Notes under the pieces: generated by a model
Database searches by the model: none
What the model was told of the DNA's origin: nothing
The model's input: only the letters and a program-made list of their open reading frames with translations
Shown: positions 1 through 44,743 of the stretch, one piece after another
How the letters are laid out: each line of letters starts with the position of its first letter
Numbering within the stretch: position 1 is the stretch's first letter
DNA from: Parasporobacterium sp.
Lineage (GTDB): Bacteria > Bacillota > Clostridia > Lachnospirales > Lachnospiraceae
Reading direction: 5' to 3'
Assembly (NCBI GenBank): GCA_017459985.1
Contig: JAFUBX010000012.1
Span: 1 to 44,743 of the forward strand
Length of the DNA: 44,743 bases
Made by a program: the position numbers and the translations under genes

Positions 1-142
1 AGAGACTAACTATTAAAAGTCAAGCCTAATTTTAAGTAAATTCGCAGAAATGCGTTTTACATATAAGCACATTGAAAATCGCATGACAAACAGAGTATCA
101 AGGATACCCTCAAAAACACATATGGGAGAATAAGAGCCTGGA

Positions 143-1318
143 TCAGCTCTTTACGGTGTAAGGTCTACCGGATTTTTCCATCGCGTAGATCAGCCGTGTA
201 AGCTTCTTTGCAGCATGTGATACTGCAACATTGTAGTGTTTACCTTCTGCCCGTTTCTTTGCCAGATAGGACTTGAATTCCGGATCCCAGATGCACACGT
301 ATTTGGCGGCATTGAACAGGGCGTAGCGGAGATATTTTGAACCTCGCTTCTCCATGTGGGCGTGCGTGGACTGAAACTGCCCGGACTGGTAAGTGGTCGG
401 AGATAATCCGGCATAAGCAAGAAGTTTGTTGGGACTGCTGAAACGGTTGATGTCACCGATCTCCGCCAGGATCATCGCACCCATGCGGAAGTTGATCCCA
501 GGGATCGTGGTGATCAGGGAACCCCTTTTATCCATGATGGATCCGATCATTTCCTCAATAGTATTGATCTCGTTGTCAAGTTCCCGGATCAGTTTGATGG
601 TGTGTGTCAGTTCCAGAGACTTCGCCGTCATGACAGAACCGACAGAGTTCCTGGCAGCTTCACGAATCTCGATGGCCTTTTCCTTATCGTAGTGGCCTCG
701 GGATGTCTCTTGGATCAGGTTGTTCAATCGTGTGAGATGCACATCAGCGATGAAGGAAGCACCTGGATATTCACATAACAGCTGATAGACCGTGTTCATG
801 TGAAGGGTCGGGACCAGCTTTTCCAGTTCAGGGAACAGGATGTTCACCAGCCTGGCAATGGAGGTTTTCAATCTGGCTCTTTCCCGGACTTTCTCGAAGC
901 GGTAACGGGTTAATGATTTTAACTCTTCGTTATGATATGATGTAGAGGAATAGGACTGGAAGTCCAGGCCAGACATCAGCATCATGGCGATGGTTCTAGA
1001 ATCAACCTTATCCGTTTTGGTTTGCCGGAGGCTGAGGCTCTTTCTGTACAGGTTCGTGTGCAGCGGATTGATGACGAAGGTGGGCAGACCTTTATCAACC
1101 AGAAATCCGAGGATGTTGTAAGAGTAATGGCCGGTAGCTTCCAGTCCTACTTTTACGTTCTGCACGGGTTCGCCGGCAGACTGGATCTTTGACAACAGGT
1201 CAAGGAAGCCTGCCTGGTTGTTAAGAATGGTAAACGGGGCGAAGAGGATTTCGCCCTCAGAGTTGGTGATGCAGCAATCGTGCTTGTCCTTTGCCACATC
1301 GATGCCTACGTAGATCAT
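143..1318 (-). CDS. IS110-family transposase (bridge-RNA-guided recombinase family)
   Basis: This is a 391-residue transposase, full length for the family. The N-terminal RuvC-like DEDD domain shows GIDVAKDKHD with Asp7, Glu60 in VGLEATG, and the KTDKVDSRT motif with Asp103 and Asp106. The C-terminal Tnp_20 domain begins near residue 270 (TIPGINFRMGAMILAEIGD) and contains the conserved AGLSPTTYQSG stretch, where IS110 enzymes carry their catalytic serine. The family excises a circular element and inserts it at a target chosen by an RNA encoded in the element's non-coding end. No frameshift or stop is visible, so the copy may be active. The start codon at 1318 follows a good AGGAG site. Confidence 0.93.
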   Translation of the reverse strand: MIYVGIDVAKDKHDCCITNSEGEILFAPFTILNNQAGFLDLLSKIQSAGEPVQNVKVGLEATGHYSYNILGFLVDKGLPTFVINPLHTNLYRKSLSLRQTKTDKVDSRTIAMMLMSGLDFQSYSSTSYHNEELKSLTRYRFEKVRERARLKTSIARLVNILFPELEKLVPTLHMNTVYQLLCEYPGASFIADVHLTRLNNLIQETSRGHYDKEKAIEIREAARNSVGSVMTAKSLELTHTIKLIRELDNEINTIEEMIGSIMDKRGSLITTIPGINFRMGAMILAEIGDINRFSSPNKLLAYAGLSPTTYQSGQFQSTHAHMEKRGSKYLRYALFNAAKYVCIWDPEFKSYLAKKRAEGKHYNVAVSHAAKKLTRLIYAMEKSGRPYTVKS

Positions 1319-1334
1319 AATAAAATCTCCTTTG

Positions 1335-1545
1335 TATTATATTTTTGATACTGTCTGGGACCCACAGGACTCGATGTTCTGTAACCTCGTTCTAGATAAA
1401 CCGTCATGCGGTGTCTAACTAATTAACAGTGGAACAGGGAGCTGTGGTTGAAGCCTCTATGCAACCATCAGGTGGTAGGTGAGAAAACCAACCCACAGTA
1501 TCCCCAACAGCATAGCCGAAACCTATGGAAGAGGTAAAGAGTGGC
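1335..1545 (-). ncRNA. Candidate IS110 bridge RNA region
   Basis: About 240 bases between the transposase start and the interrupted gene have no open frame. In the IS110 group the long left end upstream of the transposase is transcribed into a bridge RNA with two internal loops pairing to target and donor DNA. Here TGGTTG and CAACCA flank an 11-base loop around 1443-1466, and other short complementary segments lie on both sides, fitting a multi-stem RNA. The call rests on position and local pairing only; loop-to-target complementarity was not worked out and the ends are estimates. Confidence 0.4.
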
Positions 1546-2029
1546 TATGACTATATAATACGAGGTCAAGAAAGCTGATCACACAGGTATCGGTATATCC
1601 GGCCAGAGCCCTGCACATGTCTGCGAATACGGCAATATGCTTTTCTGCGGTCCAGGTATCGTTGATGAGAATCGGGTCATACCGCCATCCGATGGATGGG
1701 ATCCCGATCTGTTCCGACAGGCGGCGAAAGGAGTCCATCACCTTTTCCTTCGGCGGAACATTTGGCTCCAGATCAGTTCCGTAGGGAGTGATGGTCACAA
1801 ACCAGTACTGGCCATAGGGGGCCAGCAGATCCCGGTACGAAAACATGGGCTCCGGATTCTTCGTACAAAATACGATCAGATCCACGACGCGGGGATTCAG
1901 TTCATACCGGGTGACGGATGTGGGGTTATATGGATTCCGGACAAGGACATATCCCTCCCGCAGCCGGTTGGCAAACCACCGGGAATAAAATGCGGGGATG
2001 TCTGTCCTCATGCCTGTCTGGATGATCAT
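1523..2029 (-). pseudogene. DUF1848 family protein, C-terminus lost to IS110 insertion
   Basis: The N-terminal 155 or so residues match the DUF1848 family well: RTDIPAFYSRWFANRLREG near the start, a LIVFCTKNPEPM segment, WRYDPILIND, and CVISFLDL at the point of interruption. The family is normally well over 250 residues long and often continues into a cysteine-bearing C-terminal part; here the frame runs into insertion-sequence DNA and stops after about a dozen unrelated residues. The start at 2029 has a GAGGA site. The molecular function of DUF1848 is not established. The missing half was not found on the other side of the element within this window. Confidence 0.8.
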
Positions 2030-2284
2030 CGGCGGTCCTCATTTCTGTCAGCTGACAAATATCATAGCATAATCAGCCGGCCATGTCATTTGTCACACGC
2101 TGCGGGTTCTTCTGTAGTATTACGTGTGGTGCAACGCGTCATAAGGTTCTTCTGCATGGGGACTTCTGTACGAAGCCCTTCTGCGGCCTTCGGGATTACA
2201 ACTTTCCGGATCCGATAGGAAACCAGGCTGCTCTGTGGTAAAATCCTATGGCAGATAATATAAGAGAGAAGAAACGGAGAAACC

Positions 2285-2746
2285 ATGAAACTTCTTGTAT
2301 TGTCCGATTCCCATGGACATGATGAACAGCTGGTCAGTATCATATGGGAACACCCGGAGGCAGACGCCCTCATTTTCCTCGGCGACGGAGAACGGGATTT
2401 TGATACCGCTTTATTTGCCTGCCGCATTGGAAATGACAAAATTGTCTGCCAGGTCCGGGGCAACTGTGACCTGGCCAGCCGGGAACCGGATAAGATCGTC
2501 CGGACCTTTGGCGGGGTCAGCTTCCTGATCACCCACGGACATGAACAAAACGCCAAGCTGGGCGTCTGGGGACTGATAGAAGAAGCGAAGAAGCAGCATT
2601 GCAATGCAGTTCTTTATGGACATACACACCGGCAGTCATTTCTGGAAAGGGAGGGGATTACTCTGATCAATCCCGGAAGCGCCCGGGAAGGCCGGTATCT
2701 CATTGTTGAAGTAAGTGACGGGAAGGTCAGCGTCCCGGAGCAATAA
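2285..2746 (+). CDS. YfcE/MJ0936-type metallophosphoesterase
   Basis: A 153-residue single-domain calcineurin-like phosphoesterase of the usual YfcE length. All metal-binding motifs are present in order: DSH at residues 8-10, FLGDGE, RGNCD, THGH, and YGHTH, followed by the family's NPGS turn. Such enzymes are dinuclear-metal phosphodiesterases acting on small substrates in the cytoplasm; the physiological substrate is generally unknown. In many Firmicutes the gene follows rdgB-type nucleotide pyrophosphatases, but here it stands alone between the truncated DUF1848 gene and a repeat-bearing gap. The start follows a GGAGAAACC site. Confidence 0.88.
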   Translation: MKLLVLSDSHGHDEQLVSIIWEHPEADALIFLGDGERDFDTALFACRIGNDKIVCQVRGNCDLASREPDKIVRTFGGVSFLITHGHEQNAKLGVWGLIEEAKKQHCNAVLYGHTHRQSFLEREGITLINPGSAREGRYLIVEVSDGKVSVPEQ

Positions 2747-2808
2747 TCTGATGATCCAATCATATCTTTGAGAACACATCGGCCGCCCCGGAATTTTACA
2801 GTTTTCAG

Positions 2809-2857
2809 CGGAAGGTCGGGTATGGAGCTTATAGGCTTTTTCTGAAATTACCTTCCG
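2809..2857 (+). repeat. Dispersed palindrome-ended repeat, copy 1
   Basis: A 49-bp unit that opens with CGGAAGGT and closes with ACCTTCCG, with core TATGGAGCTTATAGGC then TTTTTCTGAA. Further copies lie at 2883-2931, 18511-18555 (opposite strand) and 21933-21980 (opposite strand). The arms could form an 8-bp stem. Function unknown. Confidence 0.8.
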
Positions 2858-2882
2858 GATTTTCGACGATTTGCCCAAAAAA

Positions 2883-2931
2883 CGGAAGGTAACGTGTGGA
2901 GTTTATAAGCTTTATCTGAATTTACCTTCCG
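2883..2931 (+). repeat. Dispersed palindrome-ended repeat, copy 2
   Basis: Second copy in the same gap, same orientation as copy 1 and 74 bp downstream of it. It has the same CGGAAGGT and ACCTTCCG ends and the shared core GTGGAGTTTATAAGC. The 327-bp gap 2747-3073 otherwise holds only the padR promoter. Confidence 0.8.
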
Positions 2932-3021
2932 AATTATTTTTCTGCGTCATACGGATACAAGACGCCGTGTCTTGCCCATATGAGGGATGCAAATTCCCTG
3001 TATATTTTTATAATTAGTATA

Positions 3022-3050
3022 TTGTAATACATAATAGTGCGTGATATAAT
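3022..3050 (+). promoter_or_regulatory. Sigma-A-type promoter of the padR operon
   Basis: TTGTAA at 3022-3027 and TATAAT at 3045-3050 are separated by exactly 17 bp and lie just ahead of the padR ribosome site. An inverted GTAT/ATAC pair (GTATATTGTAATAC) overlaps the -35 box, which is the kind of place and sequence where PadR proteins bind to repress their own operon. Confidence 0.65.
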
Positions 3051-3073
3051 ACAGTCCGAAGGAGGATCCAAGG

Positions 3074-3376
3074 ATGGATGCACAGTTTAAGAAAGGCGTA
3101 TTGGAATTGATTGTCCTTGCTTCTTTGCTGGATGCGGACCGATATGGGTATGAACTGACCGAGCAGATTTCCCGGGAGATGGAAGTGACGGCCGGCACCC
3201 TGTATCTGATCCTGAAGCGGCTGAAGGATGCGGGATATCTGACCACTTACCTGCAGGAGTCTTCCGGAGGACCTGCCAGGAAATATTATCGCCTGACAGA
3301 AGAGGGAAGACAATACCATGATCATAAAAAGCAGGAATGGATTTTATTTACCAGAAAGGTTGAGAAATTGATATGA
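3074..3376 (+). CDS. PadR-family transcriptional regulator
   Basis: A 100-residue winged-helix repressor of typical short PadR length. The sequence opens with the family hallmark FKKGVLELIVLASL, followed by DRYGYELTEQIS, the recognition region VTAGTLYLILKRLKDAGYL, and the wing segment GGPARKYYRLTEEG. PadR proteins dimerise through C-terminal helices and repress neighbouring genes until a ligand or partner relieves them. The gene has a GGAGG site and its stop overlaps the start of the next gene by ATGA, so the two are translationally coupled, as is common for padR with DUF1700 genes. Confidence 0.93.
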   Translation: MDAQFKKGVLELIVLASLLDADRYGYELTEQISREMEVTAGTLYLILKRLKDAGYLTTYLQESSGGPARKYYRLTEEGRQYHDHKKQEWILFTRKVEKLI

Positions 3377-4500
3377 GCAGAGATGAATATTTAAAAAAGC
3401 TGCAGCAGGACCTGGATGGCTGCGAAAACACGATGGTGCAGGAGGTCCTGCAGGCGTTTGAGGAGCATTTTGCCGAGGGACTTTCCCGGGGAATGACAGA
3501 GGAAGAGATCGTGCAGGAACTGGGGGATGTCCGGGACGTGGCAGCACAGCTGCGGGAAATGGAACCGGCCTCTGCCGGAGCCGGGGACGCAGCGGATCCG
3601 GAGAAGGAGCCTGTGAATTCTCAGAAGCCGGAAAAGGGGACCGGGCCGGAATCCGGATCCGAGCTGAGAAATGGGTCTGAGCCGGAACGGGGACCCAGGC
3701 CGGAAGTGAGCTGCCTGATCGTTGAGACCCTGCATTCCGGTACGGACGTTCATCTGTCAGAGGGAAGCGAATTTTCCTATCAGATCGAACCAGTGCAGGG
3801 AATCACCCTGGGATCCGGACTGTTTCTGCCCTCCCGGATCTTTGGTACGAAACAGGAGCCGGAAGTGGCCTGCGAAATCTTCGGAAGAGAATGCCGGATC
3901 AGCGTTCGCAGAGGCGGAGGGAAGCTGGAGATCTCCGTACCGGCCTCGATCCGGGAGGTTCGTCTGCAGATGAGTTCCGGAGACGCGAAGGCGGCCGGCC
4001 TGAAGCTGGAGCGGCTGAACGGACGGAGCAGCTCCGGCGATCTCACACTGGATCAGTGTGAAGCGATGGAGAGCCATTTGAAAACCGTATCCGGGGATGT
4101 CCGTATCAGGGACTGCAGGATCCGTAAGATGGAAATGGAATGTGTCAGCGGAGATATCACCGTGGATTCCTGCAGGGGAGAACTGATGCTGCAGAGTGTT
4201 TCCGGCGATATATCGGTGAAGGAACACACCGGCGGCGCGGTTGAAGGAAAAACAAAATCCGGTGATGTGGAATTGTCCCTGGCGGATCCGGAGCTTAACG
4301 CAGATGTCTCTTCCATGTCCGGAAATGTCGGATGTACTGTGACCGGGTGCGATTTCACCGCAGTTCTTTCAACAAAATCAGGAACACTGAAAAATAAAAC
4401 CAGCATTCTCGGCAGAGGTAATGGAAAGGAACTACAGGTCGGAATGGGAACAGCGAAGATTCGGCTGAAGAGCATTTCCGGAAATGTGATCCTCTCTTGA
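3373..4500 (+). CDS. DUF1700 (HAAS) plus DUF4097 beta-repeat protein
   Basis: A 375-residue protein. Residues 1-63 form the alpha-helical HAAS/DUF1700 domain (SRDEYLKKLQQDL, EEIVQELGDVRDVAAQLR) that partners with PadR regulators. Residues 64-118 are a Pro/Glu/Gly-rich linker. From about residue 118 a DUF4097-type beta-helix follows, with repeated SGD turns (SSGDAK, SSGDLT, VSGDVR, VSGDIT, VSGDIS, KSGDVE). DUF1700 proteins usually have membrane helices between the domains; none is visible here, so the protein is predicted to be soluble and cytoplasmic. It is co-translated with padR. Function in the cell is not known; a role in envelope stress sensing is often guessed for the family. Confidence 0.85.
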   Translation: MSRDEYLKKLQQDLDGCENTMVQEVLQAFEEHFAEGLSRGMTEEEIVQELGDVRDVAAQLREMEPASAGAGDAADPEKEPVNSQKPEKGTGPESGSELRNGSEPERGPRPEVSCLIVETLHSGTDVHLSEGSEFSYQIEPVQGITLGSGLFLPSRIFGTKQEPEVACEIFGRECRISVRRGGGKLEISVPASIREVRLQMSSGDAKAAGLKLERLNGRSSSGDLTLDQCEAMESHLKTVSGDVRIRDCRIRKMEMECVSGDITVDSCRGELMLQSVSGDISVKEHTGGAVEGKTKSGDVELSLADPELNADVSSMSGNVGCTVTGCDFTAVLSTKSGTLKNKTSILGRGNGKELQVGMGTAKIRLKSISGNVILS

Positions 4501-4529
4501 CATTCCTTCTCATCCGGAATATGATGCAA

Positions 4530-4565
4530 ATATGAAGAATACTTCGTACGAAGTATTCTTCATAT
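4530..4565. repeat. Perfect 36-bp palindrome between the DUF1700 and L,D-transpeptidase genes
   Basis: The sequence is fully self-complementary about 4547/4548, with centre GAATACTTCGTACGAAGTATTC. It lies 30 bp after the DUF1700 stop and 30 bp before the likely start of the next gene. It could be a terminator stem, though no T-run follows it, or a large operator. It contains an in-frame ATG at 4532 that is unlikely to be a real start. Confidence 0.85.
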
Positions 4566-4594
4566 ATTATAATTCTCCAAAAGGATGGACGGGC

Positions 4595-6775
4595 TTGAAA
4601 TCATATAACAATATTCTGAAAACAATCTGCAAATATCTCATTTCTGCGGTGTCGGCAAGTGTACTTCTGCTTTTATTGACTGGCTGTTCCCTGCAGAAGA
4701 CGGCAATTTCTTTAAAATCCTATTTTGCGAAGGAGGCAGGTATCCAGGAAGAAACGGCTCCGATAAGCCAGGAAGATCTTCTGGTATCGTCTCCGGTTCT
4801 TGACAGTCAGGGAAATCCCCTGAAGCAGGAATCCGGTGAGATCGTGACAGTGCTGGGTCTCCGGGAACTGGCTGAGGGAGGAGAACCGAAGATCAACTCC
4901 AGAGGAATGCTGGAAACCTACCCTCTGGGGGAACCGATTACTTATGTGCCGGGGAGCGTCGTAGTCAATGACAGCGGTCAGACAGAGACCTATCAGGGCG
5001 GGGAACCGGTCACTGACATTCTGGGATTTTCGGTTACGGATTCCGATGGAGAACCGGTAACCAGAAAACAGGGCGAAATCGTCACCCATGGACCGGAGGA
5101 TATTGTTTATTCACCGGATGGCTCCATCGTTCGTTATCAGGGGGAATATGAGACTTATCGGGAAGGAGACCAGAAATACAATTCGGACGGAGAACAGGTG
5201 ACTTATCCGGTTGCCATTCAGACGGATCTGCAGAATGAACCGATGACAGATGAACATGGCGGATATGTGCTGGGAACGATTGAGATCATGACGGATGATT
5301 CCGGAGAGCCGTTCCTTGAGGAAAACGGAGAACTGGCAACCAAACAGCTGGAGCCCGCGATGCCGGAAAAGAAGATTCCGCAGGTCCTGGAGGGAGGCAT
5401 GTATTACATTGGCAGCGACCTTTCCGCCTATCTTTACTTAGCCCCGGCTTCTGAAGATCCGGCAGACCGGAAGGACGATCCGGAGATCGGTCTGCTTCCT
5501 GTCGGGAACGACCTGACCTGCTTTGAATTGCGGATCGATCTGGAGGGATATGCCATTATCCTTCCGGAAGGCTCGGAAATGGCACTCGCCGCGCAGGGAT
5601 TATCCGGATCGGATCCCCGGGTCGTGCTGGAGCCGGCGGAGAAGATGCCGTACGCACAATACAAATACTGGGAGGATCCGGTTTATACCGTAAGTGACAG
5701 GCAGAAGTGGATCATCCGTGAAGAAGATGACGGAGTCATTTCCATTGCGTCTTATGCCGATCCGCAGTATGTCATGACCCTGGAATACAGCGAAGAGCTG
5801 TCAGATGCCAGACTGTGTCTTCGTGAGTATGAGGGAGGTCAGTCCCAGAGATTCCGGGCCCAGGATCGCCCGGTGATCCCGAAGTATCTGGAAGAGGGCG
5901 ATTATTATATCCGCTCCGGAATGACCGATCATATGCTGCTCAGTCTGGGGGATGATAATTATGATGATGAGCGGGAGGCCTATATTTATCTTTCCGATCA
6001 GGGAGAGGGACAGCGGTTTCATATTACGTATGATGACTACGGGTATGCCATCATTGCCCACGGAGATTCGGATAAAGTCCTGTCGGTATGCGGAAACTAT
6101 GCCGCAGACGGGCAGCCGGTGATTCAATATGAGAAGGATGGGGACTCCTGGCAGAGATGGATTCTGGAACCGAATCTGTCCGGGGACAACAGTTTTTATA
6201 TCCGGAGTGCAATGGATCCGTCTAAGGTAATCAGTCTGGAATATGAAGTGGCCAAAAATTCCACACCGGTCATTCTCGATGAGAATGATGGGACAAATAC
6301 CCAATACTGGTTCCTCGAGAAGGAGACAATCCCCTATGGGGACGAATATAACATGATGGAGGAATATGCCCGGCAGTTCACCAGTAATACAGATTACCTG
6401 ATCATGATCAGTTCCTCAATTAATCATGTCGGAGTGTATCAGATGGAAGAGGGACGATGGGAAAATCTCTTTTACTGGGATTGCGTGACCGGAGGGTGGG
6501 CGACCCCCACGGTGAAGGGAGAATTCATCCTGTACGATAAACTGCCGTTTTTTGATGGAAATTTGGACAGCCCGGAATGGTACACGGTATATTATGCCAA
6601 TAATTTTTATCCGGATTATTATATTCACAGTACGATCTATCATCAGGGGACCATGGATATCATGGATGCGTCCATCGGATATAACGGCTCCCATGGATGC
6701 GTTCGCCTGTATATCGAAAATTCAGAATGGATCTATTATAACGTGCCCCTGGGAACAAAAGTCGTTTCCTATTAA
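4595..6775 (+). CDS. Lipoprotein L,D-transpeptidase with ricin-B-like repeats
   Basis: A 726-residue envelope enzyme predicted to cross-link peptidoglycan through L,D bonds. The C-terminal YkuD domain ends in the catalytic SHGCVRL motif (His700, Cys702), with an upstream HSTIYH histidine. The middle (about 330-600) has three ricin-B/beta-trefoil-like segments (GDYYIRSG, NSFYIRSAMDPSK, QRWILEPN), probably glycan-binding. Residues 55-260 contain loose repeats built on DSDGEPVT-like turns. The frame is open from ATG 4532, but that codon sits inside a palindrome and would put 21 extra residues before the signal peptide. TTG at 4595 has an AAAGGA site and gives a clean lipoprotein signal, LLLLLTGC (Cys31). 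Confidence 0.85.
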   Translation: MKSYNNILKTICKYLISAVSASVLLLLLTGCSLQKTAISLKSYFAKEAGIQEETAPISQEDLLVSSPVLDSQGNPLKQESGEIVTVLGLRELAEGGEPKINSRGMLETYPLGEPITYVPGSVVVNDSGQTETYQGGEPVTDILGFSVTDSDGEPVTRKQGEIVTHGPEDIVYSPDGSIVRYQGEYETYREGDQKYNSDGEQVTYPVAIQTDLQNEPMTDEHGGYVLGTIEIMTDDSGEPFLEENGELATKQLEPAMPEKKIPQVLEGGMYYIGSDLSAYLYLAPASEDPADRKDDPEIGLLPVGNDLTCFELRIDLEGYAIILPEGSEMALAAQGLSGSDPRVVLEPAEKMPYAQYKYWEDPVYTVSDRQKWIIREEDDGVISIASYADPQYVMTLEYSEELSDARLCLREYEGGQSQRFRAQDRPVIPKYLEEGDYYIRSGMTDHMLLSLGDDNYDDEREAYIYLSDQGEGQRFHITYDDYGYAIIAHGDSDKVLSVCGNYAADGQPVIQYEKDGDSWQRWILEPNLSGDNSFYIRSAMDPSKVISLEYEVAKNSTPVILDENDGTNTQYWFLEKETIPYGDEYNMMEEYARQFTSNTDYLIMISSSINHVGVYQMEEGRWENLFYWDCVTGGWATPTVKGEFILYDKLPFFDGNLDSPEWYTVYYANNFYPDYYIHSTIYHQGTMDIMDASIGYNGSHGCVRLYIENSEWIYYNVPLGTKVVSY

Positions 6776-6789
6776 AAGTCAGTTCAGAT

Positions 6790-7035
6790 ATGAAAAAAAA
6801 AGTCCGGGAATACCGTAAACAAAGAGAAATGACACAAAAACAGCTGGCAGACACCTGCGGTGTTACCAGCCGTTCCATCATTGCCATTGAAAAGGGGGAG
6901 TATAATCCATGCCTGATCCTGGCCTTCGCGCTGTCCCGGGCGCTGGAAACAAGCATGGAGGAACTCTTCTGCCTGGAGGAAAACTCACAGGCCTCAAATC
7001 ATATGTGTCCAGACCAGAACCACCAGGACCAGTGA
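6790..7035 (+). CDS. Small XRE-family helix-turn-helix regulator
   Basis: An 81-residue protein that is almost all DNA-binding domain: VREYRKQREMTQKQLADTCGV, then SRSIIAIEKGEYNP and LAFALSRALETSMEELF. This matches the widespread short Cro/CI-type regulators of Firmicutes that usually sit beside a membrane protein gene. It starts 14 bp after the L,D-transpeptidase stop but has no obvious ribosome site, so translation may be coupled or weak. Its last 42 bases overlap the 3' end of the convergent ribU gene, so the final dozen residues (Asn/Gln/His-rich) may be a recent read-through tail. Confidence 0.8.
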   Translation: MKKKVREYRKQREMTQKQLADTCGVTSRSIIAIEKGEYNPCLILAFALSRALETSMEELFCLEENSQASNHMCPDQNHQDQ

Positions 7036-7671
7036 GACTACAACGAACAGACTGACCAGTGTAACGCCGATACTAAGACCTTTCTTCTGCCGGCGGGAGG
7101 AAGAGGATTCCGGGATCATGTGAACTCTGCGAAGAGCCGTGGTGATGGGCTTGTAGATCGCCAGCATGATGGCTGCGTTGATTCCGCCTTTCAGAAGGTT
7201 GAAGGGAAGGAAGGTCGGCAGCAGCATCGAGATCACGATCGCCCGGTCAACACCCATGTAGAGCGGGGTGATCAGCCAGTTCCACAGAATCATAACCGCG
7301 GTCATGGAAAGCACGCCCGCAACTGCGCCGATGATCGCGCCGGCGAAGGTTCTCTTTTTATGATAAATCAGTGTGATCGGAAGCACGAAGGCACAGGTGG
7401 AAAGGACATTCATCAGAAGTCCGATCGGACCGGTGGAACTGATCGTGATCATTTCGATAAAGGACACGATGACGGAGACGATCAGGGCGGGAACAGGTCC
7501 GCTGATCAGTCCGCAGATCGCGATGATCACATCCTTCAGGTCAAAGGTGAGAAATCCTGCCACATTGATGGGGATCAGCTTCGACAGAAGCATGACAACA
7601 TAGGAGATCGCGCAGAACATGCCGATGAGTACGATGGATTTGGTATTGAATTTGCTTGCAGTAGTTTCCAT
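6994..7671 (-). CDS. ribU: Riboflavin ECF transporter S component RibU
   Basis: A 225-residue integral membrane protein with six predicted helices that binds riboflavin and works with a shared energising module (EcfA, EcfA', EcfT) encoded elsewhere. Family signs are the KFNTKSIVLIGMFCAISYVVMLL first helix, FLTFDLKDVIIAICGLISGP in the substrate region, and the C-terminal basic tail before a final helix. The call is strengthened by the FMN riboswitch and terminator directly upstream. A longer frame reaches into the riboswitch to 7785, but ATG 7671 has a strong AAGGAGG site at the right distance. The 3' end overlaps the XRE gene. Confidence 0.93.
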   Translation of the reverse strand: METTASKFNTKSIVLIGMFCAISYVVMLLSKLIPINVAGFLTFDLKDVIIAICGLISGPVPALIVSVIVSFIEMITISSTGPIGLLMNVLSTCAFVLPITLIYHKKRTFAGAIIGAVAGVLSMTAVMILWNWLITPLYMGVDRAIVISMLLPTFLPFNLLKGGINAAIMLAIYKPITTALRRVHMIPESSSSRRQKKGLSIGVTLVSLFVVVSLVLVVLVWTHMI

Positions 7672-7691
7672 ATGAATAAGTCCTCCTTGCA

Positions 7692-7722
7692 TAAAAAATC
7701 CCTGACACCAAAGTGTCAGGGC
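7692..7722 (-). terminator. Riboswitch-controlled terminator before ribU
   Basis: On the minus strand CCCTGACAC and GTGTCAGGG form a 9-bp perfect stem around a 4-base loop, followed by six T residues. It sits between the FMN aptamer and the ribU ribosome site, so FMN binding is expected to favour this stem and stop transcription. Confidence 0.9.
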
Positions 7723-7742
7723 AAAATCTACATAAAAATAGC

Positions 7743-7853
7743 CGTTTCTTCCATCCGGACTATACCGTCGGTTCAGGAATCGCACCTGATCGGCCCCTAA
7801 TGGGGTTCGCAGACTTTACTGCCGGTGGGGAATTGCACCCCGCCCTGAAACTT
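7743..7853 (-). promoter_or_regulatory. FMN riboswitch (RFN element)
   Basis: Read on the minus strand this contains the conserved RFN blocks in order: TTCAGGGCGGGGTG, AATTCCCCACCGGC, GTCTGCGAACCCC, GATTCCTGAACCGACGGTAT, and AGTCCGGATGGAAGAA. The outer helix is closed by GTTTC with GAAAC. This aptamer senses FMN and represses riboflavin synthesis or uptake genes. Its placement before an ECF S component with an intervening terminator fixes both the switch type and the downstream gene's substrate. Confidence 0.96.
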
Positions 7854-7920
7854 GTTGCCTGTATTGTAGACCGGACGGACAGATTTGTAAAGCATTTTAT
7901 AATGAAAAGAGAAAAGAATC

Positions 7921-8517
7921 ATGGATTATCAGAATGAGCGGATACAGAAACAGATCGCATTTGCACTTGAAATTGATAAGGAAAAGAACATTTTCCGCCA
8001 GACCCATCTGTCGGGGCACGGCAGAAATGAAAACGACGCGGAACACGCATGGCATATGGCGGTGATGGCCTATCTGTTCCGGGAATATGCCAATGAACCG
8101 GTTGATATTGCCAGGGTGATGCTGATGTGTCTGATCCATGACATTGTGGAAATTGATGCCGGCGACACCTATGCCTACGATGAAGAAAACCTGAAGACCC
8201 AGAAGGCCAGGGAAGATGCAGCCAAGGAGCGGATCTTCTCCCTGCTGCCGGAGGACCAGAAGGAGGAACTGACCGTCCTGTTCGATGAGTTTGAAGCGTT
8301 TCAGACCGCCGAATCGAAATTCGCTCATGCCATGGATAATTTCCAGCCGCTCCTGCTGAACAACAGCAATGAGGGCGGGGACTGGGTGGCCCACGGCGTC
8401 CATGCCGGGACCGTCTACGGACGGCAGGTAAAGACCAGGCTTGGGTCGGAAACCCTTTATGAGATCACAGACCGGATCCTCAAGGAGAACATCCGCCGGG
8501 GAAGTCTGCCCGAATAA
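7921..8517 (+). CDS. HD-domain hydrolase (YfbR/HDDC2-like)
   Basis: A 198-residue single HD domain protein. The metal-binding set is visible: His42 in ENDAEHAWHM, His73-Asp74 in LIHDIVEIDAGD, and an Asp in the later FAHAMDNFQP segment. This order and the AEHxW pattern fit the YfbR/HDDC2 group, whose characterised members remove phosphate from deoxynucleoside 5'-monophosphates in the cytoplasm. The exact substrate here is not known. It is transcribed away from ribU, and the short gap must hold both promoters. The start has a purine-rich but not strong ribosome site. Confidence 0.85.
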   Translation: MDYQNERIQKQIAFALEIDKEKNIFRQTHLSGHGRNENDAEHAWHMAVMAYLFREYANEPVDIARVMLMCLIHDIVEIDAGDTYAYDEENLKTQKAREDAAKERIFSLLPEDQKEELTVLFDEFEAFQTAESKFAHAMDNFQPLLLNNSNEGGDWVAHGVHAGTVYGRQVKTRLGSETLYEITDRILKENIRRGSLPE

Positions 8518-8542
8518 AGGGCAGGATGGCAAAAAGCCGTCT

Positions 8543-8593
8543 TTCATTTGATTTTCATGTTGTGTTCATCGTTTTTTCATACCCGTCGGGTAT
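8543..8593 (+). promoter_or_regulatory. Four 11-bp-spaced TTCAT repeats plus a palindrome (response-regulator-type box)
   Basis: TTCAT occurs at 8543, 8554, 8565 and 8576, each exactly 11 bp from the last. Directly after comes the palindrome ATACCCG-T-CGGGTAT (8579-8593). OmpR/PhoB-type response regulators bind head-to-tail on direct repeats of 11-bp period, so this is a likely activator site for the gene starting at 8626. No matching two-component genes lie in the window. Confidence 0.6.
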
Positions 8594-8625
8594 CCTTTCT
8601 CCATAAATAAGAACAGGAGAATGAT

Positions 8626-9762
8626 ATGATGAAAAAACGAGGGATCTTAGCGATCAGTGTTCTGCTGATCTTTCTGATTTGCAATGCGGCCTTCGCTGCT
8701 GAAGCAAAGGCCGCAGCCGGTGCGCTGGAAACGGACGAGATGTTCACGGACAGGGACCTTATGCAGACAGCCGACCTTACGGAAGCCGTTTCTTATTCCG
8801 TAAACAGCGGAGAAGACATTCACATCACACAGGCCGGAATCTATGCTCTCCGCGGAAATGCTTCGGAAGTCACCGTTTATGTGGAAGCCGACGACGAGGA
8901 TAAAGTCCAGCTGGTGCTTGATGGCGTGTCGGTCACAAACAGTGAGTTTCCCTGTATCTATGTGACCGGGGCGGACAAGGTGTTCGTAACCACAAGTGCC
9001 GACAGCTCCCTATCGGTAACCGGCTCCTTTGTTTCCGATGGCGATACTCATACGGACGGGGTAATCTTTTCCCGTTCCGACCTGGTCCTCAACGGAACTG
9101 CGACACTGACGATCGACTCCTCAAAGAATGGGGTGGTCTGCAAAGATGACCTGAAGATTACGGGCGGCAGCTACTTCGTCAATGCGGCTTCCAAATGCTT
9201 CGAGGCCAATGATTCCATCCGGATCGCAGACGGAACCTTTGCCCTTCAGGCCGGGACCGACGGACTCCATGCCGAAAATGAAGAGGATGACACCCTGGGG
9301 TATCTGTATATCCGGGGCGGGAACTTCGTGATCAACGCCGACGATGACGGGCTCCACGCAACCTCCATTGTGCAGATCGACAGCGGCAGCTTTGAGATCT
9401 CCGCCGCAGAGGGGATCGAAGGCACCTGGATTCAGATCAACGACGGAACGATCCGCATTTCCAGCTGGGATGACGGGATCAACGGGGCACAGAAGAGCGA
9501 TTCTTTCCGGCCGACGGTGGAGATCAACGGCGGGGATATTACCGTGAGCATGACCTCCGGGGATACGGACGCCATTGATTGCAACGGCGATCTGATTATC
9601 AACGGAGGAACTATCGATCTCACCGGACCATCCGCCTTTGACTACGACGGAGCCGGACAGTATAACGGAGGAACCATCATCGTAAACGGGCAGCAGCAAA
9701 GTTCTCTGCCGAATCAGATGGGCATGGGCAAAGGCGGAAGCCGGGGAGGCCGCGGATTCTGA
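8626..9762 (+). CDS. Secreted carbohydrate-binding beta-helix protein (Cthe_2159-like)
   Basis: A 378-residue exported protein with signal peptide MKKRGILAISVLLIFLICNAAFA. The mature part matches the Cthe_2159 carbohydrate-binding family: an N-terminal strand region (YALRGNASEVTVYVEADDEDKVQLVLDGVSV) and then a right-handed parallel beta-helix of about 20-residue turns such as ITGGSYFVNAA, INGGDITVSMTSGDTDAI and INGGTIDLTG, with acidic DDG/DGL turns likely to bind calcium. The tail is Gly/Arg/Met-rich and there is no cell-wall sorting motif. The family prototype binds cellulose and pectin-like polymers. The start follows an AGGAG site. A strong terminator closes the unit. Confidence 0.85.
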   Translation: MMKKRGILAISVLLIFLICNAAFAAEAKAAAGALETDEMFTDRDLMQTADLTEAVSYSVNSGEDIHITQAGIYALRGNASEVTVYVEADDEDKVQLVLDGVSVTNSEFPCIYVTGADKVFVTTSADSSLSVTGSFVSDGDTHTDGVIFSRSDLVLNGTATLTIDSSKNGVVCKDDLKITGGSYFVNAASKCFEANDSIRIADGTFALQAGTDGLHAENEEDDTLGYLYIRGGNFVINADDDGLHATSIVQIDSGSFEISAAEGIEGTWIQINDGTIRISSWDDGINGAQKSDSFRPTVEINGGDITVSMTSGDTDAIDCNGDLIINGGTIDLTGPSAFDYDGAGQYNGGTIIVNGQQQSSLPNQMGMGKGGSRGGRGF

Positions 9763-9777
9763 TCTTTTCCATTGGAT

Positions 9778-9817
9778 GAAGAGCTGTTGCATTTTTGTTG
9801 CGGCAGCTCTTCTTTTT
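9778..9817 (+). terminator. Rho-independent terminator
   Basis: GAAGAGCTG and CAGCTCTTC form a 9-bp stem with a 17-base loop, followed by TTTTT. It lies 16 bp after the stop of the carbohydrate-binding protein. Confidence 0.9.
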
Positions 9818-9938
9818 GCCTTCGAAATCCTTCGAAATCTGACGATTCTCCGGATCTTATATCCTTCCGCCGATATCTGTGATACAATGCAAGTGCCTTT
9901 AATATTTACAGAAAAACGAGACAAGAAGGAGGAAGGTT

Positions 9939-10865
9939 ATGAAACGATATGGAAAAGGGCTGGCAATTGTGCTGGCATTGGGACTGATGCTGTCGGTCAC
10001 AGCATTTGCGGCACCGGCGGATGCCGATACGCTGGCAGGAACCTATACCGATGGGGAACACACGCTGATCATTGCACCGGATCATACTTTTATTATGGAA
10101 GAGACCGGCCAGAATATGGAAGGGGAAGAATTCCTCTTGACGGTGACGGGCACTGCGGCGGAGGATGGATCCTTCGAAATCACCGGATTGTATGATGGGG
10201 AGATCAATCTGGTGGAGGTCGCATCGCCGGAGCAGGTGGCCGCGGATCTGGCCAGGGTCATCGCCGCGTTTGAGGGCGGCAGGGCAGAAGATGGCAATCA
10301 GGAGGACAAGGACGGAAAGGCGGAGGAGGACAGACTCCCCGGCACCTATACCGATGGGGAACATACCCTGGTGATTGCGGAGGATCTGACCTTTACCATG
10401 GAAAAGACCGGCCAGAATATGGAGGGCGTGGAATTCGTGCTGACGGTAACCGGTCAGTTTGCGGAAGACGGGACCTTCGAAATCAACGGCCTGTATGATG
10501 GCGAGATTAATCTGATCGAAGTGGCTTCCGAGGAGCAGGTGGCAGCAGACGCCCAGACAGTCCGGGAGGCATTTGAAGGCGGAAAGGTCAAAGAAGATGA
10601 AGGGATCACTCCGGGTACCTATTCCGACGGAGAACATACCCTGGTGGTGGCAGAGGATATGACCTTTACCATGGAGAAAACCGGCCAGAACATGGAAGGG
10701 GAAGAATTTGTTCTGTTGGTCACAGGAACCGTGACAGCAGACGGCGCCGTGGAGATCACCGGATTGTATGACGGAGAGATCAATCTGATCGAAGTGGCCT
10801 CCGAAGAGCAGGTGGCAGCCGATCTGGCAACAGTGGAAGCAGCGTTAAAAGGCGGACGGAAGTAG
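9939..10865 (+). CDS. Secreted protein of three tandem ~90-residue repeats
   Basis: A 308-residue exported protein, signal peptide KRYGKGLAIVLALGLMLSVTAFA. The mature part is three near-identical units starting about residues 33, 132 and 225, each opening with GTYTDGEHTL, continuing TFTMEKTGQNMEGEEF, LTVTG and GLYDGEINLIEVASEEQVAAD. The units are linked by acidic or charged spacers. Each unit reads like a small all-beta domain followed by a helix. I do not recognise the family. The gene has an AGGAGGAAGG site and is followed after 18 bp by another exported protein, so the two are probably co-expressed. Repeat similarity at DNA level is high, pointing to recent duplication. Confidence 0.8.
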   Translation: MKRYGKGLAIVLALGLMLSVTAFAAPADADTLAGTYTDGEHTLIIAPDHTFIMEETGQNMEGEEFLLTVTGTAAEDGSFEITGLYDGEINLVEVASPEQVAADLARVIAAFEGGRAEDGNQEDKDGKAEEDRLPGTYTDGEHTLVIAEDLTFTMEKTGQNMEGVEFVLTVTGQFAEDGTFEINGLYDGEINLIEVASEEQVAADAQTVREAFEGGKVKEDEGITPGTYSDGEHTLVVAEDMTFTMEKTGQNMEGEEFVLLVTGTVTADGAVEITGLYDGEINLIEVASEEQVAADLATVEAALKGGRK

Positions 10866-10883
10866 CCGGAAAGGAAGGACTCG

Positions 10884-12089
10884 ATGCGTACTCTGAACAA
10901 GCTTGCCAAAGACAGGCGTACTCTGCGTGCGCCTTTAAAGATCCTTGCCGCCTGTCTGACACTGGTGCTGATGATCTGTAGCACGGCGGTTGTACAGGGA
11001 GCCGCCGCTTCAGCCGGGCTGGGAACAATATTGTCCCGGGAAGAGGAGAAGACGGCCTATGTCATCACCCCACTGACGGACTATGATACCGGGAAAACAC
11101 TGGCCAGATGCTACGCCCCGTCTGATTATTCGGCCGAGTATGTCTTTATGAACAGCCTCAGCGGGGAGGGGGAATGCTCCGTTGCCTGCCCGTTTCAGGT
11201 GCGGCTCATCGCCCGCAATCCGGATAAGTTCCGTAATATGTCGTATTATTCGGAGATGCGGTATCTGTACCCGCCTTCACCCGAGCGGGTGTTTGAAGAG
11301 GGAAAACGTTTCGGGATCACGGAAAACACCATGCTGGGATATCCGCTGGAAACCATGATGTATCCCTGCTCTGCGCTGGAATATGCAGATAAAATGGCTC
11401 TGGCAATGAATCCGAACAAGGATCTGTACCGGGCCGAAATTGTTTCCGCTACGGATGAAGAGGATCCGTTCCTGGCGCAGCAGTCCCGGACTAATCAGGA
11501 ATATTTCAATGTGGAGAATCCGTTCAGTTTCCTGTTCGAAGTAGTCTGCGACGGGGTCAAAACCACCTATGCAGAGGTCACCTACTATGCCGATGTCCCG
11601 GACGCCGCCTATTACTTTAAGGTGGTCACCTCCACCTGCATCCTGCATTTTACCGGGATCGACCATACCACAGGCCTTTCCTGTGACTTTGCGGAGACAG
11701 TGATTCCTTATTACTTCAGCATATTCACCCCGGCCTGGGACGCGGAGGAAGCCTTTGCGGAGTTTGACCTGTTTGTGGCGAACACCAGGGTTTCGGATGA
11801 ATTTGTCCTGATGAACCAGATGGAAAGCCAGATCCTTCATGAAAGCGTTTCGGGCAATCCTATGGATGATTCGCACATCCTGGATATACTGGGAGACGGC
11901 GACGGGAGCTATTACGAAGACCGGTTCAGTGATTATATTCTGGATCAGAATGAGTATCTGGATTCCGACGGAAGGACCTTCAAGGTTCCGACCTCCTATG
12001 ATTATGTCTATGAAAAGGACGATGGGGAGATCTATGTGACCAACGGTACGGAGCAGCCCGCCGGAAGCAAGCGGCTGTATCCGAGATAA
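10884..12089 (+). CDS. Exported or membrane-anchored protein of unknown function
   Basis: A 401-residue protein with a basic N-terminus (residues 1-18) and one hydrophobic segment, LKILAACLTLVLMICSTAVV, acting as signal peptide or anchor. The rest is acidic and aromatic-rich, with features such as DYDTGKTLARCYAP, NPFSFLFEVVCDGVKTTYAEVTYYADVPDAAYY, and a C-terminal stretch YDYVYEKDDGEIYVTNGTEQPAG. Several cysteines are present but no catalytic motif is visible. It follows the triple-repeat protein by 18 bp with a GGAAGG site, so a shared transcript is likely. No function is proposed. Confidence 0.75.
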   Translation: MRTLNKLAKDRRTLRAPLKILAACLTLVLMICSTAVVQGAAASAGLGTILSREEEKTAYVITPLTDYDTGKTLARCYAPSDYSAEYVFMNSLSGEGECSVACPFQVRLIARNPDKFRNMSYYSEMRYLYPPSPERVFEEGKRFGITENTMLGYPLETMMYPCSALEYADKMALAMNPNKDLYRAEIVSATDEEDPFLAQQSRTNQEYFNVENPFSFLFEVVCDGVKTTYAEVTYYADVPDAAYYFKVVTSTCILHFTGIDHTTGLSCDFAETVIPYYFSIFTPAWDAEEAFAEFDLFVANTRVSDEFVLMNQMESQILHESVSGNPMDDSHILDILGDGDGSYYEDRFSDYILDQNEYLDSDGRTFKVPTSYDYVYEKDDGEIYVTNGTEQPAGSKRLYPR

Positions 12090-12192
12090 CATATGCAGTG
12101 CCTCCTGATTGCGGGTCGATTTCCCTGTCATGCATTGTACAACGCGGGCTTTCGGATTTCTACCCGGAATTCATATCCAGCAGGTGCGGTTA

Positions 12193-12539
12193 TCATGTAA
12201 ATATCAGCTTTCTTGATATTTGCATGATAAAATGACTCGGCTCGTCATGTATATTTCAGCCTTTTTAATATTTACATGACAAAATCCGTAAATCCATCAT
12301 GCAGAATTCAGGATCTTCGATTTATACATGATGAAATTCGCAAATCCATCATGCAAAATTCTGGATCTTCGATTTATACATGATGAAATTCGCAAATCCA
12401 TCATGCAAAATTCTGGCTCTCCGATTTATACATGATGAAATTCGCAAATCCATCATGCAAAATTCTGGCTCTCCAATTTTTACATGACAGGACAATAAAT
12501 ATCATCATGTGAAAATTGATGATCTCGTTTTTTACATGA
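12193..12539. repeat. 52-bp-period array of seven palindromic units
   Basis: Units start with TCATG at 12193, 12245, 12297, 12349, 12401, 12453 and 12505, exactly 52 bp apart. Within each unit TCATGYAAAATT and a closing WTTTTTACATGA-type half-site are inversely repeated over about 35 bp, and a 17-bp linker follows (AAATTCGCAAATCCA in the best copies). Units 3 to 5 are nearly identical. The array fills the gap between two convergent genes. The rest of the 12090-12638 gap holds only the terminator at 12565. Confidence 0.9.
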
Positions 12540-12564
12540 GCCAGTGTAACAAGAAAGATACCGT

Positions 12565-12592
12565 AAAAAAGGCGGTCCCGTGGGGGCCGCCT
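12565..12592 (-). terminator. Terminator of the CYTH gene
   Basis: On the minus strand a GC-rich stem, GGCGGCCCC pairing with GGGACCGCC, is followed by six T residues. It lies 46 bp after the CYTH stop codon. Confidence 0.88.
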
Positions 12593-12638
12593 CTGTCATA
12601 CAGACTCTGCCGTACAGATTCTGCCATAAAGAGCTGTC

Positions 12639-13163
12639 TCAGAAATCAAATCCGTTGAATGCCAGGGATTCGTTTTTGTATCTGGGATCCCGGGTCACTT
12701 CCCGGATCTCTTTGAGGATCTCGGGGAACACCACGTTGGCATTCTCGTCCTTCAGTTCGATCTCCACCAGTGCCTGATCGGTCCATTCCGGATAGATATC
12801 GATCTCGAAGCACAGGTCGTTGGCGTTCAGATAGTAACGTGTCTTGCGGATCGGCTGTGCTTCCGGGGCTGCATTAGCCAGCAGCTCCTGATATCTGTCC
12901 TTTGTGATCTCGGATTCTCTCTCGATCCGTACGATATCGGAAACGCGGATCTTTTCGGTGTACCAGTAATCGGTCACATCGCCTTCTTTTCTTTCACGGA
13001 CACGGCGGATCAGATTGTCTTCTGTTGGAAGGTAGGTCTGAAGGATCTCGACTTTTCTGACATCCGGCATCTGCTCCAGCTGTGCGACATCCGGGTATTC
13101 AATGAGGAACTTTCTTTCAATCTCCAGCGGTTCCCCTCTTTCAATGCTTTCCTGGTTTACCAT
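12639..13163 (-). CDS. CYTH-domain protein (triphosphate tunnel enzyme)
   Basis: A 174-residue protein that is one CYTH domain. The defining ExExK motif is EIERKFL (Glu14, Glu16, Lys18), followed by an ILQTYL strand, the basic pair in NLIRRVRERK, YWYTEK, RIERESEI and the acidic EIDIYPEW and LVEIELKDEN strands that line the tunnel. Characterised bacterial members hydrolyse inorganic triphosphate or thiamine triphosphate, and a minority are class IV adenylate cyclases; the sequence alone does not separate these, but small stand-alone proteins are most often triphosphatases. The start has a strong AAAGGAGAAG site. Confidence 0.88.
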   Translation of the reverse strand: MVNQESIERGEPLEIERKFLIEYPDVAQLEQMPDVRKVEILQTYLPTEDNLIRRVRERKEGDVTDYWYTEKIRVSDIVRIERESEITKDRYQELLANAAPEAQPIRKTRYYLNANDLCFEIDIYPEWTDQALVEIELKDENANVVFPEILKEIREVTRDPRYKNESLAFNGFDF

Positions 13164-13323
13164 ATGATTCTTCTCCTTTCTGTTGCGGATATATCCCTTC
13201 TTATTATATCTATCTTTGCGGCAACTTCAATCACAAATATTGCTCACACGCCGGCGGATCAGCCTGCGAAGCAGAGGCACCGGCATGCGTGGAGGCGCCG
13301 GCATGCGCGGCGGCCGGAACGGC

Positions 13324-14385
13324 TCACACGCCGGCCATGGTTTCGATCAGATCCTTCATATCCCGCGCCTTCTGCGGATCGATCCGGCTGTTCATGGCTT
13401 CTTCAATCGGAACATGAATCAGTTCTTCCCCGTGGACGCCGACGGCCACCCCGTGGATGCCTTCGGCCAGCAGCTGTACCGCGTAGTTTCCCATTCTTCC
13501 TGCCAGAATCCGGTCCTTCGCGGAGGGGTTGCCTCCCCGCTGTGTATATCCCAGCACCGTTGCCCGGACCTCATGCCCCGAAAGGATCTCGATCATCTGG
13601 GCAATGGAGGAACTGGACAGATGGGCGGGATTGATGCCCTGCAGCCGTTCGTCTCCGGCGCAGATCGCTGCCACATCACTGGTCAGGGAGTTGACTGCGC
13701 CTTCCGCAAAGATCATGATCAGGGAGCTCTTGCCGTTCATGGCGGCCCATTTCACCCGTTCCGCCGTTTCTTCCAGACTCCAGGGAATCTCCGGCACCAT
13801 GACGACCTCGGCCCCGCAGGCCAGAGCCGTGCTTAACGCTATCTCGCCGCAGTTTCTTCCCATGACCGTAACGAGGCTTCCCCGCTCATGGGAACCGCAG
13901 GTGTCCCGGATCCGGTCGATATTTTCGATGGCGGTATCCAGGGCCGTGTCAAAACCGATGGAGTAGTCCGTGTAGGACATGTCATTGTCGATGGTTCCCG
14001 GGATCCCGATCACAGGGAATCCCAGTTCCTTCAGACTGGCAGCTCCATGATAGGTCCCGTCGCCGCCGATGCAGACCAGCCCTTCGATCCCCAGGGAATT
14101 CAGGTTGTTCACGGCTTTGATCTGGTTTTCTTTTTCCAGAAAGGCCAGGCATCTGGCGGTCATGAGGAACGTGCCTCCCCGGTGTACGGTTCCGGACACC
14201 TCCCGGGAGGTCAGCACCAGAAAATCTTCCTGATTGGAAGCGCTCTGCATGAGGAGTCCGTTGTATCCCCGCCGGAATCCGATGGTGGAAATATTTCTGC
14301 TGAGGCCGGTCCTAACGACGGCCCGGATCGCTGCATTCATTCCCGGAGCATCCCCTCCGGAGGTTAAAACACCTATCCTTTTCAT
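13324..14385 (-). CDS. pfkA: ATP-dependent 6-phosphofructokinase
   Basis: A 353-residue cytoplasmic glycolytic enzyme phosphorylating fructose 6-phosphate. Visible motifs: GGDAPGMNAAI (10-20), GGDGT (107-111), PGTIDND (129-135) with the catalytic Asp, GFDTALDTA, MGRNCGEIAL and TQRGG. Glycine at the GGDG position and PGTIDND rather than PKTIDND are the hallmarks of ATP use instead of pyrophosphate. The length is slightly above the classic 320 residues. A GC-rich stretch downstream (13242-13320) repeats the last 3' bases TCACACGCCGGC, suggesting a small duplication at the gene end. The start has an AGGAG site. Confidence 0.93.
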   Translation of the reverse strand: MKRIGVLTSGGDAPGMNAAIRAVVRTGLSRNISTIGFRRGYNGLLMQSASNQEDFLVLTSREVSGTVHRGGTFLMTARCLAFLEKENQIKAVNNLNSLGIEGLVCIGGDGTYHGAASLKELGFPVIGIPGTIDNDMSYTDYSIGFDTALDTAIENIDRIRDTCGSHERGSLVTVMGRNCGEIALSTALACGAEVVMVPEIPWSLEETAERVKWAAMNGKSSLIMIFAEGAVNSLTSDVAAICAGDERLQGINPAHLSSSSIAQMIEILSGHEVRATVLGYTQRGGNPSAKDRILAGRMGNYAVQLLAEGIHGVAVGVHGEELIHVPIEEAMNSRIDPQKARDMKDLIETMAGV

Positions 14386-14530
14386 TGTCGCATCTCCTGT
14401 CTTGTTTTCTGACCGAATTATAGTCTTTCACGAAATCAATGGCAATAACGTTTTGATTTCTGTACAGGGAAATGCTATGATGGCTCCGTCGAAGGCCATT
14501 GTAAAGGCGTACAGGATAAGGAACAGAGAT

Positions 14531-15844
14531 ATGAAGGTTCTGGTGTTGAATGGTTCCCCGTCGGGGAATCACAGTGTCACGTTATATACGGTGTATTATA
14601 TACAGAAATATTTCCCGGAATGCAGCTTTGAGATCCTGCAGGTGGGGCAGCAGATCCGGCGGATGGAAGGGAATTTCACTCCCTGCATCGAAAAGCTGGA
14701 GGCGGCGGATCTGATCCTCTTCTGCTATCCGGTCTATACCTTTCTGGTGCCGTCCCAGCTGCACCGGTTTATTGAACTGATGAAGGAACATCAGGTGCAG
14801 GTGGCGGGGAAATTTGCGTCCCAGATCACCACCTCCCTGCATTTTTATGATATCACTGCCCATGCGTTTGTCGAGGAGAACTGTAAGGACCTGGGAATGC
14901 GTTATATTACGGGACTTTCCGCAGACATGGAGGATCTGCAGAAGGAGCAGGGCCGGAGAGAAGCCCTGGACTATTTCCGGTTTGTGCTTTGGAATATGAG
15001 ATCCGGGGCCGGGATCTCTGCGGGTTCCGCGGGCAGGGAAGGCAAAGGACCGGCTTCCGGGAAACGGATCTGCGTAGTGGCGGATTTTTCTTCGGATACG
15101 GAAGGAACGCTCCGGCGGATGACCGGACGGTTCCAGGAATTGTGCAGTCAGGAGGTGCAGGTGACGGACATCGGGGAGTTTCCCTTTGCAGGGGGATGCC
15201 TCGGATGTTTTCACTGTGCGTCGGACGGGAAATGCATTTATAAGGACGGATTCGATGACTATCTGCGAACCCGGATCCAGAGCGCGGACGCCACGGTTTA
15301 TGCCTTTACCGTTAAAGATCATTCCATGGGGTACCGGTTTAAGCTGTTTGATGACCGGCAGTTCTGCAATGGCCACCGGACGGTGACCATGGGCAAGCCT
15401 GTGGGATATCTGGTGGACGGTGATCTGAGCCGGGAAAATAATCTGAAGATCCTGATCGAATCCCGGGCCCAGGTGGGAGGCAATTTCCTTGCAGGAATCG
15501 CGTCCTCACAGGAAGAAAATGCGGATGCCGGGATCGGGAAGCTGGCCGGGACACTGGAATACGCGATGGAACATGATTACCGGCCGCCGAAGAATTTCTA
15601 TGGAGTGGGAGGCCTCAAGATCTTCCGGGATCTGATCTATCAGATGCGGGGACTGATGAAGGCGGACCATATTTTCTATAAACAGCACGGCTTCTATGAT
15701 TTTCCTCAGAAACGCAAAGGCCGGATCGCTGCCATGTATCTGGTCGGGGGCATGATGAGAAATAAAAAGCTGCAGAAGAAGATCGGCGGGAAAATGACGG
15801 AAGGCATGATTCTGCCGTATAAAAATATTTTGAAAAAATATTAA
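14531..15844 (+). CDS. Tandem flavodoxin-like (NADPH-dependent FMN reductase type) protein
   Basis: A 437-residue cytoplasmic protein of two flavodoxin-like parts. Domain 1 opens with MKVLVLNGSPSGNHSVTLY, the FMN phosphate-binding loop, and has FCYPVYTFLVPSQLHRFIEL. Domain 2 begins near residue 177 with RICVVADFSSDTEGTL and contains GGCLGCFHCASDGKCIYKDGFDDYL, the cysteine-rich segment typical of this reductase family. In domain 2 the second FMN motif is less canonical. A longer frame exists upstream, but ATG 14531 follows an AAGGA site and starts right at the first strand. The following membrane protein begins 14 bp later, so the two likely share a transcript. Redox partner unknown. Confidence 0.82.
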   Translation: MKVLVLNGSPSGNHSVTLYTVYYIQKYFPECSFEILQVGQQIRRMEGNFTPCIEKLEAADLILFCYPVYTFLVPSQLHRFIELMKEHQVQVAGKFASQITTSLHFYDITAHAFVEENCKDLGMRYITGLSADMEDLQKEQGRREALDYFRFVLWNMRSGAGISAGSAGREGKGPASGKRICVVADFSSDTEGTLRRMTGRFQELCSQEVQVTDIGEFPFAGGCLGCFHCASDGKCIYKDGFDDYLRTRIQSADATVYAFTVKDHSMGYRFKLFDDRQFCNGHRTVTMGKPVGYLVDGDLSRENNLKILIESRAQVGGNFLAGIASSQEENADAGIGKLAGTLEYAMEHDYRPPKNFYGVGGLKIFRDLIYQMRGLMKADHIFYKQHGFYDFPQKRKGRIAAMYLVGGMMRNKKLQKKIGGKMTEGMILPYKNILKKY

Positions 15845-15857
15845 GGGAGGTGTGGTT

Positions 15858-16550
15858 ATGACGTTTTGGTATATTCTGCTTCTGATCCTTGCGCTTGCGG
15901 CGGCCCTTGTATTTACCGTGCAGAGGGCGATGAAAACCGATGAAAAATCGCTGCTGCTGAAAACGGTGGCAAGCATCGCCTTTGTTCTGCTGGGATTTGT
16001 CTCCTTCCGGGGGAGCGACGGAGTGATCTCCGTCTGCCTGCTGCCGGGACTGGTGATGGGGCTGATCGGGGATATTTACCTGGATCTGAAATATGTGCAT
16101 CCGGGAACAAGCACGACCTACACCTTTGCGGGATTCGGCGCCTTCATCCTGGGGCATCTCTTCTATCTTGCGTTTCTGTTCCGGCAGTACCCCGTAAGCG
16201 GCGCCGCCCTGGTGATCAGCATCCTCATCGGGATCGCCGCCGGCATCGGGATCTATGTGACGCCGGAACGGATGCGTCTGAATTACGGGAAATTCCGGGT
16301 GATTTCCGCATGTTACGCAGCACTGCTGGTTTTTGTGACCGTGTATGCCCTGTGCCTGTGTTTTGCCGGGTTTACTGCCGCGAAACTGCTCTTTTTCCTG
16401 GGGATCGCCCTGTTTTTGTTCTCAGATCTGGTCCTGTCCCAGATCTATTTCGGAGAAAATAAAAACACCCCGCTGAACAGCATGATCAATCACGGGGCAT
16501 ATTATCTGGGGCAGATCCTGATCGCTGCCAGTCTGTTCCTGATCCGGTGA
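15858..16550 (+). CDS. YhhN/TMEM86-type membrane protein (lysoplasmalogenase family)
   Basis: A 230-residue multi-pass membrane protein with about seven to eight predicted helices. Family signs are GLVMGLIGDIYLDLK in the first third, GAFILGHLFYLAFLF, and the conserved FFLGIALFLFSDLVLSQIYF followed by NHGAYYLGQILIA near the end, with aspartates inside helices as expected for this hydrolase-like fold. Characterised relatives cleave the vinyl-ether bond of lysoplasmalogens; plasmalogens occur in many anaerobic clostridia. ATG 15858 is preferred over GTG 15852 because the GGGAGG site is then 7 bp away. Confidence 0.85.
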   Translation: MTFWYILLLILALAAALVFTVQRAMKTDEKSLLLKTVASIAFVLLGFVSFRGSDGVISVCLLPGLVMGLIGDIYLDLKYVHPGTSTTYTFAGFGAFILGHLFYLAFLFRQYPVSGAALVISILIGIAAGIGIYVTPERMRLNYGKFRVISACYAALLVFVTVYALCLCFAGFTAAKLLFFLGIALFLFSDLVLSQIYFGENKNTPLNSMINHGAYYLGQILIAASLFLIR

Positions 16551-16718
16551 TCCGGCCCGGATCAAGCCGCGGAATTGACTGCAGTTTTTTCCGAAGGACC
16601 CCGTTTTTTCCGGGATCGGTTCCGAATCTATGATACAGACGGGAAGAAAATGTTGTATATTGACAATCCCGTCAATCATCTGAAATCAAACGGAAAGCAA
16701 GAAGGGAATATCAGATTC

Positions 16719-17471
16719 ATGCCTCAAGATCCGGCAGCTGACATTATCGGGATCCGACAAGACGCAGATCTCCTGAATTCATTTATACAGGCCAACCGGC
16801 ATTTTATCCTGGCCTCTGCCTGCAAGGCGGTCGGGCATTTTGTGATGGAAAGCGATGATGAATATTCCATTGCGATGATCGCGTTTCATGAAGCGGTGCA
16901 GGCGTATCAGGAGGAGAAGGGGAACTTTTACTCCTTTGCCGGTCTGGTGATCCGGCGGAGACTGACCGATCAGCTTCGTTCCTCTGCGCGGTTTTACCGG
17001 GAGATCGACGTGGAACCTTCGGTCATGGGAGGCAGCGTTGATATGGAGGCACCCCAGGCGGCATTTCATCTGGAGGTGCAGAAAAAGGAAATGGAGATCT
17101 CGGAGCAAGATACCGGAAACCGGCCGGAGGGCAATCCGCTGCGGGATGAAATCGGGGCGGTGCAGCAGCTGCTGGAGGGTTACGGATTTTCGTTTTTTGA
17201 TCTGGCGGACTGTTCTCCCCGGGCGGAGAAGACCCGGAAAGCGTGCGCCGCGGCTGTGAACTGTATCCTGGCCCGCCCGGATATTCTTGCGAAGATCAGA
17301 AGCAGCAGGACTTTGCCCGCAAAAGAGCTGAAACAGCGCTCCGGCGTATCGGCAAAGGTCCTGGAGCGTCACCGGAAATATATCATTGCGGCGGTGGAAA
17401 TCCTGCATGGCGACTATCCGCTTCTTGCGGAATATATGAGTTATATCAGGAAAGAGTTGGAGACAGTATGA
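16719..17471 (+). CDS. sigI: RNA polymerase sigma factor SigI
   Basis: A 250-residue sigma-I factor. The N-terminal region 2 equivalent reads LLNSFIQANRHFILASACKAVG, then DDEYSIAMIAFHEAVQAYQEEKGNFYSFAGLVIRRRLTDQLR, which matches the SigI core; the C-terminal part (KELKQRSGVSAKVLERHRKYIIAAVEIL) is the family-specific DNA-binding domain. Frames extend upstream to 16575, but ATG 16719 has an AAGGGA site and gives the usual SigI length. An ATTGAC/GTCAAT inverted pair lies at 16659-16676. The stop overlaps rsgI by ATGA. In clostridia SigI/RsgI pairs link extracellular polysaccharide sensing or envelope stress to gene expression. Confidence 0.92.
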   Translation: MPQDPAADIIGIRQDADLLNSFIQANRHFILASACKAVGHFVMESDDEYSIAMIAFHEAVQAYQEEKGNFYSFAGLVIRRRLTDQLRSSARFYREIDVEPSVMGGSVDMEAPQAAFHLEVQKKEMEISEQDTGNRPEGNPLRDEIGAVQQLLEGYGFSFFDLADCSPRAEKTRKACAAAVNCILARPDILAKIRSSRTLPAKELKQRSGVSAKVLERHRKYIIAAVEILHGDYPLLAEYMSYIRKELETV

Positions 17472-18499
17472 AGGCAGTCGTTCTGGAAATAAAAGATGGA
17501 TACGCTGCGGTCCTCAGAGATGACGGTACGGTGGACAGAATACAGCGGCAGTGCGAAGTGGGCGATGTGATCGAGGTGATCGATGCTCCGGAGACTTCGG
17601 GAAGCATCCGGGAACCGATCCGGTTCCGGAAGACGGACGGCAGGAAAGCCGCTGGGACATCGAAGGCTGCCGGTACCAGGAAAACCGCCGGAGTGCTGAA
17701 GACGGACAGGTTCCGGAGGGTGGTCCGGGGAACAGCAATTGCTGCTGCGGTGCTGCTGGCAGCGGTTATTGGCACGGGAGGCTATTATTATACGACGGAT
17801 GCGGCTGCCTCTGTCGTGGTGGATACCGGAACGGCGACTGTGACCTTGTATCTGAATCATTTTGATCGTGTTATTCAGGTGGAGTCGGATGATGATGCCG
17901 TAACGCCAAAGTCCCTGGAAGATACGGGAATCCGCTTCAGCACCCTTGCGGAGGCATTGAACAAAGTGGATGCTCTGGTTGCGGCTTCAGAGCCTCTCTC
18001 CGGGCAGGACAACCTTTCCGGCTCCGGGAACTTCAATGATTCGGAAACCCAGGATCCGGATTCTGTCAGGGAACTTTGGATCCGGGCAAAGAACGAAACC
18101 ACCTTTGAGCAGCTGAGCAGGCAGGCGGAAGACTCCGGCTATCAGGTCGGACGTATGGACGAGATTCCGGAAGGACACCCGGACGACACTATACCGGAAG
18201 AGCGTCCGGGCGACACCATGCCGGAAGGGTGGCCGGGCGAGAAACCTGAAGAGATGTCGGTAAATGTACCGGAAGATATGATTCAGGGAGACATGGTCCC
18301 GGATACTCCCGGTATGCAAGAGGAGTTTAAGGCTGATGGAGAAAGCGCCGGCAATCCGGGAAATCTCGGAGACGGTGGAGAAAGTGCCGGCGATCCGGCG
18401 GATTTCGGGGAAGGCGCAGACAGCACCGGTGGTCCGGGAGATTTCGGGGAAGGCGCAGCGAGTGCCGGTGGTCCGGGAGGAGTGCCGGAACATTTTTAA
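17468..18499 (+). CDS. rsgI: Anti-sigma-I factor RsgI-like membrane protein
   Basis: A 343-residue single-pass protein. Residues 1-45 are the RsgI N-terminal anti-sigma domain (KAVVLEIKDGYAAVLRDDG), residues 46-86 a basic cytoplasmic linker, residues 87-108 the membrane helix, and residues 112-190 the extracellular juxtamembrane domain (SVVVDTGTATVTLYLNHFDR). The remainder is a disordered Glu/Gly/Pro tail with repeats such as FGEGADSTGGPGD. Characterised RsgI proteins self-cleave at an Asn-Pro pair in the VDINPS strand; here the same place reads VDTGTA, so the site is missing. There is no carbohydrate-binding or enzymatic domain at the C-terminus. Co-translated with sigI. Confidence 0.88.
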   Translation: MKAVVLEIKDGYAAVLRDDGTVDRIQRQCEVGDVIEVIDAPETSGSIREPIRFRKTDGRKAAGTSKAAGTRKTAGVLKTDRFRRVVRGTAIAAAVLLAAVIGTGGYYYTTDAAASVVVDTGTATVTLYLNHFDRVIQVESDDDAVTPKSLEDTGIRFSTLAEALNKVDALVAASEPLSGQDNLSGSGNFNDSETQDPDSVRELWIRAKNETTFEQLSRQAEDSGYQVGRMDEIPEGHPDDTIPEERPGDTMPEGWPGEKPEEMSVNVPEDMIQGDMVPDTPGMQEEFKADGESAGNPGNLGDGGESAGDPADFGEGADSTGGPGDFGEGAASAGGPGGVPEHF

Positions 18500-18510
18500 T
18501 CAGAGAGACT

Positions 18511-18555
18511 AAGGTCTGTTCAGAAAAAGCCTGTTAACTCCATACCCGACCTTCT
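18511..18555 (-). repeat. Dispersed palindrome-ended repeat, copy 3
   Basis: Reverse-complement copy of the 2809 repeat, sharing GAAGGTCGGGTATGGAGTTA and GGCTTTTTCTGAA. It sits just after the rsgI stop. Its right end is less complete than in the other copies. The gap 18500-18787 otherwise holds only a possible leader ORF. Confidence 0.8.
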
Positions 18556-18707
18556 GCAGCCCGCTAAAGTGTACTTTGCGTGAGTATGCCTGAGTATTTC
18601 TGTTCTTATCTTTCATTAAGCTGTCAGTTTCCATTCATCATCTTAAATGATCCTACGCAGCTATGGATAAATCTTCCGGATATTGCTATAGTACAGGAGG
18701 AACTGCC

Positions 18708-18764
18708 GTGGAACGGATTTTCTGCGGCAGGGAGGCCTTGTGGAAAGAATACTTTACAGGATAA
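18708..18764 (+). other. Possible 18-residue leader ORF ahead of the epimerase gene
   Basis: GTG at 18708 is preceded by a strong AGGAGG site and opens an 18-codon frame (VERIFCGREALWKEYFTG) ending at TAA 18764. It stops 23 bp before the start of the next gene. It may be a regulatory leader peptide or a chance ORF; there is no terminator pairing to support attenuation. Confidence 0.25.
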
Positions 18765-18787
18765 AACGAGCATATGGAGGTGCGCTT

Positions 18788-19732
18788 ATGATGAAGGTGG
18801 GCTTGTATTCGATCTCATGCTCGGGCGTGTGGTTTCATGACCGTCCGGCGCTCACTGTGGAAGAGTTTATTGATACTGCCGTGAAATACGGTTATGAAGG
18901 CGTGGAAATCGACCTGAAGAGACCGCATGGGTCTCCTCTTGATCTGGACGTGAAGCGCTGCAGGCAGATCAGGGAGTACGCGAAGCAGCAGGGCCTTCCC
19001 GTCTGTGCGGTTTCCGCCAACAATAATTTTGCCATGCCGATTCCGGAAACGGTGGAGAACGAACTGCTGATGGTCAGGGAGCAGATCCGGGTGGCGAAGG
19101 AGCTGGGAGCGCCGGTGCTGCGGCTGTTCGCTGCGTGGCGGGGGATTGTCATGCGTGACGGCATCGCCACTTATGAAATCACCAGAAATCCGGATTATCT
19201 GGGAATGCTGAAATATCAGCAGTTTCAGCAGATTCTGGCGTGCTTCAGGGAATGTGCCAAATGGGCAGAAGACGCGGGTGTTGTGCTGGCGCTTCAAAAC
19301 CATGCTCCGGTCATCAACACCTATATGGACATGCTGGAATTTGTCCGTCTGGTGGATTCTCCGAATTTCAAATGCTGCCTGGATGCCCCCTGCCTGGGAT
19401 GGAATGCCACGGTGCAGTCCGATGAGTATATCCGGAAGGCGGTCAGGGACGTGGGGGCACTGCAGGTGCTTTCTCACGCGAATGCAGAATTTGCGGAAAC
19501 ACAGGATGGCAGTGTCGAAATGATTTCTTTTGATACGCAGGAACAGCCGGTTCTCACCAATTATCCCATGTTCATCAGAACACTCAGGGAGATCGGATAT
19601 GACGGCTTCATCAATTATGAGTTCTGTCATATGCCGTTTCATGATGGCCGGGTCCTGGGATATCAGGATTACATTGATAATCAGATCCGGCTCGCGCGGA
19701 TTTATTTTAAAAATCTGATTGATCAGGAATAG
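18788..19732 (+). CDS. Sugar phosphate isomerase/epimerase-type TIM barrel
   Basis: A 314-residue AP-endonuclease-2-like TIM barrel. Likely metal-site strands are YEGVEIDLKRPHG, VVLALQNHAPV, FKCCLDAPC, LQVLSHAN and GFINYEFCHMPF. In the third the usual Glu of LALENH is Gln, so the metal site may differ from the norm. Members isomerise or epimerise keto-sugars, inositol derivatives or oxidised glycosides in the cytoplasm. The longer frame from 18740 is rejected because ATG 18788 follows GGAGG at 7 bp. The partner oxidoreductase gene begins 94 bp downstream on the same strand. Confidence 0.85.
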   Translation: MMKVGLYSISCSGVWFHDRPALTVEEFIDTAVKYGYEGVEIDLKRPHGSPLDLDVKRCRQIREYAKQQGLPVCAVSANNNFAMPIPETVENELLMVREQIRVAKELGAPVLRLFAAWRGIVMRDGIATYEITRNPDYLGMLKYQQFQQILACFRECAKWAEDAGVVLALQNHAPVINTYMDMLEFVRLVDSPNFKCCLDAPCLGWNATVQSDEYIRKAVRDVGALQVLSHANAEFAETQDGSVEMISFDTQEQPVLTNYPMFIRTLREIGYDGFINYEFCHMPFHDGRVLGYQDYIDNQIRLARIYFKNLIDQE

Positions 19733-19826
19733 TGCCGATCCTTTTCCGCTGCTGCGCGATACTCTGACGGCAGGACCGGGACCGGAAAGGCGGGAGACGA
19801 TTTGACACATCTGAGGAGGGACAAAA

Positions 19827-21299
19827 ATGGAACACAGAGACCATCCGGTCCGTTTTGGGATTATCGGGTGCGGCTTTATCGCCCGCCGCTTCGCAAAGGC
19901 ATTGGAACAGTCGGAATCCGCCGTTCTTTATGCAGCCGCTGCCAGGAACCGGGAACGGGCGGAGGAGTTTGCGTCAGAATACGGCGGCGTAAAGGCATAT
20001 GGCAGCTATGAAGCATTGCTCCGGGACCCGGAGGTGGACGCGGTTTATATCGCCACCGTAAATTCCACCCATGCGGAGATTGCCCGGATGTGTATTGAAG
20101 CGGGAAAGCCGGTTCTTTGTGAAAAGCCGCTTTTTATGAGCAGGAAGGAGGCACAGGAGGTAATCCGGGCCTCCCGGGAAACAGGGGTCCTGATCATGGA
20201 AGGCATGTGGACCCGCTGTTTACCTGCGTATCATCAGACAAAACGATGGATCGCGGAAGGAAAAATCGGGCAGGTAAAGCTGATCCGTGCCGCCTTTTGT
20301 TTCCCCATGCCATATAACAGGGAAACAAAGGATTATCGTCTCTTTAATCCTGCCACCGGCGGAGGCTCGTGGCTGGATGTGGGGGTATATCCTTATGAAT
20401 ATATCACGGGAATTATGGGAGGAGCGCCGGAGGATGTCCGGTTTCTGCATGAGACAGGGCCGACCGGGGTGGATCTTTCTGTTGGTATGATCCTGCGGTA
20501 TCGCAGCGGAACGATCGGCGACTGCCTTTCCTCCATTGCGGGATATATGGATGAGGATGCGGTGGCTGCCGGCAGCGAAGGCTATATTATTCAGCGGAAT
20601 TTTTTTGGTTCCCGCCGCACTGAATTGTATGATAATCAGGGTAAACTGCTGGATTCCTTTGACGATCCGGAGGAAGAAGGATTTGTCCATGAGATCAGCC
20701 ATTTCTGCGGGCTTCTGCGGGATGGAAAAACGGAAAGCGACTGGATCCCGATGACTGATTCTCTGGATTTTGCCGGGGTTTACGAACAACTCCTGGAGCG
20801 GACCTGTGCTTTGGAAATCTGTCATGCAGCGCCGGAGGATCTGCCGGAGATTCAGCGGATCTACGGGTTCGCCAGAAAATATATGCGGGCCAACGGCAAT
20901 CACCGACAATGGGTGGGCGGCTATCCTTCCGAAGTCTTGCTGCTGGAGGATATGGAAAAGAAGCAGCTCTATGTAATAAAAGCACAGGGAAGTCTCTGCG
21001 GGGTGTTCGCGTTTATCATCGGGGAGGATCCTACCTATGCAAATATTGAGGGTGGCAGCTGGATTTCGGACAGCCCCTACGGCACCATCCACCGGATCGC
21101 CAGCGATGGCACACAGCGGGGAATCCTCCGGAAAGCCTGCCAGTTCTGCCGGACCCGGATCGCCCATCTGCGCATTGATACCCATGCCGACAATATCCTG
21201 ATGCAGCGGGCAATTCTGAGAAATGGATTTGTAAAATGCGGAACGATTTATCTGCCGGACGGTTCGCCCCGGATCGCCTATGAGCTGTGGGAAGATTGA
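19827..21299 (+). CDS. Gfo/Idh/MocA oxidoreductase fused to a GNAT acetyltransferase domain
   Basis: A 490-residue protein. Residues 1-330 are a Gfo/Idh/MocA dehydrogenase: Rossmann loop GIIGCGFIARRF, VDAVYIATVNSTH, the catalytic-lysine motif CEKPLF, the MEGMWTR segment typical of trans-dihydrodiol-dehydrogenase-like members, and WLDVGVYPYEYI. From about residue 332 a GNAT-like domain follows: ICHAAPEDLPEIQRIYGFARKYM, a central LYVIKAQGSLCGVFAFII strand pair, GILRKACQFCR in the acetyl-CoA position, and MQRAILRNGFVKCGTIY. The frame is uninterrupted across the junction, so this is a fusion, not a misread overlap. AGGAGGG site. Substrate unknown. Confidence 0.88.
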   Translation: MEHRDHPVRFGIIGCGFIARRFAKALEQSESAVLYAAAARNRERAEEFASEYGGVKAYGSYEALLRDPEVDAVYIATVNSTHAEIARMCIEAGKPVLCEKPLFMSRKEAQEVIRASRETGVLIMEGMWTRCLPAYHQTKRWIAEGKIGQVKLIRAAFCFPMPYNRETKDYRLFNPATGGGSWLDVGVYPYEYITGIMGGAPEDVRFLHETGPTGVDLSVGMILRYRSGTIGDCLSSIAGYMDEDAVAAGSEGYIIQRNFFGSRRTELYDNQGKLLDSFDDPEEEGFVHEISHFCGLLRDGKTESDWIPMTDSLDFAGVYEQLLERTCALEICHAAPEDLPEIQRIYGFARKYMRANGNHRQWVGGYPSEVLLLEDMEKKQLYVIKAQGSLCGVFAFIIGEDPTYANIEGGSWISDSPYGTIHRIASDGTQRGILRKACQFCRTRIAHLRIDTHADNILMQRAILRNGFVKCGTIYLPDGSPRIAYELWED

Positions 21300-21352
21300 T
21301 CCAGGCTGTCGGCGATTTCATCCATATTTGCTTCCATCCTGCCATTTGGGCC

Positions 21353-21549
21353 ATCCAGGAAATAATTGCCATTCACCCTCCCTGCCATTCTTGCGGAAAC
21401 AGGGATATGATTTCCCAATAATTTCATATATGGTCCAGTTCAGGCCCTCTCAGGACCTTTAGATTGGACCATATTTTGAAAAATCATCGTTTTCTATCCC
21501 TGTTTTCCGGATCAGCGCAGGGATAGTAATTGGCAATTATTTCGCTGAT
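21353..21549. repeat. 197-bp imperfect inverted repeat
   Basis: Two arms of about 85 bp face each other around a 27-bp centre. Matching blocks are GAAATAATTGCCA, TCCCTG, GGAAAACAGGGATA (GGAAACAGGGATA in the left arm) and a perfect inner ATATGGTCCA/TGGACCATAT. Each arm can also fold on itself (TCCCTG with CAGGGA). It could be a mobile miniature element or a long RNA hairpin. A separate hairpin CACCCAAAG/CTTTGGGTG follows at 21550-21584. No T-run follows either. Confidence 0.8.
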
Positions 21550-21659
21550 CACCCAAAGACTTTGGCACTTCTGCACTTTGGGTGGGTCATCTTCCGCAAT
21601 CTACGTCGGAAATCCCTTTTAATTGCCGCCGGATATCTCATATATTCCAAATGCCTCAT

Positions 21660-21847
21660 TTAAGGATAGTGAATATCCTCTATTTGAAAATTCAAAAAGT
21701 TGAGATAACGCTGGATATCCTCAGAGTGTCAGCTAGCCCCGATTGAGGATAAAAACCATCCTCAGATATCCAAGGCCCCTGATCTGAGGATATAGTCGGC
21801 TGTCTCATTTTACGAAGAACCTCTGTATGAGGATATTTGATATCCTA
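21660..21847. repeat. ~42-bp-period array of five TGAGGATAT hairpins
   Basis: Left half-sites (TGAGGATA or close) lie at 21660, 21701, 21744, 21785 and 21828; right half-sites (ATATCCTCA or close) at 21673, 21715, 21758 and 21841. Each pair makes a 20-23-bp hairpin and the units repeat every 41-43 bp. No gene is present between 21300 and 22505, a 1.2-kb stretch filled mainly by repeats. Confidence 0.8.
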
Positions 21848-21932
21848 AAAACATCCGATTTTTATAATAGCGGAGATTGGATTAAGCTGGTTTGCAACTG
21901 CCGCTGTCTGGCGACGCAGGGAAATATATTTT

Positions 21933-21980
21933 GGAAGGTAAATTCAGAAAAAGCCTGTAAACTCCATACCAGGCCTTCCG
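21933..21980 (-). repeat. Dispersed palindrome-ended repeat, copy 4
   Basis: Reverse-complement copy with complete GGAAGGT and CCTTCCG ends; the core on this strand reads TTCAGAAAAAGCCTGTAAAC then TCCATACC. Same family as 2809, 2883 and 18511. Confidence 0.8.
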
Positions 21981-22118
21981 TACATTTATTGAAGGCCCGG
22001 GATTGCTTCGTGGCAGACGTGGATTTTCTTACAAAAGGGTCGAAAATCAGGAATCATTTTAGAAAACTTCAGCAAATGCATCTTCCACAGCAAATGCCGG
22101 ATTTGAGATGCATATTAA

Positions 22119-22250
22119 ATGTTCTCAAAATGGCACTTCCGCTGTTTGCGTAGCAGATTTTGTTCTCATTATTCACTCTTCTCTTGTGCGTAGCAAAAAT
22201 GCAACGTGCAGGGAAAAATTGGAACATAAGAACAAAGAAAAGTGTTCTCA
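22119..22250. repeat. Degenerate ~41-bp direct repeats
   Basis: GTTCTCA occurs at 22121, 22162 and 22244 (41 bp and twice 41 bp apart), and TGCGTAGCA occurs at 22147 and 22187. The last unit also forms an inverted pair with AAGAAC near 22228. This looks like an eroded array of the same general kind as the one at 21660. Confidence 0.5.
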
Positions 22251-22505
22251 ATTTCCAGTTTTTCTGTAGAAGATGCAGGAGGGAGTCTGTCATGGAATTG
22301 ACTGCAGTACAAGCGTATATGCATCCCAAATTCCATTCATAGACGCGGTTTGCTGCATTACCCGGAGCAGGAAGGTGCCCACCCAGGGTGCAGAAGCGCT
22401 AATAATTTTTCAACATCCCCCATTTTTTTCTCTGTGTTTCCGAATAATTAGATGTCAGACAATACCGACGTCGGAAAATTACATTGTAAAAGAAAGGAAA
22501 CAGAC

Positions 22506-23231
22506 ATGAGAAAAATAAATTTTGCAACAATCGGATTAACAGGAGCTATCGCAGTCATTGCCGCGGCAACCGTATTTGCTGCCCCAATGCGGGACTTTCA
22601 GGAATCACAGAGCATCAAAGATTCCACAGAAATCGCAGTATCAGAAGAACAATCCTCACAGCAGGAGATCACCGGAGAATTACAGAGCCCTGCTAAACCG
22701 GAACTTCAATTGCCGGATAACCGGGAACTGCCGGAAGAGATAACAGATGATCAGAAAATGCCGGAGCAGAAGCAGGAGCATCTCTACATCCCGAAATTTA
22801 AACCGGATACAAAACCGGATGATGAAGATCGAATCCCGCCGGAATTTGAGAATATTGAAAATATTGATGTGCTGGGAAGACCGGAATTTCCGGCAGATGC
22901 ACCGGATTACGGCGAAGAAGGACCGGACTTCATAAACGACAGGCCTGAGTGGACTGATCGGCCGGAGATGGTTGGCCAGCAGGGAGAGCCCGGTCAGCCG
23001 GAAATGATCGGCCAGCAGGGAGAACCCGGCCAGCAGGAAATGATCGGCCAGCAGGGAGAACCCGGCCAGCAGGAAATGATCGGTCAGCCGGGAGAATTTG
23101 GCCGGGAAGGAACGTCTGAAGGCGACGAGAACTTCGGGAGTGAGATGCCAGACTTCAGTGGTGAGAACTTCGGAGGCGAGATGCCGGACTTCGGCGGCGA
23201 GAGCTTTGGCGGCGAAATGCCTCGGAAATAA
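22506..23231 (+). CDS. Secreted Glu/Gly/Pro-rich repeat protein
   Basis: A 241-residue exported protein, signal peptide RKINFATIGLTGAIAVIAAA up to VFAAP. The mature chain is acidic, lacks cysteine and has no folded-domain signature. Its centre has 12-residue repeats of the form GQQGEPGQQEMI, and the end has GENFGGEMPDF-type repeats. The composition resembles the tail of the RsgI protein at 17468. Such low-complexity exported proteins may act as surface spacers or matrix; no function can be assigned. ATG 22506 is chosen over the longer frame because it follows AAAGGAAA and starts the signal peptide. There is no LPXTG motif. Confidence 0.75.
   Translation: MRKINFATIGLTGAIAVIAAATVFAAPMRDFQESQSIKDSTEIAVSEEQSSQQEITGELQSPAKPELQLPDNRELPEEITDDQKMPEQKQEHLYIPKFKPDTKPDDEDRIPPEFENIENIDVLGRPEFPADAPDYGEEGPDFINDRPEWTDRPEMVGQQGEPGQPEMIGQQGEPGQQEMIGQQGEPGQQEMIGQPGEFGREGTSEGDENFGSEMPDFSGENFGGEMPDFGGESFGGEMPRK
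22974..23117 (+). repeat. 36-bp in-frame tandem repeats (four units)
   Basis: Units begin at 22974, 23010, 23046 and 23082 with GGCCAGCAGGGAGA or a close variant. The spacing is exactly 36 bp, so copy-number change would keep the reading frame of the secreted repeat protein. Confidence 0.9.
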
Positions 23232-23354
23232 GCAACAGAGGCAGCGCAAATAAAAGATTTCTTGAAAAAGACCTTCCGATTTGTTGATTTTGCCGATGGA
23301 TATTATAGTTGTCATTTACAGATCAGAATGGTAAAATTCTAACAAGCATTTGGG

Positions 23355-23414
23355 AAGCCCATCAAGCATGAATCCATGATCAGTCGTGGACAGTGGTTGA
23401 TGGGCTTTTTATTT
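23355..23414 (+). terminator. Rho-independent terminator with long loop
   Basis: AAGCCCATCAA and TTGATGGGCTT pair over 11 bp with a 31-base loop, followed by TTTTTATTT. It lies 124 bp after the secreted repeat protein. Confidence 0.8.
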
Positions 23415-23539
23415 AATCCACTGCTGTCTGTATAATGCCGGGGAATTGCCGCCAACAGGGGTGCAATGGGTGCTTCAGCGAAGAGGGTCATGCGGAAAAT
23501 CAAAACTTCAAAAAACGCATGACATTTCAATGTGAAAAA

Positions 23540-23781
23540 ACATGTATATTTTTATGTTTCTCTTTTTTACATGATGATTTTGCCTTGTTCATCATGCAAA
23601 TTTCAGGATATCTGTTTTTACATGAAAAAAATGTCTTATTCATCGTGTATATTATCACGAGCTTTGTTTTTACATGATGAAATTGCCGTTTTTATCATGT
23701 ATATTTTGAAGCTGTCTGATTTTACATGATGATAACAAGAATTTGATCATGTAAAATTCAAAGAGGGCGTTTTTTACATGA
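23540..23781. repeat. 52-bp-period palindrome array, second locus
   Basis: Five units start at 23540, 23592, 23643, 23695 and 23747 (spacing 52, 51, 52, 52). Each carries TCATGTAWA and TTTTTACATGA half-sites inverted over about 35 bp, as in the 12193 array, but linkers and centres have diverged. The array lies between the terminator at 23355 and the regulator promoter at 23894. Confidence 0.85.
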
Positions 23782-23876
23782 TCTGCCGCCCTGAAGCGCC
23801 ATACGGTGAGGCGGCACGTCGACGGGTACAGGAACGATTGCCATCCGAAAAATAACAACACAGAAAAATCTGGTAA

Positions 23877-23922
23877 AATTTACGTAAATTCATTTGACAG
23901 AATCCGGCCGGTCCGATATCAT
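23877..23922 (+). promoter_or_regulatory. Promoter and LacI-type operator of the regulator gene
   Basis: AATTTACGTAAATT (23877-23890) is a perfect 14-bp palindrome with the central CG usual for LacI-family operators. It is followed by TTGACA (23894-23899) and TATCAT (23917-23922), 17 bp apart. The operator sits just upstream of the -35 box. A near-identical core occurs at the downstream operon promoter, which supports binding by the encoded regulator. Confidence 0.75.
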
Positions 23923-23979
23923 GAAGTCAGACGCATAGGATGAGCCTGCGCGGGCAGGCGGAATTTCGGGGAGAATGAT

Positions 23980-26022
23980 ATGGCGACGATCAGGGATATT
24001 GCAAAAGCCGCGGGAGTATCAGTAGCGACGGTTTCGCATGTCGTGAATCAGACAAGGTATGTCAGCCCGGAACTGAAAGCAAAGGTGGAAAGGGCGATTG
24101 AGGAAGCGGATTCTGTTCCGAATTTTGTCGCGCGGAAACGGGCGGCGGAGGAAGTGGAAACCAGGGGAGAGCAGATGCAATACGTAATCTTGCTGACTAC
24201 GGATCTGGAGAGCCCCTATTCTCTCAGCCTCCGGAAGCGGATTCGGGAAAAACTCGCGAAGGAAGGATACGATCTGATCGTTTTTGATATCAGCGGGCAG
24301 GACCGGATCCGTCTTCTGCAGGAGATCCATTCCGGCGCGGGAAATCTGAAGGGCGTCCTGGTATCTGTATCCAATCCCTCTGAAGAAATGATCCGTTACA
24401 TTTCCTCCTATTCCGTTCCCATGGTGGTAATCGGAAATCAGATTCCGGGCATCTCCTGCGACCGGGTCTGTTCTGCCAATTATGAAGGCGCCTACAATGC
24501 GACCTCCCATCTGATCCGCTCCGGCCATGAGAAGATCGCTATCTTATGCGGCGCGGACGAAGTAGAATCGAACCGGGACCGGATCCAGGGCTATATGCGG
24601 GCGCTGAAAGCCAACAATATCGAATATCTGGATTCTCTGGTGGTCGACAATCTCGGCGGGAAAAAGAGGATCCACGATATTCTGTCCCGCATGCTTACAG
24701 GCGCTCATGTTCCGACGGCCATGTTCCTGGCCAATTACGAGATCGTGCTGAATACCTACCGGTTTCTTTCGGAGAACAGTATCCAGTGTCCCCGGGATGT
24801 TTCCATTGTCGGATTCAACGATTTTCAATGGGCATCCTATGTGGAACCGGCCCTGACCACGATCCGCCAGGATGTGGACAGTATGAGTGAAAATGCCGTT
24901 AGGCTCCTGCTTTCCCGGATCCGGGGGCAGAATAGTTCAAAACACGAACAGCTGATCGAGATCCCGACGGAGCTTTGCATCCGCTCCTCGACGAAAAGCA
25001 TGGGAAAAGGACCCTTCGGAGAGGATGCGGGGGATATCAGCGATGTTTCCATTTCGGAGGAAGAGAAGAAAAACAGCCGGAAAGGAAAGTATACCGCTGC
25101 CATTTCTTTCCATTATTCCGGAAAATCCTGGATGCACCTGCAGGAAATGGGCATCCGGGAGATCTTTGACAAGTTGGATATTTCCATTATTTCCATTACA
25201 GACGCCCATTTCGATCCGCAGCTTCAGGTGAAGCAGCTGAAGAGCATCCAGATCCTGGAACCGGATATTCTGATCTCGATCCCGGCGGATACCAAGGTGA
25301 CGGCGGACGCCTACCGGGGCTTCGTGGGGACGAAAACCAGGCTGATCTTTATTTCCAACGTTCCGGAAGGGATCCTTCCTGAGGACTATGTCACCTGTGT
25401 TTCCGTAAACGAGCTCTCCCACGGGCGCAATATCGGCCGGGGGATCGGGGAATATATGCGCAAGCACGGTCTGACCCGGATCGCGGTCATCAAACACAAA
25501 TCAGAAGGCTTTTACGCGACCCGGCAGAGAGACCAGGCGGGGATGCAGATCATTGAGGAGGAATATCCGGAACTGGAGATCTGCGCAGTGGAAGAATTTG
25601 ACCGGGAAGAGGATGCCTACGAGATCACCTGCAGGCTCATGAAGGAGCATCCTGAGATTCAGGGAATGTATGTTTCCTGGGAAGGTCCCACGGAATACGT
25701 GCAGAACGCCCTGCGGGATGTGGGACGGCCGGATGTGGCGATCTCCACCGGCGATCTGGAGTACAACATGGCAATGAGCATTGCCGCCGGCGGCGCGGTG
25801 AAAGCGGTCAGCGCCCAGTGTCCCTACGATCAGGGGCAGGCGATCGCCCTCAGCGCAGCCAAGGCGCTACTGGGAGAACATATCCCTTCCTATATCAGTG
25901 TGGAGCCGGTGTTTACCGATAAATACAATCTGGCAAAAAGCTGGAAGAAGGTCCACAAGGAGGAGCTTCCGGCGGATATCCGGGAGGCCCTGAACAGAAG
26001 CTTTATTAAGGAAAACAACTAG
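23980..26022 (+). CDS. LacI-family regulator with a second, binding-protein-like sensor domain
   Basis: A 680-residue protein, twice the normal LacI length. Residues 1-50 are the LacI helix-turn-helix (ATIRDIAKAAGVSVATVSHVV). Residues 66-335 are a standard LacI effector domain ending in SIVGFNDFQWASYVEPALTTI. A polar linker leads to a second periplasmic-binding-protein fold at about 369-660. This one is strikingly like the operon's own binding protein (27020): both have YTAAI, a shared HY pair, LxPDI(L/I)(I/V)SIP, RDQ and AQxPYDQG. There is no signal peptide, so it senses ligand in the cytoplasm. TTTACG palindromes lie at its own and the operon promoter. AGAATGAT lies just before the start. 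Confidence 0.9.
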   Translation: MATIRDIAKAAGVSVATVSHVVNQTRYVSPELKAKVERAIEEADSVPNFVARKRAAEEVETRGEQMQYVILLTTDLESPYSLSLRKRIREKLAKEGYDLIVFDISGQDRIRLLQEIHSGAGNLKGVLVSVSNPSEEMIRYISSYSVPMVVIGNQIPGISCDRVCSANYEGAYNATSHLIRSGHEKIAILCGADEVESNRDRIQGYMRALKANNIEYLDSLVVDNLGGKKRIHDILSRMLTGAHVPTAMFLANYEIVLNTYRFLSENSIQCPRDVSIVGFNDFQWASYVEPALTTIRQDVDSMSENAVRLLLSRIRGQNSSKHEQLIEIPTELCIRSSTKSMGKGPFGEDAGDISDVSISEEEKKNSRKGKYTAAISFHYSGKSWMHLQEMGIREIFDKLDISIISITDAHFDPQLQVKQLKSIQILEPDILISIPADTKVTADAYRGFVGTKTRLIFISNVPEGILPEDYVTCVSVNELSHGRNIGRGIGEYMRKHGLTRIAVIKHKSEGFYATRQRDQAGMQIIEEEYPELEICAVEEFDREEDAYEITCRLMKEHPEIQGMYVSWEGPTEYVQNALRDVGRPDVAISTGDLEYNMAMSIAAGGAVKAVSAQCPYDQGQAIALSAAKALLGEHIPSYISVEPVFTDKYNLAKSWKKVHKEELPADIREALNRSFIKENN

Positions 26023-26080
26023 CGAAATTGCTGAAAAACAGCCTTCAAAAATAGAAATAGTCACGAAAGTGAAAAACAAA

Positions 26081-26131
26081 TTGACAGGGGCATGCATTTG
26101 TGTAAAAATATTTATTGTAATTTACGCAAAT
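26081..26131 (+). promoter_or_regulatory. Promoter and operators of the uptake/oxidation operon
   Basis: TTGACA at 26081-26086 is followed by an extended -10-like TGTAAAAAT near 26101-26109. TTTGTGTAAA (26097-26106) overlaps the -10 and TTTACGCAAA (26121-26130) lies just after it. The second differs by one base from the palindrome core at the regulator promoter. Binding here would block RNA polymerase, as in classical LacI repression. Confidence 0.65.
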
Positions 26132-26164
26132 AATTTAAATTGTTAGATAACAAGGAGAAAACAA

Positions 26165-26977
26165 ATGAAAATCGGTTATATGACGAATGCATTCGGACCG
26201 CTGGTGGGATCCGGGGGCGGAGTCACCAGTGTCAAGGACATCCGCTATCTGACCATGGGCGATGATGAAGATGCGCTCCGGAAGATCACGGAAGTGGGAT
26301 TTCACAGTATTGAGGTTTTGGAGGGCAACCTGACCAACTATGCGGATGACCCGGAAGTCCTGAAGTCCATGCTGAGCAGATATGGTGCGGACATGATGAG
26401 CGTCTGCGTCGGAGCCAATTTCATTTATCCTGACGCTCTGGAGGATGAGATGTATCATCTGGAGCAGGTCGCGGACATGGGACAGAAGATCGGCCTGACC
26501 TATTTTGTCGTCTGCGGCGGGGCCATCCGGGGCAAGGGCATTCAGGAAGGCGATGTGGATCTGCTGGCAAAGGGACTGGATGAACTGCAGAAAGTGACCC
26601 GCAGATATGGCCTGACTGCATGCTTCCATCCTCATCTGGGATCCATCGCGGAGAAGCCCGCACAGATCGACGAGCTGTTTGCGAAGTCGGACATCCCGGT
26701 CTGTCCGGATGTGGCCCATCTGCAGGCAGGCGGATATGACCCGGTGGCATTTCTGGAGAAATACTACGACCGGATCGCTTTTGTGCATCTGAAGGACTGG
26801 GACGGCAGCAGCTTTGTTCCGATGGGATGCGGCCAGGTGGATAACGACGCGGTGATCCGCTGGCTGAAGGCCAAAGGCTATGACGGAGACTATCTGGTGG
26901 AGTGCGACGGCTATCCGGGAGATCCGGTGGAGGCCTGCCGCATTAATTATGAATTCTTAAAGGGAAAATTGATCTGA
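26165..26977 (+). CDS. Sugar phosphate isomerase/epimerase-type TIM barrel
   Basis: A 270-residue AP-endonuclease-2-like TIM barrel of normal length. Strand-end residues expected for the metal site are visible: HSIEVLEGN, ACFHPH, CPDVAHLQAGG, IAFVHLKDWDG and YLVECDGYPGD. The family includes IolE-type dehydratases, tagaturonate and hydroxypyruvate isomerases, and the epimerase/deglycosidase partners of Gfo/Idh/MocA oxidoreductases. It is the first gene after the operon promoter, with an AAGGAG site, and is followed at 42 bp by the binding-protein gene. The substrate is probably the solute imported by the transporter, or its oxidised form. Confidence 0.87.
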   Translation: MKIGYMTNAFGPLVGSGGGVTSVKDIRYLTMGDDEDALRKITEVGFHSIEVLEGNLTNYADDPEVLKSMLSRYGADMMSVCVGANFIYPDALEDEMYHLEQVADMGQKIGLTYFVVCGGAIRGKGIQEGDVDLLAKGLDELQKVTRRYGLTACFHPHLGSIAEKPAQIDELFAKSDIPVCPDVAHLQAGGYDPVAFLEKYYDRIAFVHLKDWDGSSFVPMGCGQVDNDAVIRWLKAKGYDGDYLVECDGYPGDPVEACRINYEFLKGKLI

Positions 26978-27019
26978 AAAGATCGAAAATAAATTTATTA
27001 TTTCAAAGGAGGAGACACA

Positions 27020-28108
27020 ATGAAAAAGAAATCAATGATCCTTGCGGTATTGATGGCACTGGTCCTGACCGTACTGGGCGCAGGCGCTGCACTGGCAGCT
27101 GACGGAGAGATCCGTTCCACCGGCCCGAACGGTGAGACCGCTGTAAACGCAGACACCATCGAGATCACCGACGAGCAGATCGCACAGATCAAGGAAGGCG
27201 GCTATACCGCAGCCATCTGCCTGCACTACGGCGGCAATGACTGGTCCACCTCTCAGCAGGAAGGTCTGAAGGACACCTTCGGCGAGTTGGGCATCGAAGT
27301 ACTGGCTGTGACAGACGCTAACTTCTCAGTAGAGCAGCAGGTATCCGATATCGAGACCGTTATGGCTCTGAATCCAGACATCATCGTCAGTATCCCGACC
27401 GATGCAACCGCTACCTCTGACGCATACAAGAGAGCAGCAGAAGCAGGCATCACCATCGTATTCATGGACAACTGCCCGATCAACATGACAGCAGGCGAAG
27501 ACTATGTCAGCGTTGTTTCCGCAGATAACTACGGCAACGGCTATGCTTCCGCTCTGATCATGGGCGAAGCTCTGGGCGGCGAAGGCAAGATCGGTATGGT
27601 ATTCTATGATGCAGATTTCTTCGTAACCAATCAGCGTGATCAGGGATTCCGTGATGGAATGGCTGAGAACTTCCCGAACATCGAGATCGTGACCGAGCAG
27701 GGCTTCACCGATGAGAATGGCTGCAATGAGCAGGCAGACGCTATCCTGACCCAGTTCCCGGATATCGACGGCATCTATGCAACCTGGGATGTTCCGATGG
27801 AAGGTGTTCTTTCCTCCGTACGTGCAGCAGGCAAGGAAGGACAGATCGTTCTGGCTACCAATGACCTGGGCAACAACATTGCCAAGGAAATCGCAGCAGG
27901 CGTAGTCGCCGGTGTCGGTGCACAGCTTCCTTATGATCAGGGTGTTGCAGAAGCCAAACTGGCAGCTCTGGCACTTCTCGGCGAAGAATGCCCGGCATAC
28001 GTGGCAGTTCCCGCACAGCCGGTAAGCCATGACAACGTTCTCGATGGATACTTCGCAGTATACCACGTGGATGCTCCGGACTGGCTGGTAGAAGCTTACG
28101 CTGAATAA
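27020..28108 (+). CDS. Sugar-type ABC transporter substrate-binding protein (RbsB-like)
   Basis: A 362-residue exported binding protein of the type I periplasmic fold used by ribose/galactose/inositol-class transporters. Residues 1-26 are a signal peptide ending ALAAD. The mature part has YTAAICLHYGGNDW, LNPDIIVSIPTDA, YVSVVSADNYGNGYASALIMG, RDQGFRDGM, DIDGIYATWD and GAQLPYDQG. The signal contains no cysteine, so it is not a lipoprotein; most Firmicute binding proteins are lipid-anchored, and this one may be released or held by the permease. A GGAGG site gives strong initiation, and codon choice is more uniform than in its neighbours, suggesting high expression. Confidence 0.93.
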   Translation: MKKKSMILAVLMALVLTVLGAGAALAADGEIRSTGPNGETAVNADTIEITDEQIAQIKEGGYTAAICLHYGGNDWSTSQQEGLKDTFGELGIEVLAVTDANFSVEQQVSDIETVMALNPDIIVSIPTDATATSDAYKRAAEAGITIVFMDNCPINMTAGEDYVSVVSADNYGNGYASALIMGEALGGEGKIGMVFYDADFFVTNQRDQGFRDGMAENFPNIEIVTEQGFTDENGCNEQADAILTQFPDIDGIYATWDVPMEGVLSSVRAAGKEGQIVLATNDLGNNIAKEIAAGVVAGVGAQLPYDQGVAEAKLAALALLGEECPAYVAVPAQPVSHDNVLDGYFAVYHVDAPDWLVEAYAE

Positions 28109-28164
28109 TTTATCCGTAAATCCGAATCAATTATATTACGCAGCAAAGGTAAGCGAATAGTGAA

Positions 28165-28237
28165 AACGCTGCGTCCTGCACCGGAAAATGTGCGTACTTC
28201 GTATCACAGGGACGTGCATGACGCAGCGTTCTTGTTT
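28165..28237 (+). terminator. Intra-operon hairpin after the binding-protein gene
   Basis: AACGCTGCGTC and GACGCAGCGTT pair over 11 bp (28165-28175 with 28220-28230), and CTTGTTT follows. Such a stem between the binding-protein and ATPase genes usually protects the upstream message or partly terminates, giving more binding protein than transporter. Confidence 0.75.
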
Positions 28238-28263
28238 ATCAAAGTTCATGAACGGGGATGAAA

Positions 28264-29766
28264 ATGAGCCAGAATATTTTGGAATTAAAAAATATCAATA
28301 AATCCTTCGGAGCTGCCAAAGTATTAAAAGATGTTAGTTTCGAGCTGCAGCCTGCAGAAGTGCATGCGCTTGTGGGAGGCAACGGAGCCGGAAAATCCAC
28401 TCTGATGAAGATCATGACCGGCGTCTATACCAAGGACAGCGGCGAGATCATCATCAACGGGGAACATAAGGAAATCCATAATACCAATGATGCGAAAGCC
28501 AATGGAATTGCCATGATCTTCCAGGAAATGTCCCTGGTTCCGACATTGTCGATCATGGAGAACATTTTTCTGGGAAATGAACTGAAAAAAGGTGCTTTCC
28601 GGGATGTAGCAGCAATGAAGAAGAGAACACGGGAAGTGCTGGAAGAACTGGGACTGGACCTGAATCCGGATACCCGTGTTTCAGAACTGAGTGTCGGCCT
28701 TACCCAAATGGTGGAGATCGCGAAGGCCGTGTCAAAGGATGTACAGATCCTGATTTTTGATGAACCGTCCGCAGCTCTGTCGGATCAGGAAACAGCCAGG
28801 CTGTTCGAGATCATCCGGCAGCTGAAGGACAAGGGAGTTTCCATGGTATATATTTCCCACCGGATGAATGAGATCCTGGAGATCTGCGACCGGGTCAGCA
28901 TCCTGCGGGACGGACAGAACGTGATCACAGAGGAAACCGCCAATCTGACCATGGAAAAAATCGTGGCATACATGCTGGGGGACGCAAACTCCGGACATCA
29001 GTTCGAGTGGATCCCCCGCGACTATGATAAAAAGGGCAGCGATGTCCTGGAAGTAAAGAATCTGAAGATCAACGAAAAGTTGGACGATATCAGTTTCTCC
29101 CTGAAAAAGGGAGAGATCCTGGGATTTGCAGGACTGATGGGAAGCGGACGGACGGAGATCATGGAGACGCTGTTCGGGATCCGTAGACCGGAGAAGGGAG
29201 AGATCCTCGTAGGCGGACAGAAGGTACACAGCAAATCTCCTGCAGAGGCCGTGAAAAACGGTTTCGGACTGGTGCCGGAGAACCGGCGCCGGGAGGGTCT
29301 GGTGCTGATCCATTCCGTCCGGGAAAATGCGATTCTTCCTGTCTCAACCCGGTACACCAAAAATAAAATCTTCAATGATGACCGTCGGATCAACCAGGTC
29401 GTCACGGACAATATTCAAGATCTGGGAGTCAAGACCAGCGATATGAATCAGGAGATCGGACTTCTGTCCGGCGGTAATCAGCAGAAGATCGTTATCGCAA
29501 AATGGCTGAACAGTGATCCCCGGATCCTCATGTTTGATGAACCGACCGCCGGTGTGGATATCGGAGCGAAGGGAGAGATCATCAAGATCATCCGGAAATA
29601 CGCGGATGAAGGCGGAAGCGTGCTGTTTGCCTCATCCGAGATTGCGGAAATGCTGGCGATCTGCGACAGGATTATCACGCTCTTTGACGGAAAGATCACC
29701 GGTGAGTTCAGAAGGGAAGACATCAGTACAGAGGAGGAATTACAGAATGCAATCCAAAGAAAGTAA
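28264..29766 (+). CDS. Sugar-type ABC transporter ATPase with two nucleotide-binding domains (RbsA/MglA-like)
   Basis: A 500-residue cytoplasmic ATPase. The first domain has Walker A GGNGAGKST (38-46), the signature LSVGLTQMVEIAKAV and Walker B ILIFDEPSAAL. The second has the degenerate GLMGSGRTE loop typical of this family, the signature LLSGGNQQKIVIAKWL and Walker B ILMFDEPTAGVD. It energises import together with the permease encoded next; the reading frames overlap by 20 bp. ATG 28264 is preferred to 28258 because the GGGGA site is then correctly spaced and the protein starts like its relatives (MSQNILELKNINKSFG). Confidence 0.94.
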   Translation: MSQNILELKNINKSFGAAKVLKDVSFELQPAEVHALVGGNGAGKSTLMKIMTGVYTKDSGEIIINGEHKEIHNTNDAKANGIAMIFQEMSLVPTLSIMENIFLGNELKKGAFRDVAAMKKRTREVLEELGLDLNPDTRVSELSVGLTQMVEIAKAVSKDVQILIFDEPSAALSDQETARLFEIIRQLKDKGVSMVYISHRMNEILEICDRVSILRDGQNVITEETANLTMEKIVAYMLGDANSGHQFEWIPRDYDKKGSDVLEVKNLKINEKLDDISFSLKKGEILGFAGLMGSGRTEIMETLFGIRRPEKGEILVGGQKVHSKSPAEAVKNGFGLVPENRRREGLVLIHSVRENAILPVSTRYTKNKIFNDDRRINQVVTDNIQDLGVKTSDMNQEIGLLSGGNQQKIVIAKWLNSDPRILMFDEPTAGVDIGAKGEIIKIIRKYADEGGSVLFASSEIAEMLAICDRIITLFDGKITGEFRREDISTEEELQNAIQRK

Positions 29767-30709
29767 GAAGAAAATACAGCTGAGCAAATACATGGTGTAC
29801 ATCGTATTTGTGATCGTTTTTATATTCTTCGCCATCATTTTGAATAAGAAGGGATTTGTCAACCCCACCAATCTTCTGAATATCCTTCGTCAGACAGCAA
29901 TGGTATCGATCATGGCTGTTGCGGGTGTTTTCGTCCTTGGTGCCGGACAGATCGACTTAACGGTAGGTTCCAATGCGGCTATGAGCGCCATGATCGCATC
30001 CCTGATCCTGCAGGAAACCGGAAGCATTATCCTGGCCATCATCGCCTGTCTTGCTTTCGGAATCGGGATCGGGTGCATCAACGGCCTTCTGGTTACCAGG
30101 CTGCGCCTGCCTGCCTTCCTGGCAACTCTGGGAATGATGCAGGCGGTCCGGGGCCTCGCCATGTGGATCACCAATACCGCCGCAGTGCCGATCAGCAACA
30201 ATACCTTCAATCAGATCTTCGGTACCGGATTTATCGGACCGATCTCGGTATTGATCCTGTGGACGATCGTATTCTATATTCTGGGATACATTGTATTTAA
30301 CAAAACAACCTTCGGGAAGCATTCCCTGGCCACCGGCGGCAATGAGACTGCTGCCCGCTATTCCGGCATCCGGGTCGACCGCATCAAGATGTATGTCTTC
30401 ATGCTGTCCGGCGCCCTGTCCGCATTTGCCGGAATTCTGTATGCAGGAAGAATGCAGTCCGGAAGATATTCCTTTGGTGATGGTGATGAAATGTCTGTCA
30501 TCGCAGCTGTCGTACTCGGCGGCGCGTCCATGGCAGGCGGTACCGGCTCCATGATCGGTGCGCTGGTCGGCTCCATTCTGATGGGTATGATCAGCAACGC
30601 GCTGATCCTGGCAGGCCTGACTTCTGCCCAGCAGAAGATCGTCAACGGCCTGATCATTATTGCAGCTGTTGCTCTGAGCAACCTGGCCCAGAGAAGAAAG
30701 AAAAACTAA
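29747..30709 (+). CDS. Sugar-type ABC transporter permease (RbsC-like)
   Basis: A 320-residue membrane protein with about eight to ten helices, full length for the family. Hallmarks are GVFVLGAGQIDLTVGS after the second helix, LPAFLATLGMMQAVRGLA, the coupling segment ATGGNETAARYSGI, and VIAAVVLGGASMAGGTGS, followed by IGALVGSILMGMISNALIL. It forms the homodimeric channel for the transporter. An upstream extension of the frame overlaps the ATPase gene; ATG 29747 follows GAGGAGG and is the natural start. A Gfo/Idh/MocA gene follows after 37 bp. Confidence 0.93.
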   Translation: MQSKESKKKIQLSKYMVYIVFVIVFIFFAIILNKKGFVNPTNLLNILRQTAMVSIMAVAGVFVLGAGQIDLTVGSNAAMSAMIASLILQETGSIILAIIACLAFGIGIGCINGLLVTRLRLPAFLATLGMMQAVRGLAMWITNTAAVPISNNTFNQIFGTGFIGPISVLILWTIVFYILGYIVFNKTTFGKHSLATGGNETAARYSGIRVDRIKMYVFMLSGALSAFAGILYAGRMQSGRYSFGDGDEMSVIAAVVLGGASMAGGTGSMIGALVGSILMGMISNALILAGLTSAQQKIVNGLIIIAAVALSNLAQRRKKN

Positions 30710-30746
30710 CCATATAATATAATTGATAGTTGAAGGAGTGATTACT

Positions 30747-31922
30747 ATGAAAAAGATGAATGTTGGACTGGTCGGAGCCGGATTTATGGGGAAAGCACAC
30801 TGCGTGGCATATTCCAATATGCCGAAGCTGTTCCCGGATGCACCGTTCTTCCCGGTCTTCAAGACGGTATGTGATATTGTTCCGGAGATCGCTGAGGATT
30901 TCAAGGAGCGTTTCGGATTTGAAAAATGCTGCACGGACTGGCACGATGTCATCAATGATCCCGACATCCAGATCGTCAGTGTCTGCACCCCGAACAATGT
31001 GCATGCCGAGATCGCAGCAGCCGCGCTGAATGCAGGCAAGCATGTCATCTGCGAGAAGCCGATGGCCGCTACGGTGGATCAGGCAAAGATCATGTTCGAC
31101 GCTGCTGAGGAAGCAGCCAAGAAGGGCATTGTTTCCATGGTTGGATATCAGTACAGAAGAGTTCCCGCCATCGATGAGGCAAAGAAGATCATCGAGTCCG
31201 GACGTCTGGGCGAGATCACCAATGTCAGAACCCAGTATCTGCAGAGCTGGTCCGCAGATCCCGCATCTCCGCTGTCCTGGAGATTTGTCAAGGCAACCGC
31301 AGGATCCGGAACCCTGGGCGATATTGCAACCCACGCCATTGACATCGCACAGTATCTGGCCGGCAATATCACAGACCTGGTCTCCATCGTAAAGACCTAT
31401 ATCCCGGAGCGTCCGGTACAGGAAGGCGGCGTGGACCTGTTAGGTACCGTGAAGCTGGGACCGGATGCCAGAAAAGAGCCGGTGGATGTGGATGATGAAG
31501 TCTCCCTGCTGTGCAAATATGAAAGCGGCGCTGTCGGCTCCGTGGAAGCCACCCGTATGGCATGGGGCCGCAACAATTACATCACCCTGGAAGTTCATGG
31601 AACCAGAGGCAGCATCAGCTGGTGCTATGAGCGTCTGAATGAGCTGAATGTATGCTATGGCATGGATGATCAGGACGGCGAGAGAGGATTCAAAGTCATT
31701 TACACAGGCCCTGCGAATCCGCATGGCGATGTAACCTGGAATATCCCGGGCATGAACATCGGCTACGGCGAGCTGAAGGCAATCGAGATGTATGAATTTG
31801 CCAAAGCCATTGAGGGCGGCTATCAGCCGACCACCTGCTTCAGAACAGGCTATCAGCTTGATAAGGTCTGCGAAGCAGTTCTCAAATCCGCAGAGACCGG
31901 CGCATGGGTCAAAGTTGATTGA
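30747..31922 (+). CDS. Gfo/Idh/MocA-family oxidoreductase
   Basis: A 391-residue NAD(P)-dependent sugar or polyol dehydrogenase. The N-terminal Rossmann domain has VGLVGAGFMGKAH and IVSVCTPNNVHAE, with the catalytic lysine in CEKPMA. The substrate domain has MVGYQYRRVPA and GDIATHAIDIAQYL, providing the usual Asp/His pair. ATG 30747 with GAAGGAG is preferred to the upstream TTG. The gene is the last before a strong terminator, so it belongs to the transporter operon. With the TIM-barrel protein it probably oxidises the imported sugar or glycoside at a ring hydroxyl; the exact substrate is not deducible. Confidence 0.92.
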   Translation: MKKMNVGLVGAGFMGKAHCVAYSNMPKLFPDAPFFPVFKTVCDIVPEIAEDFKERFGFEKCCTDWHDVINDPDIQIVSVCTPNNVHAEIAAAALNAGKHVICEKPMAATVDQAKIMFDAAEEAAKKGIVSMVGYQYRRVPAIDEAKKIIESGRLGEITNVRTQYLQSWSADPASPLSWRFVKATAGSGTLGDIATHAIDIAQYLAGNITDLVSIVKTYIPERPVQEGGVDLLGTVKLGPDARKEPVDVDDEVSLLCKYESGAVGSVEATRMAWGRNNYITLEVHGTRGSISWCYERLNELNVCYGMDDQDGERGFKVIYTGPANPHGDVTWNIPGMNIGYGELKAIEMYEFAKAIEGGYQPTTCFRTGYQLDKVCEAVLKSAETGAWVKVD

Positions 31923-31946
31923 TGCTCCTTCCGGAGAAATAAAACG

Positions 31947-31991
31947 GATCGGGCGGTACGGGTATACAACCTGTACCGCCTGATCTTTTTT
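31947..31991 (+). terminator. Rho-independent terminator of the transporter operon
   Basis: GATC-GGGCGGTAC and GTACCGCC-TGATC form a long stem around a short AT-containing loop, followed by TTTTTTCTT. It ends the operon that begins at 26165. Confidence 0.92.
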
Positions 31992-32087
31992 CTTGTTATT
32001 CCGCCCGGATGATGTTAGTATTTTCAGAGCAGACAGTACCATTATTTCACATCAGGAATTCGAGATGATTAGAAGAGAGGCAAAACT

Positions 32088-33221
32088 ATGCAGAGAGTTG
32101 GAATTATCGGCTGCGGCCGGATCGCCCAGACGAGACATATCCCGGAATATCTGGAAAATGAACATGCACAGATCGCAGGTTTTTTTGATCTGAATACAGC
32201 CCGCGCACAGCATCTGGCGACAGCGCATGGGTGCAAAGCCTATTCCTCCATAGAGGAGATGCTGGCGGACCCGGAAGTTGACGCGGTCAGCGTCTGCGTG
32301 ATCAATACGGAGCACGCCCGGGTAACCATTGATGCGCTGAATGCGGGGAAGCATGTGCTGTGTGAGAAGCCGATGGCCACTTCCCTGGAGGAGTGCATCG
32401 CCATGGTGGAAGCTGCGAAAAAGAATCAGAAATATCTGATGATCGGTCAGAACCAGCGTCTGGCCAAGGCGCATCGGAAGGCCAGAAAGCTCCTGGGCCA
32501 GGGAGTCATCGGAGATGTGGTGACCTTCAAGACCTGTTTCGGCCACGGCGGACCGGAGGGCTGGAGCATTGATACTACCGGATCCCCCTGGTTCTTTGAT
32601 AAAAGCAAATCCTCTATGGGCGTTCTGGCGGATCTGGGAATCCACAAGCTGGATTTGATCCAGTTCCTGCTTCACAGGAAGGTCGTTGAGACCACCTGCA
32701 AGCTGGCAACCCTGGACAAAATGGATGCGGACGGCAATCTGATCAGTGTGGATGACAATGCCTTCTGTATTCTCAAAATGGATAACGGGATCATCGGAAC
32801 GCTGACGGCCAGCTGGACCTATTACGGCGAGGAGCAGAACTCCACGACCCTCTATGGAACCGAAGGCATCATGAAGATCTACGATCATCCGGATTTTGCG
32901 ATCACGGTCATTGACCGGGACGGAGACCGGGCTTATTACGATACGGAAAAGATCCAGACCAATGACAACCAGACCAAGTCCGGCATCATTGATGCCTTTA
33001 TTGACGCGCTGGAGAATGATCATAAACCCGTCATTTCCGGGGAAGATGTGCTGGCGGCCATGCGGGCCGTTTTCGCCAGCATCCGGTCCTCCCAGGAGGA
33101 CCGGACTATCCGGATCCCGGAAAATGAACTGTCGCCGGAAGAAAAGGAGATCTATGGCAAGATCCACGGAAATGTGATTACAAGAGCCAATCAGCATATG
33201 AGGGAGAATCCCTGGGACTGA
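32088..33221 (+). CDS. Gfo/Idh/MocA-family oxidoreductase (second)
   Basis: A 377-residue dehydrogenase. Rossmann loop RVGIIGCGRIAQTRH, VDAVSVCVINTEHA, CEKPMATSLEE with the catalytic lysine, MIGQNQRLAKAHRKAR, and LADLGIHKLDLIQFL for substrate binding. It is only distantly similar to the 30747 protein and probably acts on a different substrate or product. It lies after the terminator at 31947 with its own AGAGAGG site, so it may have a separate promoter in 31992-32087 or depend on read-through. Its codon and base use match the operon. Confidence 0.9.
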   Translation: MQRVGIIGCGRIAQTRHIPEYLENEHAQIAGFFDLNTARAQHLATAHGCKAYSSIEEMLADPEVDAVSVCVINTEHARVTIDALNAGKHVLCEKPMATSLEECIAMVEAAKKNQKYLMIGQNQRLAKAHRKARKLLGQGVIGDVVTFKTCFGHGGPEGWSIDTTGSPWFFDKSKSSMGVLADLGIHKLDLIQFLLHRKVVETTCKLATLDKMDADGNLISVDDNAFCILKMDNGIIGTLTASWTYYGEEQNSTTLYGTEGIMKIYDHPDFAITVIDRDGDRAYYDTEKIQTNDNQTKSGIIDAFIDALENDHKPVISGEDVLAAMRAVFASIRSSQEDRTIRIPENELSPEEKEIYGKIHGNVITRANQHMRENPWD

Positions 33222-33359
33222 GTCATCATATCAATGATATTCGGATATAACCTGCGGTTATGGATGGAATGAATTATAAGTATTGGTGATTCCTCCGGAA
33301 GTTTTCTATACTCTGATCAGCAACAAAGAATTTGTATGGATTTATCAAGGAGGAGTATT

Positions 33360-33665
33360 ATGAAACGTTTTTCAGCAAAAAGGTTTTGTCGCAATAAGAA
33401 AATAGAGATTATGCACCGTGAAGGTTTCGTCGCAATAGACAACAAGGAATCCTCCCCTTGGATGTATAATGAGCATTATCTATACTTGCTGTGTATATTA
33501 CGGCCAGGAATTAGAAAAGGCTGCCTGCAGTTTTGCCGACAGCCTTTTCATCATAAAGGAATGTGTTTTATGAAACGATCTGTCCTTATCTTGCGACCCA
33601 CTCTTCCGTGCTGGCTACTGCGTCATCCCAGATCAGCTGGGCATCACCTGCCACAAAGCCGGTAA
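33360..33665 (+). other. Doubtful small ORF with strong ribosome site
   Basis: ATG 33360 follows AAGGAGGAG, one of the best ribosome sites in the window, and opens a 101-codon basic frame. The frame runs through a terminator hairpin and into the convergent esterase gene, which argues against a real protein of this length. It contains two AGGTTTYGTCGCAATA copies exactly 41 bp apart (33381 and 33422). It may be a decayed gene start or repeat DNA. The rest of the gap 33222-33585 holds a small ATAACC/GGTTAT hairpin (33247-33261). Confidence 0.15.
33514..33549. terminator. Bidirectional terminator
   Basis: GAAAAGGCTG and CAGCCTTTTC pair over 10 bp, allowing one bulge on each side, with A- and T-rich edges. 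It lies 37 bp after the stop of the minus-strand esterase and could also end plus-strand transcription from 32088. Confidence 0.75.
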
Positions 33666-35577
33666 GATCATAGTCAACACTTACGATACCGTCTTCGATA
33701 GTTCCTTCCAGAATCTGATCTTCATCGAAGCATTCGAAAGTGATGTAGAATGCGCTCTGATCATCATTGGTTGCTGCAATGATTTCAGCATCACCAAAAC
33801 CATAAGTTCCGTCAAACACCTTAACCTGGGTGTAGTCTGCCGGGATATTGCCATAAGCATCATCTGCTGCCGGAACTGCTTCCCCTGCAGCTTCTCCTTC
33901 TTCTGATTCGGCGTCTTCCGCTTCTTCGGAAGCGGCTGCTTCTCCGCCGGAGCTGGAAGGTGCTGCATGAATCAGATCAAAGAGTTCTTTGTCAAAATTG
34001 TATTTTACTTCTGATACTGCATCAAATACCATCGTTGCGCCGCCATCTTCGGTATAAGCATCCCATGGCAGATCTTCCGTGCTGGGATCTCCGGTATACG
34101 CAAATGCTGCCAAAGCTCCGGACATCGCTTTACCTACAGCGAACGCATTATCCCGATCGCCTGCAATGAATTCCGGAATATCATCAACATTGTTGAACCA
34201 GAAAGGAATCGAGCTTGCGGTATGAATCGGAACAATACCACCATACATTGCATAGTCATATGCCACCACACTATTGTATCCCGTACCGCCATTTGCAGTA
34301 TGCGCATTCAGAAGTCCGATAGCCCAGATCGAAGATACCGAGGTATCAACACCCTGCTGACGATCATGCAGATACAGACCGTCCCGGATGGGGTGGGTCG
34401 GGTAAGCTTCCTTAAAGGCTTCCATGATCTGCGGGCCATATTCTTCGCCATATTTTGAAATATACTGCTGCTCTGCCATCTCATCCGACATACCGGCCAG
34501 CATGTGATGCACTTCTTCATTCGGGGTATATGGGACTACCTCAGCATAGTTTGTGGTAAACTCACCCATTACATTGCTGGCAATCATCGGAATATCTGCG
34601 GAAATCTCATAAGAACCTGTGGGGATATAATCGCCATCGACCACCGGACCAAACTCCACGCCTACTGCGTTGCAAGCCGCCAGCAGATCTTCATAAGGCA
34701 TATTCACCAGAGTATCCATTATTTCTTCATCGGATCCGTCAAGTCCAAGATACTCTACAAGTGCTGCGGTATCAGCCTGTGCTGCTGCAGTGTCACGGGT
34801 CAGCTGAACACTGCCGCCGGAAAGAACAACCGCTTTATGGAAGAGGCCTTTTGCAGACGGCGTGCTCATCAGAGTCGTAACCTTCGTACCACCGCCGGAC
34901 TGCCCGATAATGGTTACATTGGACGGATCGCCGCCGAATGCGGCAATATTTTCCTGTACCCACTGAAGGGAAAGCTGAAGATCCAGCTGGCCCACATTTC
35001 CGGAATACTGATAAGCATCGCCATAAGCAGACACATCCAGATATCCCAAAGCATTCAGACGATGATTGACACTGACAAAAACCACATCGTAAGCTTTTGC
35101 CAGGGATTCGCCCAGATAGAAGTTGAACTGTGTGGAAGATCCGCTGGTAAAACCGCCGCCATGGAACCAGACAATAACCGGACGGGTGGCTTCGCCGCCG
35201 GTTGCCTGGGTCCAGACGTTCAGATTCAGACACAGTTCTTCGCTTTCCGGTTGCACCAGATTGTATGGAAAGCTGTTGAACAGATCCCGGGTATGTTTTC
35301 CCTGCGGAGCGACTTCGCCCATAACATTGGCGCACCAAAGTCCATCCCAGGTGGCTGCAGTCGCAGGCTGGAACCTTTCTGCGGTTCCATAAGGAATATC
35401 ATAATAAGTGTCCACACCATCAAAACGATAACCCATAACTTCACCACCGGTGGTAGTGACAAATACGCCGGTAACAGGATCATCAATGGTGTCAGATTCT
35501 GCGTAAACAGTTATCGCCGTGGCCATAACCATAACTGCAGCTAAAAGAATTGCAAATAATTTGCTGATCTTTTTCAT
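33586..35577 (-). CDS. Secreted type-B carboxylesterase with C-terminal accessory domain
   Basis: A 663-residue exported esterase. Signal peptide 1-26 (KKISKLFAILLAAVMVMATA then ITVYA). Residues 35-535 are a type-B carboxylesterase: HGGGF oxyanion loop (139-143), nucleophile Ser227 in GQSGGG where the family usually has GESAG, and a C-terminal catalytic His region. Residues 537-577 are an acidic Ala/Glu linker. Residues 578-663 are a small beta-rich domain (FDGTYGF, LEGTIEDGIVSVDYD, GFVAGDAQLIWDDA) also found in the esterase remnant at 43488. It is divergent from the AraC regulator gene, with matching palindromes between them. Likely role: hydrolysis of carboxylic esters outside the cell. Confidence 0.9.
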   Translation of the reverse strand: MKKISKLFAILLAAVMVMATAITVYAESDTIDDPVTGVFVTTTGGEVMGYRFDGVDTYYDIPYGTAERFQPATAATWDGLWCANVMGEVAPQGKHTRDLFNSFPYNLVQPESEELCLNLNVWTQATGGEATRPVIVWFHGGGFTSGSSTQFNFYLGESLAKAYDVVFVSVNHRLNALGYLDVSAYGDAYQYSGNVGQLDLQLSLQWVQENIAAFGGDPSNVTIIGQSGGGTKVTTLMSTPSAKGLFHKAVVLSGGSVQLTRDTAAAQADTAALVEYLGLDGSDEEIMDTLVNMPYEDLLAACNAVGVEFGPVVDGDYIPTGSYEISADIPMIASNVMGEFTTNYAEVVPYTPNEEVHHMLAGMSDEMAEQQYISKYGEEYGPQIMEAFKEAYPTHPIRDGLYLHDRQQGVDTSVSSIWAIGLLNAHTANGGTGYNSVVAYDYAMYGGIVPIHTASSIPFWFNNVDDIPEFIAGDRDNAFAVGKAMSGALAAFAYTGDPSTEDLPWDAYTEDGGATMVFDAVSEVKYNFDKELFDLIHAAPSSSGGEAAASEEAEDAESEEGEAAGEAVPAADDAYGNIPADYTQVKVFDGTYGFGDAEIIAATNDDQSAFYITFECFDEDQILEGTIEDGIVSVDYDLTGFVAGDAQLIWDDAVASTEEWVAR

Positions 35578-35597
35578 AATTTCCTCCTTCTCTAAAT

Positions 35598-35739
35598 AAT
35601 GTCAGACATTTGCTACAATATTAGAATACCTTTCTACAGAAGAGTTGCATATGTATTTTTCTTTTACTTTTTCGACATTTCTTTACAATATTCTTGATAT
35701 ATGCGATAATTTCTTACACACAGAAGAATGTCTGACATG
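35598..35739. promoter_or_regulatory. Paired AATGTCAGACATT palindromes between esterase and araC genes
   Basis: AATGTCAGACATT (35598-35610) and AATGTCTGACATG (35727-35739) are near-perfect 13-bp palindromes. One lies 20 bp before the esterase start, the other 15 bp before the AraC start. Their placement suggests a shared operator pair controlling both divergent genes, possibly by looping. Confidence 0.65.
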
Positions 35740-35754
35740 TAAAAAGAGGAAGGC

Positions 35755-36867
35755 ATGAAAAAACAGTATTTTGCTACTCCGGAAATGATAAAACATTATC
35801 ATAGAGAACTGGCGAAGACCCGTCAGGGGATTCCTGATGTTCCAAAAACCCTGGAAGCCATGCGGGATCAGGGGCTCTTATCCGAGAAGCCGCTGCCGAT
35901 CCCTGCCCTGGATGGACGCATGGACAAGCAGGAATTTATGCAGGCGTTCGACCGGATTCCCTTCCCGGCCAATCCGGTGATCGAAGATTTCCCGGTCGCC
36001 AGATCCCAGGATAATCGGGTAGTCTTTTCCAAGGGCATGGATGTCATCTGCATTCAACATATCCATAATTACGGTTATGTCGATCAGACGTTAGGTAATG
36101 TCTATGCTTTTACCTATGTTTATCAGGGCTCCTGCAGTTACATCTTCGATGGCACCGAAATCAGGCTGCAGCCGGGAAATATCTTTATCGCTTCGCCTGG
36201 ATTCAGTCATGAAGTCCATACAACGGCAGATACATTCGCAATCGAAACCATGGTGCGTGACTCTGCCTTTGAAATCCTCTTTCATGATTTCCTCACCATT
36301 GATTCCCCGCTTGCGCATTTTCTCCGAAAGCCAAAGCAGGATAGGAAAAATGGATACTATTGTGTTGTGCGTGCAGACCCTGAGGACGAAGAGATTCGGT
36401 TCTACCAACAGGCAATTGCCTGCGAATGCGTTACGGAAAATCTATATTCTAATTCCTGCGCCATCAGTATGATCCGCCTGTTTCTGGCCAGAGCCTTTTA
36501 CAAATACGAAGATACGCTTGAGCTGTATAAGCATGACTTCCATTTTGACAGACCGGATCAAGGGAGCATTCTTCGGTTCATTCAAATCAATTATCAGCAT
36601 ATTACATTGGAGGAAGTAGCTTCCTATTTTCATTATAACAAAACCTATCTGTCCCGCTATATCCATACCCATTTTCACCGTTCGTTTTCGGAGATTGTTA
36701 CGGATCTGAAAATCACACAAGCCAAATCCTATCTTCTGAAAACAGATAAAAAAATAACCGACATTGCACAGATGGTCGGTTATGAATCCCTGGATCATTT
36801 TTCCCGCAGTTTTAAAAAGCAAACCGGTCTCTCACCTGTTGCGTATCGGAAGAATCATATGCATTGA
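35755..36867 (+). CDS. AraC-family transcriptional regulator
   Basis: A 370-residue regulator. Residues 1-95 form a helical N-terminal part. Residues 105-190 are a cupin-like sensor (VYQGSCSYIFDGTEIRLQPGNIFIASPGFSHEV). Residues 270-366 hold the double helix-turn-helix (ITLEEVASYFHYNKTYLSRYIHT, then KKITDIAQMVGYESLDHFSRSFKKQTGLSP). Such proteins normally activate nearby catabolic genes when a small molecule binds the cupin domain. It is the only regulator inside the esterase cluster and is the best candidate for binding the shared promoter element at 39346, 42125 and 44024. The AGAGGAAGG site lies directly before the start. Confidence 0.92.
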   Translation: MKKQYFATPEMIKHYHRELAKTRQGIPDVPKTLEAMRDQGLLSEKPLPIPALDGRMDKQEFMQAFDRIPFPANPVIEDFPVARSQDNRVVFSKGMDVICIQHIHNYGYVDQTLGNVYAFTYVYQGSCSYIFDGTEIRLQPGNIFIASPGFSHEVHTTADTFAIETMVRDSAFEILFHDFLTIDSPLAHFLRKPKQDRKNGYYCVVRADPEDEEIRFYQQAIACECVTENLYSNSCAISMIRLFLARAFYKYEDTLELYKHDFHFDRPDQGSILRFIQINYQHITLEEVASYFHYNKTYLSRYIHTHFHRSFSEIVTDLKITQAKSYLLKTDKKITDIAQMVGYESLDHFSRSFKKQTGLSPVAYRKNHMH

Positions 36868-36904
36868 TCAATTTTCTGTCTCCTACCGGAGCAGCCATTA
36901 ATCA

Positions 36905-36935
36905 CAGACAGGCAGGAGAACATCCTGCCTGTCTG
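36905..36935. terminator. Bidirectional terminator
   Basis: CAGACAGGCAGGA and TCCTGCCTGTCTG form a perfect 13-bp stem with a 5-base loop, followed by CTTCTTT. It separates the convergent araC and esterase genes. Confidence 0.92.
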
Positions 36936-36966
36936 CTTCTTTAGGAGAAGTATCTGAGAGAAATCG

Positions 36967-38175
36967 TTATTCGCCAGATCTTAAATTCTGCATAAACTCG
37001 TCTGCCTGGATGGGCCATTCTTTACAGCCTTCTGCTGCGGTGGAAGACTGGCCTACGCCAAATCCATGTTTTGCTCCGGGAACAATGTATAGCTGTGCCG
37101 GTACCCGGTCTTTTACGGAGTCATAGGTGATATACGCATTTTCTACCGGAACCATATCGTCAGCATCTCCATGAACGATATAGAATGCCGGGAGGTTGGT
37201 ATTTTCTTCGGTTACCGGATTGGATCCGGAACCATAGGCAATCAGAGCCACATCCAGATCGCCCGGGATTGCATCCAGTTCATCCGGAATATAGGAGCTG
37301 TCCCCTTCTTCTGCCGGAGTCAGAGCGCCATAAGCATAGTTGATTGCCTGCAGGATGGTACCGCCGCCGCCGGAGAAGCCAGCTGCCGCGATGCAATCCA
37401 TGCCGCCCCAGCCTTCCTGCTCTCCGTAGTAACGAACCAGACGGATGGCCCGCTGCATATCCATGCCGATGTCCTCTCTGGAGAACGGTGCCACACGACG
37501 CTGCAGCAGGAAGCAGTTGTATCCCAGATCATTGAAGCACGGGATGGCTGCATAGCCTTCTGCCGGATTACTTCTGGTGGAGAATCCACCGCCGGAAATC
37601 AGGATGATATTGCCCTTGGCTGCTGCCGGGTCATCCAGGAGACATTTGATCAGTACCGGTCCCTGACCATAGCTGTCGATCTCGCTGGCATCCAGTGCCT
37701 CTTCCGTCAGGCCTTCCTCTTCACCGTCTACCACAGGTCCTACATTGGCTGTAAACCATGCATAACCATTCGCATTATCTTCCGGGCTGGTGCCCCACAG
37801 GAACCAGGCACCGTCAGCAATAGACACTTCCTGTACCAGAACCGACTGGGCTTCCACTACCTTCTGGGCATCTTCGAAAGACTGGGTTCTCTTGAACTGT
37901 CTGCTGTAAACTTTGGAATATTCCTCGTAAGATTCGTCAGTGAATAATAGCTCAAACTCCTGAATAATACGGAAATTCCGGTTCATCAGTTTGATGTATT
38001 CTTCTTCGGAAGCATCGGCCGGGATCTCCCAGAGATAATCGTAAATATCCTGTACTACGCCGTCAATTACGATTTCCTCCGCAGCTGATTCCTCTGCCAT
38101 GACAGTAAATCCTGCAAACAGGGTCATGCACAGTGCTGCAGCCAGAACCACTGCAAATACCTTTTTCAAACTCAT
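36967..38175 (-). CDS. Secreted alpha/beta-hydrolase esterase (paralogue A)
   Basis: A 402-residue exported hydrolase, signal peptide SLKKVFAVVLAAALCMTLFA. An N-terminal helical region (35-130; VVQDIYDYLWEIPADASEEE, MNRNFRIIQEF) precedes the catalytic domain: oxyanion motif ISGGGF, nucleophile Ser268 in GFSGGGG, probable acid VHGDADDMVP and base KHGFGVG. The fold resembles BD-FAE and dienelactone-hydrolase-type esterases. It is similar along its length to the proteins at 39826 and 42170. ATG 38175 follows GGAGG; the earlier in-frame start is ignored. It lies 36 bp downstream of the CE1-like esterase and is probably co-transcribed with it. Confidence 0.87.
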   Translation of the reverse strand: MSLKKVFAVVLAAALCMTLFAGFTVMAEESAAEEIVIDGVVQDIYDYLWEIPADASEEEYIKLMNRNFRIIQEFELLFTDESYEEYSKVYSRQFKRTQSFEDAQKVVEAQSVLVQEVSIADGAWFLWGTSPEDNANGYAWFTANVGPVVDGEEEGLTEEALDASEIDSYGQGPVLIKCLLDDPAAAKGNIILISGGGFSTRSNPAEGYAAIPCFNDLGYNCFLLQRRVAPFSREDIGMDMQRAIRLVRYYGEQEGWGGMDCIAAAGFSGGGGTILQAINYAYGALTPAEEGDSSYIPDELDAIPGDLDVALIAYGSGSNPVTEENTNLPAFYIVHGDADDMVPVENAYITYDSVKDRVPAQLYIVPGAKHGFGVGQSSTAAEGCKEWPIQADEFMQNLRSGE

Positions 38176-38211
38176 TTTCGTTACCTCCATTTGCTGCAAT
38201 TATCAGTAGCT

Positions 38212-39264
38212 TTACTGAAAGATAAAGTTTCTTGCATTTGCCAGAATATACGGGAAGAACAGATCATTATGGGCATATTCGGAAATGGTAAAGTAGAAGT
38301 TGTTCACTTCCGGATCGGTACCGTAGGAGAAGGTATCGGTCTGCTCATAGAAATACTGCATCATCGGAACAAAATCTGCCATCATCTTCTGATCCGCGTT
38401 GCCGCCTACGTAGCAGCTCAGATAGAAATCCAGATCCGGATGAGCATCCAGGGTTTCTTTTACATAAGCAAACTTTTCTTCTGCCGTCTCAGCAGATCTG
38501 CCATCCAGCGGATTGATGCCGCCGCTGCAGGGCATCCAGTATTTGAAATATTCAAAGTCTTCATGCATCACATTCCAGGTACACATGGAGCCTCTGGAAT
38601 AACCTGCCCAGGCACGATGATCACGGGTTGCCTTGATACCCTCATCCGAGAAATCTTCACAGTATACATTAAACTGGCTCTCGATCTGCGGAATCAGATC
38701 TTCCACAATCTCTCTGTAATAAAAGCTGCGATCGCCGCCTTCCACGCCATCGGGAGTAACGAATCCATCTTCCGGAATGTCAAAGTAGAAGGTGGGGCAG
38801 ATGATGATGCATTTGTCCAGAAGGCCAACTTCATCATCAAACAGGTTGTCAAACAGATTGTTGCAGTTCGCGGATTTCATAATGTGATCCCAAAACTCAT
38901 TGGGAGAGCCGCCATTGCCATGCTGGAAATAGATGACATTGTATTTGGTGTCCTTATCATTCTCATCATAGCCGTAGGGAAGATAGATCGTCACATACTT
39001 GGTATAGGTCTCTCCATCTTCATAGGCATCCGTGGTGTAATGAGTACGGATGACCGTTCCCTTGTTTTCGTTCTCAATCAGATTGTAGCCGGTGGGCAGT
39101 ACATCCCATACGATCGGAACATCGAAAACATCCTCATTAACAATGGTGTCCCAGGTTTCAAAATCCGGTTCCGGCTCCGCTTCATCAGCGAAAGCAGTCA
39201 TGACGCCGCACAGCATCGTAAGAGTGATCACCAGGGAGACCACACTCCATAAAATTTTTTTCAT
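38212..39264 (-). CDS. Secreted feruloyl-esterase-like protein (CE1 / esterase D family)
   Basis: A 350-residue exported esterase, signal peptide KKILWSVVSLVITLTMLCG to TAFAD. The catalytic domain has YVTIYLPYGYD, IYFQHGNGGSPNEFW for the oxyanion region, nucleophile Ser224 in WAGYSRGSMCTW, and a C-terminal ISEYAHNDLFF likely to hold the catalytic His. The GYSRGS form of the nucleophile elbow is typical of clostridial feruloyl esterases in family CE1, which free ferulate or related acids from plant arabinoxylan. The gene has its own promoter with the cluster's shared element (39346-39380) and a GGAGG site. Confidence 0.88.
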   Translation of the reverse strand: MKKILWSVVSLVITLTMLCGVMTAFADEAEPEPDFETWDTIVNEDVFDVPIVWDVLPTGYNLIENENKGTVIRTHYTTDAYEDGETYTKYVTIYLPYGYDENDKDTKYNVIYFQHGNGGSPNEFWDHIMKSANCNNLFDNLFDDEVGLLDKCIIICPTFYFDIPEDGFVTPDGVEGGDRSFYYREIVEDLIPQIESQFNVYCEDFSDEGIKATRDHRAWAGYSRGSMCTWNVMHEDFEYFKYWMPCSGGINPLDGRSAETAEEKFAYVKETLDAHPDLDFYLSCYVGGNADQKMMADFVPMMQYFYEQTDTFSYGTDPEVNNFYFTISEYAHNDLFFPYILANARNFIFQ

Positions 39265-39345
39265 TCTTTCAACCTCCGTTTTTTTAGTGGCACTTTTGCC
39301 TTTTAATTTCCAATAGGGACTTTTATTTTATATACTTCCTTTTAT

Positions 39346-39380
39346 ATTATACACCATCCACCGCAACAAGACCGTGACAG
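39346..39380 (-). promoter_or_regulatory. Shared esterase-cluster promoter element, site A
   Basis: Read on the minus strand: CTGTCAC, 4 bp, TTGTTGCG, 10 bp, TATAAT. It lies about 82 bp before the CE1-like esterase start. There is no -35 consensus at the normal distance; TTGTTGCG is too close to the -10 to serve as one, so activator dependence is likely. Confidence 0.7.
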
Positions 39381-39450
39381 GGACCTCTACGATTTATTGT
39401 ATTTTTCATTTTAGTACTTTGTCAATCCCACCATACAGCAAATATTCCGG

Positions 39451-39812
39451 TTGTGTATCGTCGCCGATCCTGTTCCGCACCAAAATTGCGATTGTGTATC
39501 ATTGCCGATCCTGTTCCGCACCAAAATTGCGATTGTGTATCATCCACCAGAAGATCCCCAAGATAATATGCCATTTTCTTGTAGATAATTGCTGTTGTTT
39601 TCTGTTTTTTATACTATTATCGACATTTCAATAACTACTACTGATACACTATCGCAATTTTGGTGCGGCTCCCCCGATATGTAACCGAAAACCTGGTGCG
39701 AAAATGATACTCAATTGCATTTTGCTGCTTGCTGCGATACATAAACCGAAGATCTGGTGCAGTAATGAAACACTATCGAAAATCCGGGGCTGGCAGCGAC
39801 ACATGATAGGGA
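39451..39812. repeat. Direct and inverted repeat cluster
   Basis: Two 41-bp direct repeats starting TTGTGTATC (39451, 39492) contain CCGCACCAAAATTGCGA. A 27-bp arm (39516-39542) recurs inverted at 39642-39668 with one mismatch, framing an AT-rich 99-bp core. Further degenerate TGGTGCG / GATAC motifs continue to about 39812. The gap 39265-39825 contains no gene. Confidence 0.75.
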
Positions 39813-39825
39813 TAAACTTCCGTGC

Positions 39826-41022
39826 TTATTCCTCAATAAATGACGGGATCCCGGTCAGGTACCAGTAGCTGCGGTTGGTCTGGTAGTTCTTATGCGCCTG
39901 CATAAATTCATCTGCCTGATAGGGCCAGAGTTCCGTGCCTTCTACAGTTCCGGTAGCAGGCGGCAGGCCGACGCCGAATCCATGGGGTGCACCGTCCACA
40001 ATGTAAAGCTCTGCCGGAAGTCCGTATTCCAGGGCTTTTTCATACAAGGCTGTGGAATCTTCCGGGCCGTTGCCGTCTTCCGATCCGACACAGATATAAA
40101 AAGCTGGCAAATATGGATTTTCTTCCGGAGTAACCACTAACCCCTGCGCTGCACCATAAAGGACCATTTCCACGTCCACATCACTGGAGATCTCATCAAT
40201 CTCATCCGGGATATAATCAGAATCATAAACTGAGGCATTCCGCATGCCGTAGAGATAATTCACCGAACCTCCCAGAATGGTGCTGCCACCGCCGGACCAG
40301 CCAAGGGCCGCATACATATCCTGTCCGCCCAGATCATTTTCCATAATATAATACTTCGCTACCTTTACGAAACGGTTGTAGTCCATGTAGATATCCTCTT
40401 CGGAATACGGACCAACCCGGCGCTGCAGCAGGAAATAGTTATATCCAAGATCATTGAAGACGTCAGCTGCCGGATAACCTTCGGAGCCGTTGGACCACAC
40501 CAGCATTCCGCCGCCGGATACGGCAAAGATGTTGCCCTTGACCTGGCTTTGATCTTCCAACAGATACATAATTGCGAAAGGTTCAAAACCGTAGCCGAAC
40601 ATCTGGGATGTGTCAATGTCCTCCGGGGTAAACTCTTCCCCATCTACGCAGGACATGTCCGTACCGTCCCAGATGAAGAGGATCCGATCCGCCAGGGTAT
40701 CGTTTTCAATCAGCGCATTCCGGGCTTCAATGGCGGCAACAATCCCTTCCATGGTTGCCTCTTTTTTCATCTTTGTAACCGCCTTATTATAGGCCTTGTA
40801 GGAATCTTCTTCAAAAATCGGTTTCAGAGACTGGATATTTTTAAAGTTCCGGTTTTCCAATGCAATCGCCGTTTCCACATCCGCATCCGCAGGGATCTCT
40901 GTAATAAACCGGTCATAATCCCGGGGCTGCACTTCCGGTAACAACGTTTCTCCTGCAAACGCAGGAATCGCCATGCACAGTATTATGGTGATACAAATAA
41001 CTCCTATAATTCCTTTTTTCAT
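39826..41022 (-). CDS. Secreted alpha/beta-hydrolase esterase (paralogue B)
   Basis: A 398-residue exported hydrolase, signal peptide KKGIIGVICITIILCMAIPA. Same layout as paralogues A and C: N-terminal helical region with ITEIPADADVETAIALENRN, SGGGM oxyanion motif, nucleophile Ser243 in GWSGGGST, and base region APHGFGVG. Closest to paralogue C at 42170, sharing SQMFGYG, EGYPAAxVFNDLGYNxFLLQRRV and ADEFMQAH. A longer C-terminal tail (SYWYLTGIPSFIEE) is unique to it. It follows the 41037 gene by 14 bp and probably shares that gene's promoter. Confidence 0.87.
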   Translation of the reverse strand: MKKGIIGVICITIILCMAIPAFAGETLLPEVQPRDYDRFITEIPADADVETAIALENRNFKNIQSLKPIFEEDSYKAYNKAVTKMKKEATMEGIVAAIEARNALIENDTLADRILFIWDGTDMSCVDGEEFTPEDIDTSQMFGYGFEPFAIMYLLEDQSQVKGNIFAVSGGGMLVWSNGSEGYPAADVFNDLGYNYFLLQRRVGPYSEEDIYMDYNRFVKVAKYYIMENDLGGQDMYAALGWSGGGSTILGGSVNYLYGMRNASVYDSDYIPDEIDEISSDVDVEMVLYGAAQGLVVTPEENPYLPAFYICVGSEDGNGPEDSTALYEKALEYGLPAELYIVDGAPHGFGVGLPPATGTVEGTELWPYQADEFMQAHKNYQTNRSYWYLTGIPSFIEE

Positions 41023-41036
41023 ATGCGCTCCTTTTT

Positions 41037-42002
41037 TTACTGCTTTTCTTTATTCGACCGATCCCGATGCCCGAATTCCACATCCAGGAAGGTCTCCAGC
41101 TGATCAATCATCTGATCGGATCCGGCATAATTGTAGCCCATGGCAAAGGGGCCGTTGATGCCGCCATACATATGGAGCTCGCATTCGGTAACCGGGTTCA
41201 GGGCGAGATATGCTGTGACACAGAATCCAGATGCAAAATGTCCGGATGCTCCGGCGAAAAAGAATGCCGGCCAGGACTGGGGGTAGTTGGGATCCTCCTC
41301 TGACAGAATCAAAACCGGATCTGCGATGTCTACAGCAGCACCTGCAGTATCGTGGGTGGATCCTGCAGCATAAACACAGACAACTACGCCAACACTGGCA
41401 TCCATTTTATCGATATCATCACAGATATAGTCCGGATAGATACTGTCCGGGGTAATGTCACCGGCCAGCATAATGCTTTCCGCATAAACATGCATGGCTC
41501 CGGCAGAAAAGCCCATAGCTGCGATATGATCTATGGCTCCGATGCCCTTCTCTTCTGCATAGTACTTGAGATAGCGCACTGCCCGCTGCACATCCAATGT
41601 GGCATCCACGCTTTCATAGGGCTGTACACGGTAATCCAGAAGATATGCATTATAGCCAATGGAATTGAGCCATTCACAGCAAGGGATTCCTTCTCCGGGG
41701 TTGCTGCGCATCCGGTCGCCGCCTCCGGAGAGAACGATCACATTTCCTTTTGCTGCAGACTGATCCTCCAGCAGATATGCGGTCAAATGCGGCACAAATT
41801 CCGCATCGTCCGTTGCTCCCTGAAAATCATATTCAGAAGCTGCTTCTTCCACTGCCATGGCCTCGCCCCAGATGTTCCAGATTTCCTGTGCGTTTTCCTG
41901 TGCATCTACCACATCCTCCTGCGCAAATGCCATCACCGGCAGCATCGCCAGAAGCATCACCGCGCACATGACAATCGCCATCCACTTCATCACCTTTTTC
42001 AT
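41037..42002 (-). CDS. Secreted alpha/beta-hydrolase esterase (short form)
   Basis: A 321-residue exported hydrolase, signal peptide KKVMKWMAIVMCAVMLLAML to AFAQ. It lacks most of the N-terminal helical region of its paralogues. The catalytic domain has VLSGGGDRMRSNPGEG, nucleophile Ser166 in GFSAGAM, and a distinctive C-terminal part with ASGHFASGF and MYGGINGPFAMGY; the catalytic His may be in one of these. ATG 42002 follows AGGAGG; the longer frame to 42068 is rejected. It is the first gene of a two-gene unit with paralogue B, behind the shared element at 42125. Confidence 0.83.
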   Translation of the reverse strand: MKKVMKWMAIVMCAVMLLAMLPVMAFAQEDVVDAQENAQEIWNIWGEAMAVEEAASEYDFQGATDDAEFVPHLTAYLLEDQSAAKGNVIVLSGGGDRMRSNPGEGIPCCEWLNSIGYNAYLLDYRVQPYESVDATLDVQRAVRYLKYYAEEKGIGAIDHIAAMGFSAGAMHVYAESIMLAGDITPDSIYPDYICDDIDKMDASVGVVVCVYAAGSTHDTAGAAVDIADPVLILSEEDPNYPQSWPAFFFAGASGHFASGFCVTAYLALNPVTECELHMYGGINGPFAMGYNYAGSDQMIDQLETFLDVEFGHRDRSNKEKQ

Positions 42003-42124
42003 TTTATTCCTCCTAACACAAATTTCTATCACTTCAAGATCGTCCTGCAGCCATTCAGGAAACAGCAAAACAGAAACGATCCAGCATCATGCTGAAACAC
42101 CGGCATGACACTGAACCGTTCCTG

Positions 42125-42160
42125 ATTATACCTTATATAGCGCAACAATTCCGTGACAAA
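42125..42160 (-). promoter_or_regulatory. Shared esterase-cluster promoter element, site B
   Basis: Minus strand: TTTGTCAC, 4 bp, TTGTTGCG, 10 bp, TATAAT. It drives the 42002 gene with a leader of roughly 115 bases and begins right after the stop of the upstream esterase gene. Spacing is identical to sites A and C. Confidence 0.7.
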
Positions 42161-42169
42161 TCAGATCCA

Positions 42170-43318
42170 TTAGTACCGGTCTGTCTGATAGCCCAGATGT
42201 GCCTGCATGAATTCATCGGCATGCATGGGCCATTCTTCTGTGCCCGGAGCCTGGCCGGTGGCTGGGGAAAGGCCTACGCCAAATCCATGTTCCGCGCCTT
42301 CGATCATGTTCAGTTCTGCCGGAATGTCCAAAGCAGTCACAGCATCGTAAAGATCATAGGATCCCTGGGGATCTACCGTCGTATCTTCCGTACCCTGGCA
42401 GATATAGAAGCAGGGCAGGTTTTCATTACCGCTCTCCGGATCCAGGCTGCCGCCGTAGATGGTCATGGCCACATCCAGATCTGCATTAATAGCGTCGATT
42501 TCATCTGGTACATAATCGGAATCGTAATCTGCAGGTGTCACATTGCCATAGAATTTGTTGATACTGCCCATCAGGGTGAAACTGCCGCCGGACCAGCCTA
42601 CACCGGCAAACATGTCCTGTCCGCCATAGCCTTCCTCTTTGGCATGATATTTCACCAGACGGATCAGCCGCTGATAATCCATGAAGATGTCTTCGTTGGA
42701 ATAGGGCTCTACTCTTCTCTGAAGCAGGAAGAAATTATATCCCAGATCATTAAACACCTGAGCTGCCGGGTAACCTTCCGCATTATTAGCCCAGACCTTC
42801 ATGGCACCGCCGGAGCAGGCAATGATGTTACCCTTGCAAGCGGACTGATCTTCCACCAGATATTTGATGGCAATCGGCTCATAGCCGTAACCGAACATCT
42901 GGCTGGCATCCAGTTCTTCTTCCGTATATTCCTCGCCGTCCACGCAGGGCATCATATCCTCATTCCAGATAAACCAAATCCGATCTTCTACGGATTCCAC
43001 TTCCACCAGGGCTTCCCGGGCTTCTACTGCCGCCTGTACCGCTTCCATAGTTTCTTCTTTTTTCATGGTAGAAACAGCTTTGTTGTAAGCTTTCAAAGAA
43101 TCCGCATCAAACAGCATCTGCATTGCGGTGATATGTTTGTTATTCCGTTTTTCAATCTTGATCGCAGTCTCCACATCCGCATCCGCCGGAATCTCCTGGA
43201 TCAGCCGGGCATAGTCTTTTTCTTCGGTTTCCGGTTCTGCTGCCACCGCGGTCAATGACCCCGCCAGCATTCCCAGACACATGATAACCGTAAGCATTCC
43301 ACATAAAAATCGTTTCAT
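42170..43318 (-). CDS. Secreted alpha/beta-hydrolase esterase (paralogue C)
   Basis: A 382-residue exported hydrolase, signal peptide KRFLCGMLTVIMCLGMLAGS to AVAAE. N-terminal helical region with IQEIPADADVETAIKIEKRN; catalytic domain with CSGGAM, nucleophile Ser243 in GWSGGSFT, and EHGFGVG for the base. It differs from paralogue B mainly in the tail and in having SGGA rather than SGGG at the oxyanion loop. Its upstream gap does not contain the shared promoter element; instead there is a TATAAT-type box and a hairpin at 43354, so it may be controlled separately. Confidence 0.87.
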   Translation of the reverse strand: MKRFLCGMLTVIMCLGMLAGSLTAVAAEPETEEKDYARLIQEIPADADVETAIKIEKRNNKHITAMQMLFDADSLKAYNKAVSTMKKEETMEAVQAAVEAREALVEVESVEDRIWFIWNEDMMPCVDGEEYTEEELDASQMFGYGYEPIAIKYLVEDQSACKGNIIACSGGAMKVWANNAEGYPAAQVFNDLGYNFFLLQRRVEPYSNEDIFMDYQRLIRLVKYHAKEEGYGGQDMFAGVGWSGGSFTLMGSINKFYGNVTPADYDSDYVPDEIDAINADLDVAMTIYGGSLDPESGNENLPCFYICQGTEDTTVDPQGSYDLYDAVTALDIPAELNMIEGAEHGFGVGLSPATGQAPGTEEWPMHADEFMQAHLGYQTDRY

Positions 43319-43353
43319 TGTCTCTTCTCCTGTAATAATGATTTGTAAGTTAT

Positions 43354-43383
43354 TGAGTCAGCAGGTATATGCCTGCTGACTCA
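43354..43383. promoter_or_regulatory. 12-bp-stem hairpin in the leader of paralogue C
   Basis: TGAGTCAGCAGG and CCTGCTGACTCA pair perfectly around TATATG, 36 bp before the start codon at 43318. No T-run follows on the minus strand, so it is more likely an operator or leader structure than a terminator. Confidence 0.6.
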
Positions 43384-43487
43384 GTGATATTAAACTACTA
43401 CATATTATAATAAAGGAAAAGTTAATATAGGGAAATGACCGGATTTGACAGGAAGCCGGACTATATATGATGTTCTTGAAAGGATTA

Positions 43488-43950
43488 TTATTCCCGCACA
43501 ATCGGTTCCCAAGGGTCTTCGATGGAGATGGCATCTTCATACATCATCTGTGCATCATCATCTGCAAAACCAATGGCATTATAGGTTACAGTTACCACGC
43601 CGTCTTCCACGGTGCCTTCAATCACGTTCTGGCTGTGCATCACGGTATACTCGGCATGGAATTCGGTTTCCTCCTCATTCATGGCGAAATACACATCACT
43701 GTTGGTGAAGGTATAAAAGCCATAGAAAGTTTTCGCCTTGGTAAATTTTTCAGGGATCTCAGGATCATTTACCTCTTCATTTTCCGGTGCAATCTGACCA
43801 CGATTCGCAGAGATATTTGGAAATATCTTGTACTACACCGTAAATTGTTTCAAGATCATCTGCGGCTGTTTCCTGCGCAAAAGTCCTGCTGCCAGTAAAC
43901 ATCGACAGTCCCAGTAGCATAGCTATCAGTATCACTATCATACGCCTCAT
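43488..43950 (-). pseudogene. Remnant of a secreted esterase (internal deletion and frameshift)
   Basis: The start (ATG 43950, GGAGGG site) encodes a signal peptide, RRMIVILIAMLLGLSMFTGS, then TIYGVVQDISKYL, which resembles the beginning of paralogue A (VVQDIYDYL). The frame then stops near 43777. The other frame carries on as QIAPENEEVNDPEIPEKFT and a complete C-terminal domain (FYGFYTF, IEGTVEDGVVTVTYN, GFADDDAQMMYEDA) to the stop at 43488, homologous to the tail of the 33586 esterase. The whole catalytic domain is missing between the two parts. It still has a full promoter element upstream (44024). Confidence 0.75.
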
Positions 43951-44023
43951 GATTATCCCTCCATTCTCATTCTGCTTTCCCGCGAAGTAATGCGGGCAAT
44001 ATCCCACTTTCTGTTCATCGGCT

Positions 44024-44058
44024 ACTATAGCAAATAAACCGCAACAACTCTGTAACAA
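44024..44058 (-). promoter_or_regulatory. Shared esterase-cluster promoter element, site C
   Basis: Minus strand: TTGTTAC, 4 bp, TTGTTGCG, 10 bp, TATAGT. It precedes the esterase remnant by about 75 bp. One base in the first block and one in the -10 differ from sites A and B; spacing is the same. Confidence 0.65.
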
Positions 44059-44161
44059 TCTGAAAAGTCACAAAATAGCATTACCGTTTTGCTTAAAATA
44101 ATATATACTGACAATAGCAGGATACCAATTATCGGAATAACAGAATTGGAGGAAATGACGT

Positions 44162-44743
44162 ATGAACATGAAAAGACGCAAACTATGGGGACTGGGGCTG
44201 TCCCTGCTTATGGCAGTTATGATGGCCGCCATGCCTCTGACTTCCTTCGCGGAGATCAAATCCGGTGAAGAGGAGGTCGAGATTCTCCCGCCCAGCGGCA
44301 ATCTGGATTTTAGCGATGCGATCCAGAAGGAGCTGACCGTTCTGGTGGACGGGGAGCAGATGAAGGTGACGGAATATGAGGATTTTTACATTCCGGAGCC
44401 TACCCTGGAGGATCAGCGGATCAGTATTTATGTGCCGGAGGGAGCCACCGCGGATTCCCCCATCATCCTGTGTGTGAATAATGCAGGCTGGATGATGAAC
44501 AGTTATAAAAGCCGCACCAAAGTGGCCAAGGATGATCCCGATAACCTGGCAGAATATTCCAGCAGCGATGACAGTGATAAAGTCGGCATGATTCTGTCCA
44601 AAAACTATGTGCTGGTAAGCTATGGCTGCCGCGCCAGAAACGATGATCCGGTGAATGGCATTTATAACGGTCATTCTCCGGCCACGGTGGCGGACACCAA
44701 GGCCGTGATCCGCTATCTGCGCTATAATCAGGAAGCGCTGCCG
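44162..44743 (+). CDS. Secreted alpha/beta hydrolase, tannase-like (partial, runs off the window)
   Basis: The first 194 codons are open to the end of the window. Signal peptide KRRKLWGLGLSLLMAVMMAA to TSFAE. The mature part has LVDGEQMKVTEYEDFYIPEP, RISIYVPEGATADSPIILCVNNAGWM, KNYVLVSYGCRARND and HSPATVADTKAVIRYLRYN. The last pattern, a G(x)RAR turn followed by an acidic ATVADxKAVIRYLRYN helix, resembles subtype-B tannases and related aryl-ester hydrolases. The nucleophile region lies beyond the window. ATG 44162 follows GGAGG. It is divergent from the esterase remnant and extends the esterase cluster to the right. Confidence 0.8.
   Translation, partial: MNMKRRKLWGLGLSLLMAVMMAAMPLTSFAEIKSGEEEVEILPPSGNLDFSDAIQKELTVLVDGEQMKVTEYEDFYIPEPTLEDQRISIYVPEGATADSPIILCVNNAGWMMNSYKSRTKVAKDDPDNLAEYSSSDDSDKVGMILSKNYVLVSYGCRARNDDPVNGIYNGHSPATVADTKAVIRYLRYNQEALP

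Follow-up and report, generated by a model that had tools for sequence, protein, structure and literature searches.

A heptamer direct repeat shared by esterase-like promoters in a Parasporobacterium genome is a likely operator for a two-component regulator whose gene is on a different contig

At promoters controlled by AraC/XylS-family proteins the activator site overlaps the -35 position, and AraC proteins can contact two boxes that are one turn apart. The promoters activated by SARP proteins (AfsR at afsS; PimR and SanG) are described as having direct repeats with an 11-bp period, typically heptamers with 4-bp spacers, that overlap a poor -35 and lie near the -10 (PMC10936776, PMC3367932). 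Work on the OmpR/PhoB family, which includes WalR/VicR, describes a receiver joined to an OmpR-type winged helix, direct repeats with the same 11-bp period, half-sites starting with TGT, and a box of the form TGTWAH-N5-TGTWAH (PMC4168254, PMC3264566).

On its minus strand, the window (the whole stretch of 44,743 nucleotides that we analyzed) matches TGTYAC-N4-TTGTTGCG-N10-TATART exactly three times, at 39346-39379, 42125-42158, and 44024-44057. The expectation for this pattern in the window is 0.02 with up to 3 mismatches allowed, and three copies were reached in 0 of 100 shuffles. This bears out the initial annotation, which had described three promoters sharing one bipartite element with identical spacing. 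The two blocks are better read as two copies of one heptamer, forming a direct repeat TGTYRCR-N4-TGTTGCR with an 11-bp period (7-bp half-site plus 4-bp spacer), after which come N10 and the -10. In the first putative operator-promoter, the heptamers are at 39373-39379 (TGTCACG) and 39362-39368 (TGTTGCG), with the -10 TATAAT at 39346-39351. The second has heptamers at 42152-42158 and 42141-42147 and TATAAT at 42125-42130, and the third has heptamers at 44051-44057 and 44040-44046 and TATAGT at 44024-44029. The start codons are at 39264, 42002, and 43950, as that annotation had placed them; the distances from the -10 to these codons are 81, 122, and 73 bp, respectively. A fourth repeat core is found on the plus strand at 9785-9802 (TGTTGCA-TTTT-TGTTGCG), between an open reading frame ending at 9762 and one starting at 9939; it has no -10 (TANNNT) at the N10 spacing.

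When the core pattern was widened to cover the variants already seen, the 3.53-Mb draft genome yielded exactly 13 exact matches, all of them on four contigs (four each on C61, C96, and C126 and one on C111). TANNNT is present at the fixed N10 spacing in 12 of these, the exception being the core at 9785 in the window. The seven additional sites found by allowing one mismatch do not rise above the nine matches of a reversed-pattern control. All 13 sites agree at 10 of their 14 heptamer positions, whereas spacer bases 1 and 3 contain little information. Every second half-site is TGTTGC, and so the element does not fit the WalR/VicR box, in which both half-sites are TGTWAH; we therefore reject that assignment. 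The clusters on C61 and C126 are near duplicates (84 to 94% identity in the five best BLAST pieces), and the site at 44024 is identical to the one at C126:160391, so the 13 sites do not represent 13 independent events. Two pairs of paralogous promoters still share the repeat beyond the point where their BLAST match ends. The best hexamers at spacers of 15 to 19 never match TTGACA at more than 3 of 6 positions at any of the 13 sites, which rules out a plain sigma-70 -35 and agrees with the earlier statement that the -35 is not consensus. Promoters that have no -35 and share a putative operator overlying that region are what would be expected of activator-dependent promoters, and that reading is supported at the level of sequence.

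Site 1 precedes a putative esterase gene (38212-39264, minus strand) with a PF00756 match just under the cut-off and, by eye, a signal-peptide-like start; judging from the spacing, gene 36967-38199, which follows, probably belongs to the same transcription unit. The target of site 2 is an alpha/beta hydrolase-like gene (41037-42002, minus strand) with a weak BD-FAE match, and gene 39826-41022 follows it after 14 bp. Site 3 is located 5' of a broken gene, the minus-strand esterase-type remnant at 43777-43950, which keeps a signal-peptide-like start but whose frame ends after 57 codons, with ~1 kb of its relative on C126 absent. Next in order is an alpha/beta hydrolase-like gene on the same strand (42170-43318; open frame of 382 codons) with a Peptidase_S9 match above the cut-off. 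Throughout the genome, the element heads esterase-like genes, one GH106 gene, one GH39 gene, and an operon that encodes a histidine kinase and a response regulator. Of the earlier proposal of a local esterase regulon, what stands is a small, esterase-rich set of genes that the element precedes; the set is not local, with 9 of the 13 sites on other contigs, and it extends to the GH106 gene, the GH39 gene, and the two-component operon. The element thus marks a small group of enzymes that are probably secreted and may break down plant material. A shared giant-gene regulon was rejected as the general target: nine large proteins follow sites in other genomes, and none has a Pfam match above the cut-off (two have weak matches).

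Based on the distribution of the sites and on comparisons with other genomes, we consider the element a likely operator for a response regulator composed of a receiver and an OmpR/SARP-like winged helix (wHTH). The foremost candidate is the product of C96:7652-8440, which is paired with a LytS-type histidine kinase (C96:8418-10382). Of the four sites on C96, one stands at the head of the kinase/regulator operon, a second is oriented divergently from it, and a third is 15 bp beyond the stop codon of the regulator gene. The N terminus of the regulator is a receiver domain (PF00072, E = 2.3e-16), and its C terminus matches PF00486 (Trans_reg_C) at E = 0.0019 and 18.7 bits, which is under the Pfam cut-off of 26.2. 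A profile of the wHTH family gives weak matches to the AfsR, EmbR, and 1p2f chains, and the best match to the sequence of a solved structure is AfsR (E = 2.6e-4). The tail after the wHTH is short, and Pfam gives no BTA domain match in this protein at E values up to 5.

A search with the C96 regulator protein alone identified 12 loci, nine of them full-length (L088 to L096). At eight of these nine, a perfect TGTTGCG (seven loci) or TGTAACG (one locus) repeat with a -10 is found 47 to 140 bp past the regulator stop codon; L096 has no such perfect repeat, and L094 and L095 are 99% identical. The C96 regulator is only 32 to 34% identical to these eight, which show the cleanest repeat linkage. In a wider comparison of loci that differ in length, a perfect repeat with a -10 is present at 15 of 31 receiver-wHTH loci, among which the C96 locus was included because of its motif matches, versus 0 of 30 loci of other response regulators and 0 of 18 loci with an apparently receiver-less wHTH. 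The other 16 receiver-wHTH loci have no perfect repeat. The 31 comprise 21 full-length aligned regulators and 10 loci classed by open-frame length (269 to 307 amino acids) and helix, and the 18 were classed by frame length and helix alone (L185 shows only a 174-amino-acid frame). Duplicates (L068, L082, L116, and L163 to L177) and partial or broken loci (L085, L099, L110, L122, L132, and L137) were excluded; the latter have no repeat of at least 6/7 with a -10. When the family loci are trimmed to 1.5 kb on each side, the count is still 15 of 31. Across 48 loci, 15 perfect repeats occur at a spacer of 4 bp and none at each of the eleven other spacers from 0 to 11. The five sampled family genomes that have exact element matches all carry the wHTH family, versus 137 of 397 overall, as counted with a profile seeded with regulators from motif genomes.

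The sequence of the half-site is associated with that of the recognition helix. Loci whose regulators have a K[SG][YH]- or RSY-type helix have TGTTGCG/TGTAACG-type repeats in 10 of 11 cases, and loci with a KQ-type helix have TGTTGGA repeats in 5 of 8. The helix of the C96 regulator, AAKSHIR, is of the K[SG][YH] kind. Genomes G015, G173, and G342 have nine exact motif matches, yet their only regulators of the family are of the KQ or NQ type, so the TGTTGCG sites there may have a different reader, or the helix rule is drawn too narrowly. In G015, a TGTTGCA/TGTTGCG repeat lies ~6 kb from a KQ-type regulator, and in G342 a TGTTACA/TGTTATA repeat lies 2 kb from an NQ-type regulator. We tentatively propose, as a generalization that could well prove wrong, that a widespread Clostridia family of kinase-linked receiver/SARP-like wHTH regulators uses one grammar (TGT-heptamer, 4 bp, TGT-heptamer, 10 bp, -10) in which a few helix residues set the last heptamer bases: TGTTGCG for K[SG][YH], TGTTGGA for KQ, and perhaps TGTTGTM for NQ. 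In the open-access literature, covered as titles and the beginnings of abstracts, we found no description of this regulator family with this element and no operator described for the family.

We infer that the kinase would sense an outside cue, perhaps plant-wall sugars, and then phosphorylate the C96 regulator. Two adjacent regulator protomers, spaced by one helical turn, would each occupy a heptamer over the missing -35, and the bound regulator would recruit RNA polymerase to the -10. This would switch on the esterase-like genes, the GH106 and GH39 genes, and the two-component operon itself.

It is unlikely that another response regulator of this genome reads the element, alone or together with that of C96. 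The genome does encode further members of the family, at C93:33438-34235 and on C12, and there is a LytTR/GHKL pair inside the C126 cluster (LytTR gene at C126:145106). However, the helix of the C93 protein is of another kind (EKARIR), and its locus lacks such a repeat over the 15.5 kb examined; C12 has a different repeat (TGTGGCA-N4-TGTGGTA) upstream of a kinase-like open reading frame. Since the repeat is found at none of the 30 loci of other response regulators, we reject the LytTR regulator as the reader.

Less probable still is regulation by an AraC protein. The initial annotation had named the AraC-family gene at 35755-36867 (plus strand), which is within the cluster, and either this protein or a paralog might bind TGTYRC and TGTTGC as A and B boxes, separated by one helical turn, and so activate a local esterase regulon. 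The paralog C111:4567-5739 is ~1 kb from one of the sites, so a secondary AraC role is possible. In contrast, the congener genome G004 has three orthologs of the 35755 gene (47 to 53% identity), two of them ~4 and ~11 kb from esterase homologs, and comparison of these clusters shows AraC orthologs and related esterases without the element. A scan for repeat cores that covered three regions of G004, leaving aside its third AraC region, and one of G010 gave no match at up to 1 mismatch, and the G004 genome has no match to the pattern with the -10 at up to 1 mismatch. Conversely, an AraC search at 1e-20 gave no match in four other sampled family genomes that hold exact copies of the element. A perfect repeat is present at only 1 of 12 loci of AraC relatives, and that one is the C111 site of this genome itself. 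We therefore judge that the AraC protein is not the reader of the element.

That the blocks were merely inherited by recent duplication of esterase promoters, with no regulatory meaning, is the most improbable reading: near-duplicate clusters and an identical pair of sites are what it would predict, but sites also precede the unrelated GH106, GH39, and kinase genes, the same architecture stands beside regulators in other genera, and most heptamer positions are invariant, whereas two of the spacer bases are nearly uninformative.

Assignment of the element to the C96 system would mean that the likely regulator is a two-component system from a different contig rather than a plausible neighboring gene, and it makes a 13-site regulon of probably secreted enzymes directly testable. 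If the wider rule holds, a response-regulator family is linked to its DNA sites, so that for many Clostridia the genome sequence could reveal target genes; if the helix/half-site grammar is true, operators and regulons of the family would be predictable from sequence.

Compared with AraC/XylS promoters, the element has the same placement over the -35, but the element and orthologs of the AraC gene do not occur together in the genomes examined. As in the OmpR/PhoB family, the half-sites that the C96 regulator would bind start with TGT and are one helical turn apart, with an 11-bp period at the 13 genome sites and perfect repeats in the regulator family only at a spacer of 4; the differences are that the partner kinase is of the LytS type and that the match to Trans_reg_C is weak. 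The element resembles SARP operators of the AfsR type (PMC3367932) in its heptamer direct repeats, its 4-bp spacer, and its location over the -35 position. It differs in that 10 bp, not 8 bp, separate the second heptamer from the -10, in that the wHTH has no BTA match, is fused to a receiver domain, and is paired with a histidine kinase, and in that its host is a member of the Lachnospiraceae and not Streptomyces.

The three esterase-cluster promoters of the window do share the rigidly spaced bipartite element proposed in the initial annotation, with 3 exact copies versus 0.02 expected. At these sites, TGTYAC and TGTTGCG read as a single heptamer repeated with an 11-bp period, and the -10 hexamer sits 10 bp past the second copy. 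In the draft genome (3,528,620 bases, 131 contigs, 94.75% complete), the original pattern with up to 3 mismatches has 11 matches versus 1 for the reversed pattern. The repeat core (both heptamers and the spacer), widened by a pattern built to cover variants already known, has exactly 13 exact matches: 9785, 39362, 42141, and 44040 in the window; 3636, 7619, 10409, and 10432 on contig C96; 6738 on C111; and 141910, 153560, 156191, and 160407 on C126. Allowing one mismatch adds 7 matches, which is not above the 9 of the reversed-pattern control. Across the 13 sites, the first heptamer is invariant at positions 1 to 3 and 6, and the second at positions 1 to 6. In the 4-bp spacer, 12 of the 13 sites have T as the last base, and the second base is A or T, with the other two variable; the two bases directly 3' of the second heptamer are skewed in composition. 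TANNNT occurs at the fixed spacing in all sites except 9785 (12/13). A sigma-70 -35 was looked for across the 13 sites and is absent, in agreement with the non-consensus -35 described earlier.

The proposal of a local esterase regulon holds only in part. Most targets are esterase-like or alpha/beta-hydrolase-like: 38212, 41037, and 42170 (after a broken gene) in the window; 140610, 152430, and 155143 on C126; and 5965 and 10531 on C96, with most Pfam esterase matches below the cut-off. However, sites also occur on C96, C111, and C126, and their targets include a GH106 gene (C96 556 to 3594), a GH39 gene (C111 6740 to 10765), and a kinase/regulator operon on C96. The gene after site 9785 has a SpaA-like match. 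Judged by eye from signal-peptide-like starts, the target enzymes are probably secreted.

Some sites share ancestry, since by BLAST much of the window cluster recurs in diverged form at C126:141-161 kb (window 37231 to 44743 versus C126:141200-161110, about 84 to 94% identity in the best BLAST pieces). For the pair 39346/153544 the match stops 19 bp short of the start codon, and for 42125/156175 it ends within the gene; the repeat is nonetheless kept in both. The sites of the third pair, 44024/160391, are identical and lie within an aligned stretch. The ends of the two contigs fall at the same homologous point, which suggests that a duplication broke the assembly. Two of the sites head broken genes: the esterase-type gene at 43777 to 43950 (window) is cut down to 57 codons and lacks ~1 kb that is present in its C126 counterpart, which itself appears as two ORFs in different frames. 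The C126 cluster additionally contains a divergent GHKL kinase and LytTR response regulator (C126:143612-145819); by eye, kinase- or regulator-like genes are also present in the esterase regions of the congener G004 and of genome G010.

We judge that the AraC-family protein at 35755, previously suggested as the reader of the element, is unlikely to be its reader. It has paralogs in its own genome and three orthologs in G004 (47 to 53% identity), and in two G004 regions esterase homologs lie at distances of ~4 and ~11 kb from the AraC gene. The core, with at most 1 mismatch, is absent from three regions of G004, covering two of its three AraC loci, and from one region of G010, so comparison with related clusters does not support an AraC-linked element. 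The pattern with its -10 has no match anywhere in G004, and G015, G064, G173, and G342 have no AraC match at 1e-20.

The better candidate is the C96 response regulator (C96:7652-8440; 262 aa, carrying a receiver domain and matching Trans_reg_C weakly), encoded with a LytS-type kinase (PF06580; C96:8418-10382). An esterase-like gene is divergent from this operon, and the interval between them holds two sites placed back to back with 5 bp separating them; a third site is located 15 bp beyond the stop codon of the regulator. A search with the regulator protein alone found 12 loci, 9 of them full-length (L088 to L096). Eight of the 9, all except L096, have a perfect repeat and -10 located 47 to 140 bp after the regulator stop, with the heptamer TGTTGCG in 7 and TGTAACG in 1; L094 and L095 share 99% identity, which leaves no more than 7 independent cases. 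Loci L089 to L096 recurrently contain the kinase, the receiver-winged-helix regulator, the operator (7/8, L096 being the exception), a second protein whose N terminus reads MTILLVDSD or much the same (in L092, the single case tested, its receiver match is at the cut-off), a 194- to 265-aa protein, and, in 6/8, a 1,323- to 1,614-aa protein. Contig C109 carries a fragment (L110, 2141 to 2437) with 80% identity to residues 202 to 257 of the C96 regulator, apparently a decayed duplicate. This genome encodes another regulator of the family on C12, and just 5' of the ORF before it (L158 7737 to 7770, near 73.7 kb on C12) is a repeat of different sequence, TGTGGCA-N4-TGTGGTA, whose -10 is at 9 bp.

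Among 48 winged-helix loci, perfect TGT-repeats with TANNNT number 15 when the spacer is 4 bp, and each of the eleven other lengths tested (0 to 3 and 5 to 11) gives 0; without the TGT requirement, the values are 17 versus 0 to 4. Perfect repeats with a -10 occur in 15/31 receiver-winged-helix loci (C96, which is among the 15, was picked for its motif matches), 0/30 loci of other response regulators, 0/18 receiver-less winged-helix loci, and 1/12 AraC-relative loci, the one being the genome's own C111 site. A similar winged helix, with helices like TLARYRKVALRL, is found in open frames of 530 to 1,004 aa (174 in L185) in L097, L098, L120, and 15 loci in L178 to L200, and no repeat of this kind was found near these.

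Half-site sequence varies with recognition-helix type. Helices of the K[SG][YH] or RSY type accompany TGTTGCG- or TGTAACG-type repeats in 10/11 loci (one of the 10, L179, has one mismatch between its half-sites), KQ-type helices accompany TGTTGGA in 5/8 and no repeat in 3/8, and NQ-type helices accompany TGTTGTC or TGTTGTA/TGTTGGA in 2/4. Helix EQNRIR (L184) is accompanied by TGTAATG/TGTAACG, and the G001, G015, and G173 regulators lie alongside TGTTGGA-N4-TGTTGGA. Fisher's exact test (10 versus 5) gives 3.3e-4, uncorrected for relatedness and with classes drawn after the data were seen.

Exact matches to the core with its -10 occur in 5/397 sampled family genomes (7 in this genome, 4 in G015, 3 in G342, 2 in G173, and 1 in G064), versus 1 in total for the reversed control. 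None of 13 congeners, several of them incomplete genomes, has an exact match, and one has a one-mismatch match. The winged-helix family, by a profile partly built from the motif genomes themselves, is present in 137/397 genomes (taken to be the same sample), including all 5 with the motif. Counting against a C96-type reader, G015, G173, and G342 have TGTTGCG sites preceding large genes and no family regulator of matching helix type was found in them, and weaker TGTTGCG- or TGTTACA-like repeats lie 2 to 6 kb from their KQ- or NQ-type regulators. In these genomes (L101 to L109), the operator precedes genes of 546 to 1,922 aa, several per genome, and none of the 9 tested has a Pfam match above cut-off.

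If the C96 regulator reads the element, activation would be of the SARP/OmpR kind, here driven by a two-component kinase; a carbohydrate signal for that kinase is a guess from the targets. AfsR is the best solved-structure match of the winged-helix profile. As far as the cited descriptions go, AfsR-type SARPs bind as a side-by-side dimer to repeats of 11-bp period that end 8 bp from the -10, with the upstream repeat overlapping the -35 (PMC10936776), and SARP sites are heptamers with 4-bp spacers (PMC3367932). The geometry of our element resembles that of these promoters, and also that of OmpR-family sites such as VicR's, as these are described in PMC4168254.

What the first reader, a model, noticed from the sequence alone, without database searches (positions are those of the whole stretch)
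39346..44058. Three esterase-cluster promoters share a rigidly spaced bipartite element
Upstream of 39264, 42002 and 43950 the minus strand reads TGTYAC, 4 bp, TTGTTGCG, 10 bp, TATART, with identical spacing all three times. The -35 position is not consensus and the shared blocks overlap it, which fits an activator-dependent promoter. The AraC-family regulator at 35755 is the only regulator in the cluster. This would define a local esterase regulon. The spacing and sequence are seen directly; the link to the regulator is inference.
Basis: partly seen in the sequence, partly recalled or inferred. Interest (0 to 1): 0.78.

Follow-up and report, generated by a model that had tools for sequence, protein, structure and literature searches.

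The report
SARP-type two-component promoter box
Three gene promoters in this stretch carry the same two-part DNA switch, which recurs in front of other secreted carbohydrate-processing enzymes across the genome and in front of a sensor-regulator gene pair that very probably controls it, rather than the neighbouring AraC gene first suspected.

The parts
39346..39379 (-). Site 1: TGTCACGGT/TGTTGCGGT direct repeat (39379-39360) and -10 TATAAT (39351-39346)
   Evidence: Exact pattern hit; conserved island against a diverged promoter of a C126 paralogue whose protein is 96% identical
42125..42158 (-). Site 2: TGTCACGGA/TGTTGCGCT direct repeat and -10 TATAAT
   Evidence: Exact pattern hit; the 88%-identical paralogue on C126 has a box upstream too (C126:156191), though the two did not align with each other
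44024..44057 (-). Site 3: TGTTACAGA/TGTTGCGGT direct repeat and -10 TATAGT
   Evidence: Exact pattern hit; same 34 bases in the similar C126 paralogue
38212..39264 (-). Secreted-looking esterase gene behind site 1
   Evidence: Pfam Esterase E 2e-4, just below the cut-off; start 97 bp after the 18-bp core
36967..38184 (-). alpha/beta-hydrolase (Peptidase_S9/DLH) gene, likely the second gene of the site 1 operon (27-bp gap)
   Evidence: Pfam over cut-off; gap
41037..42002 (-). BD-FAE-like esterase gene behind site 2
   Evidence: Pfam BD-FAE E 1.4e-4, below cut-off
39826..41022 (-). Hydrolase-like gene, likely the second gene of the site 2 operon (14-bp gap)
   Evidence: Weak Peptidase_S9 match E 0.025, below cut-off; gap
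43467..43950 (-). Internally deleted esterase gene behind site 3
   Evidence: blastn: about 1.06 kb of the C126 copy missing, flanks 93% and 91% identical
42170..43318 (-). Esterase (Peptidase_S9-like) gene; no site of its own, perhaps reached from site 3
   Evidence: Pfam just over cut-off; link to site 3 is inference
35755..36867 (+).
   Evidence: HTH_18 E 4e-21; 52%-identical paralogue at C111

Best explanation
The element is the operator of a two-component activator of REC plus SARP-like winged-helix architecture, most likely the RR at C96:7655-8440 with its kinase at C96:8418-10382. Proposed mechanism: an outside signal, probably a carbohydrate or wall fragment, activates the kinase; the phosphorylated RR binds as a side-by-side dimer to two 11-bp repeats covering about -40 to -19 and replaces the missing -35 by contacting sigma region 4, as AfsR does. 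RNA polymerase then transcribes secreted carbohydrate esterases and glycoside hydrolases on four contigs and, as positive feedback, the kinase/RR operon. Shown here: sites, spacing, genome distribution, adjacency to RR genes in other genomes, predicted fold. Inferred: binding, phosphorylation, sigma contact, activation, signal.
Against: No binding or expression data. The hold-out of 20 further RR loci gives 5 sites at 11 bp against 0-3 at other spacings after a non-coding filter (4 of 20 loci), and no clear excess before it (7 against up to 10). The 11-bp and similarity tests are inflated by orthologous loci. Most of the 123 genomes with the RR domain lack this box. The recognition helix of the C96 RR is not closest to those of the other TTGTTGC-linked RRs, and no close full-length orthologue was found (best 38%). 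The best sequence-profile match in the PDB is an OmpR/PhoB-type regulator, DrrB (E 5e-5), ahead of EmbR. The genome has other RRs of the family (C93, C12, C63). A near-consensus sigma-70 promoter (TTGACA-18-TACAAT) lies just upstream of site 1.
Confidence: 0.75

Rival explanations
1. The AraC protein at 35755 and its paralogues bind the element.
For: AraC-family genes lie near sites on C61, on C111 (52% identical) and at the left end of C96.
Against: 25 HTH_18 matches in the genome, so proximity is cheap. AraC-like proteins were found in 3 of the 59 RR loci, the only box-bearing one being own-genome L014. The box marks the kinase/RR promoter and RR neighbours elsewhere. The AraC intergenic region has its own palindromes, though these are not found at C111.
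Confidence: 0.08
2. Another RR of the same SARP-like family in this genome (C93, C12 or C63), not the C96 one, reads the box.
For: The genome has several members; half-sites do not map cleanly onto recognition helices.
Against: The box sits in the C96 kinase/RR promoter and before its two neighbours; within 5 kb and allowing one mismatch, no 11-bp site near C93, one unlike the box near C12, and a different half-site (TTTGGACA) near C63.
Confidence: 0.1
3. The LytTR-type RR on C126 (L013:107-820) controls the sites.
For: It lies inside the paralogous esterase cluster on C126.
Against: From recall, LytTR sites are repeats about 21-22 bp apart upstream of a -35, unlike an 11-bp repeat abutting the -10; no box was found in front of this gene.
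Confidence: 0.03
4. The box is a repressor operator rather than an activator site.
For: A near-consensus sigma-70 promoter lies just upstream of site 1.
Against: No -35 at any of 12 sites and an invariant distance to the -10, as needed by an activator that touches sigma; by eye the upstream promoter is not present in the C126 paralogue.
Confidence: 0.07

Closest known systems
AfsR and the afs box, Streptomyces SARP activators (PMC10936776, passages seen)
   Different: Here the winged helix follows a receiver domain and the chain ends early in the BTAD-like part; half-site TGTYRCGGT; targets are secreted hydrolases in Clostridia, not antibiotic genes
PhoB and the pho box (box recalled; fold matches 1gxp, 1qqi)
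   Same: REC plus winged helix, 11-bp direct repeats replacing the -35 (geometry recalled)
EmbR, Mycobacterium (2ff4, 2fez)
   Different: EmbR is longer, with (from recall) a full BTAD and an FHA domain and no receiver domain

Membership tests
SARP activators | N-terminal OmpR-type DNA-binding fold with SARP extension | tested here: met
SARP activators | Complete BTAD domain | tested here: not met
   Protein ends about 40 residues after the winged helix; no Pfam BTAD match at E<=1 in 27 members
SARP activators | Target box: direct repeats 11 or 22 bp apart, 3' repeat 8 bp from the -10 | tested here: met
OmpR/PhoB response regulators | Receiver domain | tested here: met
   PF00072 E 2e-16 over cut-off
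OmpR/PhoB response regulators | Trans_reg_C over Pfam cut-off | tested here: not met
   18.7 bits against 26.2 for the C96 RR; 20 of 27 relatives match at E<=1
Two-component system | Kinase adjacent to the RR, with His_kinase domain | tested here: met
   PF06580 E 3e-19 over cut-off in the adjacent overlapping gene; HATPase_c below cut-off
AraC operator | Box present with an AraC gene in relatives | tested here: not met
   AraC-like proteins in 3 of 59 RR loci, the only box-bearing one from this genome
Any activator site | Protein binding and activation | not testable with these tools
   Needs bench work

The most novel reading that the evidence does not exclude
A Clostridia-wide family of receiver-plus-truncated-SARP regulators reads boxes of fixed geometry (two repeats 11 bp apart, about 10 bp before the -10) while the half-site changes from paralogue to paralogue (TTGTTGCG, TTGTTGGACA, TGTCACGG, TGTAACG and others), giving many mutually insulated two-component promoters, several per genome, whose box can be read beside the regulator gene.
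Probability: 0.5. Interest if true: 0.72.

Novelty: new variant of a known kind. Interest (0 to 1): 0.57.

Why it matters
It gives a predicted operator, with spacing rules, to a common response-regulator family (123 of 299 genomes) for which the capped listings of seven paper searches showed no described site. Regulons of such Clostridia could then be read from sequence, here one of secreted carbohydrate esterases. If confirmed, it would show SARP-style sigma adaptation outside the actinobacteria and offer a natural series of regulator/half-site pairs for working out a recognition code.

Tried and rejected
AraC control: weakened as described. LytTR RR: wrong repeat geometry (recalled). Alternative sigma factor: neither block sits at a possible -35 distance (10 and 22 bp from the -10), rejected from the sequence. 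Reading the C126 sites as an assembly duplicate of the window's: rejected, flanks differ and proteins are 88-96% identical. Two notebook slips: entry 1 calls the C126:160391 copy a duplicate, true of the 34-bp site only, and entry 2 gives 4 backward-control hits where a recount gives 3. Whole-model VIA search was filled by receiver domains; the C-terminal domain was therefore modelled alone. A recognition code from the helix alone did not single out the C96 RR. Hold-out without a coding filter showed no clear 11-bp excess (7 at 11 bp, 10 at 12, 7 at 9, 7 at 18); the filter was added afterwards because excesses at multiples of three looked like codon repeats, so the filtered figure is not fully prospective. 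Controls: 13 own-genome loci of other RRs give 3 sites at 11 bp against 0-5 unfiltered and 2 against 0-3 filtered; none holds the RR domain, all 20 hold-out loci do. Three of 15 core matches (C61:9785, C12:23713, C96:132612) lack the promoter context and are taken as background; the backward control gave 1.

Rows dropped: L100 (same contig as L118) from the counts, but kept; L065 (remnant) from the RR sets; 7 of 61 RR rows (L100, the two pieces at L066, L068, L074, L081, L089: domain match under 100 residues); L117_10015, where L070 was added by hand with a site that had not passed the exact test. Paper searches: seven ran; only listings and starts of abstracts were seen, plus passages of PMC10936776.

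Full report
Observation. The pattern is exact at 39346-39379, 42125-42158 and 44024-44057 on the minus strand and absent elsewhere in the window even at 3 mismatches, with 0.02 expected. Written out, each site is a direct repeat of 11-bp period followed at a constant distance by a -10 hexamer.

Genome-wide. The same pattern at up to 3 mismatches gives 11 places in the 3.53-Mb genome, backward control 1. The core alone at up to 1 mismatch gives 15, backward control 1: those 11 plus C126:156191, which heads the C126 paralogue of the window's 41037 gene (88% identical protein), and three background matches without promoter context (C61:9785, C12:23713, C96:132612). The 12 promoter sites align without gaps: TGT at positions 0-2, C at 5, TGTTGC at 11-16 and T, A, T at 28, 29 and 33 of the -10 are invariant in 12 of 12; the consensus is TGTYRCGGT-N2-TGTTGCGGT-N8-TATAAT; no -35 with fewer than 4 mismatches exists at spacers 16-18. 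The window genes 38212, 39826, 41037 and 42170 have paralogues on C126 with 96, 92, 88 and 95% identical proteins. Site 1 is a conserved island between the otherwise diverged promoters of one such pair; site 3 lies in DNA that is similar throughout; the site 2 pair did not align with each other, though both promoters have a box.

Targets. Behind the sites lie the window genes 38212-39264 (with 36967-38184 27 bp on) and 41037-42002 (with 39826-41022 14 bp on), an internally deleted esterase copy at 43950, three esterase-like genes and the relative of 41037 on C126, two esterase-like genes, a GH106 protein and a kinase/RR operon on C96, and a 1341-aa GH39 protein on C111. GH106 and GH39 are over their Pfam cut-offs; many esterase assignments are below them. 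Secretion is read from N-termini that look like signal peptides; no predictor was run. In one search the automatic start choice did not resolve the kinase gene and the 448-aa C126 esterase. Pectin-acetylesterase, feruloyl-esterase and rhamnosidase models match weakly, all far below cut-off; with GH106 they suggest plant polysaccharide side chains, which is inference.

Other genomes. A scan of named genomes with the C96 RR returned 12 loci, 9 with full-length RRs of 31-35% identity. Seven of these 9 (L094 Clostridium methylpentosum, L096-L100, L102) have an exact TGTTGC-N4-TTGTTGCG box shortly after the RR gene, before the next gene, with a -10-like hexamer at about the same distance; L095 and L101 do not. 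The downstream genes are alike, so these loci are partly orthologous and not seven independent events. G155 has a box with one mismatch, and G015 has boxes, one a triple repeat, 4-6 kb from its RR. Among 299 genomes of the family the RR domain is in 123 and the strict box with -10 in 4 (7, 7, 3 and 1 sites; 3 backward-control hits in all), all four with the RR (P 0.028); G102 holds the same contig as L100. So most genomes with the domain lack this half-site.

Family rule. In 58 RR loci an exact repeated 7-mer followed 9-12 bp later by a -10-like hexamer was counted at spacings 8-25: 39 sites at 11 bp (32 loci) against 1-18 elsewhere and 2-4 in five dinucleotide shuffles; in non-coding DNA 38 (31 loci) against 0-6. 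Half-sites vary and their similarity follows that of the DNA-binding domains, as expected if each regulator reads its neighbouring box, though shared descent contributes. Twenty further loci give 5 at 11 bp (4 loci) against 0-3 after the non-coding filter (Poisson P 0.003) but no clear excess before it; 13 own-genome loci of other RRs give 2 against 0-3. The rule is therefore well supported for RRs near the C96 type and only weakly for the wider family.

Verdict. A real, functional-looking operator of a two-component activator, most likely of REC plus truncated-SARP type; AraC is an unlikely regulator; the regulon spans the genome. It works like a SARP box, but the protein lacks a full BTAD and is not filed as a SARP. 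Nothing here shows binding.

Noticed in passing
window 35599-35609 and 35728-35738: Two perfect ATGTCWGACAT palindromes in the intergenic region between the carboxylesterase gene (33586-35577) and the AraC gene, perhaps the AraC protein's own operators.
   Followed up: partly
window 39441-39544 and 39639-39668: 41-bp tandem repeats and a 27-nt inverted copy upstream of site 1, function unknown.
   Followed up: partly
window 39396-39425: Near-consensus sigma-70 promoter (11 of 12) on the minus strand just upstream of site 1; by eye not present in the C126 paralogue.
   Followed up: partly
window 43467-43950: Esterase gene copy with an internal deletion of about 1.06 kb relative to the C126 copy while its promoter box is kept.
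   Followed up: yes
L065:2144-2479 (G000 contig C109): Remnant of a second copy of the C96 RR, 78% identical over residues 200-257 only.
   Followed up: partly
L066:1777 and 7100 (G000 contig C63): A different half-site, TTTGGACA repeated at 11 bp, flanks another RR of the family in the same genome.
   Followed up: partly
L070, L107-L116 (G015, G211): In two other genera the same box precedes several proteins of unknown function, most without a signal-peptide-like start and two over 1,300 aa, so the regulon content differs between lineages.
   Followed up: partly
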